Shown here: positions 1-64,000 of the stretch, piece by piece
Position numbering within the stretch: position 1 is the first letter of the stretch
Layout of the letters: the number at the start of each line of letters is the position of its first letter
Source of the DNA: Thiohalobacter sp. IOR34
GTDB taxonomy: Bacteria > Pseudomonadota > Gammaproteobacteria > Thiohalobacterales > Thiohalobacteraceae
Direction: 5' to 3'
Assembly (NCBI RefSeq): GCF_030406045.1
Contig: NZ_CP128988.1
Location: 124,001 to 188,000 of the forward strand
DNA length: 64,000 bases
Position numbers and translations under genes: made by a program
Notes under the pieces: model-generated
Told to the model about the DNA's origin: nothing
Databases searched by the model: none
Seen by the model: the letters and a program-made list of their open reading frames with translations, nothing else

Positions 1-1896
1 CCGGTGTCGGTGGTCTACTATTTCTCCCTGCAGTTCCTCAACCGCGGCATCGACAGCTGGTTCGACGTGCAGATCGAGCGCTCGCTGGAGGATGCCCTGG
101 AACTCAGCCGCTCGGCCTTCGACGTGCGGCTGCGCGACCTGCTGCACAAGACCCAGGCCCTGGCCGAGGATCTCACCGAGGTGCCCTCGCCGCTGGCGCC
201 GATGAGCCTGTTCGACCTGCGGGTGCGGTCCGGGGCACGCGAGCTGACCCTGCTCGGCGCCAACGGCCGGATCATCGCCTCCAGCAGTGTCGAGTCCACC
301 GATATCGTCCCCGACCGGCCCTCCGATGCGGTGCTGGCCCAGTTGCGTCAGGGCCAGCCCTATGTGGCCCTGGATCCGGCCGGCGAGGAGGGCTTGCAGG
401 TGCGGGTGGTGGTGCCGGTGCCGGCGGCGCGGCCGACCGCCGAGCAGCGCGTGCTGCAGGCCCTGTACGACATCCCGGAGCGTCTTTCCAGCAAGGCGGA
501 GAGCGTCGAGCAGGCCTATGTGCGCTACAAGGAGCTGGCCTATCTGCGCAAGCCGCTCAAGCAGAGCTACACCCTCACCCTGTCGGTGGTGCTGCTGCTC
601 AGCCTGCTGTCGGCGGTCTGGGGGGCCTTCTTCTCGGCGCGCCGGCTGGTGGCGCCGATCCGCGACCTGGCCGAGGGCACCCGGGCGGTGGCCGACGGCG
701 ACTACAGCAAGCAGCTGTCGGTGGTCGGCAGCGACGAGCTGGGCTTCCTGGTGCAGTCGTTCAACGTCATGACCCGACGCCTGGCGCTGGCCCGGGACGA
801 GGCGCGGCGCAGCCAGCAGCAGGTGGAGGGGCAGCGCGCCTACCTGGAGGCGCTGCTCGGCAATCTGTCCTCGGGGGTGATCAGCCTGTCGCCGGAGCTG
901 GAGCTGCGCACCGTCAACGAGGCCGCCTGCGAGATCCTCGGCGTGCCCCTCGCCCAGGAGGCCGGCGCCACCTTCCAGGCACTGGTCGAACGCCATCCCT
1001 TCCTGGAACCGCTCGGCAGGATGATCGAGCGCCACCAGCGCGAGGGCAGGCGGCACTGGACGGAGGAGATCACCCTGTTCGGGCGCCGCGGCCGCCAGGT
1101 GCTGATCTGCCGCGCAGCGCGCCTGCCGGGGGATGCCGGCCACCCGGGAGGCCAGGTGATCGTGTTCGACGACGTCACCGCCCTGATCCAGGCCCAGCGC
1201 GACGCGGCCTGGGGCGAGGTGGCGCGGCGTCTGGCGCACGAGATCAAGAACCCGCTGACCCCCATCCAGCTTTCCGCCGAGCGCCTGCGGCGTAAGTACC
1301 TGCCGCGCATGGAGGCCTCGGAGGGCGAGGTGCTGGACCGTGCCACCCACACCATCGTGCAGCAGGTGGAGGCCATGAAGGAGATGGTCAATGCCTTCTC
1401 CGAGTACGCCCGTGCGCCGCAGATGCAGCTCGAAGCGCTGCATCTCAACCGCCTGGTCGAGGAGGTGCTGGAGCTGTACCGCGGTGGCCAGCCGCAGGTC
1501 GCCATCCGCACCCGGCTGGATACGGCCGATCCGCGCATCGAGGCCGATGCCAACCGCATCCGCCAGCTGCTGCACAACCTGATCAAGAACGCCCGCGAGG
1601 CGGCGGTGCAGCAGGGCGACGGCCTCGTCGAGGTGGAGACCCGGGTGGTCAGCGAGCAGGGTGTGGCCTATGTCGATCTCAGCGTGCGCGACAACGGTCC
1701 CGGTTTCCGCGAGGACATGGTCGACACCCTGTTCGAGCCCTATGTCACCAGCAAACCGAAGGGCACCGGCCTGGGGCTGGCGATCGTGAAGAAGATCGTC
1801 GAGGAGCATGGCGGGGTGATCCATGCCACCAATGGGGTGGAGGGAGGTGCCGTGGTCCATGTCCGCCTGCGGCTGCTGGGGGGCGGGGACGACTGA
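1..1896 (+). CDS. ntrY: NtrY-family sensor histidine kinase (5' end outside window)
   Basis: Membrane histidine kinase of the NtrY type, which phosphorylates NtrX. The frame is open from base 1 and the N-terminal membrane segment is missing, so the start lies outside the window. In order the protein shows an extracytoplasmic sensor region (to about residue 185), a membrane segment (about 190-212), HAMP (215-268), PAS (282-390), and a HisKA domain with the H-box AHEIKNPLTPI, where the phospho-accepting His is at about 412. A HATPase domain follows with N-box NLIKNARE, DNGPGF and GTGLGLAIV. It is followed 94 bp downstream by its response regulator, and the trkA-trkH potassium genes continue the same strand. 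Family assignment is firm; the signal sensed (nitrogen or redox in other NtrY proteins) cannot be read from the sequence. Confidence 0.93.
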   Translation, partial: PVSVVYYFSLQFLNRGIDSWFDVQIERSLEDALELSRSAFDVRLRDLLHKTQALAEDLTEVPSPLAPMSLFDLRVRSGARELTLLGANGRIIASSSVESTDIVPDRPSDAVLAQLRQGQPYVALDPAGEEGLQVRVVVPVPAARPTAEQRVLQALYDIPERLSSKAESVEQAYVRYKELAYLRKPLKQSYTLTLSVVLLLSLLSAVWGAFFSARRLVAPIRDLAEGTRAVADGDYSKQLSVVGSDELGFLVQSFNVMTRRLALARDEARRSQQQVEGQRAYLEALLGNLSSGVISLSPELELRTVNEAACEILGVPLAQEAGATFQALVERHPFLEPLGRMIERHQREGRRHWTEEITLFGRRGRQVLICRAARLPGDAGHPGGQVIVFDDVTALIQAQRDAAWGEVARRLAHEIKNPLTPIQLSAERLRRKYLPRMEASEGEVLDRATHTIVQQVEAMKEMVNAFSEYARAPQMQLEALHLNRLVEEVLELYRGGQPQVAIRTRLDTADPRIEADANRIRQLLHNLIKNAREAAVQQGDGLVEVETRVVSEQGVAYVDLSVRDNGPGFREDMVDTLFEPYVTSKPKGTGLGLAIVKKIVEEHGGVIHATNGVEGGAVVHVRLRLLGGGDD

Positions 1897-1990
1897 ATCG
1901 GGGCCGTGCGTATGCGCCGGGCCGACGAGGGGGTATACTCGACGCCGCGCACCAGGCGCTGCAGACACAGACTCACAGACACTGAACCCT

Positions 1991-3361
1991 ATGCCGGCTG
2001 CCCACATTCTAGTGGTCGACGACGAACCGGACATCCGGACCCTCGTCAAGGAGATCCTCGAAGACGAAGGCTATCAGGTGACGGTGGCGGAGAACGGCGA
2101 GGCTGCGCGCAAGGCGCGCCGTGACCGCCGCCCCGACCTGATCCTGCTCGACATCTGGATGGACGATGTGGACGGCATCACCCTGCTCCGCGAGTGGTCC
2201 GAGGGCGGCGCCCTGCCCTGCCCGGTGATCGTCATGTCCGGTCACGGTACGGTGGAGACCGCGGTCGAGGCGACCCGCCTCGGCGCCTACGACTTCATCG
2301 AGAAACCGATCTCCCTGGCCAAGCTGCTGCTCACCGTGGAGCGCGCCCTGGAGGCCGACAAGCTGGTGCGCGAGAACGTCGGCCTGAAGCGCCAGGAGCC
2401 GATCGTTCCCGAGCCCATCGGCCGCAGCGAAATCATGCAGCAGCTCCGCGAACAGGCCCGGCGGGTGGCCGCGCACGACACCTGGGTACTGATCTCCGGC
2501 GAACCGGGCACCGGCAAGAAGACCTTCGCCCATTATCTGCATGCCAACAGCGCCCGCCGCAACGGCCCCTTCGTCGAGGTCAGTGTCGGCTCGCTGTCCC
2601 AGCAGACCTCGGCCCGTGAACTGTTCGGCAGCGAGGAGGACGGCCGGCTCTCCTATGGCCGCTTCGAGCAGGCCAACGGCGGCACCCTCTATCTGGACGA
2701 TATCGCCGACATGGACGAGCAGACCCAGGCGCGGTTGCTCAGCGTGCTGGAGACGCGCAACTTCATACGCCTCGGCGGCAACGAGCCGGTGCAGGTCGAT
2801 CTGCGCATCATTGCCGCCACCCGTCAGGATCTGGAACGCGAGGTGGCCGCCGGCCGCTTCCGCGAGGATCTCTATTACCACCTCAACGTGGTGCCGTTGC
2901 AGGTGCCGCGTCTCGCCGAGCACTGCGAGGACGTGCCGGAGCTGCTCAACTACTATGTCGACTATTTCGTCGATCGCGAGAACCTGCCCTACCGGCATTT
3001 CTCGGTGGCGGCCCAGAACCGGCTGCGCAACTACGCCTGGCCCGGCAACATCCGCGAGCTGAAGAACCTGGTGCAGCGGCTGCTGATCCTCGGCGCCGGT
3101 GAGGAGATCGGCGTCGAGGAGGTGGACTCGGCGCTGCGCGTCGCCAGCGAGGGCGGTGCCGCAGACGCGCTCGGTGGCGTGCCCATGGACCTGCCCCTGC
3201 GCGAAGCGCGTGAACAGTTCGAAAAGATCTATCTGGAGCGTCAGTTGAAGGAAGCGGGTGGCAGCGTCGGGCGGCTTGCCCAGCGTGTCGGCATGGAGCG
3301 CACCCACCTGTACCGCAAACTCAAGGCGCTCGGCATCGACGTCAGGAAGGGCGCGAGCTGA
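1991..3361 (+). CDS. ntrX: NtrX-family response regulator (receiver, AAA+, Fis-type HTH)
   Basis: 456-residue response regulator, partner of the NtrY kinase just upstream. The receiver domain (1-120) has the acidic DDE pair near residue 11 and the phospho-acceptor Asp54 (LLDIWM). The AAA+ domain has Walker [10 protein letters not shown] and a Walker-B-like LYLDDIADM. The C-terminus is a Fis-type helix-turn-helix (about 425-450). The L1 loop after ELFGSE reads [12 protein letters not shown] rather than GAFTGA, so contact with sigma-54 is unlikely to be canonical. This fits the NtrX branch as opposed to NtrC. The ATG at 1991 begins right at the receiver domain; the longer open frame upstream overlaps ntrY and is not needed. 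Confidence 0.93.
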
Positions 3362-3383
3362 GCGGGGGCGAGACGAGGCAGGC

Positions 3384-4757
3384 ATGAAGATCATCATTCT
3401 CGGCGCGGGGCAGGTCGGCGCCTCGGTGGCGCACAATCTGGCCAGCGAGTTCAACGACATCACGGTCATCGATCGCGACGCGGCCCTGCTGCGCGACCTG
3501 CAGGACCGGCTGGACATCGGTACCGTGGTCGGCCATGCCGCCCATCCGGAGGTGCTGCGCCGCGCCGGCGCCGACGATGCCGACATGGTGATCGCGGTGA
3601 CCAACAGCGACGAGGTCAACATGGTTGCCTGTCAGGTGGCCTATACCCTGTTCCACACCCCGACCAAGATTGCCCGGGTGCGTTCCGCCGAGTATCTCAA
3701 CCAGCCCAAGCTGTTCAGCCAGGAGGCGCTGCCGATCGACGTGCTGATCAGCCCCGAGCAGCTGGTCACCGAGTATGTCGAGCACCTGATCGAACACCCC
3801 GGTGCCCTGCAGGTGCTGGACTTTGCCGACGGCCGTGTGCAGCTGGTGGCAGTGCGCGCCTATCACGGCGGGCCGCTGGTCGGGCACGAGCTGCGTGAAC
3901 TGCGTGAGCACATGCCCAACATCGATGCCCGGGTGGCGGCGATCTTCCGTCGCGGCAAGCCGATCATCCCCGAGGGCGACACCGTGATCGAGGTCGGCGA
4001 CGAGGTGTTCTTCATCGCTGCCCGTGAGAACATCCGTGCCGTGGTCAGCGAGCTGCGCGAGCTGGACAAGCCGGTCAAGCGGGTGATCCTCGCCGGCGGC
4101 GGCAACATCGGCCTGGCCCTGGCGGAGTCCCTGGAGAAGCGCTACCAGGTGAAGCTGATCGAGCGCGACCCGGAGCGGGCGCGCATGCTCTCGGAGCGTC
4201 TGGAGCGGACCATCGTGCTGCTCGGCGACGCGGCCGACGAGGAACTGCTGCTGGAGGAGAACATCGAGAACACCGACGTGTTCTGCGCCCTGACCAACGA
4301 TGAGGAGGCCAATATCCTCTCCTCGATGCTGGCCAAGCGGCTCGGTGCGCGCAAGGTGATGTCGCTGATCAACCGCGCCGCCTATGTCGATCTGGTGCAG
4401 AGCGAGACCATCGACATCGCCCTCTCGCCACAGCAGGCGACCATCGGCAGTCTGCTGACCCATGTGCGCCGCGGTGACGTGGTGGCGGTACACGCCCTGC
4501 GTCGCGGCGCCGCCGAGGCCATCGAGGCGGTGGCCCACGGTGATGCCAAGACCTCCAAGGTGGTGGGGCGGCGGCTGGAGGAGATCAAGCTGCCGCCTGG
4601 CACCACCATCGGTGCCATCGTGCGCGGTGAGCAGGTGATCATCGCCCATCACGACACCGTGATCGAGAGCGGCGATCACGTCATCCTGTTCCTGGTCGAC
4701 AAGCGCTGTATCCCCGAGGTCGAGCGCCTGTTCCAGGTCGGTGTGTTCTTTCTTTAG
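3384..4757 (+). CDS. trkA: TrkA, NAD-binding regulatory subunit of the Trk potassium uptake system
   Basis: 457 residues, the usual length of TrkA. Cytoplasmic peripheral protein that gates the TrkH channel. Two tandem RCK_N Rossmann units are visible (GAGQVG at residues 7-12 and GGGNIG near 237), each followed by an RCK_C domain. It starts 22 bp after ntrX and 27 bp before trkH, so it is probably cotranscribed with both, an arrangement common in gammaproteobacteria. The start is the ATG at 3384, where the Rossmann strand MKIIILGAG begins. The stop codon lies inside TAGGGCCTGTTAAC (4755-4768), which matches the terminal repeat of the MITE at 55 kb; this may be a solo end or chance. Confidence 0.96.
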
Positions 4758-4784
4758 GGCCTGTTAACGGGTAGGACGCCGCGC

Positions 4785-6236
4785 ATGCAGTACCAGACCA
4801 TCCAGCGCATCCTCGGGTTGCTGATGATGCTGTTCAGCGTCACCCTGGTGCCGCCGATGCTGGTTTCGCTCTTCTATCGGGACGGTGCGCTGATGCCCTT
4901 CCTGCACGGCTTCCTGATCATCGTCGCCGCCGGTTTCCTGTGCTGGCTGCCGGCGCGCCACCACCGCCGCGAACTGCGGCTGCGCGACGGCTTCCTGGTG
5001 GTGGTGTTGTTCTGGGTGGTGCTGGGCGCCGTCGGTGCCGTGCCCTTCATGCTCGGCGATGCGCCGCACATGTCGCTCACCGACTCGATGTTCGAGTCGC
5101 TGTCCGGCCTGACCACCACCGGGGCCACGGTGATCACCGGCATCGACGCCCTGCCCAAGTCGATCCTCTTCTACCGCCAGGAGCTGCAGTGGCTCGGCGG
5201 CATGGGCATCATCGTGCTGGCGGTCGCGGTGCTGCCCATGCTCGGCATCGGCGGCATGCAGCTGTACCGCGCCGAGACGCCGGGGCCGATGAAGGACAGC
5301 AAGCTGACACCGCGCATCACCGAGACCGCCAAGGCCCTGTGGTACATCTATCTCAGCCTGACCATGGCCTGTGCCTTCGCCTACTGGCTGGCCGGGATGG
5401 ACGGCTTCGATGCCATCGCCCACAGCTTCTCCACCGTGGCCATCGGCGGTTTCTCGACCCATGACCAGAGCATGGGCTTCTTCGAGTCCGAGCTGATCGA
5501 GATGATCGCCGTGGTGTTCATGCTGCTGGCCGGGATCAATTTCGCCCTGCACTTTACTGCCTGGCGCTCAGCGAGCCTGCGGCCCTATTTCGCCGATTCC
5601 GAGGTGCGTACCTATCTCGGGGTGCTGGGCCTGGTGGCGGCCCTGACCGTGCTCTATCTGTACCTGACCCGGACCTTCACCAACTGGGGGGATGCCGCCC
5701 ACCATGGGCTGTTCCAGGCCGTGTCCATCGGTACCACCACCGGTTTCACCACCGCCGAGTATTACAACTGGCCGGGTTTTCTGCCGGTGCTGCTGCTGTT
5801 CACCAGCTTCATCGGTGGCTGTGCCGGCTCCACCGGTGGCGGCATGAAGGTGATCCGCTTCCTGCTGCTGCTGAAGCAGGGCATGCGCGAGATCACCCGT
5901 CTGGTGCACCCCAATGCGCAGATCCCGGTCAAGGTGAACCACAAGCCGATGCCGGATGCGGTGATCGACTCGGTGTGGGGTTTCTTCGCCAGCTATGTCG
6001 CCGCCTTCAGCATCATGATGCTGATCCTGATGGCCACCGGCCTCGACCAGGTAACGGCCTTCTCCGCGGTGGCCGCCTGCATCAACAACCTGGGGCCGGG
6101 GCTGGGCGAGGTCGGCTATCACTATGCCAATCTCAGCGATACCGCCAAGTGGGTACTGTGTTTCGCCATGCTGCTCGGCCGGCTGGAGATCTTCACCCTG
6201 CTGGTGCTGCTCACCCCGGCCTTCTGGCGGCGGTGA
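4785..6236 (+). CDS. trkH: TrkH/TrkG potassium channel subunit
   Basis: 483-residue polytopic inner-membrane protein, the K+-conducting subunit that pairs with TrkA encoded just upstream. It contains the repeated pore segments of the SKT superfamily, including [33 protein letters not shown] and [11 protein letters not shown], which carry the selectivity-filter glycines, and [15 protein letters not shown] in the fourth repeat. Length and motif order match TrkH. The stop overlaps the GTG start of the following methyltransferase gene (GTGA at 6233-6236), indicating translational coupling. Confidence 0.96.
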
Positions 6237-6808
6237 GCGGGCCGGCCGACAAGTGGGATGCCATCTACCGGGCGGCCAGCGAGGAGCCGCGGCCTGCCGC
6301 GGTGCTGCATGACTACGGTCATCTGCTGCCGCTGTCCGGCCGGGCGCTGGACCTGGCCTGTGGCCGCGGCGGCAATGCCCTGTACCTCGCCGCGCGGGGG
6401 TTCGAGGTCAGCGCCTGGGATGTCTCTCCGGTGGCCATCGGCCAGTTGCGCTCTCGGGCGGCCGCCGGCGGCCTGGCGCTGCAGGCCGAGGTGCGCGATG
6501 TGCTGGCCGAGCCGCCCGCGGTGCGGCACTTCGATGTCATCGTGGTCAGCCGTTTCCTGGAGCGGGCGCTGGCCCCGGCACTGATCGCCGCCCTGCGTCC
6601 CGGCGGGCTGCTCTATTACCAGACCTATGTGCGCGAGGCGGTGGACGATGCCGGGCCGCGCAATCCCGCCTACCGGCTGGCGCCAGGTGAGCTGCTTGAG
6701 CTGTTCGCGCCGTTGCGGCCGCTGCTCTACCGCGACGAGGGTCGCCAGGGCGACCTGAGCCAGGGGCTGCGCAACGAGGCCCAGCTGGTGGCCATCCGCG
6801 AGGACTGA
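6233..6808 (+). CDS. Class I SAM-dependent methyltransferase (TehB-like)
   Basis: 191-residue soluble protein. The first motif DLACGRGGNALYLAARG and the following acidic residue in SAWDVSPVAI are the AdoMet-binding motif I and motif II region of class I methyltransferases; VIVVSRFL and LRPGGLLYYQTY are motifs IV and VI. The sequence recalls the TehB/tellurite-resistance-like group often found next to trkH in gammaproteobacteria, but the substrate is not known. The GTG start overlaps the trkH stop by four bases. It ends 11 bp before the convergent acyltransferase gene. Confidence 0.82.
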   Translation: MSGPADKWDAIYRAASEEPRPAAVLHDYGHLLPLSGRALDLACGRGGNALYLAARGFEVSAWDVSPVAIGQLRSRAAAGGLALQAEVRDVLAEPPAVRHFDVIVVSRFLERALAPALIAALRPGGLLYYQTYVREAVDDAGPRNPAYRLAPGELLELFAPLRPLLYRDEGRQGDLSQGLRNEAQLVAIRED

Positions 6809-6819
6809 GCGGCCGCGGG

Positions 6820-7698
6820 TCAGTACAGCGGCGCTTCGCCCGGCGGGCGGCTGCGGAAACGACGGTAGCTCCACTGGTACTGCTCCGGCAGGGCACGCAC
6901 GCACTGTTCGACGCTGCGGTTCAGGGCGCTGGCGGCGGTCAGCGGGTCGGCATCGTCGATGCCGGCGGCGGCCGGCAGGAAGTGCATGCGGTAGCCGCGG
7001 GCGCGTGGCAGGCGTTCGCAGTAGGTGAAGACCACCGCCGCTCCGGTCTTGCGCGCCAGTCGGGAGAGCAGCAGCATGCTGTTGGCCGGAACCCCGAAGA
7101 AGGGGGCGAACACGCCGCCGCTGGCGCCCGGGTCCTGGTCCGGCAGGATGCCGACCACGCCGCCGCCACGCAGGGTGGCGAACAGGCTGCGGATGCCGCC
7201 GGCGTCGGTGGGCACCAGGCGTGCACCCAGGTGTTCGCGGCCGGCCCGGGTCAGGGCTTCCAGGGCGCGCAGCCGCGGTGGCCGGTAGAGGCTGGTGATG
7301 CCCCAGCGTTCGGCGCAGTACAGGCCAGCCATCTCCCAGCTGCCGAGATGGGGGGTGGCGACGATCACCCCGCCCCCCGCCGCCAGCGCCGCGTCCACCG
7401 CCTCGGCACCGTGCACCTCGCGGATCAGCGGGAACAGCCGTTCGGCCGGCCAGGTCCAGAGCGGGCCGGTTTCCAGCGCCGCCTTGCCGGTCTCCATCAG
7501 GCTGCGGCGCAGCAGGCGGCGGCGTTCCTCCGGGCTGTGTTCCGGCAGGCAGAGGCCGAGGTTGATGGCGCTGATCCGCCGCAGCGGCGTGGGCAGGACG
7601 GCGAGGCACCAGCCGAGCGCGGCGCCAAGGGCGTGATCGATCCGCAGCGGCAGCCTGGATGTGAGCCAGATCAGGCCCTTTACGAGGCGGGCGCGCAC
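6820..7698 (-). CDS. Lysophospholipid/lauroyl acyltransferase, LpxL/HtrB family
   Basis: 292-residue inner-membrane-associated acyltransferase of the lipid A late-acylation family. An N-terminal hydrophobic segment (about 24-40) precedes the HX4E catalytic motif at His117-Glu122 (ATPHLGSWE). LPDQDPGASGGVFAPFFG matches the second conserved block (acyl acceptor region). It starts 3 bp after the stop of ttcA and so is probably translated from the same transcript. Whether it transfers a lauroyl, myristoyl or other chain cannot be told from sequence. Confidence 0.87.
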   Translation of the reverse strand: MRARLVKGLIWLTSRLPLRIDHALGAALGWCLAVLPTPLRRISAINLGLCLPEHSPEERRRLLRRSLMETGKAALETGPLWTWPAERLFPLIREVHGAEAVDAALAAGGGVIVATPHLGSWEMAGLYCAERWGITSLYRPPRLRALEALTRAGREHLGARLVPTDAGGIRSLFATLRGGGVVGILPDQDPGASGGVFAPFFGVPANSMLLLSRLARKTGAAVVFTYCERLPRARGYRMHFLPAAAGIDDADPLTAASALNRSVEQCVRALPEQYQWSYRRFRSRPPGEAPLY

Positions 7699-7701
7699 GA
7701 T

Positions 7702-8541
7702 TCAGGCCGATTCCTGTTCGTGATCCCCACTTTGCAGCTTCTCCTCGCGCTTGCCCCGCCCCTTTTTGCGGCTTCGTGGCTTTCCCGGGAAGAGTGGGAA
7801 ATCGTTGATGATTTTCGCGCTTTCTTCTGCCATGAGTGGGCGCATGGTGGAGAGAAGCGCCTTGAACAGGCCCGGATTGCTTTCCTCCTCCCCAGCCAGC
7901 AGCGCCTTCATGTGCGCGCGCTGGGTGGGCATGCGGAAACAGGCCGGGCAGTTGTCCTTGATCACCGGCAGGCCGCGCTCGCCGGCGAAGGCGGCCAGCT
8001 GGCGCTCGCGGACATAGACCAGCGGGCGGATGATGCGCACATCGCCGGCATCGTTGGTGTAGCAGGCCTTCATGGTCTGCAGTCGGCCGCCATGGAAGGC
8101 CGACATCAGGAAGCTCTCCGCCAGGTCGTCCAGATGCTGGCCCAGGGCCAGCACGTTGTAGCCGTGGCGGCGGGCCGTGGTGTACATGGTGCCGCGCTTC
8201 ATGCGCGCACACCAGCTGCAGTAGGAATCCTTCTGCATGTGATCCCGGGCCCGTTCCATGATGGGCTCGCGCTGGTAGTGGAAGGGGATGCCGAGCGCCG
8301 CCAGGTGGGGGGCGAGGGTCGAGGGGTCGAAGCCTTCCACCATGGGGTCGACGGTCAGCGCGGCCAGCTCGAAGTGTACCGGGGCGTGGCGCTGCAGGTG
8401 GCGCAGCAGGTGCAGCAGGCTCAGCGAGTCCTTGCCGCCGGACAGGCCGAGCAGGATGCGGTCGCCGTCGCGGATCATCCGGTAGTCGGCGATGGCTCGG
8501 CCAAGCGGCCGCAACAGGGCCTTGGGAGGGGTGAGGTCCAT
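7702..8541 (-). CDS. ttcA: TtcA, tRNA-cytidine(32) 2-sulfurtransferase
   Basis: 279-residue cytoplasmic enzyme that thiolates cytidine 32 of certain tRNAs using an iron-sulfur cluster and ATP. The PP-loop SGGKDS is at 34-39, and the CxxC pairs Cys108/Cys111 (YCSWC) and Cys198/Cys201 (NCPAC) are in the family positions for cluster binding. The C-terminal tail (about 250-279) is rich in Lys/Arg/Glu and is not needed for the fold. It is upstream of the acyltransferase and divergent from the rhodanese gene. Confidence 0.95.
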   Translation of the reverse strand: MDLTPPKALLRPLGRAIADYRMIRDGDRILLGLSGGKDSLSLLHLLRHLQRHAPVHFELAALTVDPMVEGFDPSTLAPHLAALGIPFHYQREPIMERARDHMQKDSYCSWCARMKRGTMYTTARRHGYNVLALGQHLDDLAESFLMSAFHGGRLQTMKACYTNDAGDVRIIRPLVYVRERQLAAFAGERGLPVIKDNCPACFRMPTQRAHMKALLAGEEESNPGLFKALLSTMRPLMAEESAKIINDFPLFPGKPRSRKKGRGKREEKLQSGDHEQESA

Positions 8542-8635
8542 GGGTCGCTAAAGGTACCGGGGGCATGGGGGCGCTGGCAAGCATCGCCCCAGCGGGAGTA
8601 CCAAGGCGGCGCCTTGGCAAGGAAGGCCGCTCCCC

Positions 8636-8684
8636 TTGCCGGCTTCGCCCTGAGCATCGAATCCTTGATGCAATAGGCGGGCTA
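8636..8684. repeat. Dispersed intergenic repeat end (GCATCGAATCC...GCAATA..CGGGCTA)
   Basis: About 49 bp between ttcA and the rhodanese gene that match 50011-50060 closely and the reverse complement of 55064-55103. The shared core is CCCTGAGCATCGAATCCTTG followed by RTGCAATA and ending CGGGCTA. Here the end runs into TATACT, a possible -10 box for the rhodanese gene. The upstream 8575-8635 has a degenerate relative of the GGCCGCTCC REP motif. Confidence 0.6.
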
Positions 8685-8730
8685 TACTTCGCAAGGTGAT
8701 CCGGCGCGGCCGGATGAGGAGTGTCAGGCA

Positions 8731-9165
8731 ATGGACAAGGTGGAAAGGGAACCCGTCGCTATCTCGCCCCAGCAGGCCTGGGAGATGCTGCAGCAGGACC
8801 CGCGCACGGTGTTGATCGACATCCGCTCGAACATGGAATACCTGTTCGTAGGTCATCCGACGGGTGCGGTACACGTGCCCTGGATCGATGAGCCGGACTG
8901 GACCGTCAATCCGCATTTCGTCACCCAGGTACGGCAGGTGGTGCTGGGTGGCATCTGTGCCGAGGGCGCGGCGGGTTGTGTGCCGGTGATCCTCATCTGC
9001 CGCAGCGGCAAGCGTTCGCTGGAGGCGGGACGGGCCCTGCTGGAGAGTGGCTTCACCCAGGTCTACCACGTCGACGAGGGTTTCGAGGGTGAGCTGGATG
9101 AGCACCACCACCGCAGCAGTGTCGGTGGCTGGCGTTTCCATGGCCTGCCCTGGGAACAGTGCTGA
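8731..9165 (+). CDS. Single-domain rhodanese-like sulfurtransferase
   Basis: 144-residue protein with one rhodanese domain. The persulfide-forming cysteine is Cys90 in the loop CRSGKRS, which has the six-residue length of active thiosulfate/sulfur-transfer rhodaneses. VLIDIRSNMEY is the N-terminal rhodanese signature. It lies upstream of a DsrE2 gene on the same strand, a pairing that in sulfur oxidisers delivers sulfane sulfur in the cytoplasm; no TusA gene is present between them. ttcA, another sulfur-transfer gene, is divergent. Confidence 0.85.
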   Translation: MDKVEREPVAISPQQAWEMLQQDPRTVLIDIRSNMEYLFVGHPTGAVHVPWIDEPDWTVNPHFVTQVRQVVLGGICAEGAAGCVPVILICRSGKRSLEAGRALLESGFTQVYHVDEGFEGELDEHHHRSSVGGWRFHGLPWEQC

Positions 9166-9193
9166 GCCGGCTGGGCCCCCCGGGCGGTCTGCG

Positions 9194-9222
9194 TTGACTC
9201 CCTCCCTGCTCCCGCCTATAGT
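9194..9222 (+). promoter_or_regulatory. Sigma-70 promoter of dsrE2
   Basis: TTGACT (9194-9199) and TATAGT (9217-9222) are separated by exactly 17 bp. The start codon of dsrE2 is 229 bp downstream, implying a long leader of about 220 nt containing a small GGCGA/TCGCC hairpin. Confidence 0.7.
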
Positions 9223-9450
9223 GGCCCATTCCGGCGATTTCGCCGATAACTAGAAGGGCGGAGAGCCGTCGGCGGATGCATGGGCTGCGGCGCGATCGAC
9301 CCTTGAGAAGTAACGATATTTGTAGAGTCAGGACAGGACTGTTGCCTTGTGCCGGGCACGTGACAGCAGGAATCGTCCGCTGCCTTAAAAACCAAGATCT
9401 ATCGTATGCATCATGCACTCGATGCAGTGTGTGGCTAGGAGGAGGACACG

Positions 9451-10050
9451 ATGTCGGAAACAACCCCCAATGAACAGCTGGATCAGTGGCTGAACGAGAA
9501 GCTGGACGAACTGTTGCCGCAGAAGCTCGAGGCGATCGAGGAGAGCCGGACGCCGAGCATGGCGATCATTGCCACCAAGGGCACGCTGGACTGGGCCTAT
9601 CCGCCCTTCATTCTGGCCTCGACGGCGGCGGCGCTGGGCTGGGAGACCAGTGTGTTCTTCACCTTCTACGGTCTGCTGCTGCTGAAGAAGAAGATCGAGG
9701 CCAAGGTGAGCCCGCTGGGCAATCCGGCGATGCCGATGAAGATGCCCTTTGGCCCGAAGTGGTTCCAGGACATCAACTGGCCGATGCCGAACCTGATCAT
9801 GGCGGGTATTCCGGGTTTCGAGTCGGTGGCCACGACGCTGATGAAGAAGACCTTCAAGAACAAGGGCGTGGCGACGGTGGAGGAGCTGCGCGAGCTGTGC
9901 ATCGAGGCCGAGGTGAAGATGGTGGCCTGCCAGATGACGGTGGACGTGTTCGGCTTCAGCACCGACGAGTTCATCGACGGTGTGGACTACGTCGGCGCCA
10001 CCTACTTCCTGCCGGTCGCCAAGGACTCGGACGTCTGCCTGTTCATCTGA
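9451..10050 (+). CDS. dsrE2: DsrE2-type membrane-associated sulfur carrier (DsrE/F/O family)
   Basis: 199 residues. The N-terminal 35 residues are charged and helical; ATKGTLDWAYPPFILASTAA and WETSVFFTFYGLLLL form the DsrE-family core, with a hydrophobic stretch (about 50-78). Cysteines at 150, 160 and 196 are present; Cys160 (VACQMTVDVFGF) is at the family's active position. In Chromatiales and relatives such proteins work with rhodanese and TusA in cytoplasmic sulfane-sulfur transfer. Here TusA is absent from the neighbourhood. A strong GAGGAGGA ribosome-binding site precedes the ATG, and a terminator follows. Expression is likely independent of the rhodanese gene because of the intervening promoter. 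Confidence 0.85.
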   Translation: MSETTPNEQLDQWLNEKLDELLPQKLEAIEESRTPSMAIIATKGTLDWAYPPFILASTAAALGWETSVFFTFYGLLLLKKKIEAKVSPLGNPAMPMKMPFGPKWFQDINWPMPNLIMAGIPGFESVATTLMKKTFKNKGVATVEELRELCIEAEVKMVACQMTVDVFGFSTDEFIDGVDYVGATYFLPVAKDSDVCLFI

Positions 10051-10071
10051 GGCCGATGCGAGGAAGAACCC

Positions 10072-10104
10072 GAAAGCCCGCCCTGTGCGGGCTTTCGTCT
10101 TTCT
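10072..10104 (+). terminator. Rho-independent terminator after dsrE2
   Basis: Perfect 10-bp stem GAAAGCCCGC / GCGGGCTTTC with a 5-nt loop, followed by GTCTTTCT, beginning 22 bp after the dsrE2 stop. Confidence 0.8.
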
Positions 10105-10150
10105 GAGAGCCGGGTTCCGGCTCTGACGGACTTCCGGCAGGAGCGCCCAT

Positions 10151-11113
10151 ATGGAAACCTCCCTCTATCCCGAGATCGGCCCCTATGTCCAGCACACGGT
10201 CGCCGTGGTCCCGCCGCACCGCCTGCACGTCGAGGAGTGTGGCAACCCGGCCGGCCTGCCGGTACTGGTGCTGCACGGTGGGCCCGGCGCAGGCTGCGAG
10301 CCCTATCAGCGGCGGTTCTTCGATCCCGAGCGCTACCGCATCGTACTCTTCGACCAGCGGGGCTGTGGCCGTTCCACGCCGCATGCCAGTCTGGAGGGCA
10401 ACGACACCGCGGCCCTGGTGGCGGACATCGAGGCCATCCGCCGGCATCTGCAGATCGACCGCTGGCTGGTATTCGGTGGCTCCTGGGGCTCGACCCTGGC
10501 GCTGGTCTATGCCCAGGCCCACGGCGAGCGGGTGCTCGGCCTGGTGCTGCGCGGCATCTTCCTCTGCCGGCCGCGTGACCTGCACTGGTTCTACCAGGAT
10601 GGGGCCAGTCGCCTGTTTCCGGACTATTGGGAGGATTTCCTGGATCCCATCCCGCCCGCAGAGCGCGACGACCTGATGGCGGCCTACCACCGCCGGCTGA
10701 CCGGTGACGACGAGGTGCAGCGCATGGCCGCGGCCAAGGCCTGGTCGCTGTGGGAGGCGCGAACGGCGACCCTCTCTCCGCGCAAGGACGTGGTCAGGCA
10801 TTTCGCCGATCCCTTCACCGCACTCGCCCTGGCGCGCATCGAGAGCCATTATTTCATCAATCGGTGCTTCCTGAAGCCGAACCAGATCCTCGAGGATGCC
10901 GGCCAGTTGGCGGAGATACCCGGCATTATCGTGCATGGGCGCTACGATTGCGTCTGCCCGCCGGAGCAGGCGCAGGCCCTGGCCCGGGCCTGGCCGGCGG
11001 CGCGGCTGCAGATTGTGGATGCGTCCGGGCACTCGGCCACCGAGCCCGGCATCGCTGCGGCCCTGGTGGCGGCCACCGACGAGATGGCCGCCCGGCTGAT
11101 CTCTCGGGCATGA
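10151..11113 (+). CDS. pip: Proline iminopeptidase (alpha/beta hydrolase, S33)
   Basis: 320-residue cytoplasmic peptidase that removes N-terminal proline. HGGPG (42-46) is the oxyanion-hole motif of the S33 family and GGSWGS places the nucleophile at Ser111. GRYDCVCP and ASGHSATEP carry the expected Asp and His of the triad. Length fits the family. The stop codon overlaps the ATG of dtd (ATGA at 11110-11113), so the two are translationally coupled, an order often seen in gammaproteobacteria. Confidence 0.93.
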
Positions 11114-11559
11114 TCGGGCTGCTCCAGCGGGTCAGCCAGGCCGAGGTCCGGGTTGCCGGCGAGCGCGTCGCTGCGATCGGGGCGGGGCTGCTGGTGCTGG
11201 TCGGGGTGCAGCGGGGGGATGGCGCGGCCGAGGCCGACCGCCTGCTCGACCGTCTGCTCGGCTACCGGGTGTTTGCGGATGACGCAGGGCGGATGAACCT
11301 GGCCCTGACCGAGGTGGGGGGCGGTCTGCTGCTGGTGCCACAGTTCACCCTGGCGGCGGACACCCGCAAGGGGATGCGGCCGAGCTTCACACCGGCCGCG
11401 GCACCGGCCGAGGGGCAGCGCTGGTTCGAGTACCTGCTGGCACGCGCCCGGGAGCGTCATGCGCCGGTGGCGGCTGGCCGCTTCGGGGCCGACATGCAGG
11501 TGGCCCTGGTCAACGAGGGACCGGTGACCTTCTGGCTGGAGGTGCCCCCCGTCCGCTGA
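11110..11559 (+). CDS. dtd: D-aminoacyl-tRNA deacylase
   Basis: 149-residue enzyme that clears D-amino acids (and glycine mischarged on tRNA-Ala). [13 protein letters not shown] at the start, RKGMRPSF in the middle and [10 protein letters not shown] near the C-terminus are the DTD signatures. The motif normally written SQFTL reads PQFTL here. The rest of the active-site block, including the Gly-cisPro neighbourhood in NEGPV, is intact, so the enzyme is probably functional. It overlaps pip by four bases. Confidence 0.93.
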
Positions 11560-11582
11560 GCGCGCGGCGGCCGCCTGGAATC

Positions 11583-12095
11583 TCAGGAACCCGCCGAGAG
11601 CGCGGCTTGCCCGCCCCGGGACAGGTCCAGGCGGCCGGTCAGGCGCCATTCGCCCGAGGCCGGCTGGAGCTGGAGGTACCAGCGGGCCGCCGGTGCCGCG
11701 CTGATCCCGGCCACGTATTCTCCCCTGGCATTGCGTTCCAGGATCAGGCTGCGGTCCAGTTCGGCGCGGGTCGGATGAACCAGGTGCAGTTCCAGATGAT
11801 CCAGTGTGCTCAGGGTGGCGTTGTCGCCGTTGAGGGTGATGCGCAGTTCGCTCTGCTCGGGGAGGAAGCGCAGCAGGCCGGACAGGCCGAGCTCGGCGGC
11901 GCGATGCTCACGGTCCAGCGCCTGGTTGATGGCCAGGCCTTCCTTGTAATAGTCGTCCACCACCAGGCTGTCCTGGCTCTGCACGGCGATGTAGACCGTG
12001 GCCAGGCCGCCGATCACCGCCGAGGCCGGCAGGGCGATCAGAAACCAGGGCCAGAACTGGCGGTACCAGGGGGGCGGCTGTGCCGGATCGTTCAT
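11583..12095 (-). CDS. FixH-like cbb3 oxidase assembly protein
   Basis: 170 residues: one N-terminal membrane helix (about 15-37, FWPWFLIALPASAVIGGLATVYIAV) and a periplasmic beta-rich domain. VVDDYYKEGLAINQALDREHRAAELGL is the characteristic FixH region. FixH/CcoH is needed for assembly or stability of the cbb3 oxidase. It starts 1 bp after the ccoG stop at the end of the reverse cco cluster. No ccoI or ccoS follows; the next gene is the convergent dtd. Confidence 0.82.
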   Translation of the reverse strand: MNDPAQPPPWYRQFWPWFLIALPASAVIGGLATVYIAVQSQDSLVVDDYYKEGLAINQALDREHRAAELGLSGLLRFLPEQSELRITLNGDNATLSTLDHLELHLVHPTRAELDRSLILERNARGEYVAGISAAPAARWYLQLQPASGEWRLTGRLDLSRGGQAALSAGS

Positions 12096-12096
12096 T

Positions 12097-13503
12097 CTAA
12101 CCTCCTGCCGGGCCGAGGAAACGGGCCCGCTGTTCGATGTGGATGCTCGGGTCGTCGACCGCCTGCAGGGTGAAGCTGATCTCGTTGCTGGGCTGCTTGA
12201 GGTTGATCGGATCGATCCGCAGTCGCAGCGGCAGGTTGATCACGCTGCCCGCCGGCACCTCGATCTGCTCTCGGCCGGTGTCGAGCTCCAGCTCCGGTAG
12301 CCCCTCCGCCTTGAGGGTGTAGCTGTGCGGCCGCTCGTCCATGTTGATCAGCTTGAGGATGTAGACGTTCTCGATCAGCCCGGTGTCGGTCTCCCGGTAG
12401 AGGGTGTTGCGGTCGCGGATGATGTCCAGGCCGACCGGGACGCGCTGGGAGATGGAGTAGACCAGGCCGGCGCTGAGCAGCAGCAGCAGGCCGCCGTAGA
12501 GCAGGGTGCGGAAATGGAGGATATGACTGGACTTGCCCTCCATGCGGTTCTCGGTGGTGTAGCGGATCAGGCCCTTGGGATAGCCCATCTTTTCCATCAC
12601 CTGGTCGCAGACGTCGATGCAGGCGGCACAGCCGATGCACTGGTACTGCAGGCCGTTGCGGATGTCGATGCCGGTCGGGCAGACCTGGACGCAGAGGGTG
12701 CAGTCGATGCAGTCGCCGAGGCCCAGGGCCTGCGGATCGGCTCCGCGCTTGCGGGCGCCGCGCGGCTCACCGCGCTTTTCGTCATAGGCGATGACCAGGG
12801 TGTCCTTGTCGAACATCGCGCTCTGGAAGCGGGCATAGGGGCACATGTAGATGCACACCTGTTCCCGCAGCCAGCCGGCGTTGCCATAGGTGGCGAAGCC
12901 GTAGAAGAAGATCCAGAAGCTTTCCCAGGGGCCGAGCGACAGGTTCATCAGCGAGGTCGACAGCTCGCGAATGGGGGTGAAGAAGCCGACGAAGGTGAAG
13001 CCGGTCCAGGCGGAGAACAGCAGCCAGAGGAGGTGCTTGGTGGCCTTGATGCGGAACTTGGTGGCGTTCAGCGGCATCCGGTCGAGCTTCATCTGCTTGG
13101 GGCGGTCGCCCTCGATGCGGTGCTCGATCCACATGAAGACCTCGGTCCAGACGGTCTGCGGACAGGCATAGCCGCACCACAGGCGCCCGGCCAGGGTGGT
13201 GAAGAAGAACAGGGCCAGGGCGGCGATCACCAGCAGCCAGGCCAGGTAGAAGAAGTCCTGGGGCCAGAAGGTCAGGCCGAAGAGGTAGAACTTGCGGTCC
13301 GGCAGGTCGAAGAGCACCGACTGGTGGCCGTCGAAGTCGATCCAGGGCAGGAAATAGTAGAGACCGAGCAGGACCAGCACGGCCAGCCAGCGCAGCCTGG
13401 CGAAGGGTCCCTGGACCTCCCGGGCGTAGATCTTCTTGCGTTTCTGATAGATTGGCTCGTCGGGCTGCCCGTTGCCGGCAGCGGCTTTCTGGGTCGTGTT
13501 CAT
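12097..13503 (-). CDS. ccoG: CcoG (FixG/RdxA), polyferredoxin for cbb3 oxidase copper insertion
   Basis: 468-residue inner-membrane iron-sulfur protein. Several membrane helices lie in the first 240 residues. Two 4Fe-4S motifs (CIDCTLCVQVCP and CIGCAACIDVC) follow, and CGYACPQT in the membrane part carries the extra CxxxC copper-reducing cysteines of the family. The C-terminal about 110 residues form the Ig-like FixG_C domain. The ATG at 13503 gives the normal N-terminus; the frame runs further upstream but that part lacks family similarity. About 475 bp separate it from ccoP, with a terminator just after ccoP, so ccoG-fixH may have their own promoter. Confidence 0.94.
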   Translation of the reverse strand: MNTTQKAAAGNGQPDEPIYQKRKKIYAREVQGPFARLRWLAVLVLLGLYYFLPWIDFDGHQSVLFDLPDRKFYLFGLTFWPQDFFYLAWLLVIAALALFFFTTLAGRLWCGYACPQTVWTEVFMWIEHRIEGDRPKQMKLDRMPLNATKFRIKATKHLLWLLFSAWTGFTFVGFFTPIRELSTSLMNLSLGPWESFWIFFYGFATYGNAGWLREQVCIYMCPYARFQSAMFDKDTLVIAYDEKRGEPRGARKRGADPQALGLGDCIDCTLCVQVCPTGIDIRNGLQYQCIGCAACIDVCDQVMEKMGYPKGLIRYTTENRMEGKSSHILHFRTLLYGGLLLLLSAGLVYSISQRVPVGLDIIRDRNTLYRETDTGLIENVYILKLINMDERPHSYTLKAEGLPELELDTGREQIEVPAGSVINLPLRLRIDPINLKQPSNEISFTLQAVDDPSIHIEQRARFLGPAGG

Positions 13504-13979
13504 GCCTGATCCGTCGTTGGGTTCTTGTCGTGTCGCCACAGGGGCTGACAGACGATGGATGACACAGGTTGACCGGGCGTGCGGCGGCGCGGGCCCGGCC
13601 GAGGCCACCATTCTAGGCCAATTCGATGTCGCGGGCTCTGCGACCTTTTGCAGGCGTTGCCGCATCGCGGATGCGGCTGCCAGCAATCGACCTAGTTAAG
13701 AAGAAACTAATATACTTGTCCTGTGCCCTGGAGTTGCTGATCTGGAGCAAGTTTCCCGCGCATTTTTGCCGTCCCAGATGGCGGTGACGGGCAAAAAGGG
13801 GGCATCGCGGACGGCCGGAGAATCACGGCCTGGCGACCACTCCCACCCGGCATGGCGGTATCCCCTGTAGGAGCGATCGTCAGATCGCGAAAAGATCGAG
13901 CCGCTGTCCCCGGCGTTAGCAGGAGAGCAAAAAAAAACGGCGGGCACCAGGCCCGCCGTCACCACCGGAAGGGTTCCGG
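13504..13979. other. Intergenic gap between ccoP and ccoG
   Basis: 476 bp holding the ccoP terminator at its high end, a REP-like relative (TGTAGGAGCG followed by ATCGTCAGATCGCG, about 13867-13890), and AT-rich sequence at 13694-13722 that could hold a promoter for ccoG. No FNR box matching the consensus was seen here. No open frame in the gap has recognisable similarity. Confidence 0.5.
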
Positions 13980-13980
13980 T
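13929..13980 (-). terminator. Terminator after ccoP
   Basis: On the minus strand: a 7-bp hairpin ACCGGAA/TTCCGGT overlapping the ccoP stop, then a perfect 9-bp stem (13937-13945 with 13951-13959, GC-rich, 5-nt loop) followed directly by a run of eight or nine T. This is a strong rho-independent terminator for the ccoNOQP transcript. Confidence 0.85.
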
Positions 13981-14888
13981 TACTTGGCTGACAAGCTGTA
14001 GATATAGGCTGCCAGCAGGTGCACCTTGTCCTCGCCGAGGAACTCGCGGTGCGCCGGCATGCGACCGTTGCGTCCTCCGGCAATGGTCTTGCGGACGGTG
14101 CCGGGCGAACCGCCGTACAGCCAGATGTTGTCGGTCAGGTTGGGGGCGCCGAGGGCCGGGTTGCCCTTGCCGTCCATGCCGTGGCAGGCGGCACACATGG
14201 TCTCGAAGCGGACCTTGCCGGCCTCGGCCTTGGCGCTGTCGACCTTGCGGCCGCTGAGCGACAGGACATACTCTGCCACCTCGTCGACGCCCTGCTCGCC
14301 GAGCGCGTCTTTCCAGGCCGGCATGGCGCCCTGGCGACCATCGAGAATGCTCTTCTCGATGGTGGCCGGATCACCGCCGTACAGCCAGTCGTTGTCGGTC
14401 AGGTTGGGGAAGCCGCGGGTGCCGCGGGCATCCGAGCCATGACAGACCGAGCAGTAGTTGAGGAACAGCCGCTGGCCGATCTTCACCGCCTGCCGGTCCT
14501 TGGCCAGGCTGGCGATGTCCTGCTGGGCATAGCGGGCGAAGATCGGGTCGTACTTGGCGGCGGCCGCCTGCATCTCGGCGTCGTACTGGTTTTCCTCGGT
14601 CCAGCCGAGCACGCCCTGGAAGCTGCCCAGCCCCGGGTAGAGGACCAGGTAGGCGGCGCTGAAGATCAGCGTGCCGTAGAACAGCCACAGCCACCAGCGC
14701 GGCAGGGGGTTGTTGAACTCCTGCAGGGTCTCGTCCCAGGTGTGACCGGTGACCTCGCCGGCAGCGGCCTCGCCGGCGCGCTTCTTCGAGGTCCAGACGA
14801 TCAGCCACCAGCAGGCAAGGATGTTGCCGACGGTGAGCAGGATGACCCACCAGTTCCAGAATTCACTCGAGAACGTAAAATCATTCAT
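13980..14888 (-). CDS. ccoP: CcoP, di-heme cytochrome c subunit of cbb3 oxidase
   Basis: 302-residue membrane-anchored cytochrome. Two N-terminal membrane helices (about 12-34 and 62-84; the NNPLPRWWLWLFY motif starts the second) precede two periplasmic cytochrome c domains with heme-binding CSVCH and CAACH. The two domains share the internal repeat PNLTDN.WLYGG, each with a later MPA(W/H) methionine ligand. It overlaps ccoQ by eight bases. Confidence 0.97.
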   Translation of the reverse strand: MNDFTFSSEFWNWWVILLTVGNILACWWLIVWTSKKRAGEAAAGEVTGHTWDETLQEFNNPLPRWWLWLFYGTLIFSAAYLVLYPGLGSFQGVLGWTEENQYDAEMQAAAAKYDPIFARYAQQDIASLAKDRQAVKIGQRLFLNYCSVCHGSDARGTRGFPNLTDNDWLYGGDPATIEKSILDGRQGAMPAWKDALGEQGVDEVAEYVLSLSGRKVDSAKAEAGKVRFETMCAACHGMDGKGNPALGAPNLTDNIWLYGGSPGTVRKTIAGGRNGRMPAHREFLGEDKVHLLAAYIYSLSAK

Positions 14889-15072
14889 GGGTCTCGTCCT
14901 TCTTCTGATTGTCTGTGACTACAGGGATGTCGTCTTCGACAAAGGGCAGGTTGGCCGCTTCCTCGAAGGCCTGCTTGCGCTTGCTGCTCCAGGCCCAGAT
15001 CCAGACGCCGATGAACGAGGCGAAGACCAGGACGGTGAACAGCGAGCGGATGTCGTTGATGTCGATGTTCAT
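14881..15072 (-). CDS. ccoQ: CcoQ, small subunit of cbb3 oxidase
   Basis: 63-residue protein with one membrane helix (about 11-29, LFTVLVFASFIGVWIWAW) followed by SSKRKQAFEEAANLPF, the CcoQ signature. It stabilises the oxidase complex. It lies between ccoO (5 bp away) and ccoP (overlap). Confidence 0.93.
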   Translation of the reverse strand: MNIDINDIRSLFTVLVFASFIGVWIWAWSSKRKQAFEEAANLPFVEDDIPVVTDNQKKDETHE

Positions 15073-15077
15073 GTCGA

Positions 15078-15686
15078 TTACCTCCGCGCCTTGATCACGG
15101 TGCCCAGATTCTGCAGGTAGGCGATCATGGCATCCATCTCGGTCTTGCCCTTGACGGCTGCCGTTGCCCCGGCGATGTCCTCATCGGTGTAGGGCACGCC
15201 CAGGGTGCGCAGCACCTTCATCTTCTTCGGCGTGTCGGCACCATCGAGGACGTTCTCGGCCAGCCAGGGGAAGCCCGGCATCACCGATTCCGGCACCACG
15301 TCACGCGGGTTCATCAGATGCACCCGGTGCCATTCGTCAGAGTAGCGGCCGCCGACGCGCGCCAGATCCGGACCGGTGCGCTTGGAGCCCCACTGGAAGG
15401 GGTGGTCATAGACGAACTCGCCAGCCACCGAGTAATGGCCATAACGCTCGGTCTCGGCGCGGAACGGCCGGATCATCTGCGAATGGCAGAGGTAACAGCC
15501 CTCGCGGACGTAGATGTCACGTCCCTCCAGCTGCAGGGCAGTGAGTGGCTTGAGGCCCTCCACCGGCTCGGTGGTGCTCTTGAGGAAGAACAGGGGCACG
15601 ATCTCGACCAGACCGCCGACGCTGATCACCAGCAGGATCAGGATCGCCATCAGGCCGACATTTTTTTCAACTACTTCATGGCTCAT
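15078..15686 (-). CDS. ccoO: CcoO, mono-heme cytochrome c subunit of cbb3 oxidase
   Basis: 202 residues; N-terminal membrane anchor (about 10-33), heme motif CYLCH followed by SQMIRPF, and [20 protein letters not shown] with the distal methionine ligand, as in CcoO. It is the entry cytochrome next to CcoN. It lies 13 bp after ccoN. Confidence 0.97.
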
Positions 15687-15699
15687 GAGTGAATCCCCC

Positions 15700-17115
15700 T
15701 TAGGCCGTCTGCGGAATGGCGCCTTCGACCGGACGGTTGCCCGAGACGGTCTTGACGACGTTGTAGGCCATGATCAGCATGCCGCTCAGGAACACGGCGC
15801 CGCCGAGGAAGCGTACGAAGTAGAAGGGATGCATGGCCTCCACACTCTCGACGAAGCTGTAGGTGAGGGTGCCGTCATCGTTGACCGCACGCCACATCAG
15901 GCCCTGCATGATGCCGGAGATCCACATCGACACGATGTACAGCACCACGCCGATGGTCGCCGTCCAGAAGTGCAGGTCGACCAGCTTGATGGAGTACATC
16001 TGCTCGCGGCCGAACATGCGCGGGATGACATAGTACATGGAGCCGATCGACACCATGGCCACCCAGCCCAGGGCGCCGGAGTGGACGTGGCCGATGGTCC
16101 AGTCGGTGTAGTGGGACAGCGAGTTGACCGTCTTGATGGCCATCATCGGTCCCTCGAAGGTCGACATGCCGTAGAACGACAGCGAGACGATGAGGAACTT
16201 GAGGATCGGATCGGTGCGCAGCTTATGCCAGGCGCCGGACAGGGTCATCATGCCGTTGATCATGCCACCCCAGGACGGTGCCAGCAGGATCAGCGAGAAG
16301 ATCATGCCCACCGACTGGGTCCAGTCGGGCAGCGCGGTATAGTGCAGGTGATGCGGGCCGGCCCACATGTAGGTGGAGATCAGGGCCCAGAAGTGCACTA
16401 CCGAGAGGCGGTAGGAGTAAACCGGCCGGCCTGCCTGCTTGGGCACGAAGTAGTACATCATGCCAAGGAAGCCGGCGGTCAGGAAGAAGCCGACCGCGTT
16501 GTGACCGTACCACCATTGCACCATGGCATCGATGGCGCCCGGATAGACCGAGTAGGACTTGGTCAGGGTGACCGGTAGTGCGGCGCTGTTGACCACATGC
16601 AGCACGGCGATGGTCAGGATGAAGGCGCCGTAGAACCAGTTGGCCACGTAGATATGAGAAGTGCGCCGCTTCATGATGGTGCCGAAGAAGACGATGGCGT
16701 AGCACACCCAGACCACGGTGATCAGCAGGTCGATCGGCCATTCCAGCTCGGCGTACTCCTTGCTGGTGGTGATGCCCAGCGGCAGGGTGACCGCGGCCAG
16801 CACGATGACCAGCTGCCAGCCCCAGAAGGTGAAGGCGGCCAGCCCGTCCGAGAACAGCCGTGTCTGACAGGTGCGCTGTACGACGTAGTAGGACGTCGCG
16901 AACAGTGCCGAGCCGCCGAAGGCGAAGATCACGGCATTGGTATGCAGCGGACGCAGGCGGCTGAAAGTCAGCCAGGGCGTATCCATGTTGAGTTGCGGCC
17001 AGACCAGTTCGGCGGCGATAAACACGCCGACCAACATGCCAACGATGCCCCAGATGACGGTCATGATGGCGAACTGGCGTACGACCTTATAGTTGTAAGT
17101 GGTCGATGTATCCAT
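15700..17115 (-). CDS. ccoN: CcoN, catalytic subunit of cbb3-type cytochrome c oxidase
   Basis: 471-residue heme-copper oxidase subunit I of the C family, with about 12 membrane helices. [15 protein letters not shown] carries the low-spin heme histidine, [26 protein letters not shown] the active-site His region, and THWTIGHVH-type sequence ([17 protein letters not shown]) the heme ligands near the C-terminal half. High oxygen affinity is a property of the family. The ribosome-binding site is GAGG seven bases before the ATG. An FNR-like box lies 364 bp upstream. Confidence 0.97.
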
Positions 17116-17530
17116 TGGACAACCTCACGCAAGATTGATTGAACCCTAGATGGCCGACCCGGCTGGTGCCGGCCGGGGACGGGCTTGTGCTGCCGTGCCT
17201 GGGGCTGCCGTCGCACGCCACGTGGGGCGGTCCCCTGAGCCGCTGGAATCTCCCCTGTTGCACTGGATGGCCTGCTTCCCCCGAGGGGGCGGCGGCCGGC
17301 CATGTGTCTCGTCGTTTAGAAGATTCTTAAATACCCGGGGTGATGCTCCGGGTCCAGCGGGCGCAAGGACGCCGTCCGACATGCGCGTGCAGCCGGAAGC
17401 CGATCTGCCGCAGGGACAAGCCCCCCATTGCGCCAGATCGCACAGGCGGTAGTGTGCGCAGCAAGGGAACTTCGAGGAATGACCCAAGTCAAAAAAAGGT
17501 TATGTTCCCGTGACAGGAACGGCTGGAAGC
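17116..17530. other. Intergenic gap upstream of ccoN
   Basis: 415 bp between fnr and ccoN. It contains a weak terminator-like hairpin for fnr (GTTCC/GGAAC stem at 17504-17520, A-tract 17491-17497 on the plus strand), the FNR-like box at 17479-17492, and a long GC-rich leader for ccoN with no recognisable gene. Confidence 0.5.
17479..17492 (-). promoter_or_regulatory. FNR/Anr-like box upstream of ccoN
   Basis: Minus strand TTGACTTGGGTCAT matches the TTGAY-N4-RTCAA palindrome with one mismatch at the last base. If it activates from -41.5, transcription would start near 17444, leaving a leader of about 330 nt before ccoN. Confidence 0.6.
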
Positions 17531-18289
17531 TCAGCTGGAGCGGGGGTGGCGCGCCGGGTCGATGCCGGCCATGCGCTGCAGGCCGTCGAGGTCGTGGATG
17601 ATCAGGTGCTTGCGGTCGACATTGAGCAGGCCTTCCTGCTGGAAGCGGGAGAACAGTCGGCTGACGGTCTCCACCGCCAGGCCCAGGTAGTTGGCGATGT
17701 CGGTGCGCGACATGCTGAGATTGAATTCCAGGGCCGAGAACTTGCGTTCCTGGAAGCGCTGGGAGATGCGCAGCAGGAGTGCCGCCAGGCGTTCCTCGGC
17801 GGACTTTTTCCCCAGCCAGATCATCATGTTCTGATCTTCGAGGATTTCCCGGCTCATGATTCGCAGCAGCTGGCGCTGCAGACCGGGGATGCGGTTGCCC
17901 AGGGCTTCCAGCTGGTCGAAGGGGATCTCACAGACGCTGGTGGTCTCCAGGGCCCGGGCCGAGCAGGGATGGCGGTGGCTGGTGATGGCATCCAGGCCGA
18001 CGATCTCGCTCGGCAGGTGGAAGCCGGTGACCTGTTCGTCGCCATTGCCGCTACTGGTGAAGGTCTTGATGGAGCCGGAACGGACCGCGTAGATGGCGCG
18101 GAAGGGGTCGCCCATCTGGAACAGGTAGTCGCCGCGGTGCAGTGGCTTGCGCTGCTTGATGATGCGGTCCAGGGCCTCGATGTCGTCATGGGCCAGTTCC
18201 AGGGGCAGGCACAGCTGGTGCAGACTGCAGCTCTCGCATGCGGTCTTGATGTTCGACAGGCTGATGACTTTCGGGTTGGAAGCGCTCAT
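17531..18289 (-). CDS. fnr: FNR/Anr-family oxygen-sensing transcription regulator
   Basis: 252-residue Crp/FNR regulator. Cys18, Cys21 and Cys27 (CESCSLHQLC) plus Cys120 (TTSVCEIPF) match the four cysteines that hold the oxygen-labile 4Fe-4S cluster. The cNMP-like barrel spans about 35-150, the dimer helix follows, and the helix-turn-helix SRTDIANYLGLAVETVSRLF carries the E..SR recognition triplet that reads TTGAT half-sites. The ATG at 18289 aligns with Anr; an ATG at 18340 with a better-spaced AAGGA would add 17 residues. It lies directly upstream of ccoN, the classic target, and a perfect FNR box sits before it. Confidence 0.95.
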   Translation of the reverse strand: MSASNPKVISLSNIKTACESCSLHQLCLPLELAHDDIEALDRIIKQRKPLHRGDYLFQMGDPFRAIYAVRSGSIKTFTSSGNGDEQVTGFHLPSEIVGLDAITSHRHPCSARALETTSVCEIPFDQLEALGNRIPGLQRQLLRIMSREILEDQNMMIWLGKKSAEERLAALLLRISQRFQERKFSALEFNLSMSRTDIANYLGLAVETVSRLFSRFQQEGLLNVDRKHLIIHDLDGLQRMAGIDPARHPRSS

Positions 18290-18353
18290 AAGCAGGGGCT
18301 CGTCACCATGTCCGTGTGCCCGAAGGCCGCATGTCTGCATTGGATCAGATTCC

Positions 18354-18367
18354 TTGATACAAATCAA
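18354..18367. promoter_or_regulatory. Perfect FNR box upstream of fnr
   Basis: TTGATACAAATCAA is an exact TTGAT-N4-ATCAA palindrome, 65 bp before the fnr start at 18289 and 179 bp before hisB on the other strand. Close spacing to fnr suggests autoregulation. Confidence 0.85.
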
Positions 18368-18545
18368 TTAAACTTTAGATAGCACCCAGAGGGGTGCCGG
18401 CGCCGGCTGCGGCCGGCTGGCCGTGGCTGGGCGGTCGCTGAAAAGTGTTCTAACCAGGCGCGTTTTCCGTTAGGATTCATCACGTTTTCAAATTCTCGGC
18501 GGGCGGCCCGGTGCCGCTCCCCACCATTCTGCCAGAGGTCGGAGC

Positions 18546-19136
18546 ATGCAGCGTCAGTCGGAAGTCACGCGGGAAACCCTGGAGACCCAGGTCGAGGTCA
18601 GGGTGGATCTCGACGGCAGCGGCCGCTGCCGTCTGGATACCGGCGTGCCCTTTCTGGAGCACATGCTGGAGCAGGTGGCGCGCCACGGCCTGGTCGACCT
18701 GGAGATCAGCGCCCGCGGCGACCTGCACATCGATGCCCACCACACGGTGGAGGACATCGGCATCACCCTGGGGCAGGCCTTCCGCCAGGCGCTGGGCGAC
18801 AAGCAGGGTATCCGCCGCTACGGTCATGCCTATGTGCCGCTGGACGAGGCGCTGTCGCGGGTGGTGATCGACTTCTCCGGCCGGCCGGGGCTGGTCTATG
18901 CCGTCGACTACCCGCGGGCCCGGATCGGTGACTTCGATGTCGACCTGTTGCGCGAGTTTTTCCAGGGCTTCGCCAATCAGGCGCCGGCCACGCTGCACAT
19001 CGATGGCCTGCGCGGTGACAACGCCCATCACGTCGCCGAGACGGTGTTCAAGGCCTTCGGCCGGGCGCTGCGCATGGCGCTGGAGGCCGATCCGCGGATG
19101 TCGGGTGTGATACCCTCCACCAAGGGAAGTCTTTGA
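18546..19136 (+). CDS. hisB: Imidazoleglycerol-phosphate dehydratase (HisB)
   Basis: 196-residue monofunctional dehydratase, without the phosphatase domain found in enteric His[15 protein letters not shown] (metal ligands), [13 protein letters not shown] and the second His/Glu cluster [19 protein letters not shown] are the manganese-binding signatures. The C-terminal PSTKGSL is the usual end. First gene of a forward hisBHAFIE cluster that catalyses the middle steps of histidine synthesis. Confidence 0.97.
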
Positions 19137-19185
19137 ATCCATCTGTGGGCCGCCGTACCCCTGAACCCAATGCTCTGAATCCCCA

Positions 19186-19827
19186 ATGAACTCCGTCGCG
19201 ATCATCGATTATGGGATGGGCAACCTGCATTCCATCGCCAAGGCGCTGGAGCATGTGGCCGGGGGGGCGCAGGTCCAGATCACCCGCGAACCGCGGCGGA
19301 TCCTGGCCGCCGCCCGGGTGGTGTTTCCCGGCGTCGGCGCCATCGGCCACTGCATGGAGGAGCTGCGTCGCCTGGAACTCGTGGGCGTGATCCGCGAGGC
19401 GGCCGCGACGCGGCCGCTGCTGGGGGTCTGTCTGGGCATGCAGGCGCTGCTGGAGTTCTCGGAAGAAAACGAGGGTACGCCGGCGCTGGGTCTGATCCCG
19501 GGCCGGGTGCGGCGCTTCCCGGAGGGGCTGCGCGATGCCGCCGGCGAGCGGCTCAAGGTGCCGCACATGGGCTGGAACCAGGTCCAGCAGCGGCCGCATC
19601 CGCTGTGGGCGGGCATCCCCCAGGACAGCCGCTTCTATTTCGTGCACAGCTACTATGCCGAGCCGGCGCAGGAGGCGCACGTTGCCGGCCGGACTGATTA
19701 CGGCCTGACCTTTGCCTCGGCCATCGGCCGCGACAACCTGTTCGCGGTCCAGTTTCACCCGGAGAAGAGCCAGACGGTCGGGCTGCGGCTGCTGGCCAAT
19801 TTCCTTGCCTGGGACGGGACGGTCTGA
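19186..19827 (+). CDS. hisH: Imidazole glycerol phosphate synthase, glutamine amidotransferase subunit (HisH)
   Basis: 213-residue class I amidotransferase. The nucleophile is Cys82 in [15 protein letters not shown] near residue 193 supplies the His and Glu of the triad. [13 protein letters not shown] is the HisH start. It delivers ammonia to HisF, encoded 0.8 kb downstream, after hisA. It starts 49 bp after hisB. Confidence 0.97.
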
Positions 19828-19873
19828 GGCCGCAGCACCCGAAGCCAGCGGAGACGTCGAGAGGAATGCATCC

Positions 19874-20617
19874 ATGCTGCTGATACCCGCCATCGATCTG
19901 AAGGACGGCAAGTGCGTGCGCCTGCGTCAGGGGCGCATGGAGGAGGAGACGGTATTCTCGGAGGACCCGCTGCAGGTGGCGGGCCGCTGGGTCGAGGCCG
20001 GTGCCCGGCGCCTGCACATGGTCGATCTGAACGGTGCCTTCGCCGGCGAGCCGGTCAACGCCGAGGTGATCCGCCGGGTGGCCGAGGCCTTTCCCGAGCT
20101 GCCGATCCAGGTCGGTGGCGGCATCCGCGACGAGGACACGGTGCAGACCTATCTCGATGCCGGCGTGCAGTACGTGATCATCGGCACCAAGGCGGTCAGC
20201 GCGCCGCATTTCGTCAACGACCTGTGCCTGGAATTTCCCGGCCACATCATCGTCGGTCTGGATGCCAAGGAGGGCAAGGTGGCCATCGACGGCTGGTCCA
20301 AGCTGTCCAACCATGATGTCATCGACATGGCCCAGCACTTCGAGCGCGACGGGGTGGAGGCGATCATCTACACGGACATCAGCCGTGACGGCATGATGAG
20401 CGGCGTCAACATCGAGGCCACGGTGCGCCTGGCCCGGGCCATCACCATCCCGGTCATTGCCTCGGGCGGCATCACCAACCTGGACGATATCCGCCGCCTC
20501 TGCGAGGTGGCCGACGAGGGCATCGTCGGCGCCATCACCGGCCGCGCCATCTACGAGGGCACGTTGGATTTCGCCGAGGGCCAGAAGCTTGCCGACGAGC
20601 TCGAGGCCGGGCACTGA
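19874..20617 (+). CDS. hisA: Phosphoribosylformimino-AICAR ribotide isomerase (HisA)
   Basis: 247-residue (beta-alpha)8 barrel. Asp8 in [14 protein letters not shown] is the catalytic base, and [12 protein letters not shown] contains the catalytic acid region; VGGGIRDE and ASGGI are the two phosphate-binding loops. The ATG at 19874 has GAGAGGA upstream. It lies 10 bp before hisF. Confidence 0.97.
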
Positions 20618-20627
20618 GGGGCGGACG

Positions 20628-21394
<767 letters not shown>

Positions 21395-21398
<4 letters not shown>

Positions 21399-21781
21399 GC
21401 GAGGCCTGGCTGGACGAGATCAAGTGGACTGCGGACGGCCTGGTGCCGGCCATCGCCCAGGACGCGGCGAGCGGCGAGGTGCTGATGTTCGCCTGGATGA
21501 ATCGCGAGGCACTGCGGCTCACCGCCGAGCGCGGGCAGGCCGTCTACTGGTCGCGTTCACGCGGCCGGCTGTGGCCCAAGGGCGAGTCCTCCGGCCACGT
21601 GCAGTGGGTGCGGGAGATCCGCGTCGACTGCGACAAGGACGTGGTGTTACTGAAGATCGAACAGATCGGCGGCATCGCCTGTCATACCGGACGGCACAGC
21701 TGTTTCTACAACCGTCTGGAGGACGGGCGCTGGGTGGCGGTGGAGCCGGTCCTGAAGGATCCGGCGGAGATCTACAAATAG
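21395..21781 (+). CDS. hisI: Phosphoribosyl-AMP cyclohydrolase (HisI)
   Basis: 128-residue zinc and magnesium enzyme, separate from the HisE pyrophosphohydrolase. [23 protein letters not shown] has the metal-binding VDCDKD; the later cysteines in [15 protein letters not shown] bind zinc. GTG start overlapping hisF by four bases indicates coupling. Confidence 0.96.
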
Positions 21782-21810
21782 CCCTGCGGGAGCAGGCGGA
21801 TGGGGGCACG

Positions 21811-22140
21811 ATGAGCGACGTTCTGCAACGTTTGGCGAAGATCCTCGAGGAACGCAAGGCGGCGGATCCCGAGGCCTCCTATGTCGCGCGGCTCTATGCC
21901 GGGGGCATGGACGCCATCCTGAAGAAGGTCGGCGAGGAGGCCACCGAGACCCTGCTCGCGGCCAAGGGCGGGTCCGATGAACAGCTCGTTTATGAAACCG
22001 CCGATCTGTGGTTTCATAGTCTGGTCATGCTGGCCCATCGCGGGCTGGGGCCGGAGGACGTGCTGCGCGAGCTGCAGCGCCGCTTCGGCCTGTCGGGCCT
22101 GGAGGAAAAGGCGGCGCGTGGCGCCAAGACGCATTCATGA
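21811..22140 (+). CDS. hisE: Phosphoribosyl-ATP pyrophosphatase (HisE)
   Basis: 109-residue MazG-like helical protein. [30 protein letters not shown] and the following [13 protein letters not shown] contain the EExxE and ExxD magnesium-binding motifs. It lies 29 bp after hisI and 32 bp before tatA, the normal junction of his and tat genes in many gammaproteobacteria. Confidence 0.96.
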
Positions 22141-22172
22141 AGTGAGAGCCGCCCCGGCGGTGGGAGAGAATC

Positions 22173-22397
22173 ATGGGTATCAGTATCTGGCAATTGCTAA
22201 TCATCCTGGCGATCGTGCTCATCCTGTTCGGCGCCAAGCGGCTGCGTACCCTGGGCAGCGACCTGGGCACGGCGGTGAAGGGCTTCAAGAATGCCGTCCA
22301 GGAAGGCGAGAAAGCGGACGCCGCCCCGGAAAAGCTGGAGGGCAAGGAAGGCCAGACCATCGAGGGTGAAGCGACCCGCGAAAAGGACAAGGCCTGA
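22173..22397 (+). CDS. tatA: TatA, twin-arginine translocase pore-forming subunit
   Basis: 74 residues: a short periplasmic start, membrane helix ([16 protein letters not shown]), the [14 protein letters not shown] hinge and amphipathic helix with GFKNAV, then a charged tail. GGTGGGAGAG precedes the ATG. tatB and tatC follow. Confidence 0.95.
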
Positions 22398-22436
22398 GAC
22401 CGGCGTCCCCGCCCTTGAGGGCGGGGCACAGGCATC

Positions 22437-22811
22437 ATGTTTGATATCGGTTTCTGGGAACTCGGCCTGATCATGGTCATCGCCCTGCTGGTGGTGGGGC
22501 CGGAACGGCTGCCGCGCCTGGCGCGCACCGCCGGCCTCTGGTTGGGCAAGGCGCGCAGCGTGGTGCGCAGCGTCAAGTCCGAGATCGACCGCGAGATCGC
22601 CGCCGAGGAACTCAAGCAGACCCTCGCCAGGCAGGCCGAGTCCGCCGGCCTGCACGAGATCATCGAGGAGACGCGCGACGCCGCAACCGCCGCCGAGCAG
22701 CTGCTGCGACAGGACGTCGCGGAGACCCCGTCGGTTTCCGATGCCGCCCCCGCGGGGGAGGCCGAAGCGGCCGCGAAGCCTGCCATCCAGCGCCAAGATG
22801 ACCACGCCTGA
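22437..22811 (+). CDS. tatB: TatB, twin-arginine translocase receptor subunit
   Basis: 124 residues with the MFDIGFWEL start, a membrane helix with the conserved Glu8, VVGPERLPRLART hinge and a long amphipathic and acidic C-terminal region. It forms the substrate-receptor complex with TatC. Overlaps tatC by 14 bases. Confidence 0.95.
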   Translation: MFDIGFWELGLIMVIALLVVGPERLPRLARTAGLWLGKARSVVRSVKSEIDREIAAEELKQTLARQAESAGLHEIIEETRDAATAAEQLLRQDVAETPSVSDAAPAGEAEAAAKPAIQRQDDHA

Positions 22812-23655
22812 ACCGCCGACCGAACCGGTCGAGGACAACGAACAGCCGTTCATGTCGCATCTCCTGGAGTTGCGCGACCGGCTGCTGCGCATGGTGCTGG
22901 CAGTGCTGGTGCTGTTCCTGGTCATGAGCCCCTTCGCCAACAGCATCTTCTCGCTGATGGCCGAGCCGCTGAGCCGCAATCTGCCGGAGGGCGCCTCGCT
23001 GATCGCGGTCGAGGTCATCGCCCCCTTCCTGATCCCGCTCAAGGCAACCCTGGTGCTGGCCATCTTTCTGGCCATGCCCTATGTGCTCTACCAGGCCTGG
23101 GGTTTCATCGCCCCCGGCCTGTACCGCCACGAGCGGCGCATCGCCCTGCCGCTGCTGGTCTCCAGTACCTTCCTGTTCTATGCCGGCGCGGCCTTCGCCT
23201 ATTTCGTCATCCTGCCCATCCTCTCGCTGTTCCTCACCAGCACCGCGCCCGAGGGGGTGGCGGTCACGCCGGACATCGGCAGGTATCTGGATTTCGAGAT
23301 GATGCTGTTCTTCGCCTTCGGCGCGGCCTTCGAGGTGCCGGTGGCAACCTTCGTCATGGTCTGGATGGGCATGACCACCCCCGAGGCCCTGGCCGAGAAG
23401 CGTCCCTACGTGGTGGTCGGTGCCTTCGTCATCGGCATGTTGCTGACCCCGCCGGACATCATCTCCCAGACCCTGCTGGCGGTCCCCATGTGGCTGCTCT
23501 ACGAGCTCGGCATCTTCGTCTCCCGCAGTTTCCTGGCGCGCCGGGCGCGTGAGGCCGCCCCGGAGGAGACAGGGGAGGCGCCGCTCAGCGAGGCGGAGAT
23601 GGAGGCCGAGCTGGACCGCATCGAGGAGGAAGAGGATAAACAGTCCGGTCACTGA
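22798..23655 (+). CDS. tatC: TatC, twin-arginine translocase signal-peptide receptor
   Basis: 285-residue protein with six membrane helices. PFMSHLLELRDRLLRM is the conserved N-terminal cytoplasmic motif that recognises twin-arginine signals; AFGAAFEVPV contains the conserved Phe-Glu in the middle. The C-terminal tail (about 250-285) is unusually acidic (repeated Glu/Asp). The cbb3/Fe-S proteins in this window do not need Tat; Rieske and other exported cofactors would. Confidence 0.96.
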   Translation: MTTPEPPTEPVEDNEQPFMSHLLELRDRLLRMVLAVLVLFLVMSPFANSIFSLMAEPLSRNLPEGASLIAVEVIAPFLIPLKATLVLAIFLAMPYVLYQAWGFIAPGLYRHERRIALPLLVSSTFLFYAGAAFAYFVILPILSLFLTSTAPEGVAVTPDIGRYLDFEMMLFFAFGAAFEVPVATFVMVWMGMTTPEALAEKRPYVVVGAFVIGMLLTPPDIISQTLLAVPMWLLYELGIFVSRSFLARRAREAAPEETGEAPLSEAEMEAELDRIEEEEDKQSGH

Positions 23656-25507
23656 ACGCCCGGGCCGCGCCCTGGGGGCCTGGCTGAGTCTGCTGTTGCT
23701 CGGCTGCCTGCTGGCGCCGTTCCCCCTTGTGGCGGCCAACCGCCTGCTTGGCCATCCCTCACCCTATCTCGCCATGCACGGCGAGGATCCGGTCGACTGG
23801 CAGCCCTGGGGCCGTGCCGCCCTGGAGCAGGCGCGGCGCGAGAACAAGCTGTTGTTCATCTCCAGCGGCTACTTCGCCTGCCACTGGTGTCACGTCATGC
23901 AGCGCGAGAGCTACCGCGATCCGCAGCTGGCCGCCTTCATCAACAAGCACTTCGTTCCGGTCAAGGTCGACCGCGAACTGCAGCCGGCGCTGGATGCGCA
24001 GTTGATCGACTTCGTGGAGCGCAGCCGGGGCAGCGCCGGCTGGCCGCTGAACGTCTTCCTCACGCCGGAGGGTTATCCCCTGGTCGGCGCCACCTACCTG
24101 CCGGCGGATGAATTCCGCAGCCTGCTGGAGAGCCTGCAGCAGCGCTGGGCAAGGGAGGCGCAGGAACTGGCCCGGCTGGCGCGCGAGGCGGCGGGCGCCC
24201 CCGAGGCGGCGTCCGCCGAGCCGATCCCGGTGGATCCGCGCTATCTGCGCCAGGCGCTGCGCAGCCAGTGGCTGGGCTATGCCGACGAGCTGCAGGGCGG
24301 CTTCGGCGGACAGTCCCGCTTTCCCATGGCGCCCCAGCTGCTGGCCGGCCTCGAACTGCTGGCCCGGCAGGAGGAGCCCACGCTGGAGGCCCACCTGCGC
24401 CTGACCCTGGAGCAGATGGCCGGCCGTGCCCTGCGCGATCACATTGGTGGCGGTTTCTTCCGCTACTGCGTGGATCCAGGCTGGGAGACCCCCCATTTCG
24501 AGAAGATGCTCTACGACAATGCCCTGCTGGCCCGGCTCTATCTGCGCGCGGCGCGCCAGCTGGCCGAGCCGCGCTGGGAGGAGGTCGCCCGCGAGGCCCT
24601 GGATTTCCTGCTGCGCGAGATGTGTCCCGGGGAGGGCGGCTGCGTGGCCAGTTTCTCCGCGGTCGATGCCGAGGGCGTCGAGGGCGGCTACTACCTGTGG
24701 ACGAAGGCGGTGCTGGGGCAGACCCTGCCGGAGGCAGACCGGGGCCGGCTGCAGCGCCTGTTCGGGCTCGATCGTCCGCCGCGCTTCGAGGCGGGTTACC
24801 TGCTGGTTCCGGCCATGCCGCTGGCGGATTTCGCCCGCGCCGAAGGCCTGAGCCTGGAGGCCGCCCGGCGCTGGCTGGACGGGGTGCGTGGGCGGCTGCT
24901 GGCGGCGCGCAGCCGGCGCAGTCTGCCGGTGGACGACAAGCGGCTGGCCGGCTGGAATGCGCTGGTGCTGAGCGCCCTGGTGGAGGCGGCACAGGGTATG
25001 TCGACGGCGGCCGACCGGCAGCGCTTTCGGGCGGCGGCGGACCGGATGCGGCTCTTCCTGTTGCGCGAGTTCCGCGCTCCCGATGGCAGCCTGCGCCGGG
25101 CCCGGGGGTATGACGAGACCCTGGGCCGGGCCTCGCTGGAGGACTATGCCTATGTCGCCGAGGCGCTCTGGGCCTGGGCGGAGGCCTACGGCGACGCCGG
25201 CACGCGGCAGGCGGTGCAGGCCCTGGTGGCCGATGCCTGGCAGCGTTTCCACGATGCCCGCGGCTGGCGTCTCGACGATCGGCCGCTGCTGCCCTGGGGC
25301 AGCAGCGAGCCGGCCCTGGCCGACGGCGCACTGCCCTCGCCCTCGGCGGTGCTGATCCGGGTCAGCCTGGCGGTGGCCGCGCGCCAGGGCGACAGCGCGC
25401 TGCGCCGCCAGGCGGAGGCGGCCCTGCTCGCCGCCGCCTCCACGGTGCGTGACCATGCCTTCTGGTATGCGAGCCACGTGGCGCTGTACCCTGCGCCCGG
25501 GGATTGA
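23636..25507 (+). CDS. Exported thioredoxin-fold/DUF255 protein (YyaL/SPATA20-like)
   Basis: About 620 residues. A likely signal peptide (LGAWLSLLLLGCLLAPFPLVAA) leads into an N-terminal thioredoxin-like domain with the CxxC-type motif FACHWCHVM and the cis-Pro region, then an (alpha/alpha)6 glycosidase-like domain (GGFFRYCVDPGWETPHFEKMLYDNALL is the family signature; WNALVLSALVEAA follows). The family's biochemical role is unknown. The start is uncertain: an ATA at 23636 follows GAGGAGG by six bases and retains the signal peptide; TTG 23696 or GTG 23729 would remove some or all of it; the ATG at 23549 would overlap tatC by 107 bases. It follows tatC as the last gene of the cluster. Confidence 0.8.
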   Translation: MNSPVTERPGRALGAWLSLLLLGCLLAPFPLVAANRLLGHPSPYLAMHGEDPVDWQPWGRAALEQARRENKLLFISSGYFACHWCHVMQRESYRDPQLAAFINKHFVPVKVDRELQPALDAQLIDFVERSRGSAGWPLNVFLTPEGYPLVGATYLPADEFRSLLESLQQRWAREAQELARLAREAAGAPEAASAEPIPVDPRYLRQALRSQWLGYADELQGGFGGQSRFPMAPQLLAGLELLARQEEPTLEAHLRLTLEQMAGRALRDHIGGGFFRYCVDPGWETPHFEKMLYDNALLARLYLRAARQLAEPRWEEVAREALDFLLREMCPGEGGCVASFSAVDAEGVEGGYYLWTKAVLGQTLPEADRGRLQRLFGLDRPPRFEAGYLLVPAMPLADFARAEGLSLEAARRWLDGVRGRLLAARSRRSLPVDDKRLAGWNALVLSALVEAAQGMSTAADRQRFRAAADRMRLFLLREFRAPDGSLRRARGYDETLGRASLEDYAYVAEALWAWAEAYGDAGTRQAVQALVADAWQRFHDARGWRLDDRPLLPWGSSEPALADGALPSPSAVLIRVSLAVAARQGDSALRRQAEAALLAAASTVRDHAFWYASHVALYPAPGD

Positions 25508-25909
25508 GCCGCCATGCTCCGCAGGAGCAGCCTCCAGGCCGCGATTCCCGGCGGGTCAGGCCACGCCATCGTCCGGGGCCCGATGCAATTTCCGGGTTGG
25601 CAGCCTGTCGGACTTGGGACTGATCTATTGTGCGGGCAGGAGAACGGCCCGAATCTCCCCGGTTTCTCGTTGCGTAGTGCCCACGATGCGTCTCGAAATC
25701 GTGAAGATTCGTTCTCGTTCTCCCACCATGCTCGCTACGATCGCCTGAATCCGGCATATTCAGTTGCCGGGTTAATAACACCACGCCAATCGCGGCCTGG
25801 AGGCCGCTCCTACCAGGGTGCCGCCATGCCCCGCAGGAGCGGTCTCCAGGCCGCGATCCCCGGCGGGTCCGGCCACGCCATCATCCGGGGGCCTGATGCA
25901 ATATCCGGG
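25508..25909. repeat. REP-rich intergenic gap
   Basis: 402 bp filled by repeats. REP-like palindromes (GTAGGAGCGG / CCGCGAT ends) lie at 25521-25546 and as an inverted pair at 25789-25857. The GATGCAAT..CCGGGTT motif is at 25581-25598 and again at 25895-25912. A 14-bp match to the right end of MITE family A is at 25762-25775 (AGTTGCCGGGTTAA followed by TA). The pentapeptide gene's stop codon TAA (25910-25912) falls in the last repeat. No gene seen. Confidence 0.75.
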
Positions 25910-26257
25910 TTAGCGATAGCGCATCCGGGTGCCGTGCTCCAGGGAGAGGACGATCTCCTCCGCGGCCAGCTCGGGCGGGAACAGGCAGCCGGAGATCTTG
26001 GCGGCATGGATGCTGGCGCCTTCCAGACGGCACTGGCTGAAGTCGATGCCGCGCAGGTCGGCCTGGCGGAAATAGGTGTTGCGGAAGTCGATGCCGGCGG
26101 CATCAAGTCCCTTCAGGTCGATGCCACGCAGATCGACGCCGGACAGGTTGATGGTTGCGCCTTCCGCCTTCTGCTGGTTGAACTCGTCGATGCGCCCCTC
26201 GCGCAGCAGCTGGTAGAGCGGATCGTCGCTGATGCTGGGTGTGGTCTGTTCGCTCAT
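25910..26257 (-). CDS. Small pentapeptide-repeat protein
   Basis: 115 residues. Residues about 36-85 contain A(D/N)LXX-like pentapeptide repeats (VDLRG IDLKG LDAAG IDFRN, then ADLRG IDFSQ CRLEG ASIHA) that form a right-handed quadrilateral helix in the family. No signal peptide or membrane segment. Its function is not known. Its stop codon is provided by a dispersed repeat. It precedes the RND pump gene on the same strand but transcribes away from it with 105 bp between. Confidence 0.75.
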   Translation of the reverse strand: MSEQTTPSISDDPLYQLLREGRIDEFNQQKAEGATINLSGVDLRGIDLKGLDAAGIDFRNTYFRQADLRGIDFSQCRLEGASIHAAKISGCLFPPELAAEEIVLSLEHGTRMRYR

Positions 26258-26362
26258 GGTCTCTCCCTCGTGGTTGCCGGAGGCATGGAAACCGCCATCC
26301 CCGCACGGGCGGTCGTCTGAACGGCAGGGTAGCAGTCCGGCGGGGTGGCTCCAAGTGCGGTT

Positions 26363-29300
26363 TCAGTTGCCGGAAGGGTGCAGCCAGCGGTACAGCACCG
26401 GGATCAGCAGCAGGCTGACCAGCAGCGAGAAGCCCAGGCCGAAGACCAGGGTCTGGGCCAGCGGCTGCAGCATCTCCGCCCCGGCCCCGGCGCCGACCGC
26501 CAGCGGTGTCAGGCCCATCACCGTGGTCAGGGTGGTCATCAGGATGGGCCGCAGCCGCTGGCGGCCGGCGGCGACGATCGCCGCCCCCGCTGCCTCGCCG
26601 CGCTGGCGCAGCAGCTCGATGTATTCCACCAGCACGATGGCATTGTTGACCACGATGCCGGCGAGCATGATGAAACCCAGCCAGACCGGCATCGACAGAG
26701 GCACCTCCAGCCAGGGCAGGGCCAGGGCCGCGCCGGTCGCGGCGAAGGGCACGCCGAGCAGGATCACCAGCGGGTTGCGCAGCGACTCGTACTGCACGGC
26801 CATCACCACCAGCACCAGAAACAGGGCCAGGCCGAGCAGCTGCTGGCTGAGGCGGCGGCCCTGGCGCAGTTCGTCCAGCACGCCGGTGTCGTACACCCGG
26901 TAGCCGTCCGGCAGTTCGAGCTGTTGCAGCCGCTCCCTGACCTCGCGGCTGATCTCGCTGAGCGGCCGCGCCCCGGTCAGCGAGGCGGAGACCTCGACGA
27001 TGCGCTGCTGCTGGTCGCGCAGGATCTCGGCTGGCGCGGCGGCGATCTCGATCCGTGCCAGATCGCCCAGATGGACCGCGGGGCGCCCCGCGTCGGAGGC
27101 GAACAGCAGCAGGTTGCCGAGCTGGTCGAGGCTCTCCAGCTCCGGCTGCGGCAGGCGCAGGCGGATGTCGAACTGCCGATCCCGGTCGAGGAAGTCGCTC
27201 ACCACCCGTCCCTCCAGGGCGTAGTTGAGGGCCGTGCCGATCTCGGCCAGGCTCAGCCCCAGCTCGGCGGCCCGCTCACGGTCGATGCGAACCACCAGTT
27301 CCTGGCGCTGGGTCTCGCTGGAGCTGACGATGTTGCGCAGTCCCTCGACCTCGCCGAGCAGCCCGCTGAGCACCTGGCCCAGTTCGGCCAGCACGGCCAG
27401 GTCCGGTCCCTGCACACGCAGGTTGATGTCGTCCTCGCCGCGGCCCAGGCGCAGGCCGCGCAGGCCGCGCAGGCGCAGATAGACCCGGTAACCGACCAGC
27501 TTCAGGCGGCTGATCTCGTCGTTCATGCGTTCGATCCAGCGGTTGGCGTCGATGCCGCGTTCGGCCAGCGGCCGCAGCTGGACATACAGCGAAGCACGGC
27601 TGCTCAGCTCGCGGGTGGTGCGGCCGAAGATGAAGCCGCCGGTGGTGACGAACACCTGGCTGACCTCGGGCTGGGCCAGGAACAACGCCTCCAGGCGGCG
27701 CACGCCGGCGTCCATCTGTTCCAGGGTGATCCCCGGATCGGCGCTGACCCCGACATAGATCTGGCCGTCGTCGAAGCTTGGCAGGAACAGCTGCTTGCCA
27801 GCCAGGAAGGGCGGCAGGCTCCAGCCCAGCAGGGCGATGAACAGGCCCACCAGCAACAGCTGGCGGGCCGGCCGACGCAGCAGGCCGGCGAGCAGCCAGC
27901 CGTAGCCGGCCTCCAGGCGGGCCATCAGCCGGTCGAAGCCGCGCCGCAGCCGCGTGGGGCGGGAATGTTCCTGCAACCGGGCGCCCCAGGCCGGTACCAG
28001 TGTCAGGGCCACCACCATGGAGGCGAACACGGCCGAGGCGACGGTGAAGATCAGCTCCCGGAACAGCAGGCCGATGAGACCGCTGATCAGAAGGAAGGGC
28101 AGGATTGCCGCCAGGTTGGTGGAGGTGGAGGCGACGATGGGACTGTTGACCTCGGCGGCGGCGGCCAGGCCGGCCGAGGTGCCCGTCTGGCCGGCGCGCT
28201 GGTGGCGCTGGATGTTCTCCAGCATGACGATGGTGCTGTCGACCAGCATGCCGATGCCCACCGCCAGACCACCGAGGGTCATCACGTTGAGGGTCAGGCC
28301 GCCCAGCGCCATGGCCAGGAAGGTGACGCAGAGGGCGATGGGAATGGCGCTGCCGATGATCAGCGTACGGCGCAGATCGCCAAGGAAGAGGAACACCACC
28401 GCCATCGCCAGCAGGGCCCCGGAGAGGGCCGCCAGGGCGGCGTTGTTCAGGGCATGGCGGATGTATACCGCCTGGTCGCTGACCGCGTCGACCTGGATGT
28501 CGGCCGGCAGCAGTCGGTTGTCTCTCATCCAGGCGAGGCGCTGGCGCACCGCGTCGACCACCGCAACGGTGTTGGCCGTGGGCTGTTTCTGGATCGACAG
28601 CTTGACGCCGGGACGCTGGTTGAAGCGCACGCGGATGCGCTCGTCCTGGTGGGTGTCGCGGACCTCGGCGACCTCGCCGAGTGGCAGGCTGCCGCCACCG
28701 GGCAGCGCCAGCGGCAGGGCGGCGATCTCCTCCAGGCGGCTGAAGCGGCCGGCGGTGCGGCTGGCGTATTCCCGCGCCGGGGTCTGCAGGCGGCCGCCGG
28801 GCAGATCCAGATTGGCGCGCCGCAGCTGCTCGGCGAGGTCGTCCAGCGACAGGCCGACGGCGTTCAGCCGCTGCAGGTCGGGGAGGATGCGGATCTCGCG
28901 CAACAGGCCGCCGCCGACCTCGGCCGCCGCCACCCCTGGCAGATTGAGAAACCACTTGCTGAACACATAGTCCACCCAGTTGCGCAGTGCCACACCATCA
29001 CGGACCGGCGAGCTGACCACGAATTCGACGACGGCGATCTGCGAGGGGTCGCGCTTGTAGATGATCGGTGGCTGGATGCTGTCCGGCAGGAAGCGTTTGG
29101 CGCGGTCCAGGCGGATGCTGGCATCGCGCAGGGCGACGTCGATGTCGGTGCCATAGGGGAAGGACAGATCGACCGAGCTGCTGCCTTCGGCGCTGCGCGA
29201 CTGCACGGCGATGGCGCCCTCGGTGATTGCCAATTGCTCCTCCAGCTGACGGGTCACACGGTCTTCCATGATCCGCGCCGGCACCCCCGGGTCGAGCACC

Positions 29301-29461
29301 CGCACGCGGATCTCGGGATAGATGATGTGCGGCAGCAGGTCCACCGCCAGCCGCTGGTAGGCGAACAGGCCGAGCACCACCAGCGCCAGGGCGATCATGC
29401 TCACCCCCACCGGGTGGCGGATCGACCAGGCCGCCAGGCCGCCGCCGGCCTCAGCCGGCAT
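26363..29461 (-). CDS. RND-family efflux transporter, inner-membrane pump
   Basis: 1032 residues with the AcrB fold: membrane helix 1 near residue 15-33 (HPVGVSMIALALVVLGLFAY), two large periplasmic porter/docking loops and two sets of membrane helices. In helix 4 the usual DD pair reads VDST (GIGMLVDSTIVMLENI) and in helix 10 the lysine of AcrB is Asn (VVNNAIVLVEY), as in the SwrC-like branch. GSA..ALAFGLGFS-type C-terminal helices are present. ATG 29461 overlaps the adaptor gene by 11 bases. The substrate is unknown; no outer-membrane channel gene lies nearby, so TolC elsewhere is assumed. Confidence 0.92.
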   Translation of the reverse strand: MPAEAGGGLAAWSIRHPVGVSMIALALVVLGLFAYQRLAVDLLPHIIYPEIRVRVLDPGVPARIMEDRVTRQLEEQLAITEGAIAVQSRSAEGSSSVDLSFPYGTDIDVALRDASIRLDRAKRFLPDSIQPPIIYKRDPSQIAVVEFVVSSPVRDGVALRNWVDYVFSKWFLNLPGVAAAEVGGGLLREIRILPDLQRLNAVGLSLDDLAEQLRRANLDLPGGRLQTPAREYASRTAGRFSRLEEIAALPLALPGGGSLPLGEVAEVRDTHQDERIRVRFNQRPGVKLSIQKQPTANTVAVVDAVRQRLAWMRDNRLLPADIQVDAVSDQAVYIRHALNNAALAALSGALLAMAVVFLFLGDLRRTLIIGSAIPIALCVTFLAMALGGLTLNVMTLGGLAVGIGMLVDSTIVMLENIQRHQRAGQTGTSAGLAAAAEVNSPIVASTSTNLAAILPFLLISGLIGLLFRELIFTVASAVFASMVVALTLVPAWGARLQEHSRPTRLRRGFDRLMARLEAGYGWLLAGLLRRPARQLLLVGLFIALLGWSLPPFLAGKQLFLPSFDDGQIYVGVSADPGITLEQMDAGVRRLEALFLAQPEVSQVFVTTGGFIFGRTTRELSSRASLYVQLRPLAERGIDANRWIERMNDEISRLKLVGYRVYLRLRGLRGLRLGRGEDDINLRVQGPDLAVLAELGQVLSGLLGEVEGLRNIVSSSETQRQELVVRIDRERAAELGLSLAEIGTALNYALEGRVVSDFLDRDRQFDIRLRLPQPELESLDQLGNLLLFASDAGRPAVHLGDLARIEIAAAPAEILRDQQQRIVEVSASLTGARPLSEISREVRERLQQLELPDGYRVYDTGVLDELRQGRRLSQQLLGLALFLVLVVMAVQYESLRNPLVILLGVPFAATGAALALPWLEVPLSMPVWLGFIMLAGIVVNNAIVLVEYIELLRQRGEAAGAAIVAAGRQRLRPILMTTLTTVMGLTPLAVGAGAGAEMLQPLAQTLVFGLGFSLLVSLLLIPVLYRWLHPSGN

Positions 29462-30536
29462 CGCCCTGCCGTTCCGCCGCGGTGACGACCTCCACGGCCT
29501 TGCCGTCACGCAGGCCGAGGAAACCCCGGATGACCACCTGCTGGCCGGCGGTCAGCCCCTCCAGCAGCTCGATCTCCTCACCCAGCGCCAGGCCGGTGCG
29601 GACCGCCTGGCGGCGCACCCGCTGTCCGGCATCCAGGCGGTAGACATATTCGCCGCGCGCGTCGCGGCGCAGCGCCGCCAGCGGCAGCAGCAGGCGGTGC
29701 CGTGGCTTGCCGGCGAGGGTGACGCGGCACAACTGGCCGGCGCGGGCCCCCGCTGGCACCGGTTCCAGGGCGACCTCGATCACCCCCTGGCGGGTGGCCG
29801 GGTCGATGGTCGGATGGATGCGCCGCACCCGGCCCGGGAAGCGCGCCTCGCCCAGGGCATCGATGCGCAGCTCGGCCGGGTCGCCGGGCGCGATCTCGGC
29901 CAGCCGCAGTTCCGAGACCGTCAGTTCGGCGACCAGGGAGGCGGGGTCGATGAGGGTCAGCAGATGGGTGAAGCTCGGCACGGCATCGCCCGGTTCCACC
30001 CGGCGTTCGGCGATCAGTCCGGCGAAGGGGGCGTGGATCTGCATGTAGCCGAGGCGGGTCTCGAGCAGCCGCAGTTCGGCACGGGCGACGCGCAGGGCGG
30101 TTTCGGCCTGCAGTCGTTCCTCGGCGGACACCAGGTTCTTCTCCGCCAGGCCGCGGATTCGCGCCAGGTCCTGTTCGGCCTGGCGCAGCGTGGCGCGGGC
30201 CTTGTCCAGCTCGGCGCGCAGCAGGGCGTCGTCGAAGCGGATCAGCAGCTGGCCGGCGCGTACCCGGTCACCCTCGTAGACCGCGATCTCGCGGATCAGA
30301 CCCTCCTCCTGATTGTGCAACCGCACCAGCCGCCGGGCGCGCAGGGTGCCGGGGCGGGTGAAGGGGCGCCGCTCGCTACGTTCCACCACCGCGGCCACTT
30401 CCACCCAGTGGGGGCGGGCCTTGGCGGTGGCCGGGGCCGACGGGGCTTCCGGCTGGCAGCCGGCCAGCAGCAGGGCGGCGGTGGCCAGGGCAGCGAGCAG
30501 CAGGGATGGAATGGTCGGGCGCGGGCACTGGGCCAT
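29451..30536 (-). CDS. RND efflux membrane-fusion (adaptor) lipoprotein
   Basis: 361 residues. Signal peptide with lipobox LLAGC (cleavage before the Cys at about residue 27), lipoyl-type hairpin domain (LHNQEEGLIREIAVYEGDRVRAGQLLIRFD), a coiled-coil hairpin (about 95-150) and beta-barrel plus membrane-proximal domains. It anchors in the inner membrane and links the pump to an outer-membrane channel. ATG at 30536 starts the signal peptide. Overlaps the pump gene. Confidence 0.9.
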   Translation of the reverse strand: MAQCPRPTIPSLLLAALATAALLLAGCQPEAPSAPATAKARPHWVEVAAVVERSERRPFTRPGTLRARRLVRLHNQEEGLIREIAVYEGDRVRAGQLLIRFDDALLRAELDKARATLRQAEQDLARIRGLAEKNLVSAEERLQAETALRVARAELRLLETRLGYMQIHAPFAGLIAERRVEPGDAVPSFTHLLTLIDPASLVAELTVSELRLAEIAPGDPAELRIDALGEARFPGRVRRIHPTIDPATRQGVIEVALEPVPAGARAGQLCRVTLAGKPRHRLLLPLAALRRDARGEYVYRLDAGQRVRRQAVRTGLALGEEIELLEGLTAGQQVVIRGFLGLRDGKAVEVVTAAERQGDAG

Positions 30537-30623
30537 GACTGTCGGTCGCCGGAGTCTGGGAAGATTCGATGTTACCAGTTGGCCGGCAAATGTCACCGCA
30601 TCCCCCGGGCCGCCTCCCTGGAT

Positions 30624-30947
30624 TCAGTCCCGGCCCGTGAGACAGGCGTCGATCTGTACCAGCAGCCGCTGCAGTCCGAGGGTGTCCTCCGGGTAGTCCC
30701 TGAACATCTCCTCCCCCATCGGCGCGATGGCGCTGTCGTGGGGCAGCGGCCGGCCGGCGTCGAGCAGGGCCCGCAGCCGCGGGATCAGCACCCACTGCAG
30801 CCACTGGTGGAAGGCCAGGGTGTCGTGGCAGAAGGGCAGGGGGCTGGCCAGGGCCGCCGCCGAGGGCGGGTTTGCCTCCCACAGTCGCTGGCGGCGCAGT
30901 TCGGCTTCCAGACGATCGAGGAGGTCGGCAAGCTGCTGTGCGCTCAT
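30624..30947 (-). CDS. YqcC family protein (DUF446)
   Basis: 107 residues, all-helical. LRRQRLWEANPPS, PFCHDTLAFHQWLQWVLIPRLRALLDAGRPLP and ISPM-like IAPMGEEMFR are the YqcC signature. In many gammaproteobacteria it neighbours truC; here it follows the YifB gene (33 bp away). Function unknown. Confidence 0.85.
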   Translation of the reverse strand: MSAQQLADLLDRLEAELRRQRLWEANPPSAAALASPLPFCHDTLAFHQWLQWVLIPRLRALLDAGRPLPHDSAIAPMGEEMFRDYPEDTLGLQRLLVQIDACLTGRD

Positions 30948-30980
30948 GGTGGGAATCCGTTCGTCCGAAGGGGAAGGGGA

Positions 30981-32495
30981 TTATAGCGCGCCCGGCGGAC
31001 GGTCCAGGCAGCGGTACTGAATGGCCTCCGAGAGGTGGCTGGCGGCGATCCGCTCAGCGTCGGCCAGGTCGGCGATGGTGCGGGCCACGCGCAGGATGCG
31101 GTGCCGGGCACGGGCGGAGAGGCCGAGGCGTTCCACCGCCCGATGCAGCAGCTGGTGGTCTGCGGCGGCCAGTCGGCAGGCGCTGTCAAGCAGGGACCCG
31201 GCCAGCTGGGCGTTGGTCGTGCCGCGGGCCTGCTGGCGTGCCCGGGCCTGGATGACCCGCCGGCGCACCTCGGCGCTGTCCTCGCCCGGTGGCCCCTCCA
31301 GCCGCTCTGCCGGCTGTCGCGGCACGCTCACCTGCAGGTCGATGCGGTCCAGCAGGGGGCCGGAGAGGCGGCCGCGGTAGCGCTGCACCTGGTCCGGGGT
31401 GCAGCGGCAGGCGCGGGCGGGGTCGCCGAGGTGGCCGCAGGGGCAGGGGTTCATGGCCGCCACCAGCTGGAAGCGGGCCGGGAACTCGGCCTGGCGCGCG
31501 GCGCGGGAGATGGTGATGGTGCCGCTCTCCAGGGGTTCGCGCAGCACCTCCAGCGCCCGACGCTCGAATTCCGGCAGTTCATCGAGGAACAGCACCCCGC
31601 GGTGCGCCAGGGAGATCTCCCCCGGCCGCGGCCGGCTGCCGCCACCGACCAGGGCCGTGGCGGAGGCGCTGTGATGGGGGTTGCGAAAGGGCCGGCGTTT
31701 CCAGTTCCCGGCCTGCAACGGCCGGCCGGCGATGGAAGCGATGGCTGCGGCTTCCAGCGCCTCCTCGCGGCTCATCGGCGGCAGGATGCCCGGCAGCCGG
31801 GTGGCGAGCATGCTCTTGCCGCTGCCGGGCGGGCCGATGAACAGCAGATGGTGGCCGCCGGCCGCGGCGATCTCCAGCGCGCGGCGGGCCTGTTGCTGGC
31901 CGCGTACCTCGGCCAGATCGAACTCGGGACGGGGGTGGTCGGCCGGCGCCGCGGCGGCCGGGGGCGAGGCGAGGGGCAGCGGCTCGTTGCCCTGCAGGTG
32001 GCGGCACACATCGAGCAGATGGCTGGCACCGTGGACCCCGGGTCCGCCGGCCAGGGCCGCCTCACTCGCATCGGCCTCGGCCAGGATCAGCCGGCGTCCG
32101 GCAGCCGCGGTCTGCAGGGCGAGGGGCAGGGCGCCGGGGATGGGACGCAATGCTCCGGAGAGCGCCAGCTCGGCAGCGAACTCGTAGCCGTCCAGGGTCT
32201 CCAGCGGCAGCTGGCCGGAGGCGGCGAGGATGCCGAGAGCGATCGGCAGGTCGAAGCGTCCGCCTTCCTTGGGCAGGTCGGCCGGGGCGAGGTTGATGGT
32301 GATGCGCCGTGCCGGGAAGTCGAATCCGGCGTTTTGCAGGGCAGCGCGTACCCGGTCCTTGCTTTCGCGCACCGCGGCCTCCGGCAGGCCGACGATGGAC
32401 AGGCCGGGCAGGCCGTTGGCCAGATGGACCTCGATGGTGACCAGCGGCGCCTCGATGCCGAGCTGCGCGCGGCCATGGACGATAGCCAGGGACAT
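30981..32495 (-). CDS. comM: YifB/ComM-family Mg-chelatase-like AAA ATPase
   Basis: 504 residues. An N-terminal ChlI-like domain (1-120), AAA ATPase with Walker A GPPGSGKSM and Walker B LFLDELPEF, then a C-terminal domain with CRCTPDQVQRYRGRLSGPLLDRIDLQ. In naturally competent species ComM is a branch-migration helicase that helps integrate divergent DNA; competence here is not shown. Start ATG at 32495 is preceded by GGAAGGAA. Confidence 0.93.
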   Translation of the reverse strand: MSLAIVHGRAQLGIEAPLVTIEVHLANGLPGLSIVGLPEAAVRESKDRVRAALQNAGFDFPARRITINLAPADLPKEGGRFDLPIALGILAASGQLPLETLDGYEFAAELALSGALRPIPGALPLALQTAAAGRRLILAEADASEAALAGGPGVHGASHLLDVCRHLQGNEPLPLASPPAAAAPADHPRPEFDLAEVRGQQQARRALEIAAAGGHHLLFIGPPGSGKSMLATRLPGILPPMSREEALEAAAIASIAGRPLQAGNWKRRPFRNPHHSASATALVGGGSRPRPGEISLAHRGVLFLDELPEFERRALEVLREPLESGTITISRAARQAEFPARFQLVAAMNPCPCGHLGDPARACRCTPDQVQRYRGRLSGPLLDRIDLQVSVPRQPAERLEGPPGEDSAEVRRRVIQARARQQARGTTNAQLAGSLLDSACRLAAADHQLLHRAVERLGLSARARHRILRVARTIADLADAERIAASHLSEAIQYRCLDRPPGAL

Positions 32496-32559
32496 GGCGT
32501 TCCTTCCTTGGTGCTCATTGCCTGAGGCGCCCCTTCCTGGGGCGCGCGCCGACGGGGCC

Positions 32560-32862
32560 TCAGCCGCCGTCCATGTCCTGCTCGGGGGCGGCTGGCGTTC
32601 CGCCGGCCGGCGGCTCGTCCAGCAGCTGGCGTTCCAGGGCCTCCACCCGGCCGGTCAGGTCTTCCAGCTTCTGCCGGGTACGGGCCAGCACCCGACTCTG
32701 GATGTCGAACTCCTCGCGGGTCACCAGATCGAGCTTGCCAAGGGCGTTCTGCACCGCGCTGCGGATGGTCTTGTCGAGGTCCGTCTGCAGCTCGCGCAGA
32801 CCACCGGGCATGGCCGCGTTGATGCGCTGTGCCAGGTCGTCGAAGAGTTTGGGATCGATCAT
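32560..32862 (-). CDS. ubiK: UbiK, ubiquinone biosynthesis accessory factor (YqiC/BMFP family)
   Basis: 100 residues. MIDPKLFDDLAQRI and LVTREEFDIQSRVLARTRQKLEDLTGRVEALE are the family signature; the C-terminal part is a coiled coil followed by an acidic Pro-rich tail. UbiK assists the aerobic ubiquinone complex with UbiJ. The ATG at 32862 gives the normal N-terminus; upstream frame is not conserved. Divergent from the nitrogen operon. Confidence 0.9.
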   Translation of the reverse strand: MIDPKLFDDLAQRINAAMPGGLRELQTDLDKTIRSAVQNALGKLDLVTREEFDIQSRVLARTRQKLEDLTGRVEALERQLLDEPPAGGTPAAPEQDMDGG

Positions 32863-32913
32863 GGCGGCCACTTTAGCCCATGGTCTCCGCAGGCGTCCAG
32901 TGCGGCGCAGCGC

Positions 32914-32941
32914 GCACCAAAAGGGCGCACAGGGATGGTGC
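32914..32941 (+). promoter_or_regulatory. Tandem NtrC-like activator sites
   Basis: Two adjacent sites, GCACC-N5-GGCGC (32914-32928) and GCACA-N5-GGTGC (32927-32941), each one mismatch from GCACC-N5-GGTGC. They lie about 95-120 bp upstream of a sigma-54 promoter, the usual enhancer position. Confidence 0.65.
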
Positions 32942-33035
32942 ATGCTGGAGCTGAACGGCCTGTTTTGGTGCGGCAATTGGGGCGGCGTCACCGGCCGACA
33001 GGAATAACATGCTGTATTTCAAGAAAAATAAAAGA

Positions 33036-33051
33036 TGGCATGGGACATGCA
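33036..33051 (+). promoter_or_regulatory. Sigma-54 (RpoN) promoter of the porin-glnK-amtB operon
   Basis: TGGCATGGGACATGCA has GG and GC with exactly 10 bp between, as in the -24/-12 consensus TGGCAYG-N4-TTGCA. The porin start codon lies 101 bp downstream. Confidence 0.8.
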
Positions 33052-33152
33052 AAATCCCGGGGGAAGACAAATGCCGAAAGGAGCGCGGCATTCGGAGAAG
33101 TCTCAACCAAAAACTAATGCCTAGCTACTGACCAAGACTGGAGAAACAAACC

Positions 33153-33863
33153 ATGAATACCTTCGCCAAAGCCGGCGTCGCTGTTGCGATGGCCGCTCTC
33201 TCTGCCTCGGCGGCCGCCGAGATCAGCGGCAACGTGGCCCTGGCCACCGATTACATGTTCCGCGGCGTGTCCCAGACCGACAATCAGATGGCCCTGCAGG
33301 GCGGTTTCGACTGGGCACACGAGAGCGGCTTCTACATCGGTGCCTGGGCATCCAATGTCGATTCCAACTTCTTCTCCGGTACCTCGACCGATCCGCAGCT
33401 GGAGGCCGATCTGTATCTCGGCTATGCCGGCGAGGTTGGCGAGTTCGGCTATGACCTGGGTGTGATCCGCTACAGCTATCCGGGCTATGACGACGCCAAT
33501 ACCACCGAGGTCTACCTGACCGGCAGCTACAGCTTCTTCAGCGCCGGTGTCTACTACTCCAACGAGCTGAACTTCGTCGGTGTCAGCGAGAGTGCCTGGT
33601 ACATCGATCTCGGCGCCGAGTACGAGGTCGCGGAAGGCGTCACGGTCGCGGCCCATGTCGGTTTCTCCGACGGCGATGCCTATGACTCGGTCGCCAGCGG
33701 TGGTCTGGGTTCCGACTACATGGACTACAGCATCGGTGTGTCCACCGAGATGGCCGGTGTGGGGCTGGACCTGACCTATGTCGGCACCAACAACGATGGC
33801 GAGGACATCTTCGGCGGCGTGGCCGACGATCGGGTGGTGTTCACCGTGTCCAAGAGCTTCTGA
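33153..33863 (+). CDS. TorF-family putative outer-membrane porin (TIGR02001)
   Basis: 236 residues with a signal peptide (VAVAMAALSASAAAE) and beta-rich, Tyr/Gly/Asp-rich sequence ending in the outer-membrane C-terminal Phe (VVFTVSKSF). NVALATDYMFRGVSQTDNQMALQGGFDW is the family signature. The gene is the first in an operon with glnK and amtB under a sigma-54 promoter, so it probably helps ammonium or another nitrogen compound cross the outer membrane; that role is inferred from position. Many relatives have this context. Confidence 0.85.
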   Translation: MNTFAKAGVAVAMAALSASAAAEISGNVALATDYMFRGVSQTDNQMALQGGFDWAHESGFYIGAWASNVDSNFFSGTSTDPQLEADLYLGYAGEVGEFGYDLGVIRYSYPGYDDANTTEVYLTGSYSFFSAGVYYSNELNFVGVSESAWYIDLGAEYEVAEGVTVAAHVGFSDGDAYDSVASGGLGSDYMDYSIGVSTEMAGVGLDLTYVGTNNDGEDIFGGVADDRVVFTVSKSF

Positions 33864-33877
33864 TCGAGCGATTGACA

Positions 33878-33896
33878 GCCCGCCCTTCGGGCGGGC
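33878..33896 (+). terminator. Hairpin between porin gene and glnK
   Basis: GC-rich 7-bp stem GCCCGCC/GGCGGGC with a CTTCG loop, followed by CTTAAAT, without a proper T run. It could be an attenuator or mRNA-stability hairpin reducing glnK-amtB relative to the porin. Confidence 0.55.
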
Positions 33897-33901
33897 CTTA
33901 A

Positions 33902-34255
<354 letters not shown>

Positions 34256-34265
34256 TACTAACTAA

Positions 34266-34284
34266 CGTAACAGCCGTTGTTACG
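34266..34284 (+). promoter_or_regulatory. Hairpin overlapping the amtB ribosome-binding site
   Basis: Perfect 7-bp inverted repeat CGTAACA / TGTTACG with a 5-nt loop, ending at the first G of GGAGG (34284-34288). The GTG start is at 34297. It could tune translation of amtB relative to glnK. Confidence 0.45.
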
Positions 34285-34296
34285 GAGGATTGAAAA

Positions 34297-35556
<1,260 letters not shown>

Positions 35557-35600
35557 GCCCTGCCCCGATCCAGATATCCAGGGACGGATGTTTCAGAACC

Positions 35601-35630
35601 AGCGGGCGCCGAGAGGCGCCCGCTTTTTTT
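35601..35630 (+). terminator. Terminator after amtB
   Basis: Perfect 10-bp stem AGCGGGCGCC / GGCGCCCGCT, loop GAGA, then seven T. Confidence 0.9.
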
Positions 35631-35664
35631 GTGTGCGGAAAACGCGGACGGCGTGAAGTCAGGA

Positions 35665-35689
35665 GTAGGAGCGGTCTCCAGGCCGCGAT
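35665..35689. repeat. REP-like palindrome
   Basis: Single copy of the GTAGGAGCGG...CCGCGAT palindrome, with one internal change (GTCTCC for GCCTCC), downstream of the amtB terminator. Confidence 0.7.
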
Positions 35690-35802
35690 GTTCCGGGAAA
35701 TCTTTCGCTGACTGTAAGTGAAACAACACGCCTCAGAGATTGCGCAGGACGCATGGTGGCAGCGAACCGCATTCCCCTGGTTTTTTGGGACGGCGATAAG
35801 TC

Positions 35803-36039
35803 TCAGAGCCGCTTGTGGGCGCCGTCGCAGAACGGCGGCCTGGCGCTGTGCTTGCAGCCGCACAGCCAGACCTTGGTGGGTTCGCTGAGTTCGAAATGGA
35901 TGGGTTCCAGGCCGGTGCCCTGGTGGGAGCCGTCGCAGAACGGCGGGTTCTTCGAGCGGCCGCAGGCGCACCAGTAGTAGCTGCCGGCGTCGAGTTCCAG
36001 GACGTGGGGCTTCTTCTGTACGATGATCGGCTCGGTCAT
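35803..36039 (-). CDS. Twin CDGSH-type iron-sulfur protein
   Basis: 78 residues holding two CDGSH motifs: CACGRSKNPPFCDGSH and CGCKHSARPPFCDGAH. Each would bind a 2Fe-2S cluster through three Cys and one His, as in small MitoNEET-type proteins. ATG at 36039 has a GGGAGG site four to five bases upstream. Function in bacteria is not settled (iron, redox or sulfur handling). Confidence 0.85.
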   Translation of the reverse strand: MTEPIIVQKKPHVLELDAGSYYWCACGRSKNPPFCDGSHQGTGLEPIHFELSEPTKVWLCGCKHSARPPFCDGAHKRL

Positions 36040-36449
36040 GTTGCCTCCCGGGTCAGTGCTGTTCATGATGGCCTGACCATAACGTGTCGGGGGGTGACCG
36101 GTAAAGCCGGTCACGGGAGAAAGGGGGCGTTTTGCCGCGCTCCACCTTGGATGATACTAAGACAAACGATAACAAAGCCTCATTCAGCGGGTCTCTGGGC
36201 GATCAGCCCGCAAGGCGCAATGGCGCCGGCAGGGTGATTCCCTGTCAAGCCATTGCAACGTTGCGGATGGCCGTCCAGAGGCCCGCCCGCAGGGAGCTTG
36301 CCAGGCGCCCCGGCTCTGCGTTGTGCCCCTTGGCAAGGGCGGGCCATTCCCTGCGGAGCACGCCTTGATCCGGGGCGCCTGGCAAGCTCTGAATGAGGCT
36401 TTGTTATCGTTTGTCTTAGTAAGTCCTGCTTGAGCGGGTTGGAGGGGCG
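36040..36449. other. Intergenic gap holding MITE family B copy 1
   Basis: 410 bp between the CDGSH gene and the ABC ATPase gene. A short GACCGGTAAAGCCGGTC palindrome is at about 36097-36113. The rest is the 263-bp MITE (36157-36419). No other gene seen. Confidence 0.7.
36157..36419. mobile_element. MITE family B, copy 1
   Basis: 263 bp with perfect 31-bp terminal inverted repeats (outer 20 bases CTAAGACAAACGATAACAAA), flanked by TA on both sides (36155-36156 and 36420-36421) as expected for IS630/Tc1-type target duplication. Inside are two large hairpins, 36188-36285 and 36294-36389. It encodes no transposase and so is non-autonomous. Identical to copy 2 (41966-42228) except at 36199 (G here, A there). 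Confidence 0.9.
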
Positions 36450-37052
36450 TTGGGTTTGTTGATGGCCAGGGGGCTGGCCCTGCCGGGGCTGGGTCCGGTC
36501 GACTGTGTGCTGGAGGTGGGGGAGTGTATTGCCTTGTCCGGGCCTTCCGGTGCTGGCAAGACACGCCTGCTGCGTGCGCTCGCCGATCTCGACCCGCACA
36601 ATGGCGGGCTCTGGCTGGATGGGCGACCGGCCGAGGCCGTCGCGCCCTGCGACTGGCGACGCCAGGTGGGGCTGCTGCCGGCGGAGAGTGCCTGGTGGCG
36701 TGAGACGGTGGGGGAACATTTCCGGCGGCCGCCGCCGGCCAGTCTCCTGGAGGCCGTGGCTCTCGACCCGGCCGTGCTCGACTGGCCGGTGGTGCGCCTT
36801 TCCAGCGGTGAACGCCAGCGGCTGGCCTTGCTGCGTCTGCTGCTTAACCAGCCGCGGGTGTTGCTGCTCGACGAGCCGACGGCCAATCTCGACGTCGACA
36901 ACACTGCCCGTGTGGAACGGCTGGTCGCTGATTATCGCCAGCGGCAGGGGGCTGCCGTACTCTGGGTCAGCCATGATATGGACCAGCTGCAGCGGCTGGC
37001 GCAGCGCCACTGGCGGATCGAGGGCGGCCGTCTGCAGGAGGCCGGGGCATGA
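36450..37052 (+). CDS. fetA: ABC transporter ATP-binding protein (FetA/YbbL-like)
   Basis: 200 residues, one nucleotide-binding domain: Walker A GPSGAGKT, Q-loop, signature LSSGERQR, Walker B VLLLDEPTANLD and His switch WVSHD. It overlaps the membrane subunit gene by four bases. In E. coli FetAB exports iron; that substrate is only assumed here. The start is uncertain: TTG at 36450, 36456 or 36459, or ATG at 36462. It lies 30 bp after a MITE that may have changed its promoter. Confidence 0.85.
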   Translation: MGLLMARGLALPGLGPVDCVLEVGECIALSGPSGAGKTRLLRALADLDPHNGGLWLDGRPAEAVAPCDWRRQVGLLPAESAWWRETVGEHFRRPPPASLLEAVALDPAVLDWPVVRLSSGERQRLALLRLLLNQPRVLLLDEPTANLDVDNTARVERLVADYRQRQGAAVLWVSHDMDQLQRLAQRHWRIEGGRLQEAGA

Positions 37053-37840
37053 TCCGCCTGCATGCCGCGGATCTGCTGCTCGCGGCTGCGCTGGTGGGTC
37101 TGATGGCGCTGTTCGCCGGACGTCTGGGGCGTGCCCTGCGCAACCAGTTGCTGATCGCCGCGCTGCGTACCCTGGTGCAGCTGCTGCTGGTCGGCCTGGT
37201 GTTGAAGGTGTTGTTCGAGCATGCCACCCTGTACTGGGTGGCATTGATGGGCTTGTTCATGCTGGCCGTGGCCGGTCGCGAGGTCCGGGCGCGCCAGGGT
37301 CGGCGGCTGCGTGGCTGGTGGGGCTATGGCGTCGGCACCCTGTCGATGTTTCTGTCCTCCTTCACGGTGATCCTCTTCGCGCTCCTGGTGATCATCGGCA
37401 ACCAGCCCTGGTATCAGCCGCAGTACGCCATTCCGCTGCTCGGCATGGTGCTTGGCAACACCATGAACGGCGTGTCCCTGTCCATGGACCGGCTCAATCA
37501 GGCGGCCTGGCAACAGCGTGCCGAGATCGAGGCGCAGCTGATGCTCGGCTATCCGGCCGCCGAGGCCGTCGCCGACATCCGTCGACAGGCGGTGCGCAGC
37601 GGTCTGATCCCGATCATCAACGCCATGGCCGCGGCCGGCGTGGTCAGTCTGCCGGGGATGATGACCGGCCAGATCCTTGCCGGTGCGCCACCCGTGGAGG
37701 CGGTGAAGTACCAGATCCTGATCATGTTCCTGATTGCCGCCGGCAGCGGTTTCGGTACCCTGGTGGCGGTGGGACTTGGCGTGCGCCGGCTGTTCGACAG
37801 CCGCCAACGGTTGCGGCTGGACCGCCTGGAGGCATCCTGA
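37049..37840 (+). CDS. fetB: ABC transporter permease (FetB/YbbM, UPF0014 family)
   Basis: 263 residues with about seven membrane helices. LGMVLGNTMNGVSLSMDRL and GLIPIINAMAAAGVVSLPGMMTGQILAG are the UPF0014 signatures. ATG overlaps the stop of the ATPase gene. Confidence 0.9.
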   Translation: MIRLHAADLLLAAALVGLMALFAGRLGRALRNQLLIAALRTLVQLLLVGLVLKVLFEHATLYWVALMGLFMLAVAGREVRARQGRRLRGWWGYGVGTLSMFLSSFTVILFALLVIIGNQPWYQPQYAIPLLGMVLGNTMNGVSLSMDRLNQAAWQQRAEIEAQLMLGYPAAEAVADIRRQAVRSGLIPIINAMAAAGVVSLPGMMTGQILAGAPPVEAVKYQILIMFLIAAGSGFGTLVAVGLGVRRLFDSRQRLRLDRLEAS

Positions 37841-37869
37841 GTCATCGGCAGGAGAGAGGAGGAAGGCGG

Positions 37870-38316
37870 ATGAGATGCGCGAGAGGCGGCTTGCTGGTCC
37901 TGCTGTTCAGCGCCGGGCTGGCGGCGGCCGAGGTCTATCGCTGGACGGACGCCGAAGGTCGGGTGCATTTCGGCGACCGGCCGCCGGCCTCCGGTGCCGA
38001 GGTGGTGCCGCTGCGCTCCGCGCCGTCAGCGGCCGGGGCGCCGGACGAGGCCGAGCGGCGGGCGCGCCAGCAACGCCTGTTGCAGGCCTATGGCGAGGAG
38101 CGGCTGAAGAAGAAGGAAGCGGCGCGGCGCCAGGCCGCGGATGCCGCCGCGCGGCGCCGGCGCTGCCTCGACGTGCGCGACCGGCTGAGGCGTTATCAGC
38201 GCGGCGTGCCACTGTACCGGCTCGACGACGCCGGTCGCCGGGTCTATCTGGAGGAGGCACAGCGGGCAGCCTTGATCGGCCGGCTGCAGCGGGCCGAGCG
38301 CGAGTTGTGTCAGTAG
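37870..38316 (+). CDS. DUF4124 domain secreted protein
   Basis: 148 residues: signal peptide (LLVLLFSAGLAAA), the EVYRWTDAEGRVHFGDRPP motif of DUF4124, then a basic, coiled-coil-forming Arg/Ala/Glu-rich region with two Cys. Envelope protein of unknown function. AGGAGGAAGG precedes the ATG. Confidence 0.8.
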   Translation: MRCARGGLLVLLFSAGLAAAEVYRWTDAEGRVHFGDRPPASGAEVVPLRSAPSAAGAPDEAERRARQQRLLQAYGEERLKKKEAARRQAADAAARRRRCLDVRDRLRRYQRGVPLYRLDDAGRRVYLEEAQRAALIGRLQRAERELCQ

Positions 38317-38720
38317 GGGGGAAGACAGGAGCCAGGAGCTAGCCCGGATATTGCACCAAGGCGGTCTGCATGATCGGCATTGAGGCTGTTATACAAGACC
38401 GAGATGACCATGAGAGAGCCGTTTGGGCAGGTTACACTTTGTACCTGTTCGATCGACTCCGGGCATTGCCCGCCGTGGATCCCCCGATCGCGGCCTGGAG
38501 GCCGCTCCTACCCTCTAGCCCGGATATTGCACCAAGGCAGGCTCCGTGGGCCGGGGTGGCAGGATGGCGCGGTACCCCTTGCGCCTCGATCGCGGCCTGG
38601 AGGCCGCTCCTACCATGGTGCCGCCATGCCCCGTAGGAGCGGCCTCCAGGCCGCGATAGGGCGGACGTTGCCCGCCAACCAACTTCCAACGCCCGGCTTC
38701 CAGCTTCTAGCTTCCAGCTT
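38317..38720. repeat. Repeat mosaic between DUF4124 and speE genes
   Basis: 404 bp of mixed repeats: TAGCCCGGATATTGCACCAA at 38340-38359 and again at 38516-38535; a GTACACTTTGT...GACTCCGGGCAT-type module at 38430-38470 (also at 55111-55147, inverted); REP-like palindromes at 38487-38511 and as an inverted pair at 38588-38657; and a 7-bp tandem repeat AGCTTCY from about 38695 that runs into the 3' end of speE. No gene seen. Confidence 0.75.
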
Positions 38721-38742
38721 CTAGCTTCCAGCTTCCAGCTGC
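38695..38742. repeat. 7-bp tandem repeat at the speE 3' end
   Basis: About six copies of AGCTTCY. On the minus strand they encode the last residues of SpeE (LEAGS) and contain its stop codon, so copy-number change would alter the C-terminus. Confidence 0.75.
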
Positions 38743-39587
38743 AGGGCGCGGCGCATGAATTCCGGCTGGGCCAGGGCGGCGCGGTGGATGTCGGCGTTGT
38801 AGTAGCGGGTTTCGAAGCTGCGTGTCGCGGCGTCTTCGCTGCGGAACTGGCGGGGGTCGACGCCCTTGCCACCCAGGGTCGCCGTCCACCAGCCGGAGGG
38901 GTAGACCGGTTGCGGGAAGTGCAGGCTGAGGGTGTGGTCGAAACCCGCCGCGCGCATCGCCGCGTGCATCGGGCCGATGATGTCCATGTGATAGAGCGGT
39001 GACTCGCTCTGCTGCACGATCAGGCCCTGCTCACCGAGTGCCTGCCGGCAGTCGCGGTAGAAGGCCTCGGTGAACAGGCCCTTGGCCGGGCCGATGGGGT
39101 CGGTGCTGTCGACGATGATGACATCGACGCTGCCGGGTTCCGCCTCCCGCATCCAGCGGATGCCGTCGCCGAAGAAGAACTCGGCGCGCGGGTCGTCGTT
39201 GGCGCTGCACAGCTCGGGGAAATAGGTCTCGGAAAGGCGCGTCACCCGTTCGTCGATCTCGACCTGCAGGGCGTGTTCCACCGCCGGATGGCGCAGCACC
39301 TCGCGCAGGGTGCCGCAGTCACCACCGCCGATGATCACCACCCGCCTGGGGTCGGGATGGCTGAACAGCGCCGGGTGGGACATCATCTCGTGGTAGAGAA
39401 AATTGTCCAGCGTGCTCAGCATGATGAAGCCGTCGATCACCATCAGCTTGCCGAAATGCTCGGTGTCGTAGATCTCGATGCGCTGGTAGTCGCTCTGCTC
39501 TTCGTGCAGCTTGCATTTGATCTTCAGGGAGAAGGCGGAGCCGCCTTCCTCGCAGACTTCGGTAAACCAGTGGCTGTCCAGGGTCAT
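38721..39587 (-). CDS. speE: Spermidine synthase (polyamine aminopropyltransferase)
   Basis: 288 residues. QRIEIYDTEHFGKLMVIDG, HPALFSHPDPRRVVIIGGGDCGTLREVLRH (decarboxylated AdoMet site) and VDVIIVDSTDPIGPA (catalytic Asp) are the SpeE signatures. The C-terminal end is made by a short tandem DNA repeat. Divergent from speA, 129 bp apart. Together they point to the agmatine route to putrescine and spermidine. Confidence 0.95.
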   Translation of the reverse strand: MTLDSHWFTEVCEEGGSAFSLKIKCKLHEEQSDYQRIEIYDTEHFGKLMVIDGFIMLSTLDNFLYHEMMSHPALFSHPDPRRVVIIGGGDCGTLREVLRHPAVEHALQVEIDERVTRLSETYFPELCSANDDPRAEFFFGDGIRWMREAEPGSVDVIIVDSTDPIGPAKGLFTEAFYRDCRQALGEQGLIVQQSESPLYHMDIIGPMHAAMRAAGFDHTLSLHFPQPVYPSGWWTATLGGKGVDPRQFRSEDAATRSFETRYYNADIHRAALAQPEFMRRALQLEAGS

Positions 39588-39716
39588 GGCGGCCTCTCGG
39601 GATCGGCTGACAGGATCGGGGATCGAGACCTTACCAGATGAGGGGGCCGCTTTGAATCCGTGGCGGTGCAGATTCTGCTTCCCTTGACGACCGTTTTGAC
39701 CGTATCTTACGCCGTC

Positions 39717-41594
39717 ATGTGGACCACCGACCAAGCCGCTTCGACCTACGCCCTGCACCACTGGGGCGAGGGCTATTTCGAGATCTCGAAGGCGGGCCAT
39801 CTGCGGGTGCGCCCGCACCGCACCGCCGGGGCCGCCATCGATCTCTATGAACTGGCGGCGGAGCTGCGTGACCGTGGGGTGTCTCTGCCGGTGCTGGTGC
39901 GCTTCGACGATATCCTGCACGACCTCATCGACACCCTGAGTGCGGCCTTCGAGGCTGCGCGGGTGCAGCGCGATTACCGCGGCCGCTACACCGCCGTCTA
40001 TCCCATCAAGGTCAATCAGCAGCGCAGTGTGGTGGAACAGATCCTGGCGCATGGCGGTGAGCGGGTCGGACTGGAGGCGGGCAGCAAGCCGGAACTGATG
40101 GCGGTGCTCGCCCTGTCCCGGCCCGGTGGCATGATCGTCTGCAACGGCTACAAGGATCGCGAGTACGTGCGTCTGGCCCTGATCGGCCGGCGCCTCGGGC
40201 TGGCCGTGCACCTGGTCATCGAAAAGCTCTCGGAACTCGATCTGGTGCTGGAGGAGGCGGCGGCGCTGGAGGTCGAGCCGCTGCTCGGTGTGCGCGTGCG
40301 CCTGGCTTCGCTCGGCGCCGGCAAGTGGCAGAACACCGGTGGCGAGAAATCCAAGTTTGGCCTGCATGCCCGGCAGGTGCTGCAGCTGGTGGAACGTCTG
40401 CGAGCGGCCGGTCACCTGGGCTGGCTGCGCTTGCTGCACTGCCATCTCGGTTCACAGGTCGCCAATGTGCGCGACATCCAGAACGGCATGCGCGAGGTGG
40501 CGCGTTACTACGCGGAGCTGCATGCGCTGGGTGCACCGCTGGCGGTGGTCGATGTCGGCGGCGGCCTGGGTGTCGACTACGAAGGGACGGCCTCGCGCAG
40601 CGACTGTTCGGTCAACTACAGCGTGCAGGAATATGCCAACAATGTCGTGCAGGCGCTGGCGGAGATCTGTACGGAGAAGACGTTGCCGCCGCCGGACATC
40701 GTCACCGAGTCGGGGCGTGCCATGACGGCGCATCATGCGGTGCTGATCAGCAACGTGACCGACATCGAGCAGGCGCCTGGCACCGGCGCCATGGAACCAC
40801 CCTCGGAAGACGAGCCGGTGATCGTGCGCACGCTGTGGACGGTATTCGAAAACATCGCGCCACGTACCGCGCTGGAGGCATGGCACGAGGCCGAGTACTG
40901 GCTGGGCGAGGCACGCACCCTGTACCTGCATGGCGTGCTGTCGCTGGCGGAACGGGCGCGGGTGGAATCACTGTATTTCGCCATCTGCCATCGCCTGCGT
41001 CCCCTGCTCAAGGGCCATCCCCCGGCGCGACGGCAAGTGCTCGACGAGCTGAACGACAAGCTCGCGGACAAGTATTTCCTGAACTTCTCCGTATTTCAGT
41101 CGCTGCCCGACGTCTGGGCCATCGGCCAGATCTTCCCGGTCATGCCGCTGCACCGGCTGGACGATCCGCCGACCCGGCGCGGCGTGATCCAGGACCTGAC
41201 CTGCGATTCCGACGGCCGCATCGCGCGCTATGTCGATGGCGAAGGCGTCGAGACCACCCTGCCGTTGCATCCCTTCCGCCGCGGCGAGGAATACCTGCTT
41301 GGCGTCTTTCTGGTTGGGGCCTACCAGGAGATCCTCGGCGACATGCACAACCTGTTTGGTGATACCGATGCCGTGAACGTTGCGCTCGACGGAGAGGGCG
41401 GCTATCGAATCACCCAGGTCGAGCAAGGCGATACGGTGGACGAGTTGCTGCGCTATGTGCACTTCGATACCGGGGCGATGCAGGCGAGTTACCGCGACAA
41501 GATCGCCGCCGCCGGTCTGGACGAGGCGCGCGCCCGGCAGTATCTCGCCGAGCTCGAGGCCGGGCTGGCCGGCTATACCTATCTGGAAGACTGA
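39717..41594 (+). CDS. speA: Biosynthetic arginine decarboxylase
   Basis: 625 residues, the normal SpeA length. The PLP lysine is in YPIKVNQQRS (about residue 100), with HCHLGSQ, DVGGGLGVDYEG and TESGRAMTAHHAVL as further fold III signatures. It makes agmatine from arginine. The ATG at 39717 gives the normal WTTDQAASTYALHHWGEGYF start although it has no clear ribosome-binding site; a GTG at 39660 is less likely. Confidence 0.95.
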   Translation: MWTTDQAASTYALHHWGEGYFEISKAGHLRVRPHRTAGAAIDLYELAAELRDRGVSLPVLVRFDDILHDLIDTLSAAFEAARVQRDYRGRYTAVYPIKVNQQRSVVEQILAHGGERVGLEAGSKPELMAVLALSRPGGMIVCNGYKDREYVRLALIGRRLGLAVHLVIEKLSELDLVLEEAAALEVEPLLGVRVRLASLGAGKWQNTGGEKSKFGLHARQVLQLVERLRAAGHLGWLRLLHCHLGSQVANVRDIQNGMREVARYYAELHALGAPLAVVDVGGGLGVDYEGTASRSDCSVNYSVQEYANNVVQALAEICTEKTLPPPDIVTESGRAMTAHHAVLISNVTDIEQAPGTGAMEPPSEDEPVIVRTLWTVFENIAPRTALEAWHEAEYWLGEARTLYLHGVLSLAERARVESLYFAICHRLRPLLKGHPPARRQVLDELNDKLADKYFLNFSVFQSLPDVWAIGQIFPVMPLHRLDDPPTRRGVIQDLTCDSDGRIARYVDGEGVETTLPLHPFRRGEEYLLGVFLVGAYQEILGDMHNLFGDTDAVNVALDGEGGYRITQVEQGDTVDELLRYVHFDTGAMQASYRDKIAAAGLDEARARQYLAELEAGLAGYTYLED

Positions 41595-41766
41595 GGGCGA
41601 GCGGGCGGCGGCGCCCGGCCGCAAGGAGAGGGAAGATGAGTGAGATCCACGTGGTTCATGCCCCGAGCGAGGCCGAGCTGAGCGTGCTCGGGGTGCATGA
41701 CTGGCCGATCTGGGAAAAGGAGGTATCGCGTTTCCCCTGGGTCTACGACAGCACCGAGACCTGCTA

Positions 41767-42231
41767 TTAACCCGGCAACTATCCATGTCATGTTCAGCCG
41801 GTCACACACCGGCCTGCCCTTTGCAGGTCATATGGTTAGGGGCTTCAAGGATGGCCCGGCTCCGCGTTATAGCTCTTGCCAAGGGAATCACCCTTGCCTG
41901 CGAGCTATGCCTTGATCCGGGCCATCCTTGAAGCCCTGAACACGACATGGATAGTTGCCGGGTTACTAAGACAAACGATAACAAAGCCTCATTCAGCGGG
42001 TCTCTGGACGATCAGCCCGCAAGGCGCAATGGCGCCGGCAGGGTGATTCCCTGTCAAGCCATTGCAACGTTGCGGATGGCCGTCCAGAGGCCCGCCCGCA
42101 GGGAGCTTGCCAGGCGCCCCGGCTCTGCGTTGTGCCCCTTGGCAAGGGCGGGCCATTCCCTGCGGAGCACGCCTTGATCCGGGGCGCCTGGCAAGCTCTG
42201 AATGAGGCTTTGTTATCGTTTGTCTTAGTAA
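41767..42231. mobile_element. MITE family A (split by family B copy 2)
   Basis: Family A occupies 41767-41965 plus base 42231, 200 bp in all. Terminal inverted repeats begin TTAACCCGGCAACTATCC and extend 31 bp with one mismatch. Flanking TA duplications are at 41765-41766 and 42232-42233. Inside, a perfect 20-bp stem (41840-41859 with 41917-41936) encloses a 57-nt loop. Two small hairpins (CCGG/CCGG and CCTGC/GCAGG) lie at the left. No coding capacity. Confidence 0.85.
41966..42228. mobile_element. MITE family B, copy 2 (inserted in the end of family A)
   Basis: 263 bp, one base different from copy 1 (A at 42008). Perfect 31-bp terminal repeats, TA on both sides (41964-41965 and 42229-42230). 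The TA is the one inside the terminal TTAA of family A, showing that B inserted after A. Confidence 0.9.
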
Positions 42232-42382
42232 TATCTGCTGGCCGGCGAGGTGGTCGTCACCCCGGAAGGCGGCGAGCCGGTGCGCCTGGCCGCCGGTGAT
42301 CTGGTCACCTTCCCCGCCGGCATGGCCTGCACCTGGGACATCCGTGCCCCGGTGCGCAAGCACTACAACTTCGAGTAGCGCG

Positions 42383-42607
42383 CTACTGCACGGTCGAGCG
42401 GCAGCGGCACAGCTGCTGCTGCACCATGCGCATCAGCTGGCCGAGCGTCATCTCCACGGGCAGTTCCTGGATGTTGGAGAACCACACCTGTTCCACCTGG
42501 CAGTCTTCGTCGCTGTATTCCTCGGGTACCAGCGGCCGGCCGATGAACATGCCGGTCTCGCCGTTTTCCAGTACCACGGTGATGATCTGAAGGCCCTCGA
42601 ATCGCAT
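42383..42607 (-). CDS. Small conserved-looking protein of unknown function
   Basis: 74 residues, not recognised. Beta-rich start (GLQIITVVLENGETGMFIGRPLV), acidic middle (EEYSDEDCQVEQVWFSN) and a C-terminal helix (LGQLMRMVQQQLCRCRS) with a CRC motif; three Cys in all, no signal peptide. The ATG is preceded by AGGAGG at six bases, which makes it a likely real gene. It converges on the broken cupin gene (4 bp apart). Confidence 0.65.
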   Translation of the reverse strand: MRFEGLQIITVVLENGETGMFIGRPLVPEEYSDEDCQVEQVWFSNIQELPVEMTLGQLMRMVQQQLCRCRSTVQ

Positions 42608-42768
42608 ACCCCACCTCCTGGCCAGTAGCCACTTTTATGGGCATATAAATACAAAGCATAATGCGTGCCGGGGGTTGTTCGTCTACCGAAAAACAGGGTG
42701 TTGGCCGCATGGCGGGTGCTCGGGAGCGGGTGAGGTCGTGTCGCCTGACGGCATGCTGACGCGCGGCG

Positions 42769-43341
42769 TCAGCCCTTTACCTTGAGCAGGATGGCGTCGA
42801 TGTGGTGTTCCTTGAGGCGCGCGCGGATGGCGTTCAGGGTCTTCAGGTCACGGAAGGGGCCAAGCCGGACCCGGTGCCAGGTGTCACGGCCGTTGATGGT
42901 CACGGTCTGGATACTGGGTTCGAGGCCGAGCAGGGCGAGCTGCGCCTTCAGCTGGTCGGCCTGGCCGAGGGTGCGGAAGGAGCCGGCCTGCAGCAGATAG
43001 ACGCCAGGCTGCTCCACCTGGGCGACGCCGGCCCGGGGCCGGCCGGTGATCGCCTGTTCCGGGACCACCACCTCCATCTCCGGCAGGATGCTGTAGAAGT
43101 CGAAGCGCGGCTTGGGCGCCGGCGGCAGGGCCTTGGGTGTCCGCTGTCGCGGGGCGGCTGGCGCGCTGGGCGGGCGGCCGCCGGCCGCGACCGGCGTGGC
43201 CGGGTTCTGTGGCCGTCCGCCGAGCCAGACCAGGAAGGCGATGAACAGGCCAAGAGCCAGGCCGGCAGTCAGCCAGGCCCAGCCGGGCAGGGAGCGGCGC
43301 TTGCGGCGGCGGCTGGCGCGGTGCTTGTAGTCGCGTGGCAT
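42769..43341 (-). CDS. SPOR-domain cell-division protein (FtsN-like)
   Basis: 190 residues: very basic cytoplasmic start (HRASRRRKRRS), one membrane helix (about 20-41), Pro/Ala-rich linker, and a C-terminal SPOR domain (PGVYLLQAGSFRTLGQADQLKAQLALLGLEPSIQ..., about 112-190) that binds denuded peptidoglycan. Its place 6 bp after argS and next to priA is the conserved FtsN-like locus of gammaproteobacteria. Confidence 0.85.
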   Translation of the reverse strand: MPRDYKHRASRRRKRRSLPGWAWLTAGLALGLFIAFLVWLGGRPQNPATPVAAGGRPPSAPAAPRQRTPKALPPAPKPRFDFYSILPEMEVVVPEQAITGRPRAGVAQVEQPGVYLLQAGSFRTLGQADQLKAQLALLGLEPSIQTVTINGRDTWHRVRLGPFRDLKTLNAIRARLKEHHIDAILLKVKG

Positions 43342-43347
43342 CGGCGG

Positions 43348-45108
43348 CTACATACTCTCCGGCGCGGAGACGCCAAGCAGGCCGAGGCCGTTGGCGATCA
43401 CCTGGCGGGTCGCCTCGATCAGGCAGAGGCGCGCGTTGCGCAGCTGCTCGTCGCCCACCAGGAACTGGTGGGCGTTGTAGTAGGTGTGGAAGTCGTTGGC
43501 CAGTTCGCGCAGATAGTGGGCGAGCTGGTGCGGCTCATGGTAGAGGGCCGCCGCCTCGACCACCTCCGGATAGCGCGACAGGCGGATCATCAGCTCCTGC
43601 TCGTGGCGCTCGTGCAGCAGGCGCAGATGGTTCAGGCCGTCGCTGGCGTCCCAGGCGAGTCCCTTCTCCTGCAGCTGGCGCTGCACGCTGCATACCCGGG
43701 CATGGGCGTACTGGATGTAGTAGACGGGGTTGTCGGCGGACTGTGACTTGGCCAGGTCGAGATCGAAGTCCAGATGCTGCTCGCACTTGCGCATCACGTA
43801 GAAGAAGCGCGCCGCGTCGTTGCCGACCTCGTGGCGCAGCTCGCGCAGGGTGACGAACTCGCCGGAACGGGTGGACATCTGCACCTTTTCACCACCGCGG
43901 TAGAGGATGGCGAACTGCACCAGCAGCACGTCCAGCTTCGAGGGGTCGTCGCCCAGCGCCTCGAGCGCCGCCTTGACCCGCGGCACGTAGCCGTGGTGGT
44001 CGGCGCCCCAGACGTCGATCACCCGCTCGTAGCCGCGCTCCAGCTTGTTCATGTGGTAGGCGATGTCGGAGGCGAAGTAGGTGGTCTGGCCGTTGTCGCG
44101 TACCACCACCCGGTCCTTTTCGTCGCCGAAGTCGGTGGAGCGGAACCAGAGCGCACCGCCCTTCTCGTACAGGTAGCCGGCCTCGCGCAGCCGCTCGATG
44201 GCCTTCTGTACCTCGCCGGACTCGGTCAGCGATCGCTCCGAAAACCACGCCTGGTATTCGATGCCGAATTCCTTCAGGTCCTGGCGGATGTTGGCCAGGA
44301 TCTCGTTCAGGCCTTCGTCGAACAGCTCGCGGTAGCGCTCGGGGCCGAGCAGGGACTTGATCCGCCCGATCAGGCCGTCGATATGGGCCTCCTTGTCGCC
44401 GCCTGCGGGTTCGTCCGCCGGCACGCCGTCGAAGACCTCGGCGGCGGCGAAGCGCCAGTCCTCGCCGTGGTTGCGGTGGATGGTGGCACCGATGTCCCAG
44501 ACGTAGTCACCCCGATAGCCGTTGGAGGGAAACTCGAATGCTTCCCCACAGAGGTCCAGGTAGCGCAGATAGACGCTGGCGGCGAGGATGTCCATCTGCC
44601 GGCCGGCGTCGTTGACGTAGTACTCGCGGTGGACGCGGAAGCCGACCGCCTCCAGCAGATCGGAGACGGCGGCGCCGTAGGCCGCGCCGCGTCCGTGGCC
44701 GACGTGCAGCGGCCCGGTGGGGTTGGCAGAGACGAATTCGACCTGCACCGGGCGGTCCTCGCCGAGCCGTGCCCGGCCATAGCCCGCAGCCTGTTCCAGG
44801 ATGCTGCCGATCACCCCGTGCCAGGCAGAGGGGCTGAGGAAGAAGTTGATGAAGCCGGGGCCGGCGATCTCCACCTTGGCCACCTCCTCGGAGGCCGGCA
44901 GGGCGGCGACGATGCGCTCGGCCAGCTCGCGTGGTTTCATGCGTGCCGCCTTGCACAGGGTCATGGCCAGGTTGGTGGCGAAGTCGCCGTGGCTGCGGTC
45001 GCGGGTGCGCTCGATGTGGATCTGCGGCTGCAGGTCGGCCGGCAGGGTGGCGTCGGCCTGGAGGGCCTGCACGGCGGCGGAGAGCAGGGAGACGAGCTGC
45101 TGTTTCAT
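43348..45108 (-). CDS. argS: Arginyl-tRNA synthetase
   Basis: 586 residues, class I synthetase. The HIGH motif is HVGHG ([15 protein letters not shown]); the KMSK-equivalent is QMSTRSG. The N-terminal Add-1 domain and C-terminal anticodon-binding helices (DALRA) are present. ATG 45108 gives the normal [16 protein letters not shown] start; upstream codons are not conserved. Confidence 0.96.
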
Positions 45109-45185
45109 GGGTTCTCGGTGATCGGCGGAATGGGGTGTCAGGCCGGCTATTATCCCGTCCTGCCCCGGCGTTGCAACCGGCCCTC

Positions 45186-47390
45186 TCAATAGGTGTCGCT
45201 CGGATCGACATCGAGCGACCAGCGGACCCGGCGTGCACCCTCGATCGTCTCCAGTCGCGGGATCCAGCGGCCCAGCAGTCGGTGGAGGTCGCCGCGGGTC
45301 TCGGCCTGCAGCATCAGCTGGGCGCGGAAGCGGCCGGCCCGGCGTTCCATCGGTGCCGGCACCGGGCCCCAGAAGGCGACGCCGATCGGCTCCAGGGCCA
45401 CGGCCGCGTCGTGCGCCGCCTGCAGGAAGTCCCGGGCCGCCTCCGGCCGCGGCGCCTCGGCGCGCAGCAGGGCCAGGAAACTGAACGGCGGCAGGGCGGC
45501 GGCGCGGCGCTCCGCCAGGGCCGCGCTGGCGAAGGCCGGATAGCCACCGTCGACCAGCTGTAGCAACAGGGGGTGTTCCGGGTGATGGGTCTGGATCAGC
45601 ACCTCGCCGGGACGGTCGCCGCGGCCGGCCCGGCCGGCCACCTGCACGATCAGCTGGGCCATGCGCTCGCCGGCGCGGAAGTCGCTGCTGTACAGGCCCT
45701 GGTCGGACTCCAGCACACCCACCAGGGTCAAGGCCGGGAAGTGATGGCCCTTGGCCAGCATCTGGGTGCCGAGCAAGATGCGCGCCTCGCCACTGCGGGC
45801 GCGTTCCAGACTCTCCGCCAGACTGCCGCGGCGCCGGGTGGTGTCGCGGTCGATGCGCACCAGCGGCTGCTCGGGGAAGTGACGGCGCAGCACCGCCTCG
45901 ATGCGCTCGGTGCCGGCGCCCAGCGCCCGCAGGTCGGCGCTACCGCAGTCCGGGCACTGGGCAGGGATCGGCTGGCGGGCGTCGCAGTGGTGGCAGTGCA
46001 GCCGGCCGGCCGCCTGGTGCAGGGTGAGGTGGGCGTCGCAACGCCGGCAGGCGGCCACCCAACCGCATTCGTGGCAGAGCAGGGCCGGGGCGAAACCACG
46101 CCGGTTGAGGAACAGCAACACCTGACCGTCCTCGGCCAGGTGCTCGCGCATCCGGGCGAGAAGGGGCCGTGACAGCCCCTCGTCCAGCGGCTGGCCGCGC
46201 AGATCGACGAGCCCGATGCGGGGCGGCAGGGCGCCGCCGGCGCGCTCCCGCAGCGACAGGTGACGATAGCGCCCGGTGGTGGCGTTGTGCAGGCTTTCCA
46301 GCGAGGGGGTGGCCGAGCCGAGGACGATGGGGACCCCCAGGTGCCTGGCGCGCCACACCAGCAGGTCGCGGGCCGAATAGCGAAAGCCCTCCTGCTGCTT
46401 GAGCGAGGCGTCGTGTTCCTCGTCGACGATGAACAGGCCCGGCCGGGCCAGCGGTGTGAACACCGCGGAGCGGGTGCCGATCACCACCCCGGCCTCGCCC
46501 CGGGCTGCGGCCAGCCAGGCATTCAGCCGCTCTCGGTCGCCGAGCGCCGAGTGCAGCACCGTGACCGGCTGTCCCAGGCGGGCCTCCAGGCGCTCGACGA
46601 GTTGGGGGGTGAGGCCGATCTCCGGCACCAGCAGCAGCACCTGGCGGCCCCGCTCCAGGGTCGTCTGCATCGCGCGCAGGTAGACCTCGGTCTTGCCGCT
46701 GCCGGTGACCCCTTCCAGCAGCAGGCCCTGGAAGCCGCCCAGCGCCTTGGTGATAGCGCTCACAGCGGCCTGTTGTTCCTGGTGCAGGGTCGGCGGCGGA
46801 GCGGCTTCGGCCGCGGGCGTTTCACGGGGGCTCGGTGTGGTCCGGCGTACCCAACCCTTGGCCAGCAGGGCGCGCAGCACGGCGTCGACCGGAGCGCCGC
46901 CGTCCTGCAGCGACTCGCGCGTCATTCCGCCGGGATGGGCGGCCAGTCGGGCCAGCAGCGCAGCCTGGCGGGGGGCGCGGCGCAAGCTGGCCAGATCCAC
47001 CGCGGCTCCCTCGGCGGTCAGTTCCCAGCGCGCCGCCAGGCGCGGCTCGGCCGGGGTGCCTTGGCGCAGCAGGGCGGGCAGGGCGGCGTTGAAGGCCTCG
47101 CCGAGCGGGTGGTGGTAGTAGTCGGCGGCCCAGCGGACCAGGGCGAGGATGTCGTCGGGCAGCAGTGGCGCCTCGTCGAGCAGGGCCAGGGCCGGTCGCA
47201 GCCGTTCCCGCGGCAGTTCGCTGTGCTCGGCGAGGCCGAGCAGGATGCCCACCTTTTTCTGCCGGCCGAAGGGCACGCGCAGCCGCTGCCCCGGTCGCAG
47301 CCGGGTCGGGTCGCAGCCCGCCGGCGGCAGGTAGTCGAGGCAGCCGAACAGCGGTGCGGGAACGGCGATCTGCAGAATGGGCACGGGCAT
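45186..47390 (-). CDS. priA: Primosomal protein N' (PriA helicase)
   Basis: 734 residues. N-terminal DNA 3'-end-binding domain, helicase core with Walker [13 protein letters not shown] and DEEHD, and the Zn-binding region with four CxxC pairs ([13 protein letters not shown] and [17 protein letters not shown]). It restarts stalled forks. Upstream of argS, 77 bp apart. Confidence 0.96.
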
Positions 47391-47906
47391 CTTGGGGTGC
47401 AGTGTGGCGACTCGCTGCAGGGCTGTCGAGTCCCTTCGCTTAGCGCCACTGTTTGAGCTGTTTTCTGATGAGGGGGCGCTAAGTCATTAGGCATGAAGCA
47501 ACTTATCGGTTATCCACAAAATCTGTGGATAACTCTGTGGATGCTTTGGGGTAAAACCCCGTCAGACCGCATAAACATTGCACTTTTGTTAAATTGGTGA
47601 AAATCTCACCGCTGAATTAAAGCCATTCAGAACAGTGAGTTGGAAGAGTCGGCCGGGGAGGGTATACAAGTGGCGGAGAATTGGCGCGCCTTGGGGGGGG
47701 AGCCGCCACGCTCTGTGCATAAAGTGAAAAATCCAGGCCCTGCAAGACTTGTATTGCGCTTCCGGATGTGATGGGTGGTGGCTTATTGCCACGCGGCGCG
47801 AGCGGTTTTTTTCAGTGAATCCGGGGCTTGGGCCAGAGTTCCTGTCAACGCCCCGGGGCGGGCTGCGTTGAAGGGGGTGTGAACGGCAGGAATCGGGAGA
47901 AACGCC
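47391..47906. other. Intergenic region with a DnaA-box cluster
   Basis: 516 bp upstream of priA. It holds an inverted repeat CTTAGCGCC / GGCGCTAAG (47439-47447 and 47475-47483), consensus DnaA boxes at 47510-47518, 47524-47532 (inverted) and 47714-47722 (inverted), a weaker one at 47536-47544, and an AT-rich stretch (about 47570-47630) that is unlike the rest of the window. No coding gene. Confidence 0.7.
47510..47722. promoter_or_regulatory. DnaA boxes
   Basis: TTATCCACA (47510-47518), TGTGGATAA (47524-47532) and TGTGCATAA (47714-47722) all fit TTWTNCACA or its complement exactly; TGTGGATGC (47536-47544) matches 7 of 9. They might regulate priA, titrate DnaA, or be part of an origin. Confidence 0.6.
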
Positions 47907-48284
47907 ATGAAGACATCCAGCTCCAGGCACTGCATCGTCGCCCTCCTAGCGGGCCTGGTCACCACCCCCATGCTGGCCGCAGCGGGCCCGGCTGGCACCG
48001 ATCCGGGCAGTCGCATCGAGAACCGCCTGGATCGCCGCGGAGACCGGATCGAGGCCCGCCTGGAGCGTCGCGGGGAGCGGATCGATGCCCGGCTCGATCG
48101 GCGGGCGGCCCGCGCCGAGGCACGTGGCCAGGAGGGCCTGGCGCGTCGGCTGGACCGCCGGGGCGACCGCATCGAGCGTCGTCTCGAACGCAGGGGGGAG
48201 CGGATCGATGCCCGCCTGGACCGCCAGGGCGAGCGCATCCACCGGCGCCTGGACGGGGCGGGATCCCGCGGGCGGCCGCTTTGA
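47907..48284 (+). CDS. Secreted Arg-rich repeat protein of unknown function
   Basis: 125 residues: signal peptide (IVALLAGLVTTPMLAAAG) and at least six copies of an 11-residue unit like RIEARLERRGE / RIDARLDRQGE, broken once by AARAEARGQEGLARR. The repeats would form a strongly basic amphipathic helix or coiled coil in the periplasm, net charge very positive. Not recognised. It is 175 bp upstream of an ECF sigma factor gene, so it may belong to that regulon. Confidence 0.65.
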   Translation: MKTSSSRHCIVALLAGLVTTPMLAAAGPAGTDPGSRIENRLDRRGDRIEARLERRGERIDARLDRRAARAEARGQEGLARRLDRRGDRIERRLERRGERIDARLDRQGERIHRRLDGAGSRGRPL

Positions 48285-48459
48285 CGGGCTCTCGTGGGCG
48301 GGCATTATTCGCCGCCGAACCTGCCTGTTGCGCCAGGGCGGCTCGTCTGAATGAGGTTCGAGCTGTCAGGCAAGGACAGGAAGGAGCATTGAGGGCCGGG
48401 GCGGCAGGTTACACTGGGTACCGTGCTGCATAGGCTGGGCAAACGGCAGAAGCGGTGGC

Positions 48460-49014
48460 ATGTCCCAATCCAATGAGCGGCAATCTGAGCTGGAGCGTTT
48501 TCTTGCCGGTGTCGAGGGGCGGGCCTTTCGCATGGCCGAATTCGCCACCGGCAATCGCGAGGATGCCCTGGAGATCGTCCAGGATGCCATGTTCAAGCTG
48601 GTGCAGCGTTACGGTGAGCGCGGGCGGGAGGACTGGCCGCCGCTGTTTCATCGCATCCTGCAGAGCCGCATCAACGACTGGCACCGGCGGCGCAGCGTGC
48701 GCCGCCGCTGGCTGGCGGCCTGGGGTGACCGCCGCGCGGCCCTGGCGGAAGAGGGGCCAGAGCCGGAGTTTGCGGACCCGCATGCCGTGGATCCGCCCGG
48801 CCGGCTGGCGCAGGGCGAGGCCATGGCCGCGGTGCACGCCGCGGTACAGGCCCTGCCCTTGCGCCAGCAACAGGCCTTCCTGCTGCGCATCTGGGAGGGC
48901 CTGGACGTGGCGCAGACGGCCTACGCCATGGGCTGCTCGGAGGGTAGCGTGAAGACCCACCTGTCGCGGGCCATGGCAAAACTGCGAGAACGACTGGGAG
49001 AGCACTGGCCATGA
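48460..49014 (+). CDS. ECF-like RNA polymerase sigma factor
   Basis: 184 residues with sigma region 2 (FATGNREDALEIVQDAMFKLVQRY) and region 4 (LPLRQQQAFLLRIWEGLDVAQTAYAMGCSEGSVKTHLSRAMAKLRE). It overlaps by four bases the gene for a membrane protein, then two more small envelope genes follow. The set sigma - DUF3619-like - DUF3106 recurs in gamma- and betaproteobacteria. Signal unknown. Confidence 0.9.
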   Translation: MSQSNERQSELERFLAGVEGRAFRMAEFATGNREDALEIVQDAMFKLVQRYGERGREDWPPLFHRILQSRINDWHRRRSVRRRWLAAWGDRRAALAEEGPEPEFADPHAVDPPGRLAQGEAMAAVHAAVQALPLRQQQAFLLRIWEGLDVAQTAYAMGCSEGSVKTHLSRAMAKLRERLGEHWP

Positions 49015-49400
49015 AGGACGGTGACGAGGCATTCGCGCGGCGGCTGCGGCAGCAACTGGAGGCGGGGCTGGGGCAACTCGATGTCCCGACCCGGGCGCGC
49101 CTGGCGGCGGCCCGCCGCTCGGCCCTTGAGGGACGGTCCCGGCGCTGGCGAGCGCCGCTCGGCCTGGCCCTGGCCGCCAGCCTGCTGCTGGCGTTGAGCA
49201 TCCTGCTGCTGCGGGCGGGGGGTGGCGCTGCGCCGGTAGTCGAGGACATCGAGCTGCTGGTTTCGGGTGAGGACATCGAATTCTATGAGGAGCTGGACTT
49301 CTATGACTGGCTGGCTGCGCAGCCGGGCGATGCGGGCAGGGCTGTGCCTCTGCCTGGGCAGCCTGCTGCCTGGCGCCGCCATGCTCCTGCACGCGGCTGA
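49011..49400 (+). CDS. DUF3619-like membrane protein, candidate anti-sigma factor
   Basis: 129 residues: cytoplasmic helical part with FARRLRQQLEAGLGQLDVPTRARLAAARRSAL, a membrane helix (about 50-67) and an acidic periplasmic tail (VEDIELLVSGEDIEFYEELDFYDWL). Position right after a sigma factor gene with ATGA overlap and the topology suggest an anti-sigma factor; it lacks a recognisable zinc-binding motif. The family name is by resemblance. Confidence 0.7.
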   Translation: MKDGDEAFARRLRQQLEAGLGQLDVPTRARLAAARRSALEGRSRRWRAPLGLALAASLLLALSILLLRAGGGAAPVVEDIELLVSGEDIEFYEELDFYDWLAAQPGDAGRAVPLPGQPAAWRRHAPARG

Positions 49401-49542
49401 ATCCGAGCCGATCGATGCGGCCCTGCTGGAGTTCCTCGCCCAGTGGGCGCCGGGGGACGAGACGTGGCTGGATGCGACGCTGAGCGCCGAGCTGCAGGGC
49501 AAGGCCAAAGCCGAGGACAGGAAGGTGGACGATGAGGACTAG
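49330..49542 (+). CDS. Small exported protein in the sigma-factor operon
   Basis: About 70 residues with a signal peptide (MRAGLCLCLGSLLPGAAML) and the acidic sequence LLEFLAQWAPGDETWLD. Start uncertain (ATG 49330, or ATG 49303 upstream). It overlaps both neighbours in other frames (49330-49400 and 49532-49542). Function unknown, probably acts with the DUF3106 protein. Confidence 0.65.
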   Translation: MRAGLCLCLGSLLPGAAMLLHAAESEPIDAALLEFLAQWAPGDETWLDATLSAELQGKAKAEDRKVDDED

Positions 49543-50011
49543 CGGGTTGAGACGGGGCGTGCTGCTGGTGTTGCTGGCTTGGCCGCTGTTGGCCAGTGCC
49601 CTCGATTGGGACGAGCTGGAGCCGGCCGAGCAGGCGGTGCTCGAGCCCTTGCGGGAACACTGGGAGGGGCTGCCGGAGGCGCGCCAGGAGCGGCTCCGGC
49701 AGGGGGCGCGACGCTGGGAGACGTTGAGCCCGGAGCAGCGCGCCCGGCTCAGGGAGCGCTTCGAGCACTGGAAGCGGCTGAGCCCGGAACAGCGGGCGCG
49801 GATCCGTGAGCGCTACCAGCGTTTCCGCCAGCTGCCGCCGGAGGAGCAGGCGCTGCTGCGTCGTGAATTCCGCCGCTTCAAGCAGCTGCCGCCGGAGCGC
49901 CGTCAGGAGCTCAGGGCCCGCTGGCGCAGCATGAGTCCGGAACAGCGCCGGGCCTTCATCGAGCGGCGCCGTCAGCGCTGGCAGGGATCGGCGCAACAGG
50001 GCGAGGATTGA
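49532..50011 (+). CDS. DUF3106 secreted repeat protein
   Basis: 159 residues: signal peptide (VLLVLLAWPLLASALD) and at least four repeats of the type LSPEQRARLRERFEHWKRLSP / LPPEEQALLRREFRRFKQLPP, the DUF3106 signature. Envelope protein of unknown function, last gene of the sigma-factor operon. Its stop codon borders the dispersed repeat at 50011. Confidence 0.8.
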   Translation: MRTSGLRRGVLLVLLAWPLLASALDWDELEPAEQAVLEPLREHWEGLPEARQERLRQGARRWETLSPEQRARLRERFEHWKRLSPEQRARIRERYQRFRQLPPEEQALLRREFRRFKQLPPERRQELRARWRSMSPEQRRAFIERRRQRWQGSAQQGED

Positions 50012-50060
50012 TTGCCGGCCTCGCCCTGAGCATCGAATCCTTGGTGCAATATCCGGGCTA
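50011..50060. repeat. Dispersed intergenic repeat, supplies pntB stop
   Basis: ATTGCCGGCC..CGCCCTGAGCATCG...GGTGCAATATCCGGGCTA, about 50 bp, matching 8636-8684. Its terminal CTA (50058-50060) is the stop codon of pntB on the minus strand. Confidence 0.7.
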
Positions 50061-51419
50061 GAGCTGTTTGACCTCGGCGATCAGGTCGGCGGCGACCTTC
50101 TGGCCGTCGCCGTACAGCATGCGGGTGTTGTCGAGGAAGAACAGCTGGTTCTCGATGCCGGAGAAGCCGCGTCCCTTGCCGCGCTTGATGACGATCACGT
50201 TCTTCGCCTTGTCGGCGTCGAGGATCGGCATGCCGTAGATGGGGCTGGACTTGTCGGTGCGCGCCGCCGGGTTGACCACGTCGTTGGCGCCGATCACCAG
50301 GGCCACGTCGGCCTGCGGGAACTCGGCGTTGATCTCCTCCAGATCGAAGATCTTGTCGTAGGGCACGCCGGCTTCGGCCAGCAGCACGTTCATGTGACCG
50401 GGCATGCGGCCGGCTACCGGATGGATGGCGAACTTCACCTCCACGCCGCGCTCTTCGAGCAGCTCGGCCAGTTCCCAGATCTTGTGCTGCGCCTGGGCCA
50501 CCGCCATGCCATAGCCCGGCACGATGATCACCTTGCTGGCATAGGCCATCATCGACGCGGCATCGTTGGCGGTCAGCTCCTTCATGGTGCCTTCCTGGGC
50601 TGTCTCGCCGCCGGCGACCTCGCCTGAACCGAAGCCGGAGAAGAGCACGTTGGACAGTGGCCGGTTCATGGCCTTGGCCATCAGCTGGGTGAGCAGGGTG
50701 CCCGCAGAACCGACCACGGTGCCGGCGATGATCATCGCCGCATTGCCGAGCACGAAGCCCTCGAAGGCGACCGCCAGGCCGGTGAAGGCGTTGTACAGCG
50801 AGATGACCACCGGCATGTCGGCGCCGCCGATCGGCAGGGTCATCATCACCCCGAAGGCCAGGGCCAGGGCGAAGAACAGGAGCAGCAGCAGGCCGCCGGG
50901 GGCATCCGAGCCGATCAGCACCAGGCCGAGCAGGATGGCGCCGCCGAAGATGGCCAGGTTGACGATCTGCTGGCTGGGGAAGATGAAGGATTTCTTCATC
51001 AGGCCCTGCAGTTTGGCGAAGGCGATCATGGAGCCGGAGAAGGCCACCGAACCGATCAGGGCGCCGAGCACGGCCAGACTCTGGAAGGTGGCGGAATGCG
51101 TCTCGCCCTTCATCAGTTCCACCGCGGCGATGGCCGCGGCCGCGCCGCCGCCCATGCCGTTGTAGATGGCGATCATCTGCGGCATGTCGGTCATCTCGAC
51201 CTTCTTGCCGGTATACCAGGCGATGCCGCCGCCGATCATGATGGCGAGGATCATCAGCCCGAAGTTGTGCAGCTCCGGCTGGAAGAAGGTCGCCAGGGTG
51301 GCGACCAGCATGCCGACGCCGGCCCAGACGATGCCGCCGCGCGCGGTGACCGGCGAACTCATGCGCTTGAGGCCGAGGATGAACAGGACCGCGGCCGCGA
51401 AATAACTCAGTTCGATCAT
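50058..51419 (-). CDS. pntB: PntB, NAD(P) transhydrogenase beta subunit
   Basis: 453 residues. N-terminal membrane helices (including the GGGIAWYTGKKVEMTDMPQMIAIYNGMGG motif) and a C-terminal NADP-binding domain (KVIIVPGYGMAVAQAQHKI, HPVAGRMPGHMNVLLAEA, LVIGANDVVNP). It passes protons while moving hydride between NADH and NADP+. Overlaps pntAB by four bases. The stop is in a repeat end. Confidence 0.96.
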   Translation of the reverse strand: MIELSYFAAAVLFILGLKRMSSPVTARGGIVWAGVGMLVATLATFFQPELHNFGLMILAIMIGGGIAWYTGKKVEMTDMPQMIAIYNGMGGGAAAAIAAVELMKGETHSATFQSLAVLGALIGSVAFSGSMIAFAKLQGLMKKSFIFPSQQIVNLAIFGGAILLGLVLIGSDAPGGLLLLLFFALALAFGVMMTLPIGGADMPVVISLYNAFTGLAVAFEGFVLGNAAMIIAGTVVGSAGTLLTQLMAKAMNRPLSNVLFSGFGSGEVAGGETAQEGTMKELTANDAASMMAYASKVIIVPGYGMAVAQAQHKIWELAELLEERGVEVKFAIHPVAGRMPGHMNVLLAEAGVPYDKIFDLEEINAEFPQADVALVIGANDVVNPAARTDKSSPIYGMPILDADKAKNVIVIKRGKGRGFSGIENQLFFLDNTRMLYGDGQKVAADLIAEVKQL

Positions 51420-51718
51420 TGGCCGCGCTCCTTGTTGCGGTTGCTGCTCTTGAACATCTCCAGCATGCGTTCGGTGACCACGTAGCCGCCGACGGCATTG
51501 CCGGCGGCCAGCATCACGCCGAGGAAGCCGATGAACTGCTCCATGTCGCTCTCGGCATGGCCCATGGCGACCATGGCGCCGACCAGCACGATGCCGTGCA
51601 CGAAGTTGGAGCCGGACATCAGCGGCGTGTGCAGGATGACCGGTACCCGGGCGATGACCTCGTAGCCGGTGAAGGCGGCCAGCATGAAGATATAGAGTGC
51701 GGTGAAACCTTCGATCAT
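51416..51718 (-). CDS. pntAB: PntAB, transhydrogenase membrane subunit (alpha 2)
   Basis: 100 residues with about three membrane helices (TALYIFMLAAFTGYEVIARVP, GIVLVGAMVAMG, FIGFLGVMLAAGNAVGGYVV). It corresponds to the C-terminal membrane part of the single-chain E. coli PntA. ATG 51718 overlaps pntAA by four bases. Confidence 0.95.
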   Translation of the reverse strand: MIEGFTALYIFMLAAFTGYEVIARVPVILHTPLMSGSNFVHGIVLVGAMVAMGHAESDMEQFIGFLGVMLAAGNAVGGYVVTERMLEMFKSSNRNKERGQ

Positions 51719-52848
51719 GATGCCTCTCCTTCCACCAGGGCACGGGTGGGCTGGTGCCGGATCTCGCCCTCGTGGGTCAGGACGCTGTCGCGGATGACCT
51801 CGTCCTCCCAGTCGAGCTTCAATTCGCCCTCCTCGATCATCGGGCTGATGAAGTTGAGCAGGTTCTTGGCGTACATCTCGCTGGCGTGCACCGGCAGCAT
51901 GCTGGGTACGTTGATCGGGCCGTAGATGGTGACGCAACCGGAAACGTACTCCTCGCCGGGGTGGGTCAGCTCGCAGTTGCCGCCGCCCTCGGCCGCCAGG
52001 TCGATGATCACCGAGCCGACCTTCATGTTTTCGACCATCTCCGCAGTGATGATCTTCGGCGAGGGCTTGCCGGGGATGGCGGCGGTGGTGATCACGGCAT
52101 CGGCCTGGGTGACGTGGCGGGCCAGGACCTCCAGCTGCTGGCGTTTCTCCTCCTCGGTGAGCTCGCGGGCATAGCCGCCCTCGCCCTCGGCGGAGACCCC
52201 GGTGTCGACGAACTTGGCGCCCAGCGACTCGACCTGCTCGCGGGTGGCGGAACGCACGTCATAACCCTCGACGATGGCGCCGAGGCGCTTGGCGGTGGCG
52301 ATGGCCTGCAGACCGGCGACGCCGGCGCCGATCACCAGTACCTTGGCCGGACGGATGGTGCCGGCGGCGGTGGTCAGCATGGGGAAGAATCGGCCGGTGC
52401 GGTCGGCGGCCATGATCGAGGCCTTGTAGCCGGCCACCGCCGCCTGCGAGGAGAGTACGTCCATGCTCTGGGCGCGGGAGATGCGCGGGATCAGCTCCAT
52501 GGCGAAGCTGGTGATGCGGCGCTCGCTGAGCAGCCTGACCCGCTGCGGATACTTGTAGGGCATCAGCATGCCGATCAGCACCGCGCCCTCGCGCAGCAGG
52601 CCGATCTCCTCCTCGGTCGGCGGCTGCACCTTGAACCAGATGTCGGCGCTGCCGAGGAGCTCGGCCTTGTCCTCGACGAAGGTCACGCCGATGTAGTCCT
52701 CGTCATGGTAGTGGGCGCCGGTGCCGGCGCCCTTCTCCATGAACACCTCGACACCCAGCTTGGTGAAGCGCTGGGCGACCGTCGGGTCGAGGGCGACGCG
52801 GTTCTCGCCCGGCAGGGTTTCTTTGGCCACGGCCACACGTATCGGCAT
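51715..52848 (-). CDS. pntAA: PntAA, transhydrogenase NAD-binding subunit (alpha 1)
   Basis: 377 residues: alanine-dehydrogenase/PNT N-terminal domain and NAD-binding Rossmann domain (VLVIGAGVAGLQAIATAKRLGA), with the RQD-like loop region and IPGKPSPKIITAEMV. First gene of pntAA-pntAB-pntB. Confidence 0.96.
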   Translation of the reverse strand: MPIRVAVAKETLPGENRVALDPTVAQRFTKLGVEVFMEKGAGTGAHYHDEDYIGVTFVEDKAELLGSADIWFKVQPPTEEEIGLLREGAVLIGMLMPYKYPQRVRLLSERRITSFAMELIPRISRAQSMDVLSSQAAVAGYKASIMAADRTGRFFPMLTTAAGTIRPAKVLVIGAGVAGLQAIATAKRLGAIVEGYDVRSATREQVESLGAKFVDTGVSAEGEGGYARELTEEEKRQQLEVLARHVTQADAVITTAAIPGKPSPKIITAEMVENMKVGSVIIDLAAEGGGNCELTHPGEEYVSGCVTIYGPINVPSMLPVHASEMYAKNLLNFISPMIEEGELKLDWEDEVIRDSVLTHEGEIRHQPTRALVEGEAS

Positions 52849-52960
52849 CGTTTACGTCTCCGTCTCCGGCGGGGGCCGGCAATCGCTTGGAAAGGGGCGT
52901 CGCGCGGACCCGGCGACCCGCCGCCGGCTCGGTGAAGGGCTGCGCCCCAAAAAGGCGCCC

Positions 52961-52989
52961 ATGATACCGGATTCGCGGGGGCGATTGAA
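52961..52989 (-). promoter_or_regulatory. Possible sigma-70 promoter of pntAA
   Basis: Minus-strand TTCAAT and TATCAT, 17 bp apart, 113 bp before the pntAA start. Both boxes are only moderate matches. Confidence 0.4.
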
Positions 52990-53047
52990 TAATGGTGCGG
53001 GGGTGGCGTTTACTTTTCCGGCGCTATCTGACATAAAGTGTCCAGTC

Positions 53048-53677
53048 ATGCGCCACGGGAGAAGGCGGGTGCCCGATCTTTCGCATCAGATCTTGCGGAC
53101 CGACGCCTCCGGCATGCCCCTGGAATGGGTCGACTACCGGGAGGCGGCACGGCTCTATCACCTGGGCCAGGTGGCCTATGCCTGCGGCAGCCTGCTGTAC
53201 CGCATCCGCGGCGGCATCAACGCCCGCAGCGGTCGCCGCAGCCGGCTGGAGCTGCATTCCATCATCGCCACCCATGGCAATTCACGGGCCCTGCGCAAGG
53301 CGCGCCGCGCCTATCAGCCGCCGCTCAACAACCAGACCCTGTTCCGGCGCGACGCCCACCTGTGCCTGTACTGCGGGCTGTGTTTCCCGGACCGGGCGCT
53401 GTCCCGCGACCACGTCACGCCGCTCAGCCAGGGTGGCGCCGACAGCTGGACCAACGTGGTCACCGCCTGCGTGCGCTGCAACAACCACAAGGCCGGACGG
53501 CGGCCGGAACAGGCCGGCATGGAGCTGCTGGCGGTGCCCTTTACCCCCACCCATGCCGAGTACATCTACCTGCAGGGCAAGCGGGTGCTGGCCGACCAGA
53601 TGGAGTTCCTGCTCGCCCACTTTCCCCGCCACAGTCCGCTGCACGCGCGGATCCAGGGTAGCTCCCAGCGGCTGTAA
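53048..53677 (+). CDS. HNH endonuclease
   Basis: 209 residues. The HNH core is CLYCGLCFPDRALSRDHVTPLSQGGADSWTNVVTACVRCNNHKAGRRP, with two CxxC zinc pairs and the DH...N...H catalytic residues. Length is larger than a bare HNH domain; the N-terminal 100 residues resemble the helical part of a widespread housekeeping-type HNH family in gammaproteobacteria whose role is unknown. ATG 53048 or GTG 53069 (better GGGAGAAGG site). Confidence 0.85.
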   Translation: MRHGRRRVPDLSHQILRTDASGMPLEWVDYREAARLYHLGQVAYACGSLLYRIRGGINARSGRRSRLELHSIIATHGNSRALRKARRAYQPPLNNQTLFRRDAHLCLYCGLCFPDRALSRDHVTPLSQGGADSWTNVVTACVRCNNHKAGRRPEQAGMELLAVPFTPTHAEYIYLQGKRVLADQMEFLLAHFPRHSPLHARIQGSSQRL

Positions 53678-53679
53678 GC

Positions 53680-54570
53680 ATGCGGATGACGGACTGGGGG
53701 CGGATCGTCGCGGCCATCGAGGCGCAGACCGGGATACGGGTCCGGGCGGAGGAGCGCAGCGGGATCGGCGGCGGCTGCATCAACCAGGCCTTCCGCCTCG
53801 AGGGCGGCGGCCAGGCCTTCTTCGTCAAGCTCAACGCCGCCAGCCGGCTCGACATGTTCGAGGCCGAGGCGGCCGGGCTGGAGGCCATCCTTGCCAGCGA
53901 CAGCCTGCGGGCCCCGCGGCCGCTGGCCAGCGGGGTGGCCGGTGACAGCGCCTTCCTGGTCCTGGAACATCTCGATTTCGGCGGTGGCCGGGCGGGGGCC
54001 GCTGCCCGCCTCGGCGAGGGGCTGGCCGCCATGCACCGCCAGCAGGCGGCGCGTTTCGGCTGGTCGCGGGACAACACCATCGGCGCCACGCCGCAGCCGA
54101 ATGCCTGGCTGGACGACTGGCTCGGGTTCTGGCGTGAACGGCGTCTGGGCTTCCAGCTCGAACTGGCGGCCCGGGGCGGGCACGGCGGGGCGCTGCAGCG
54201 CCTAGGCGAACGGCTGCTGGCCGATCTCGATGTCTTTTTCAGCGACCACCGGCCCGCGCCCTCCCTGCTGCACGGCGACCTCTGGTCCGGCAACTATTCC
54301 TACCTGGCCTCGGGTGAGCCGGTGATCTTCGATCCGGCCGTCTACTATGGCGACCGCGAGGCCGAGCTGGCCATGACCGAGCTGTTCGGGGGATTCGAGG
54401 CGGACTTCTATGCCGCCTATGCCGCGGCCTGGCCGCTGGATGCAGGCTATGCGGTGCGCAAGCGGCTCTACAATCTGTATCACATCCTCAACCACCTGAA
54501 CATGTTTGGTGGCGGCTATCTGGGACAGGCCCAGCAGTTGATCGAGGGGTTGCTGGCGGAGATCCGCTGA
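53680..54570 (+). CDS. Fructosamine/ketosamine-3-kinase family protein
   Basis: 296 residues, aminoglycoside-phosphotransferase fold. GGGCINQAFRLEGGGQAFFVKLN (nucleotide site), LHGDLWSGN (catalytic loop) and FDPAVYYGDREAELAMTELFGGF are the YniA/FN3K signatures. It would phosphorylate glycated amines as a deglycation step. ATG two bases after the HNH stop, so cotranscribed. Confidence 0.92.
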   Translation: MRMTDWGRIVAAIEAQTGIRVRAEERSGIGGGCINQAFRLEGGGQAFFVKLNAASRLDMFEAEAAGLEAILASDSLRAPRPLASGVAGDSAFLVLEHLDFGGGRAGAAARLGEGLAAMHRQQAARFGWSRDNTIGATPQPNAWLDDWLGFWRERRLGFQLELAARGGHGGALQRLGERLLADLDVFFSDHRPAPSLLHGDLWSGNYSYLASGEPVIFDPAVYYGDREAELAMTELFGGFEADFYAAYAAAWPLDAGYAVRKRLYNLYHILNHLNMFGGGYLGQAQQLIEGLLAEIR

Positions 54571-54586
54571 CGCCGGTGGCCTGCCC

Positions 54587-55012
54587 TCAGGGCTTGGCCG
54601 GCCGCTTGCCGCCGCCGCTCATGTCCTCCAGCCAGCGGTACCAGCCGGAACTCTGCTCCGGGGCCAGGTTGGCGCGCGTCTCGTAGAGTATCTCCAGCTC
54701 CCGGGCCAGGGCCTTGATGAAGCTGTCCTCGCGTGCCTGGCGGCAGCGGCTGTCGAGCCGGGCCAGCAGACCGAAGGCATCGAGCTCGCCGAGAATGTTG
54801 TAGGTGCTGGCCAGCAGCAGGTTGTAGGCCGAGAGGTGGCCGGCGGTCCACTCGATGAAGGCGCGTTCCGCTTCGCCACCGGCATCCCGGGCCTCCAGGT
54901 AGGTGGCGCAGCTGGCGCCGCCGACACCGAGCACGGCGTAGTTGCCGTTGATATCGCGCGCGATGGCCGGCAGACAGAGCAGGAGCAGGCCGAGCAGCAG
55001 GCTGGTTCTCAT
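54587..55012 (-). CDS. Small exported protein of unknown function
   Basis: 141 residues with a signal peptide (MRTSLLLGLLLLCLPAIA) and an all-helical mature part: GVGGASCATYLEAR, FIEWTAGHLSAYNLL, CRQAREDSFIKALARELEIL. The pattern of two cysteines and YxxGYxxAYN-like helix 2 recalls Rap1a/Tai-type immunity-like or HdeA-like helical proteins, but I cannot assign it. Converges on the fructosamine kinase gene; upstream is a repeat island. Confidence 0.6.
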   Translation of the reverse strand: MRTSLLLGLLLLCLPAIARDINGNYAVLGVGGASCATYLEARDAGGEAERAFIEWTAGHLSAYNLLLASTYNILGELDAFGLLARLDSRCRQAREDSFIKALARELEILYETRANLAPEQSSGWYRWLEDMSGGGKRPAKP

Positions 55013-55767
55013 GGGCGTTTCCCGTGTCTTCAGCCCTGTAGCGGCCGGGGGTGGGAAAAAGATTAGCCCGCATATTGCACGAAGGATTCGATGCTCAGGG
55101 CGGAGGGCAGGATGCCCGGAGTCAATCGTACAGCCACAAAGTGTACCCCGCCACGAGGGCCTATTTGCGAGCCTCCTGGGGCCTGTCAACACCACGCCAA
55201 TCGCGGCCTGGAGGCCGCTCCTAGGGCCTGTTAACACTATCCCAATGGGTTCTGCTGGGACTCTTTTTCCGTCCAGCAAGGCAGAATGAGCGAAATGTAG
55301 TCAGTCTACATGAGCGAATGATAACGCCGCTGGGCGGAAAAAGAGCCCCAGCCCTCCGGGTTGCGCCTGAAAAAGCGCCACTCCGCGTTGCTCGTCGTTC
55401 ATTTGGAGTCACCAAACCTCTCTCCTCGCGCCTTGATTGGCGCTTTTTTCAGGTGCAACAGAGCCCATTGGGATAGTGTTAACAGGCCCTAGGGGGCATG
55501 GCGGCACCATGGTAGGAGCGGCCTCCAGGCCGCGATCCCCGGCGGGTCCAGTCACGCCATCAGCCGGGGTTCTGATGCAATATTCAGCCAGCCCGCATAT
55601 TGCGCGAAGGATTCGATTTTCGGGTCCCATGGGGGAGAGCGGTTCCACGAGATGGAAGCGCCGTGCCAGGTCGCTGGTCGAGCGAATGCTGGCGGCATCG
55701 TTCTCGTCGTGCGGCATGTCGGGCCGCCGGGAGGAGGAGCTTATGGGGGAAGGGTATCCCGCCTGGC
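55013..55767. repeat. Repeat island upstream of the small exported protein
   Basis: 755 bp without a gene. From left: TAGCCCGCATATTGCACGAA at 55064-55083 with GATTCGATGCTCAGGGC; a GATGCCCGGAGTCAATCGTA module (55111-55147); GGGCCTGTCAACACC (55185-55199) leading into a REP-like palindrome (55199-55223); MITE family C (55225-55488); the inverted REP (55512-55536); GATGCAATATTCAGCC (55573-55588); and GCCCGCATATTGCGCGAAGG (55591-55610). Confidence 0.75.
55225..55488. mobile_element. MITE family C inside an inverted REP pair
   Basis: 264 bp with inverted ends beginning GGCCTGTTAACACTATCCCA (about 25 bp, perfect), flanked by CTAG on both sides (55221-55224 and 55489-55492), as from an IS5-type YTAR target. 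Two hairpins lie inside: 55254-55277 with 55329-55352, and 55361-55380 with 55438-55458. No transposase. Confidence 0.85.
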
Positions 55768-56844
55768 TCAGAGCTTACCGCTGTTGTGGAAGGGGCGGCT
55801 CAGTTCGTGAACCGCCTCGACCATCACGGCGGCGTGTTCGGGATCGATCTGCGGGTGGATGCCGTGTCCCAGGTTGAAGACATGCCCCGAACCCGGGCCG
55901 AAGTCCTCCAGCACCCGACCGACCTCGCGGCGAATGACCTCGGGGCTGGCGTAGAGCACCGCCGGGTCGAGATTGCCCTGCAGGGCGACGCGGTCGCCGA
56001 CCCGCCGCCGGGCTGCGCCGATGTCCGTGGTCCAGTCGAGGCCCAGGGCATCGGCCCCACTCTCGGCCATCTCTTCCAGCCACTGTCCGCCGTTCTTGGT
56101 GAACAGGATCACCGGCACCTGGCGCCCCTCGCTCTCCCGCACCAGACCCGTGACGATCTGCCGCATGTAGGCCAGGGAGAAGGTCCGGTAGGCACGCGGG
56201 GAGAGGGCGCCGCCCCAGGTGTCGAAGATCATCAGCGCCTGGGCGCCGGCCGCCACCTGGGCGTTCAGGTAGTCGGTCACCGCGCGGGCGGTGACGTCCA
56301 GAATGCGCTGCAGCAACCCGGGACGCTCGTACATCATCCCCTTGATGTGGCGGAAATCCTTGCTGGAGCCGCCTTCGACCATGTAGGTGGCCAGCGTCCA
56401 GGGACTGCCGGCGAAGCCGATCAGCGGCACCCGGCCGGCCAGTTCACGGCGGATGGTGCGCACCGCATCCATCACGTAGCGCAGCTCCTGCTCCGGGTCG
56501 GGCACGCCGAGCCGTTCGATGTCCGCCTCGCTGCGCAGCGGCCGTTCGAAGCGCGGCCCTTCGCCGGTCTCGAAATACAGGCCCAGGCCCATGGCATCCG
56601 GCACGGTGAGAATGTCCGAGAACAGGATGGCGGCATCCAGCGGAAAGCGCTCCAGTGGCTGGAGGGTGACTTCGCAGGCCAGCTCCGGATTCATGCACAG
56701 ATCCATGAAGCTGCCGGCCTTCTCGCGGGTGGCGCGGTACTCCGGCAGGTAACGCCCGGCCTGGCGCATCATCCACACCGGGGTGACATCCACGGGCTGG
56801 CGCAGCAAGGCACGGAGGAATCGGTCGTTTTTCAGTTCGGTCAT
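55768..56844 (-). CDS. hemE: Uroporphyrinogen decarboxylase
   Basis: 358 residues. [31 protein letters not shown] (catalytic Asp), and [17 protein letters not shown] mark HemE. Its leader is a tandem CTTGGCG repeat. It decarboxylates uroporphyrinogen III to coproporphyrinogen III, feeding heme to the cbb3 oxidase among others. Downstream of gltBD as in many gammaproteobacteria. Confidence 0.96.
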
Positions 56845-56852
56845 GGTTTAAA

Positions 56853-56884
56853 CCGCCAAGACGCCAAGAACGCCAAGGGACGCC
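56853..56884. repeat. CGCCAAGAN tandem repeat before hemE
   Basis: Three nine-base copies of CGCCAAGA(C/A/G) followed by CGCC, just upstream of hemE (start at 56844). On the mRNA it reads CUUGGCG repeats; GGCGG eight bases before the ATG is the only ribosome-site-like sequence. Confidence 0.6.
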
Positions 56885-56927
56885 ACAAATTTAAATTGGG
56901 ATATGAGAATCGCCAGGTACTATCCCG

Positions 56928-58379
<1,452 letters not shown>

Positions 58380-58382
58380 GGG

Positions 58383-63023
<4,641 letters not shown>

Positions 63024-63172
63024 GGCGAACCTCTCGCAACAGCGTTCTGTTCAGGCCTGGACCCCGGGGGCGGGCCGGCATGCCACGCCTGTCACCGGAC
63101 TCCGGCAACAGGGTTTCATGCGTCCTGAATCCAGGAATCAGCTTGAAATACCGTATGTTCCGCGGCGGGGCA

Positions 63173-63210
63173 GATCCCCTGAACGGGGTCGGCGGGAATC
63201 GTCGATTCCC
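63173..63210 (-). promoter_or_regulatory. Paired hairpins in the gltB leader
   Basis: First hairpin of the mRNA: GGGAATC-GAC-GATTCCC, perfect 7 bp. Second: GACCCC/GGGGATC-like, six pairs with one G-U. Both lie within about 45 nt of the predicted transcription start. There is no T run, so they are not terminators as seen. Confidence 0.5.
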
Positions 63211-63223
63211 CGGGCGGTCGGGA

Positions 63224-63252
63224 AGTATAGCGTTCGGGGCGGGTGGGTTCAA
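63224..63252 (-). promoter_or_regulatory. Sigma-70 promoter of gltBD
   Basis: Minus strand TTGAAC (63252-63247) and TATACT (63229-63224), exactly 17 bp apart; gltB start about 200 bp downstream. Confidence 0.75.
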
Positions 63253-63325
63253 TTCACCGCCGATCGCTGCACCATCCGGCGCCGGGGGGCGTTTTTCAAT
63301 GCCTTACCGGGTGGCCTGGCCGGCC

Positions 63326-64000
63326 TCAGTCGCCGCGGCGGGCGCGAGGGATGCTGGAGAAACGCCGCGGCCAGGGCCGGTCCTTGCGCACCGCCGCTGG
63401 CAGGTCGGCGGCACCGCGGCGCGCCTCGGCCGCGCTGGGGTAGCTGCCATAGAGCACCACGTACCAGTCGCCCCCCTTGTAGCGGCTGGCGACGATATGG
63501 GCCGCATCACCTAGGCCGTGGCGGGCGATGAAGGCCCGGGCGGCGGCGCGCTCGCGGACCCCCAGCAGCTGCAGGGTGTAATGATCTGCAGGCTGCTGGC
63601 TCAGCCAGTCTTCGGGCGGGGGCGCTGGCGCCGCTTCGTCCGCCGTGGCTGTGGCTGCTGGTGCCGGGCCACTTTCCGCAGCGGGGGCGGCTGTCTCGGC
63701 CGGTGCTTCCGGCGTCGTCTCGGGGGCAGGCGGGGCAGGCGGCGCGGGCTCCGGTGGGCTGTCGGCGGGGAGGGGGGGTACCGCGGGGGGCTCGGTCACG
63801 GCCTGTTCCGGGGTTGTCGGGCTCGGAGGTGTGGCGGCTGCTGGCCGGTGCTCTGTACCGGGCGGCGGGATGGGCGCTGCCGGTGCCGGCACGGCAGCGC
63901 TCGCCGGAGTCGCGAGCGGTGCTTCCATCGCCACTGGGGCCTCGCCATCCTCCATGGCCGGGACGGCCAGGGGTGGGGGGTGGGTATCCGCAACCGCAGG
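63326..64000 (-). CDS. SPOR-domain protein, DamX-like (5' end outside window)
   Basis: At least 224 residues; the frame is open to the window edge, so the start is missing. A long Pro/Ala-rich linker (first about 145 residues) leads to a C-terminal SPOR domain (ADHYTLQLLGVRERAAARAFIARHGLGDAAHIVASRYKGGDWYVVLYGSYPSAAEARRGAADLP). In many gammaproteobacteria a damX-like gene precedes gltB and follows aroKB, which are expected just outside. It binds septal peptidoglycan. Confidence 0.85.
   Translation of the reverse strand, partial: PAVADTHPPPLAVPAMEDGEAPVAMEAPLATPASAAVPAPAAPIPPPGTEHRPAAATPPSPTTPEQAVTEPPAVPPLPADSPPEPAPPAPPAPETTPEAPAETAAPAAESGPAPAATATADEAAPAPPPEDWLSQQPADHYTLQLLGVRERAAARAFIARHGLGDAAHIVASRYKGGDWYVVLYGSYPSAAEARRGAADLPAAVRKDRPWPRRFSSIPRARRGD

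Follow-up and report, generated by a model that had tools for sequence, protein, structure and literature searches.

Insertion sequences (ISs) that target REPs have been described, and the passages of PMC1525189 cited here give REP association for ISPpu9, ISPa11 and ISRm22 in 7 of 7, 6 of 6 and 10 of 10 copies, respectively. A second related system is the IS427 group, whose features in the cited part of PMC3281130 include two overlapping frames, a DDE transposase, short inverted ends and 2-bp TA flanks; in the rows given there, nine of ten elements have 2-bp repeats and one has a repeat of 4. Among the literature matches listed, titles and the beginnings of abstracts included none on a MITE inside a REPIN or on MITEs of these organisms.

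Here we describe a locus in a 64,000-nucleotide window (the whole stretch of DNA analysed) at which an element, termed MITE C, lies within a REPIN. The likeness to the REP-targeting ISs is that of a mobile element inside a REP; in contrast to the complete association seen in those ISs, this context is found in 2 of 13 near-full MITE C copies. MITE C is very probably a non-autonomous, IS427-like MITE of the IS5 family, most likely moved in trans by an IS of 809–810 bp, and the locus a nested insertion in a REPIN that involved no homing to REPs.

Anatomy of MITE C and of the surrounding REPIN

The left REP (55200–55223, plus strand) and the right REP (55513–55536, minus strand) are complementary at 24 of 24 positions and enclose a 266-bp insert, in agreement with the original prediction of an element in the loop of an inverted REP pair. 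MITE C itself occupies 55224–55489 (plus strand) and is bounded by terminal inverted repeats (GGGCCTGTTAACACTATCCCAATGGG and its reverse complement). TA is present on both sides, on the left at 55222–55223, within the head of the left REP, and on the right at 55490–55491. The CTAG predicted on either side was also found (55221–55224 and 55489–55492); the 264 bp first reported is the stretch between these two motifs, and the length measured between the TA flanks is 266 bp. The REPIN loop (55492–55512, plus strand) begins with G, where sampled loops have C next to the REP head. Its spacer, GGGGCATGGCGGCACCATGG (55493–55512), is the reverse complement of the spacer at the 38-kb locus, as had been proposed, although that spacer lies at 38613–38632, one base away from the position originally given (38614–38633).

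The arms of MITE C (55220–55257 and 55456–55493) are 95% complementary, and the whole stretch is predicted to fold as a single nested hairpin (z = −16.8; 0 of 100 shuffles as good). No complete ORF of at least 80 aa lies within 55224–55489, the overlapping ORFs entering from outside. Being short, multicopy, bounded by terminal inverted repeats and devoid of a transposase gene, MITE C is a MITE.

The REPIN is part of a larger repeat. Flank module a, a MITE-like half end (GGGGCCTGTCAACACCACGCCAAT; 55178–55201, plus strand), is fused directly to the left REP, and the outer flank module b extends from 55535 to 55604 (plus strand; end coordinate approximate). Within the window, the 15-base MITE end is matched three times at up to 2 mismatches (0.02 expected): two of the matches are the ends of MITE C itself, and the third is at 55180, 45 bases upstream. 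For the REP there are nine window matches (0.01 expected), and both counts exceed chance. The locus is flanked by two ORFs on the minus strand: one (54587–55012) has a signal-like start, its start codon having been chosen inside a longer listed ORF, and the other (55768–56844) we take to be that of uroporphyrinogen decarboxylase (hemE). Between 54900 and 55900, no structured RNA matched at Rfam gathering thresholds.

The MITE C family and its candidate driver

The 13 near-full copies lie in a genome consisting of a single contig of 2,961,281 bases (2.96 Mb), the window being its positions 124001–188000. Five of them, the window copy counted, show 99–100% identity to the window copy, and the genome additionally contains a decayed copy and a version of 44 bp. 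Matches to MITE C were present in 10 of the 56 genomes searched, its own genome counted. When named genomes were scanned with a 24-base end pattern, at least 120 stretches matched; the matches listed (80 of the at least 120) include many from Candidatus Thiodiazotropha and other lucinid symbionts, together with Thiohalobacter thiocyanaticus, Sedimenticola, Chromatiales and other gammaproteobacteria. Named copies were taken from an exact pattern, which favours young copies.

Some relatives carry longer MITE copies of 304–352 bp with extra internal stretches (L180, L183, L188 and L189). In genome G031 (L192), the MITE C interior matches an element with different ends, so the interior may predate the ends or be exchanged between elements. 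Short palindromes of 20 bp (AGGGCCTGTTAACAGGCCCT) were also observed, at five sites in the window's own genome at up to 2 mismatches and at a further one, L105, at three (loci L099, L100, L101, L103, L104 and L105); a sixth match at up to 2 mismatches is the end of the MITE copy L064. These palindromes occur in 5 of the 56 genomes, with none in the backwards control, and look like MITEs that may have collapsed via GTTAAC, which is common to both ends in direct orientation.

Five ISs of 809–810 bp in the same genome have ends (AGGGCGTGTTAACA) that differ from those of MITE C (AGGGCCTGTTAACA) at one of the first 14 bases. MITE C thus has, as expected of a MITE, ends in common with an autonomous element, 13 of 14 end bases being those of the five ISs. 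The IS carries an IS5-type transposase in two overlapping frames of 135 and 132 aa (overlap at 567–597 of L094). Transposase family profiles matched in both frames, at 80.1 bits (DUF4096) and 46 bits (DDE_Tnp_1), both above cut-off, and the NCBIfam scores of the two halves, 103.9 and 101.1 bits, fall below the cut-off of 110. TA is found on both sides of the IS in five of five copies, as for a 2-bp target duplication; these flanks could also be read as having arisen without duplication. The two overlapping frames, the DDE transposase, the short inverted ends and the 2-bp TA flanks are those given for the IS427 group in the cited part of PMC3281130, and place the IS as a likely IS427-like member of the IS5 family, even though its 809–810 bp compare with 832–865 bp in the rows of that source.

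At E values up to 1e-25, the first IS frame has matches in 2 of the 56 genomes, at five places in the window's own genome and two in G052; two of the five own copies match over residues 1–109 of 135 only. In two genomes with many MITE copies, G006 and G009, the IS transposase had no match at this threshold, so such relatives must have, or have had, another driver. Judged from the shared ends, the transposase of the 809–810-bp IS would act in trans on the ends of MITE C. These data define a family of MITEs, and its likely driver, in lucinid symbionts and in the family to which Thiohalobacter belongs.

Target site and REP context of the copies

To describe the target site we used 66 distinct MITE copies (11 from the window's own genome, 17 from relatives and 38 from named genomes), a set without copies that lie close to the end of a locus, contain N, have repeated flanks or differ at more than 2 end positions, and from which the own loci L062, L064, L065 and L066 are missing. 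TA is present on both sides of 51 copies and lacking on one or both sides of 15. With strands merged, the sites of the 51 TA-flanked copies are CTAA (24), CTAG (21), TTAA (5) and GTAA (1), YTAR being found at 50. CTAG accounts for 6 of the 129 non-coding TA contexts in the window, as defined by a crude mask, compared with 21 of 51 insertion sites, and is therefore favoured. The original prediction of a CTAG duplication did not survive this comparison: copies insert at YTAR and are flanked by TA at both ends, CTAG being just one form of the site. A 4-bp CTAG duplication was rejected, as copies at CTAA sites are bordered by CTAG at one end and by CTAA at the other, and copies at unrelated sites without a CTAG duplication, which the prediction had named as its refutation, were indeed found.

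An alternative placement of the ends would make the element AGGGCC...GGCCCT, inserted between Y and R without duplication of TA. Among own and relative copies, 53 of 56 ends have A as the inner base and just 39 of 56 have T as the outer one, and no copy is flanked by CA at both ends or by TG at both ends, all of which speaks for this placement. However, the outer T is found at 74 of 76 ends of named copies (for which the search pattern required the inner A, so that the inner count is biased), the outer base differs between the apparently orthologous L175 and L188, which indicates changes after insertion, and the IS427-group rows cited above have 2-bp repeats in nine of ten cases and 4 in the other. 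We therefore regard insertion without TA duplication as very unlikely and retain the YTAR site with TA on both sides.

REP loops had further been proposed as a preferred insertion target, in the manner of ISs that home to REPs. REP context was read for 15 copies (the 13 near-full ones, the decayed one and the 44-bp version), and this proposal was not supported. Among the near-full copies, only the window copy and L056 have REPs on both sides; at L064, REPs start 70 bp beyond the MITE end. The other 11 near-full copies lie outside REP pairs, as do all five ISs. Comparison with chance, which the original prediction had suggested as a check, gave a rough expectation of 0.7–1.6 REP-pair copies against the 2 observed: 0.7 by TA sites (P for two or more, 0.14) and 1.6 by length (P for two or more, 0.50). 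Both values use approximately 1,020 REPs and a crude coding mask that takes eight of nine window REP heads as coding; it thus understates the non-coding fraction, which leaves both expectations rough. A score above 8 for an inverted repeat spanning the insertion site was reached in 2 of the 66 sites, both of them the REP cases of the window's own genome. In 1,200 random flank pairings, the score of L056 (11) was reached by 13 pairings, partly owing to repeats common to the flanks, and that of the window copy (22) by 4.

MITE C or its transposase might still favour REPIN loops or heads, as ISPpu9, ISPa11 and IS1397 favour REPs. The two REP-resident copies occupy equivalent positions in REP heads and, since these heads are CTAC/GTAG both in real loops and in the consensus, strict YTAR targeting would predict fewer REP matches, indeed almost none. 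Moreover, the cited part of PMC1525189 lists ISNm1106, of the IS5 family, as REP-associated at 4 of 7 and 7 of 14, so such association is open to members of the family. Against this stand the 11 near-full copies and five ISs outside REP pairs and the clear inverted repeat at just two sites. The same source sets REP targeting at an association above 45% in at least four copies, compared with 15% for MITE C (2 of 13) and 0 of 5 for the ISs. A preference for REPs is thus improbable, and on the REP context of the 15 copies, the inverted repeats across the 66 sites and the rough expectation, REP homing was rejected.

The nested insertion that we favour would depend on TA instead. In the consensus REPIN, TA occurs just in the two heads that border the loop, so any TA-dependent insertion in a REPIN falls at the loop border. 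MITE C would need TA, which a REPIN offers at its CTAC/GTAG heads only, and would thereby have landed at the loop border of a REPIN that already existed. TA availability accounts for the apparent homing to a REP loop, which makes this case a useful null for claims of REP-seeking elements.

In both REP-resident copies, the loop-side base makes CTAG: the window copy has TAG-GGGGC where sampled loops have TAC-GGGGC, and L056 has CTA where the consensus has GTA. In 131 sampled REPs, CTCC is followed by TAC in 109, by TGC in 13, by TAG in 2 (both MITE sites) and by other bases in 7. A common CTAG variant among REPs was sought and not found, since GGNCGCTCCTAG matches just the two MITE-interrupted REPs, with no uninterrupted REP among its matches, and in both the G is the first base of the MITE itself; read backwards, the pattern has 18 chance matches, showing that a pattern this short is by itself not rare. 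The L056 loop is present a single time in the genome and offers no empty form for comparison, and the empty-site comparison rests on paralogous REPINs. Either two rare variants were struck, or the base was altered at or after insertion. The loop-side base is the main remaining support for the idea that the IS427-like transposase attacks REP heads, a GTAG head being lost on one side and CTAG left on both, with the base change as a trace of the reaction and not a variant that was there before. We give this little credence; were it true, an IS5-type MITE would be a disruptor of REPINs.

Another repeat, MITE D, is present twice in the window (36155–36419 and 41962–42228) and has 24 near-full copies in the genome, 21 of them at 98–100% identity. 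TA lies on both sides of 17 of the 20 copies examined (L317–L336), and the remaining three have a MITE C or an IS inserted at one end, the same CTAA having been hit by two MITE C copies and one IS. One MITE C copy has a MITE D copy inserted in its end. A REP lies within 60 bp of 1 of the 20.

The REPIN family of the genome

The genome holds approximately 1,020 REPs (503 and 517 at up to 3 mismatches) and three Y1_Tnp (RAYT-like) matches above cut-off (L344, L345 and L346). The inverted REP pair with GTAG heads facing the loop and the number of REPs are those of a REPIN system, for which the Y1_Tnp matches would be candidate RAYTs, whereas many of the sampled copies lie within larger repeats that at one end look like the end of the MITE or IS. 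REPs were sampled as first listed or chosen by pattern and not at random.

The REPIN and MITE C might now form a single composite unit, movable by a RAYT as a long-loop REPIN. The REP arms are intact and paired in the predicted fold, and three Y1_Tnp matches are available in the genome; yet the two REP-resident copies differ in REP variant and in loop, so no amplified composite is seen, and we find this hardly credible. A MITE nested in a pre-existing REPIN remains our reading of the locus.

That the loop can lie in either orientation, as originally suggested, was confirmed: among sampled REPINs with flank modules a and b, the two orientations were counted 22 and 5 times. The tally covers 49 of 63 distinct sampled REPINs, the rest being without a recognised flank module. 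By inspection, the window loop has the minority orientation; it is interrupted and stands outside the count. Inversion between the arms or separate insertions could each produce the flip, and loops lying both ways between the same flanks bear on how REPINs move or recombine.

The flank GTTAACACCACGCCAAT precedes 74 REPs (up to 3 mismatches), and in 23 of them its first 14 bases match AGGGCCTGTTAACA with no more than 2 mismatches (AGGGCCTGTTAACA read backwards gave 7 matches in the genome), so that some REPINs of the family are attached to an apparent MITE or IS end. REPs fused to such an end were recorded at L102, L110, L111, L112, L144–L173 and in the window (55178–55201), where the left REP is one of them. 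As far as these end matches indicate, a REPIN-bearing repeat may have started out as a MITE.
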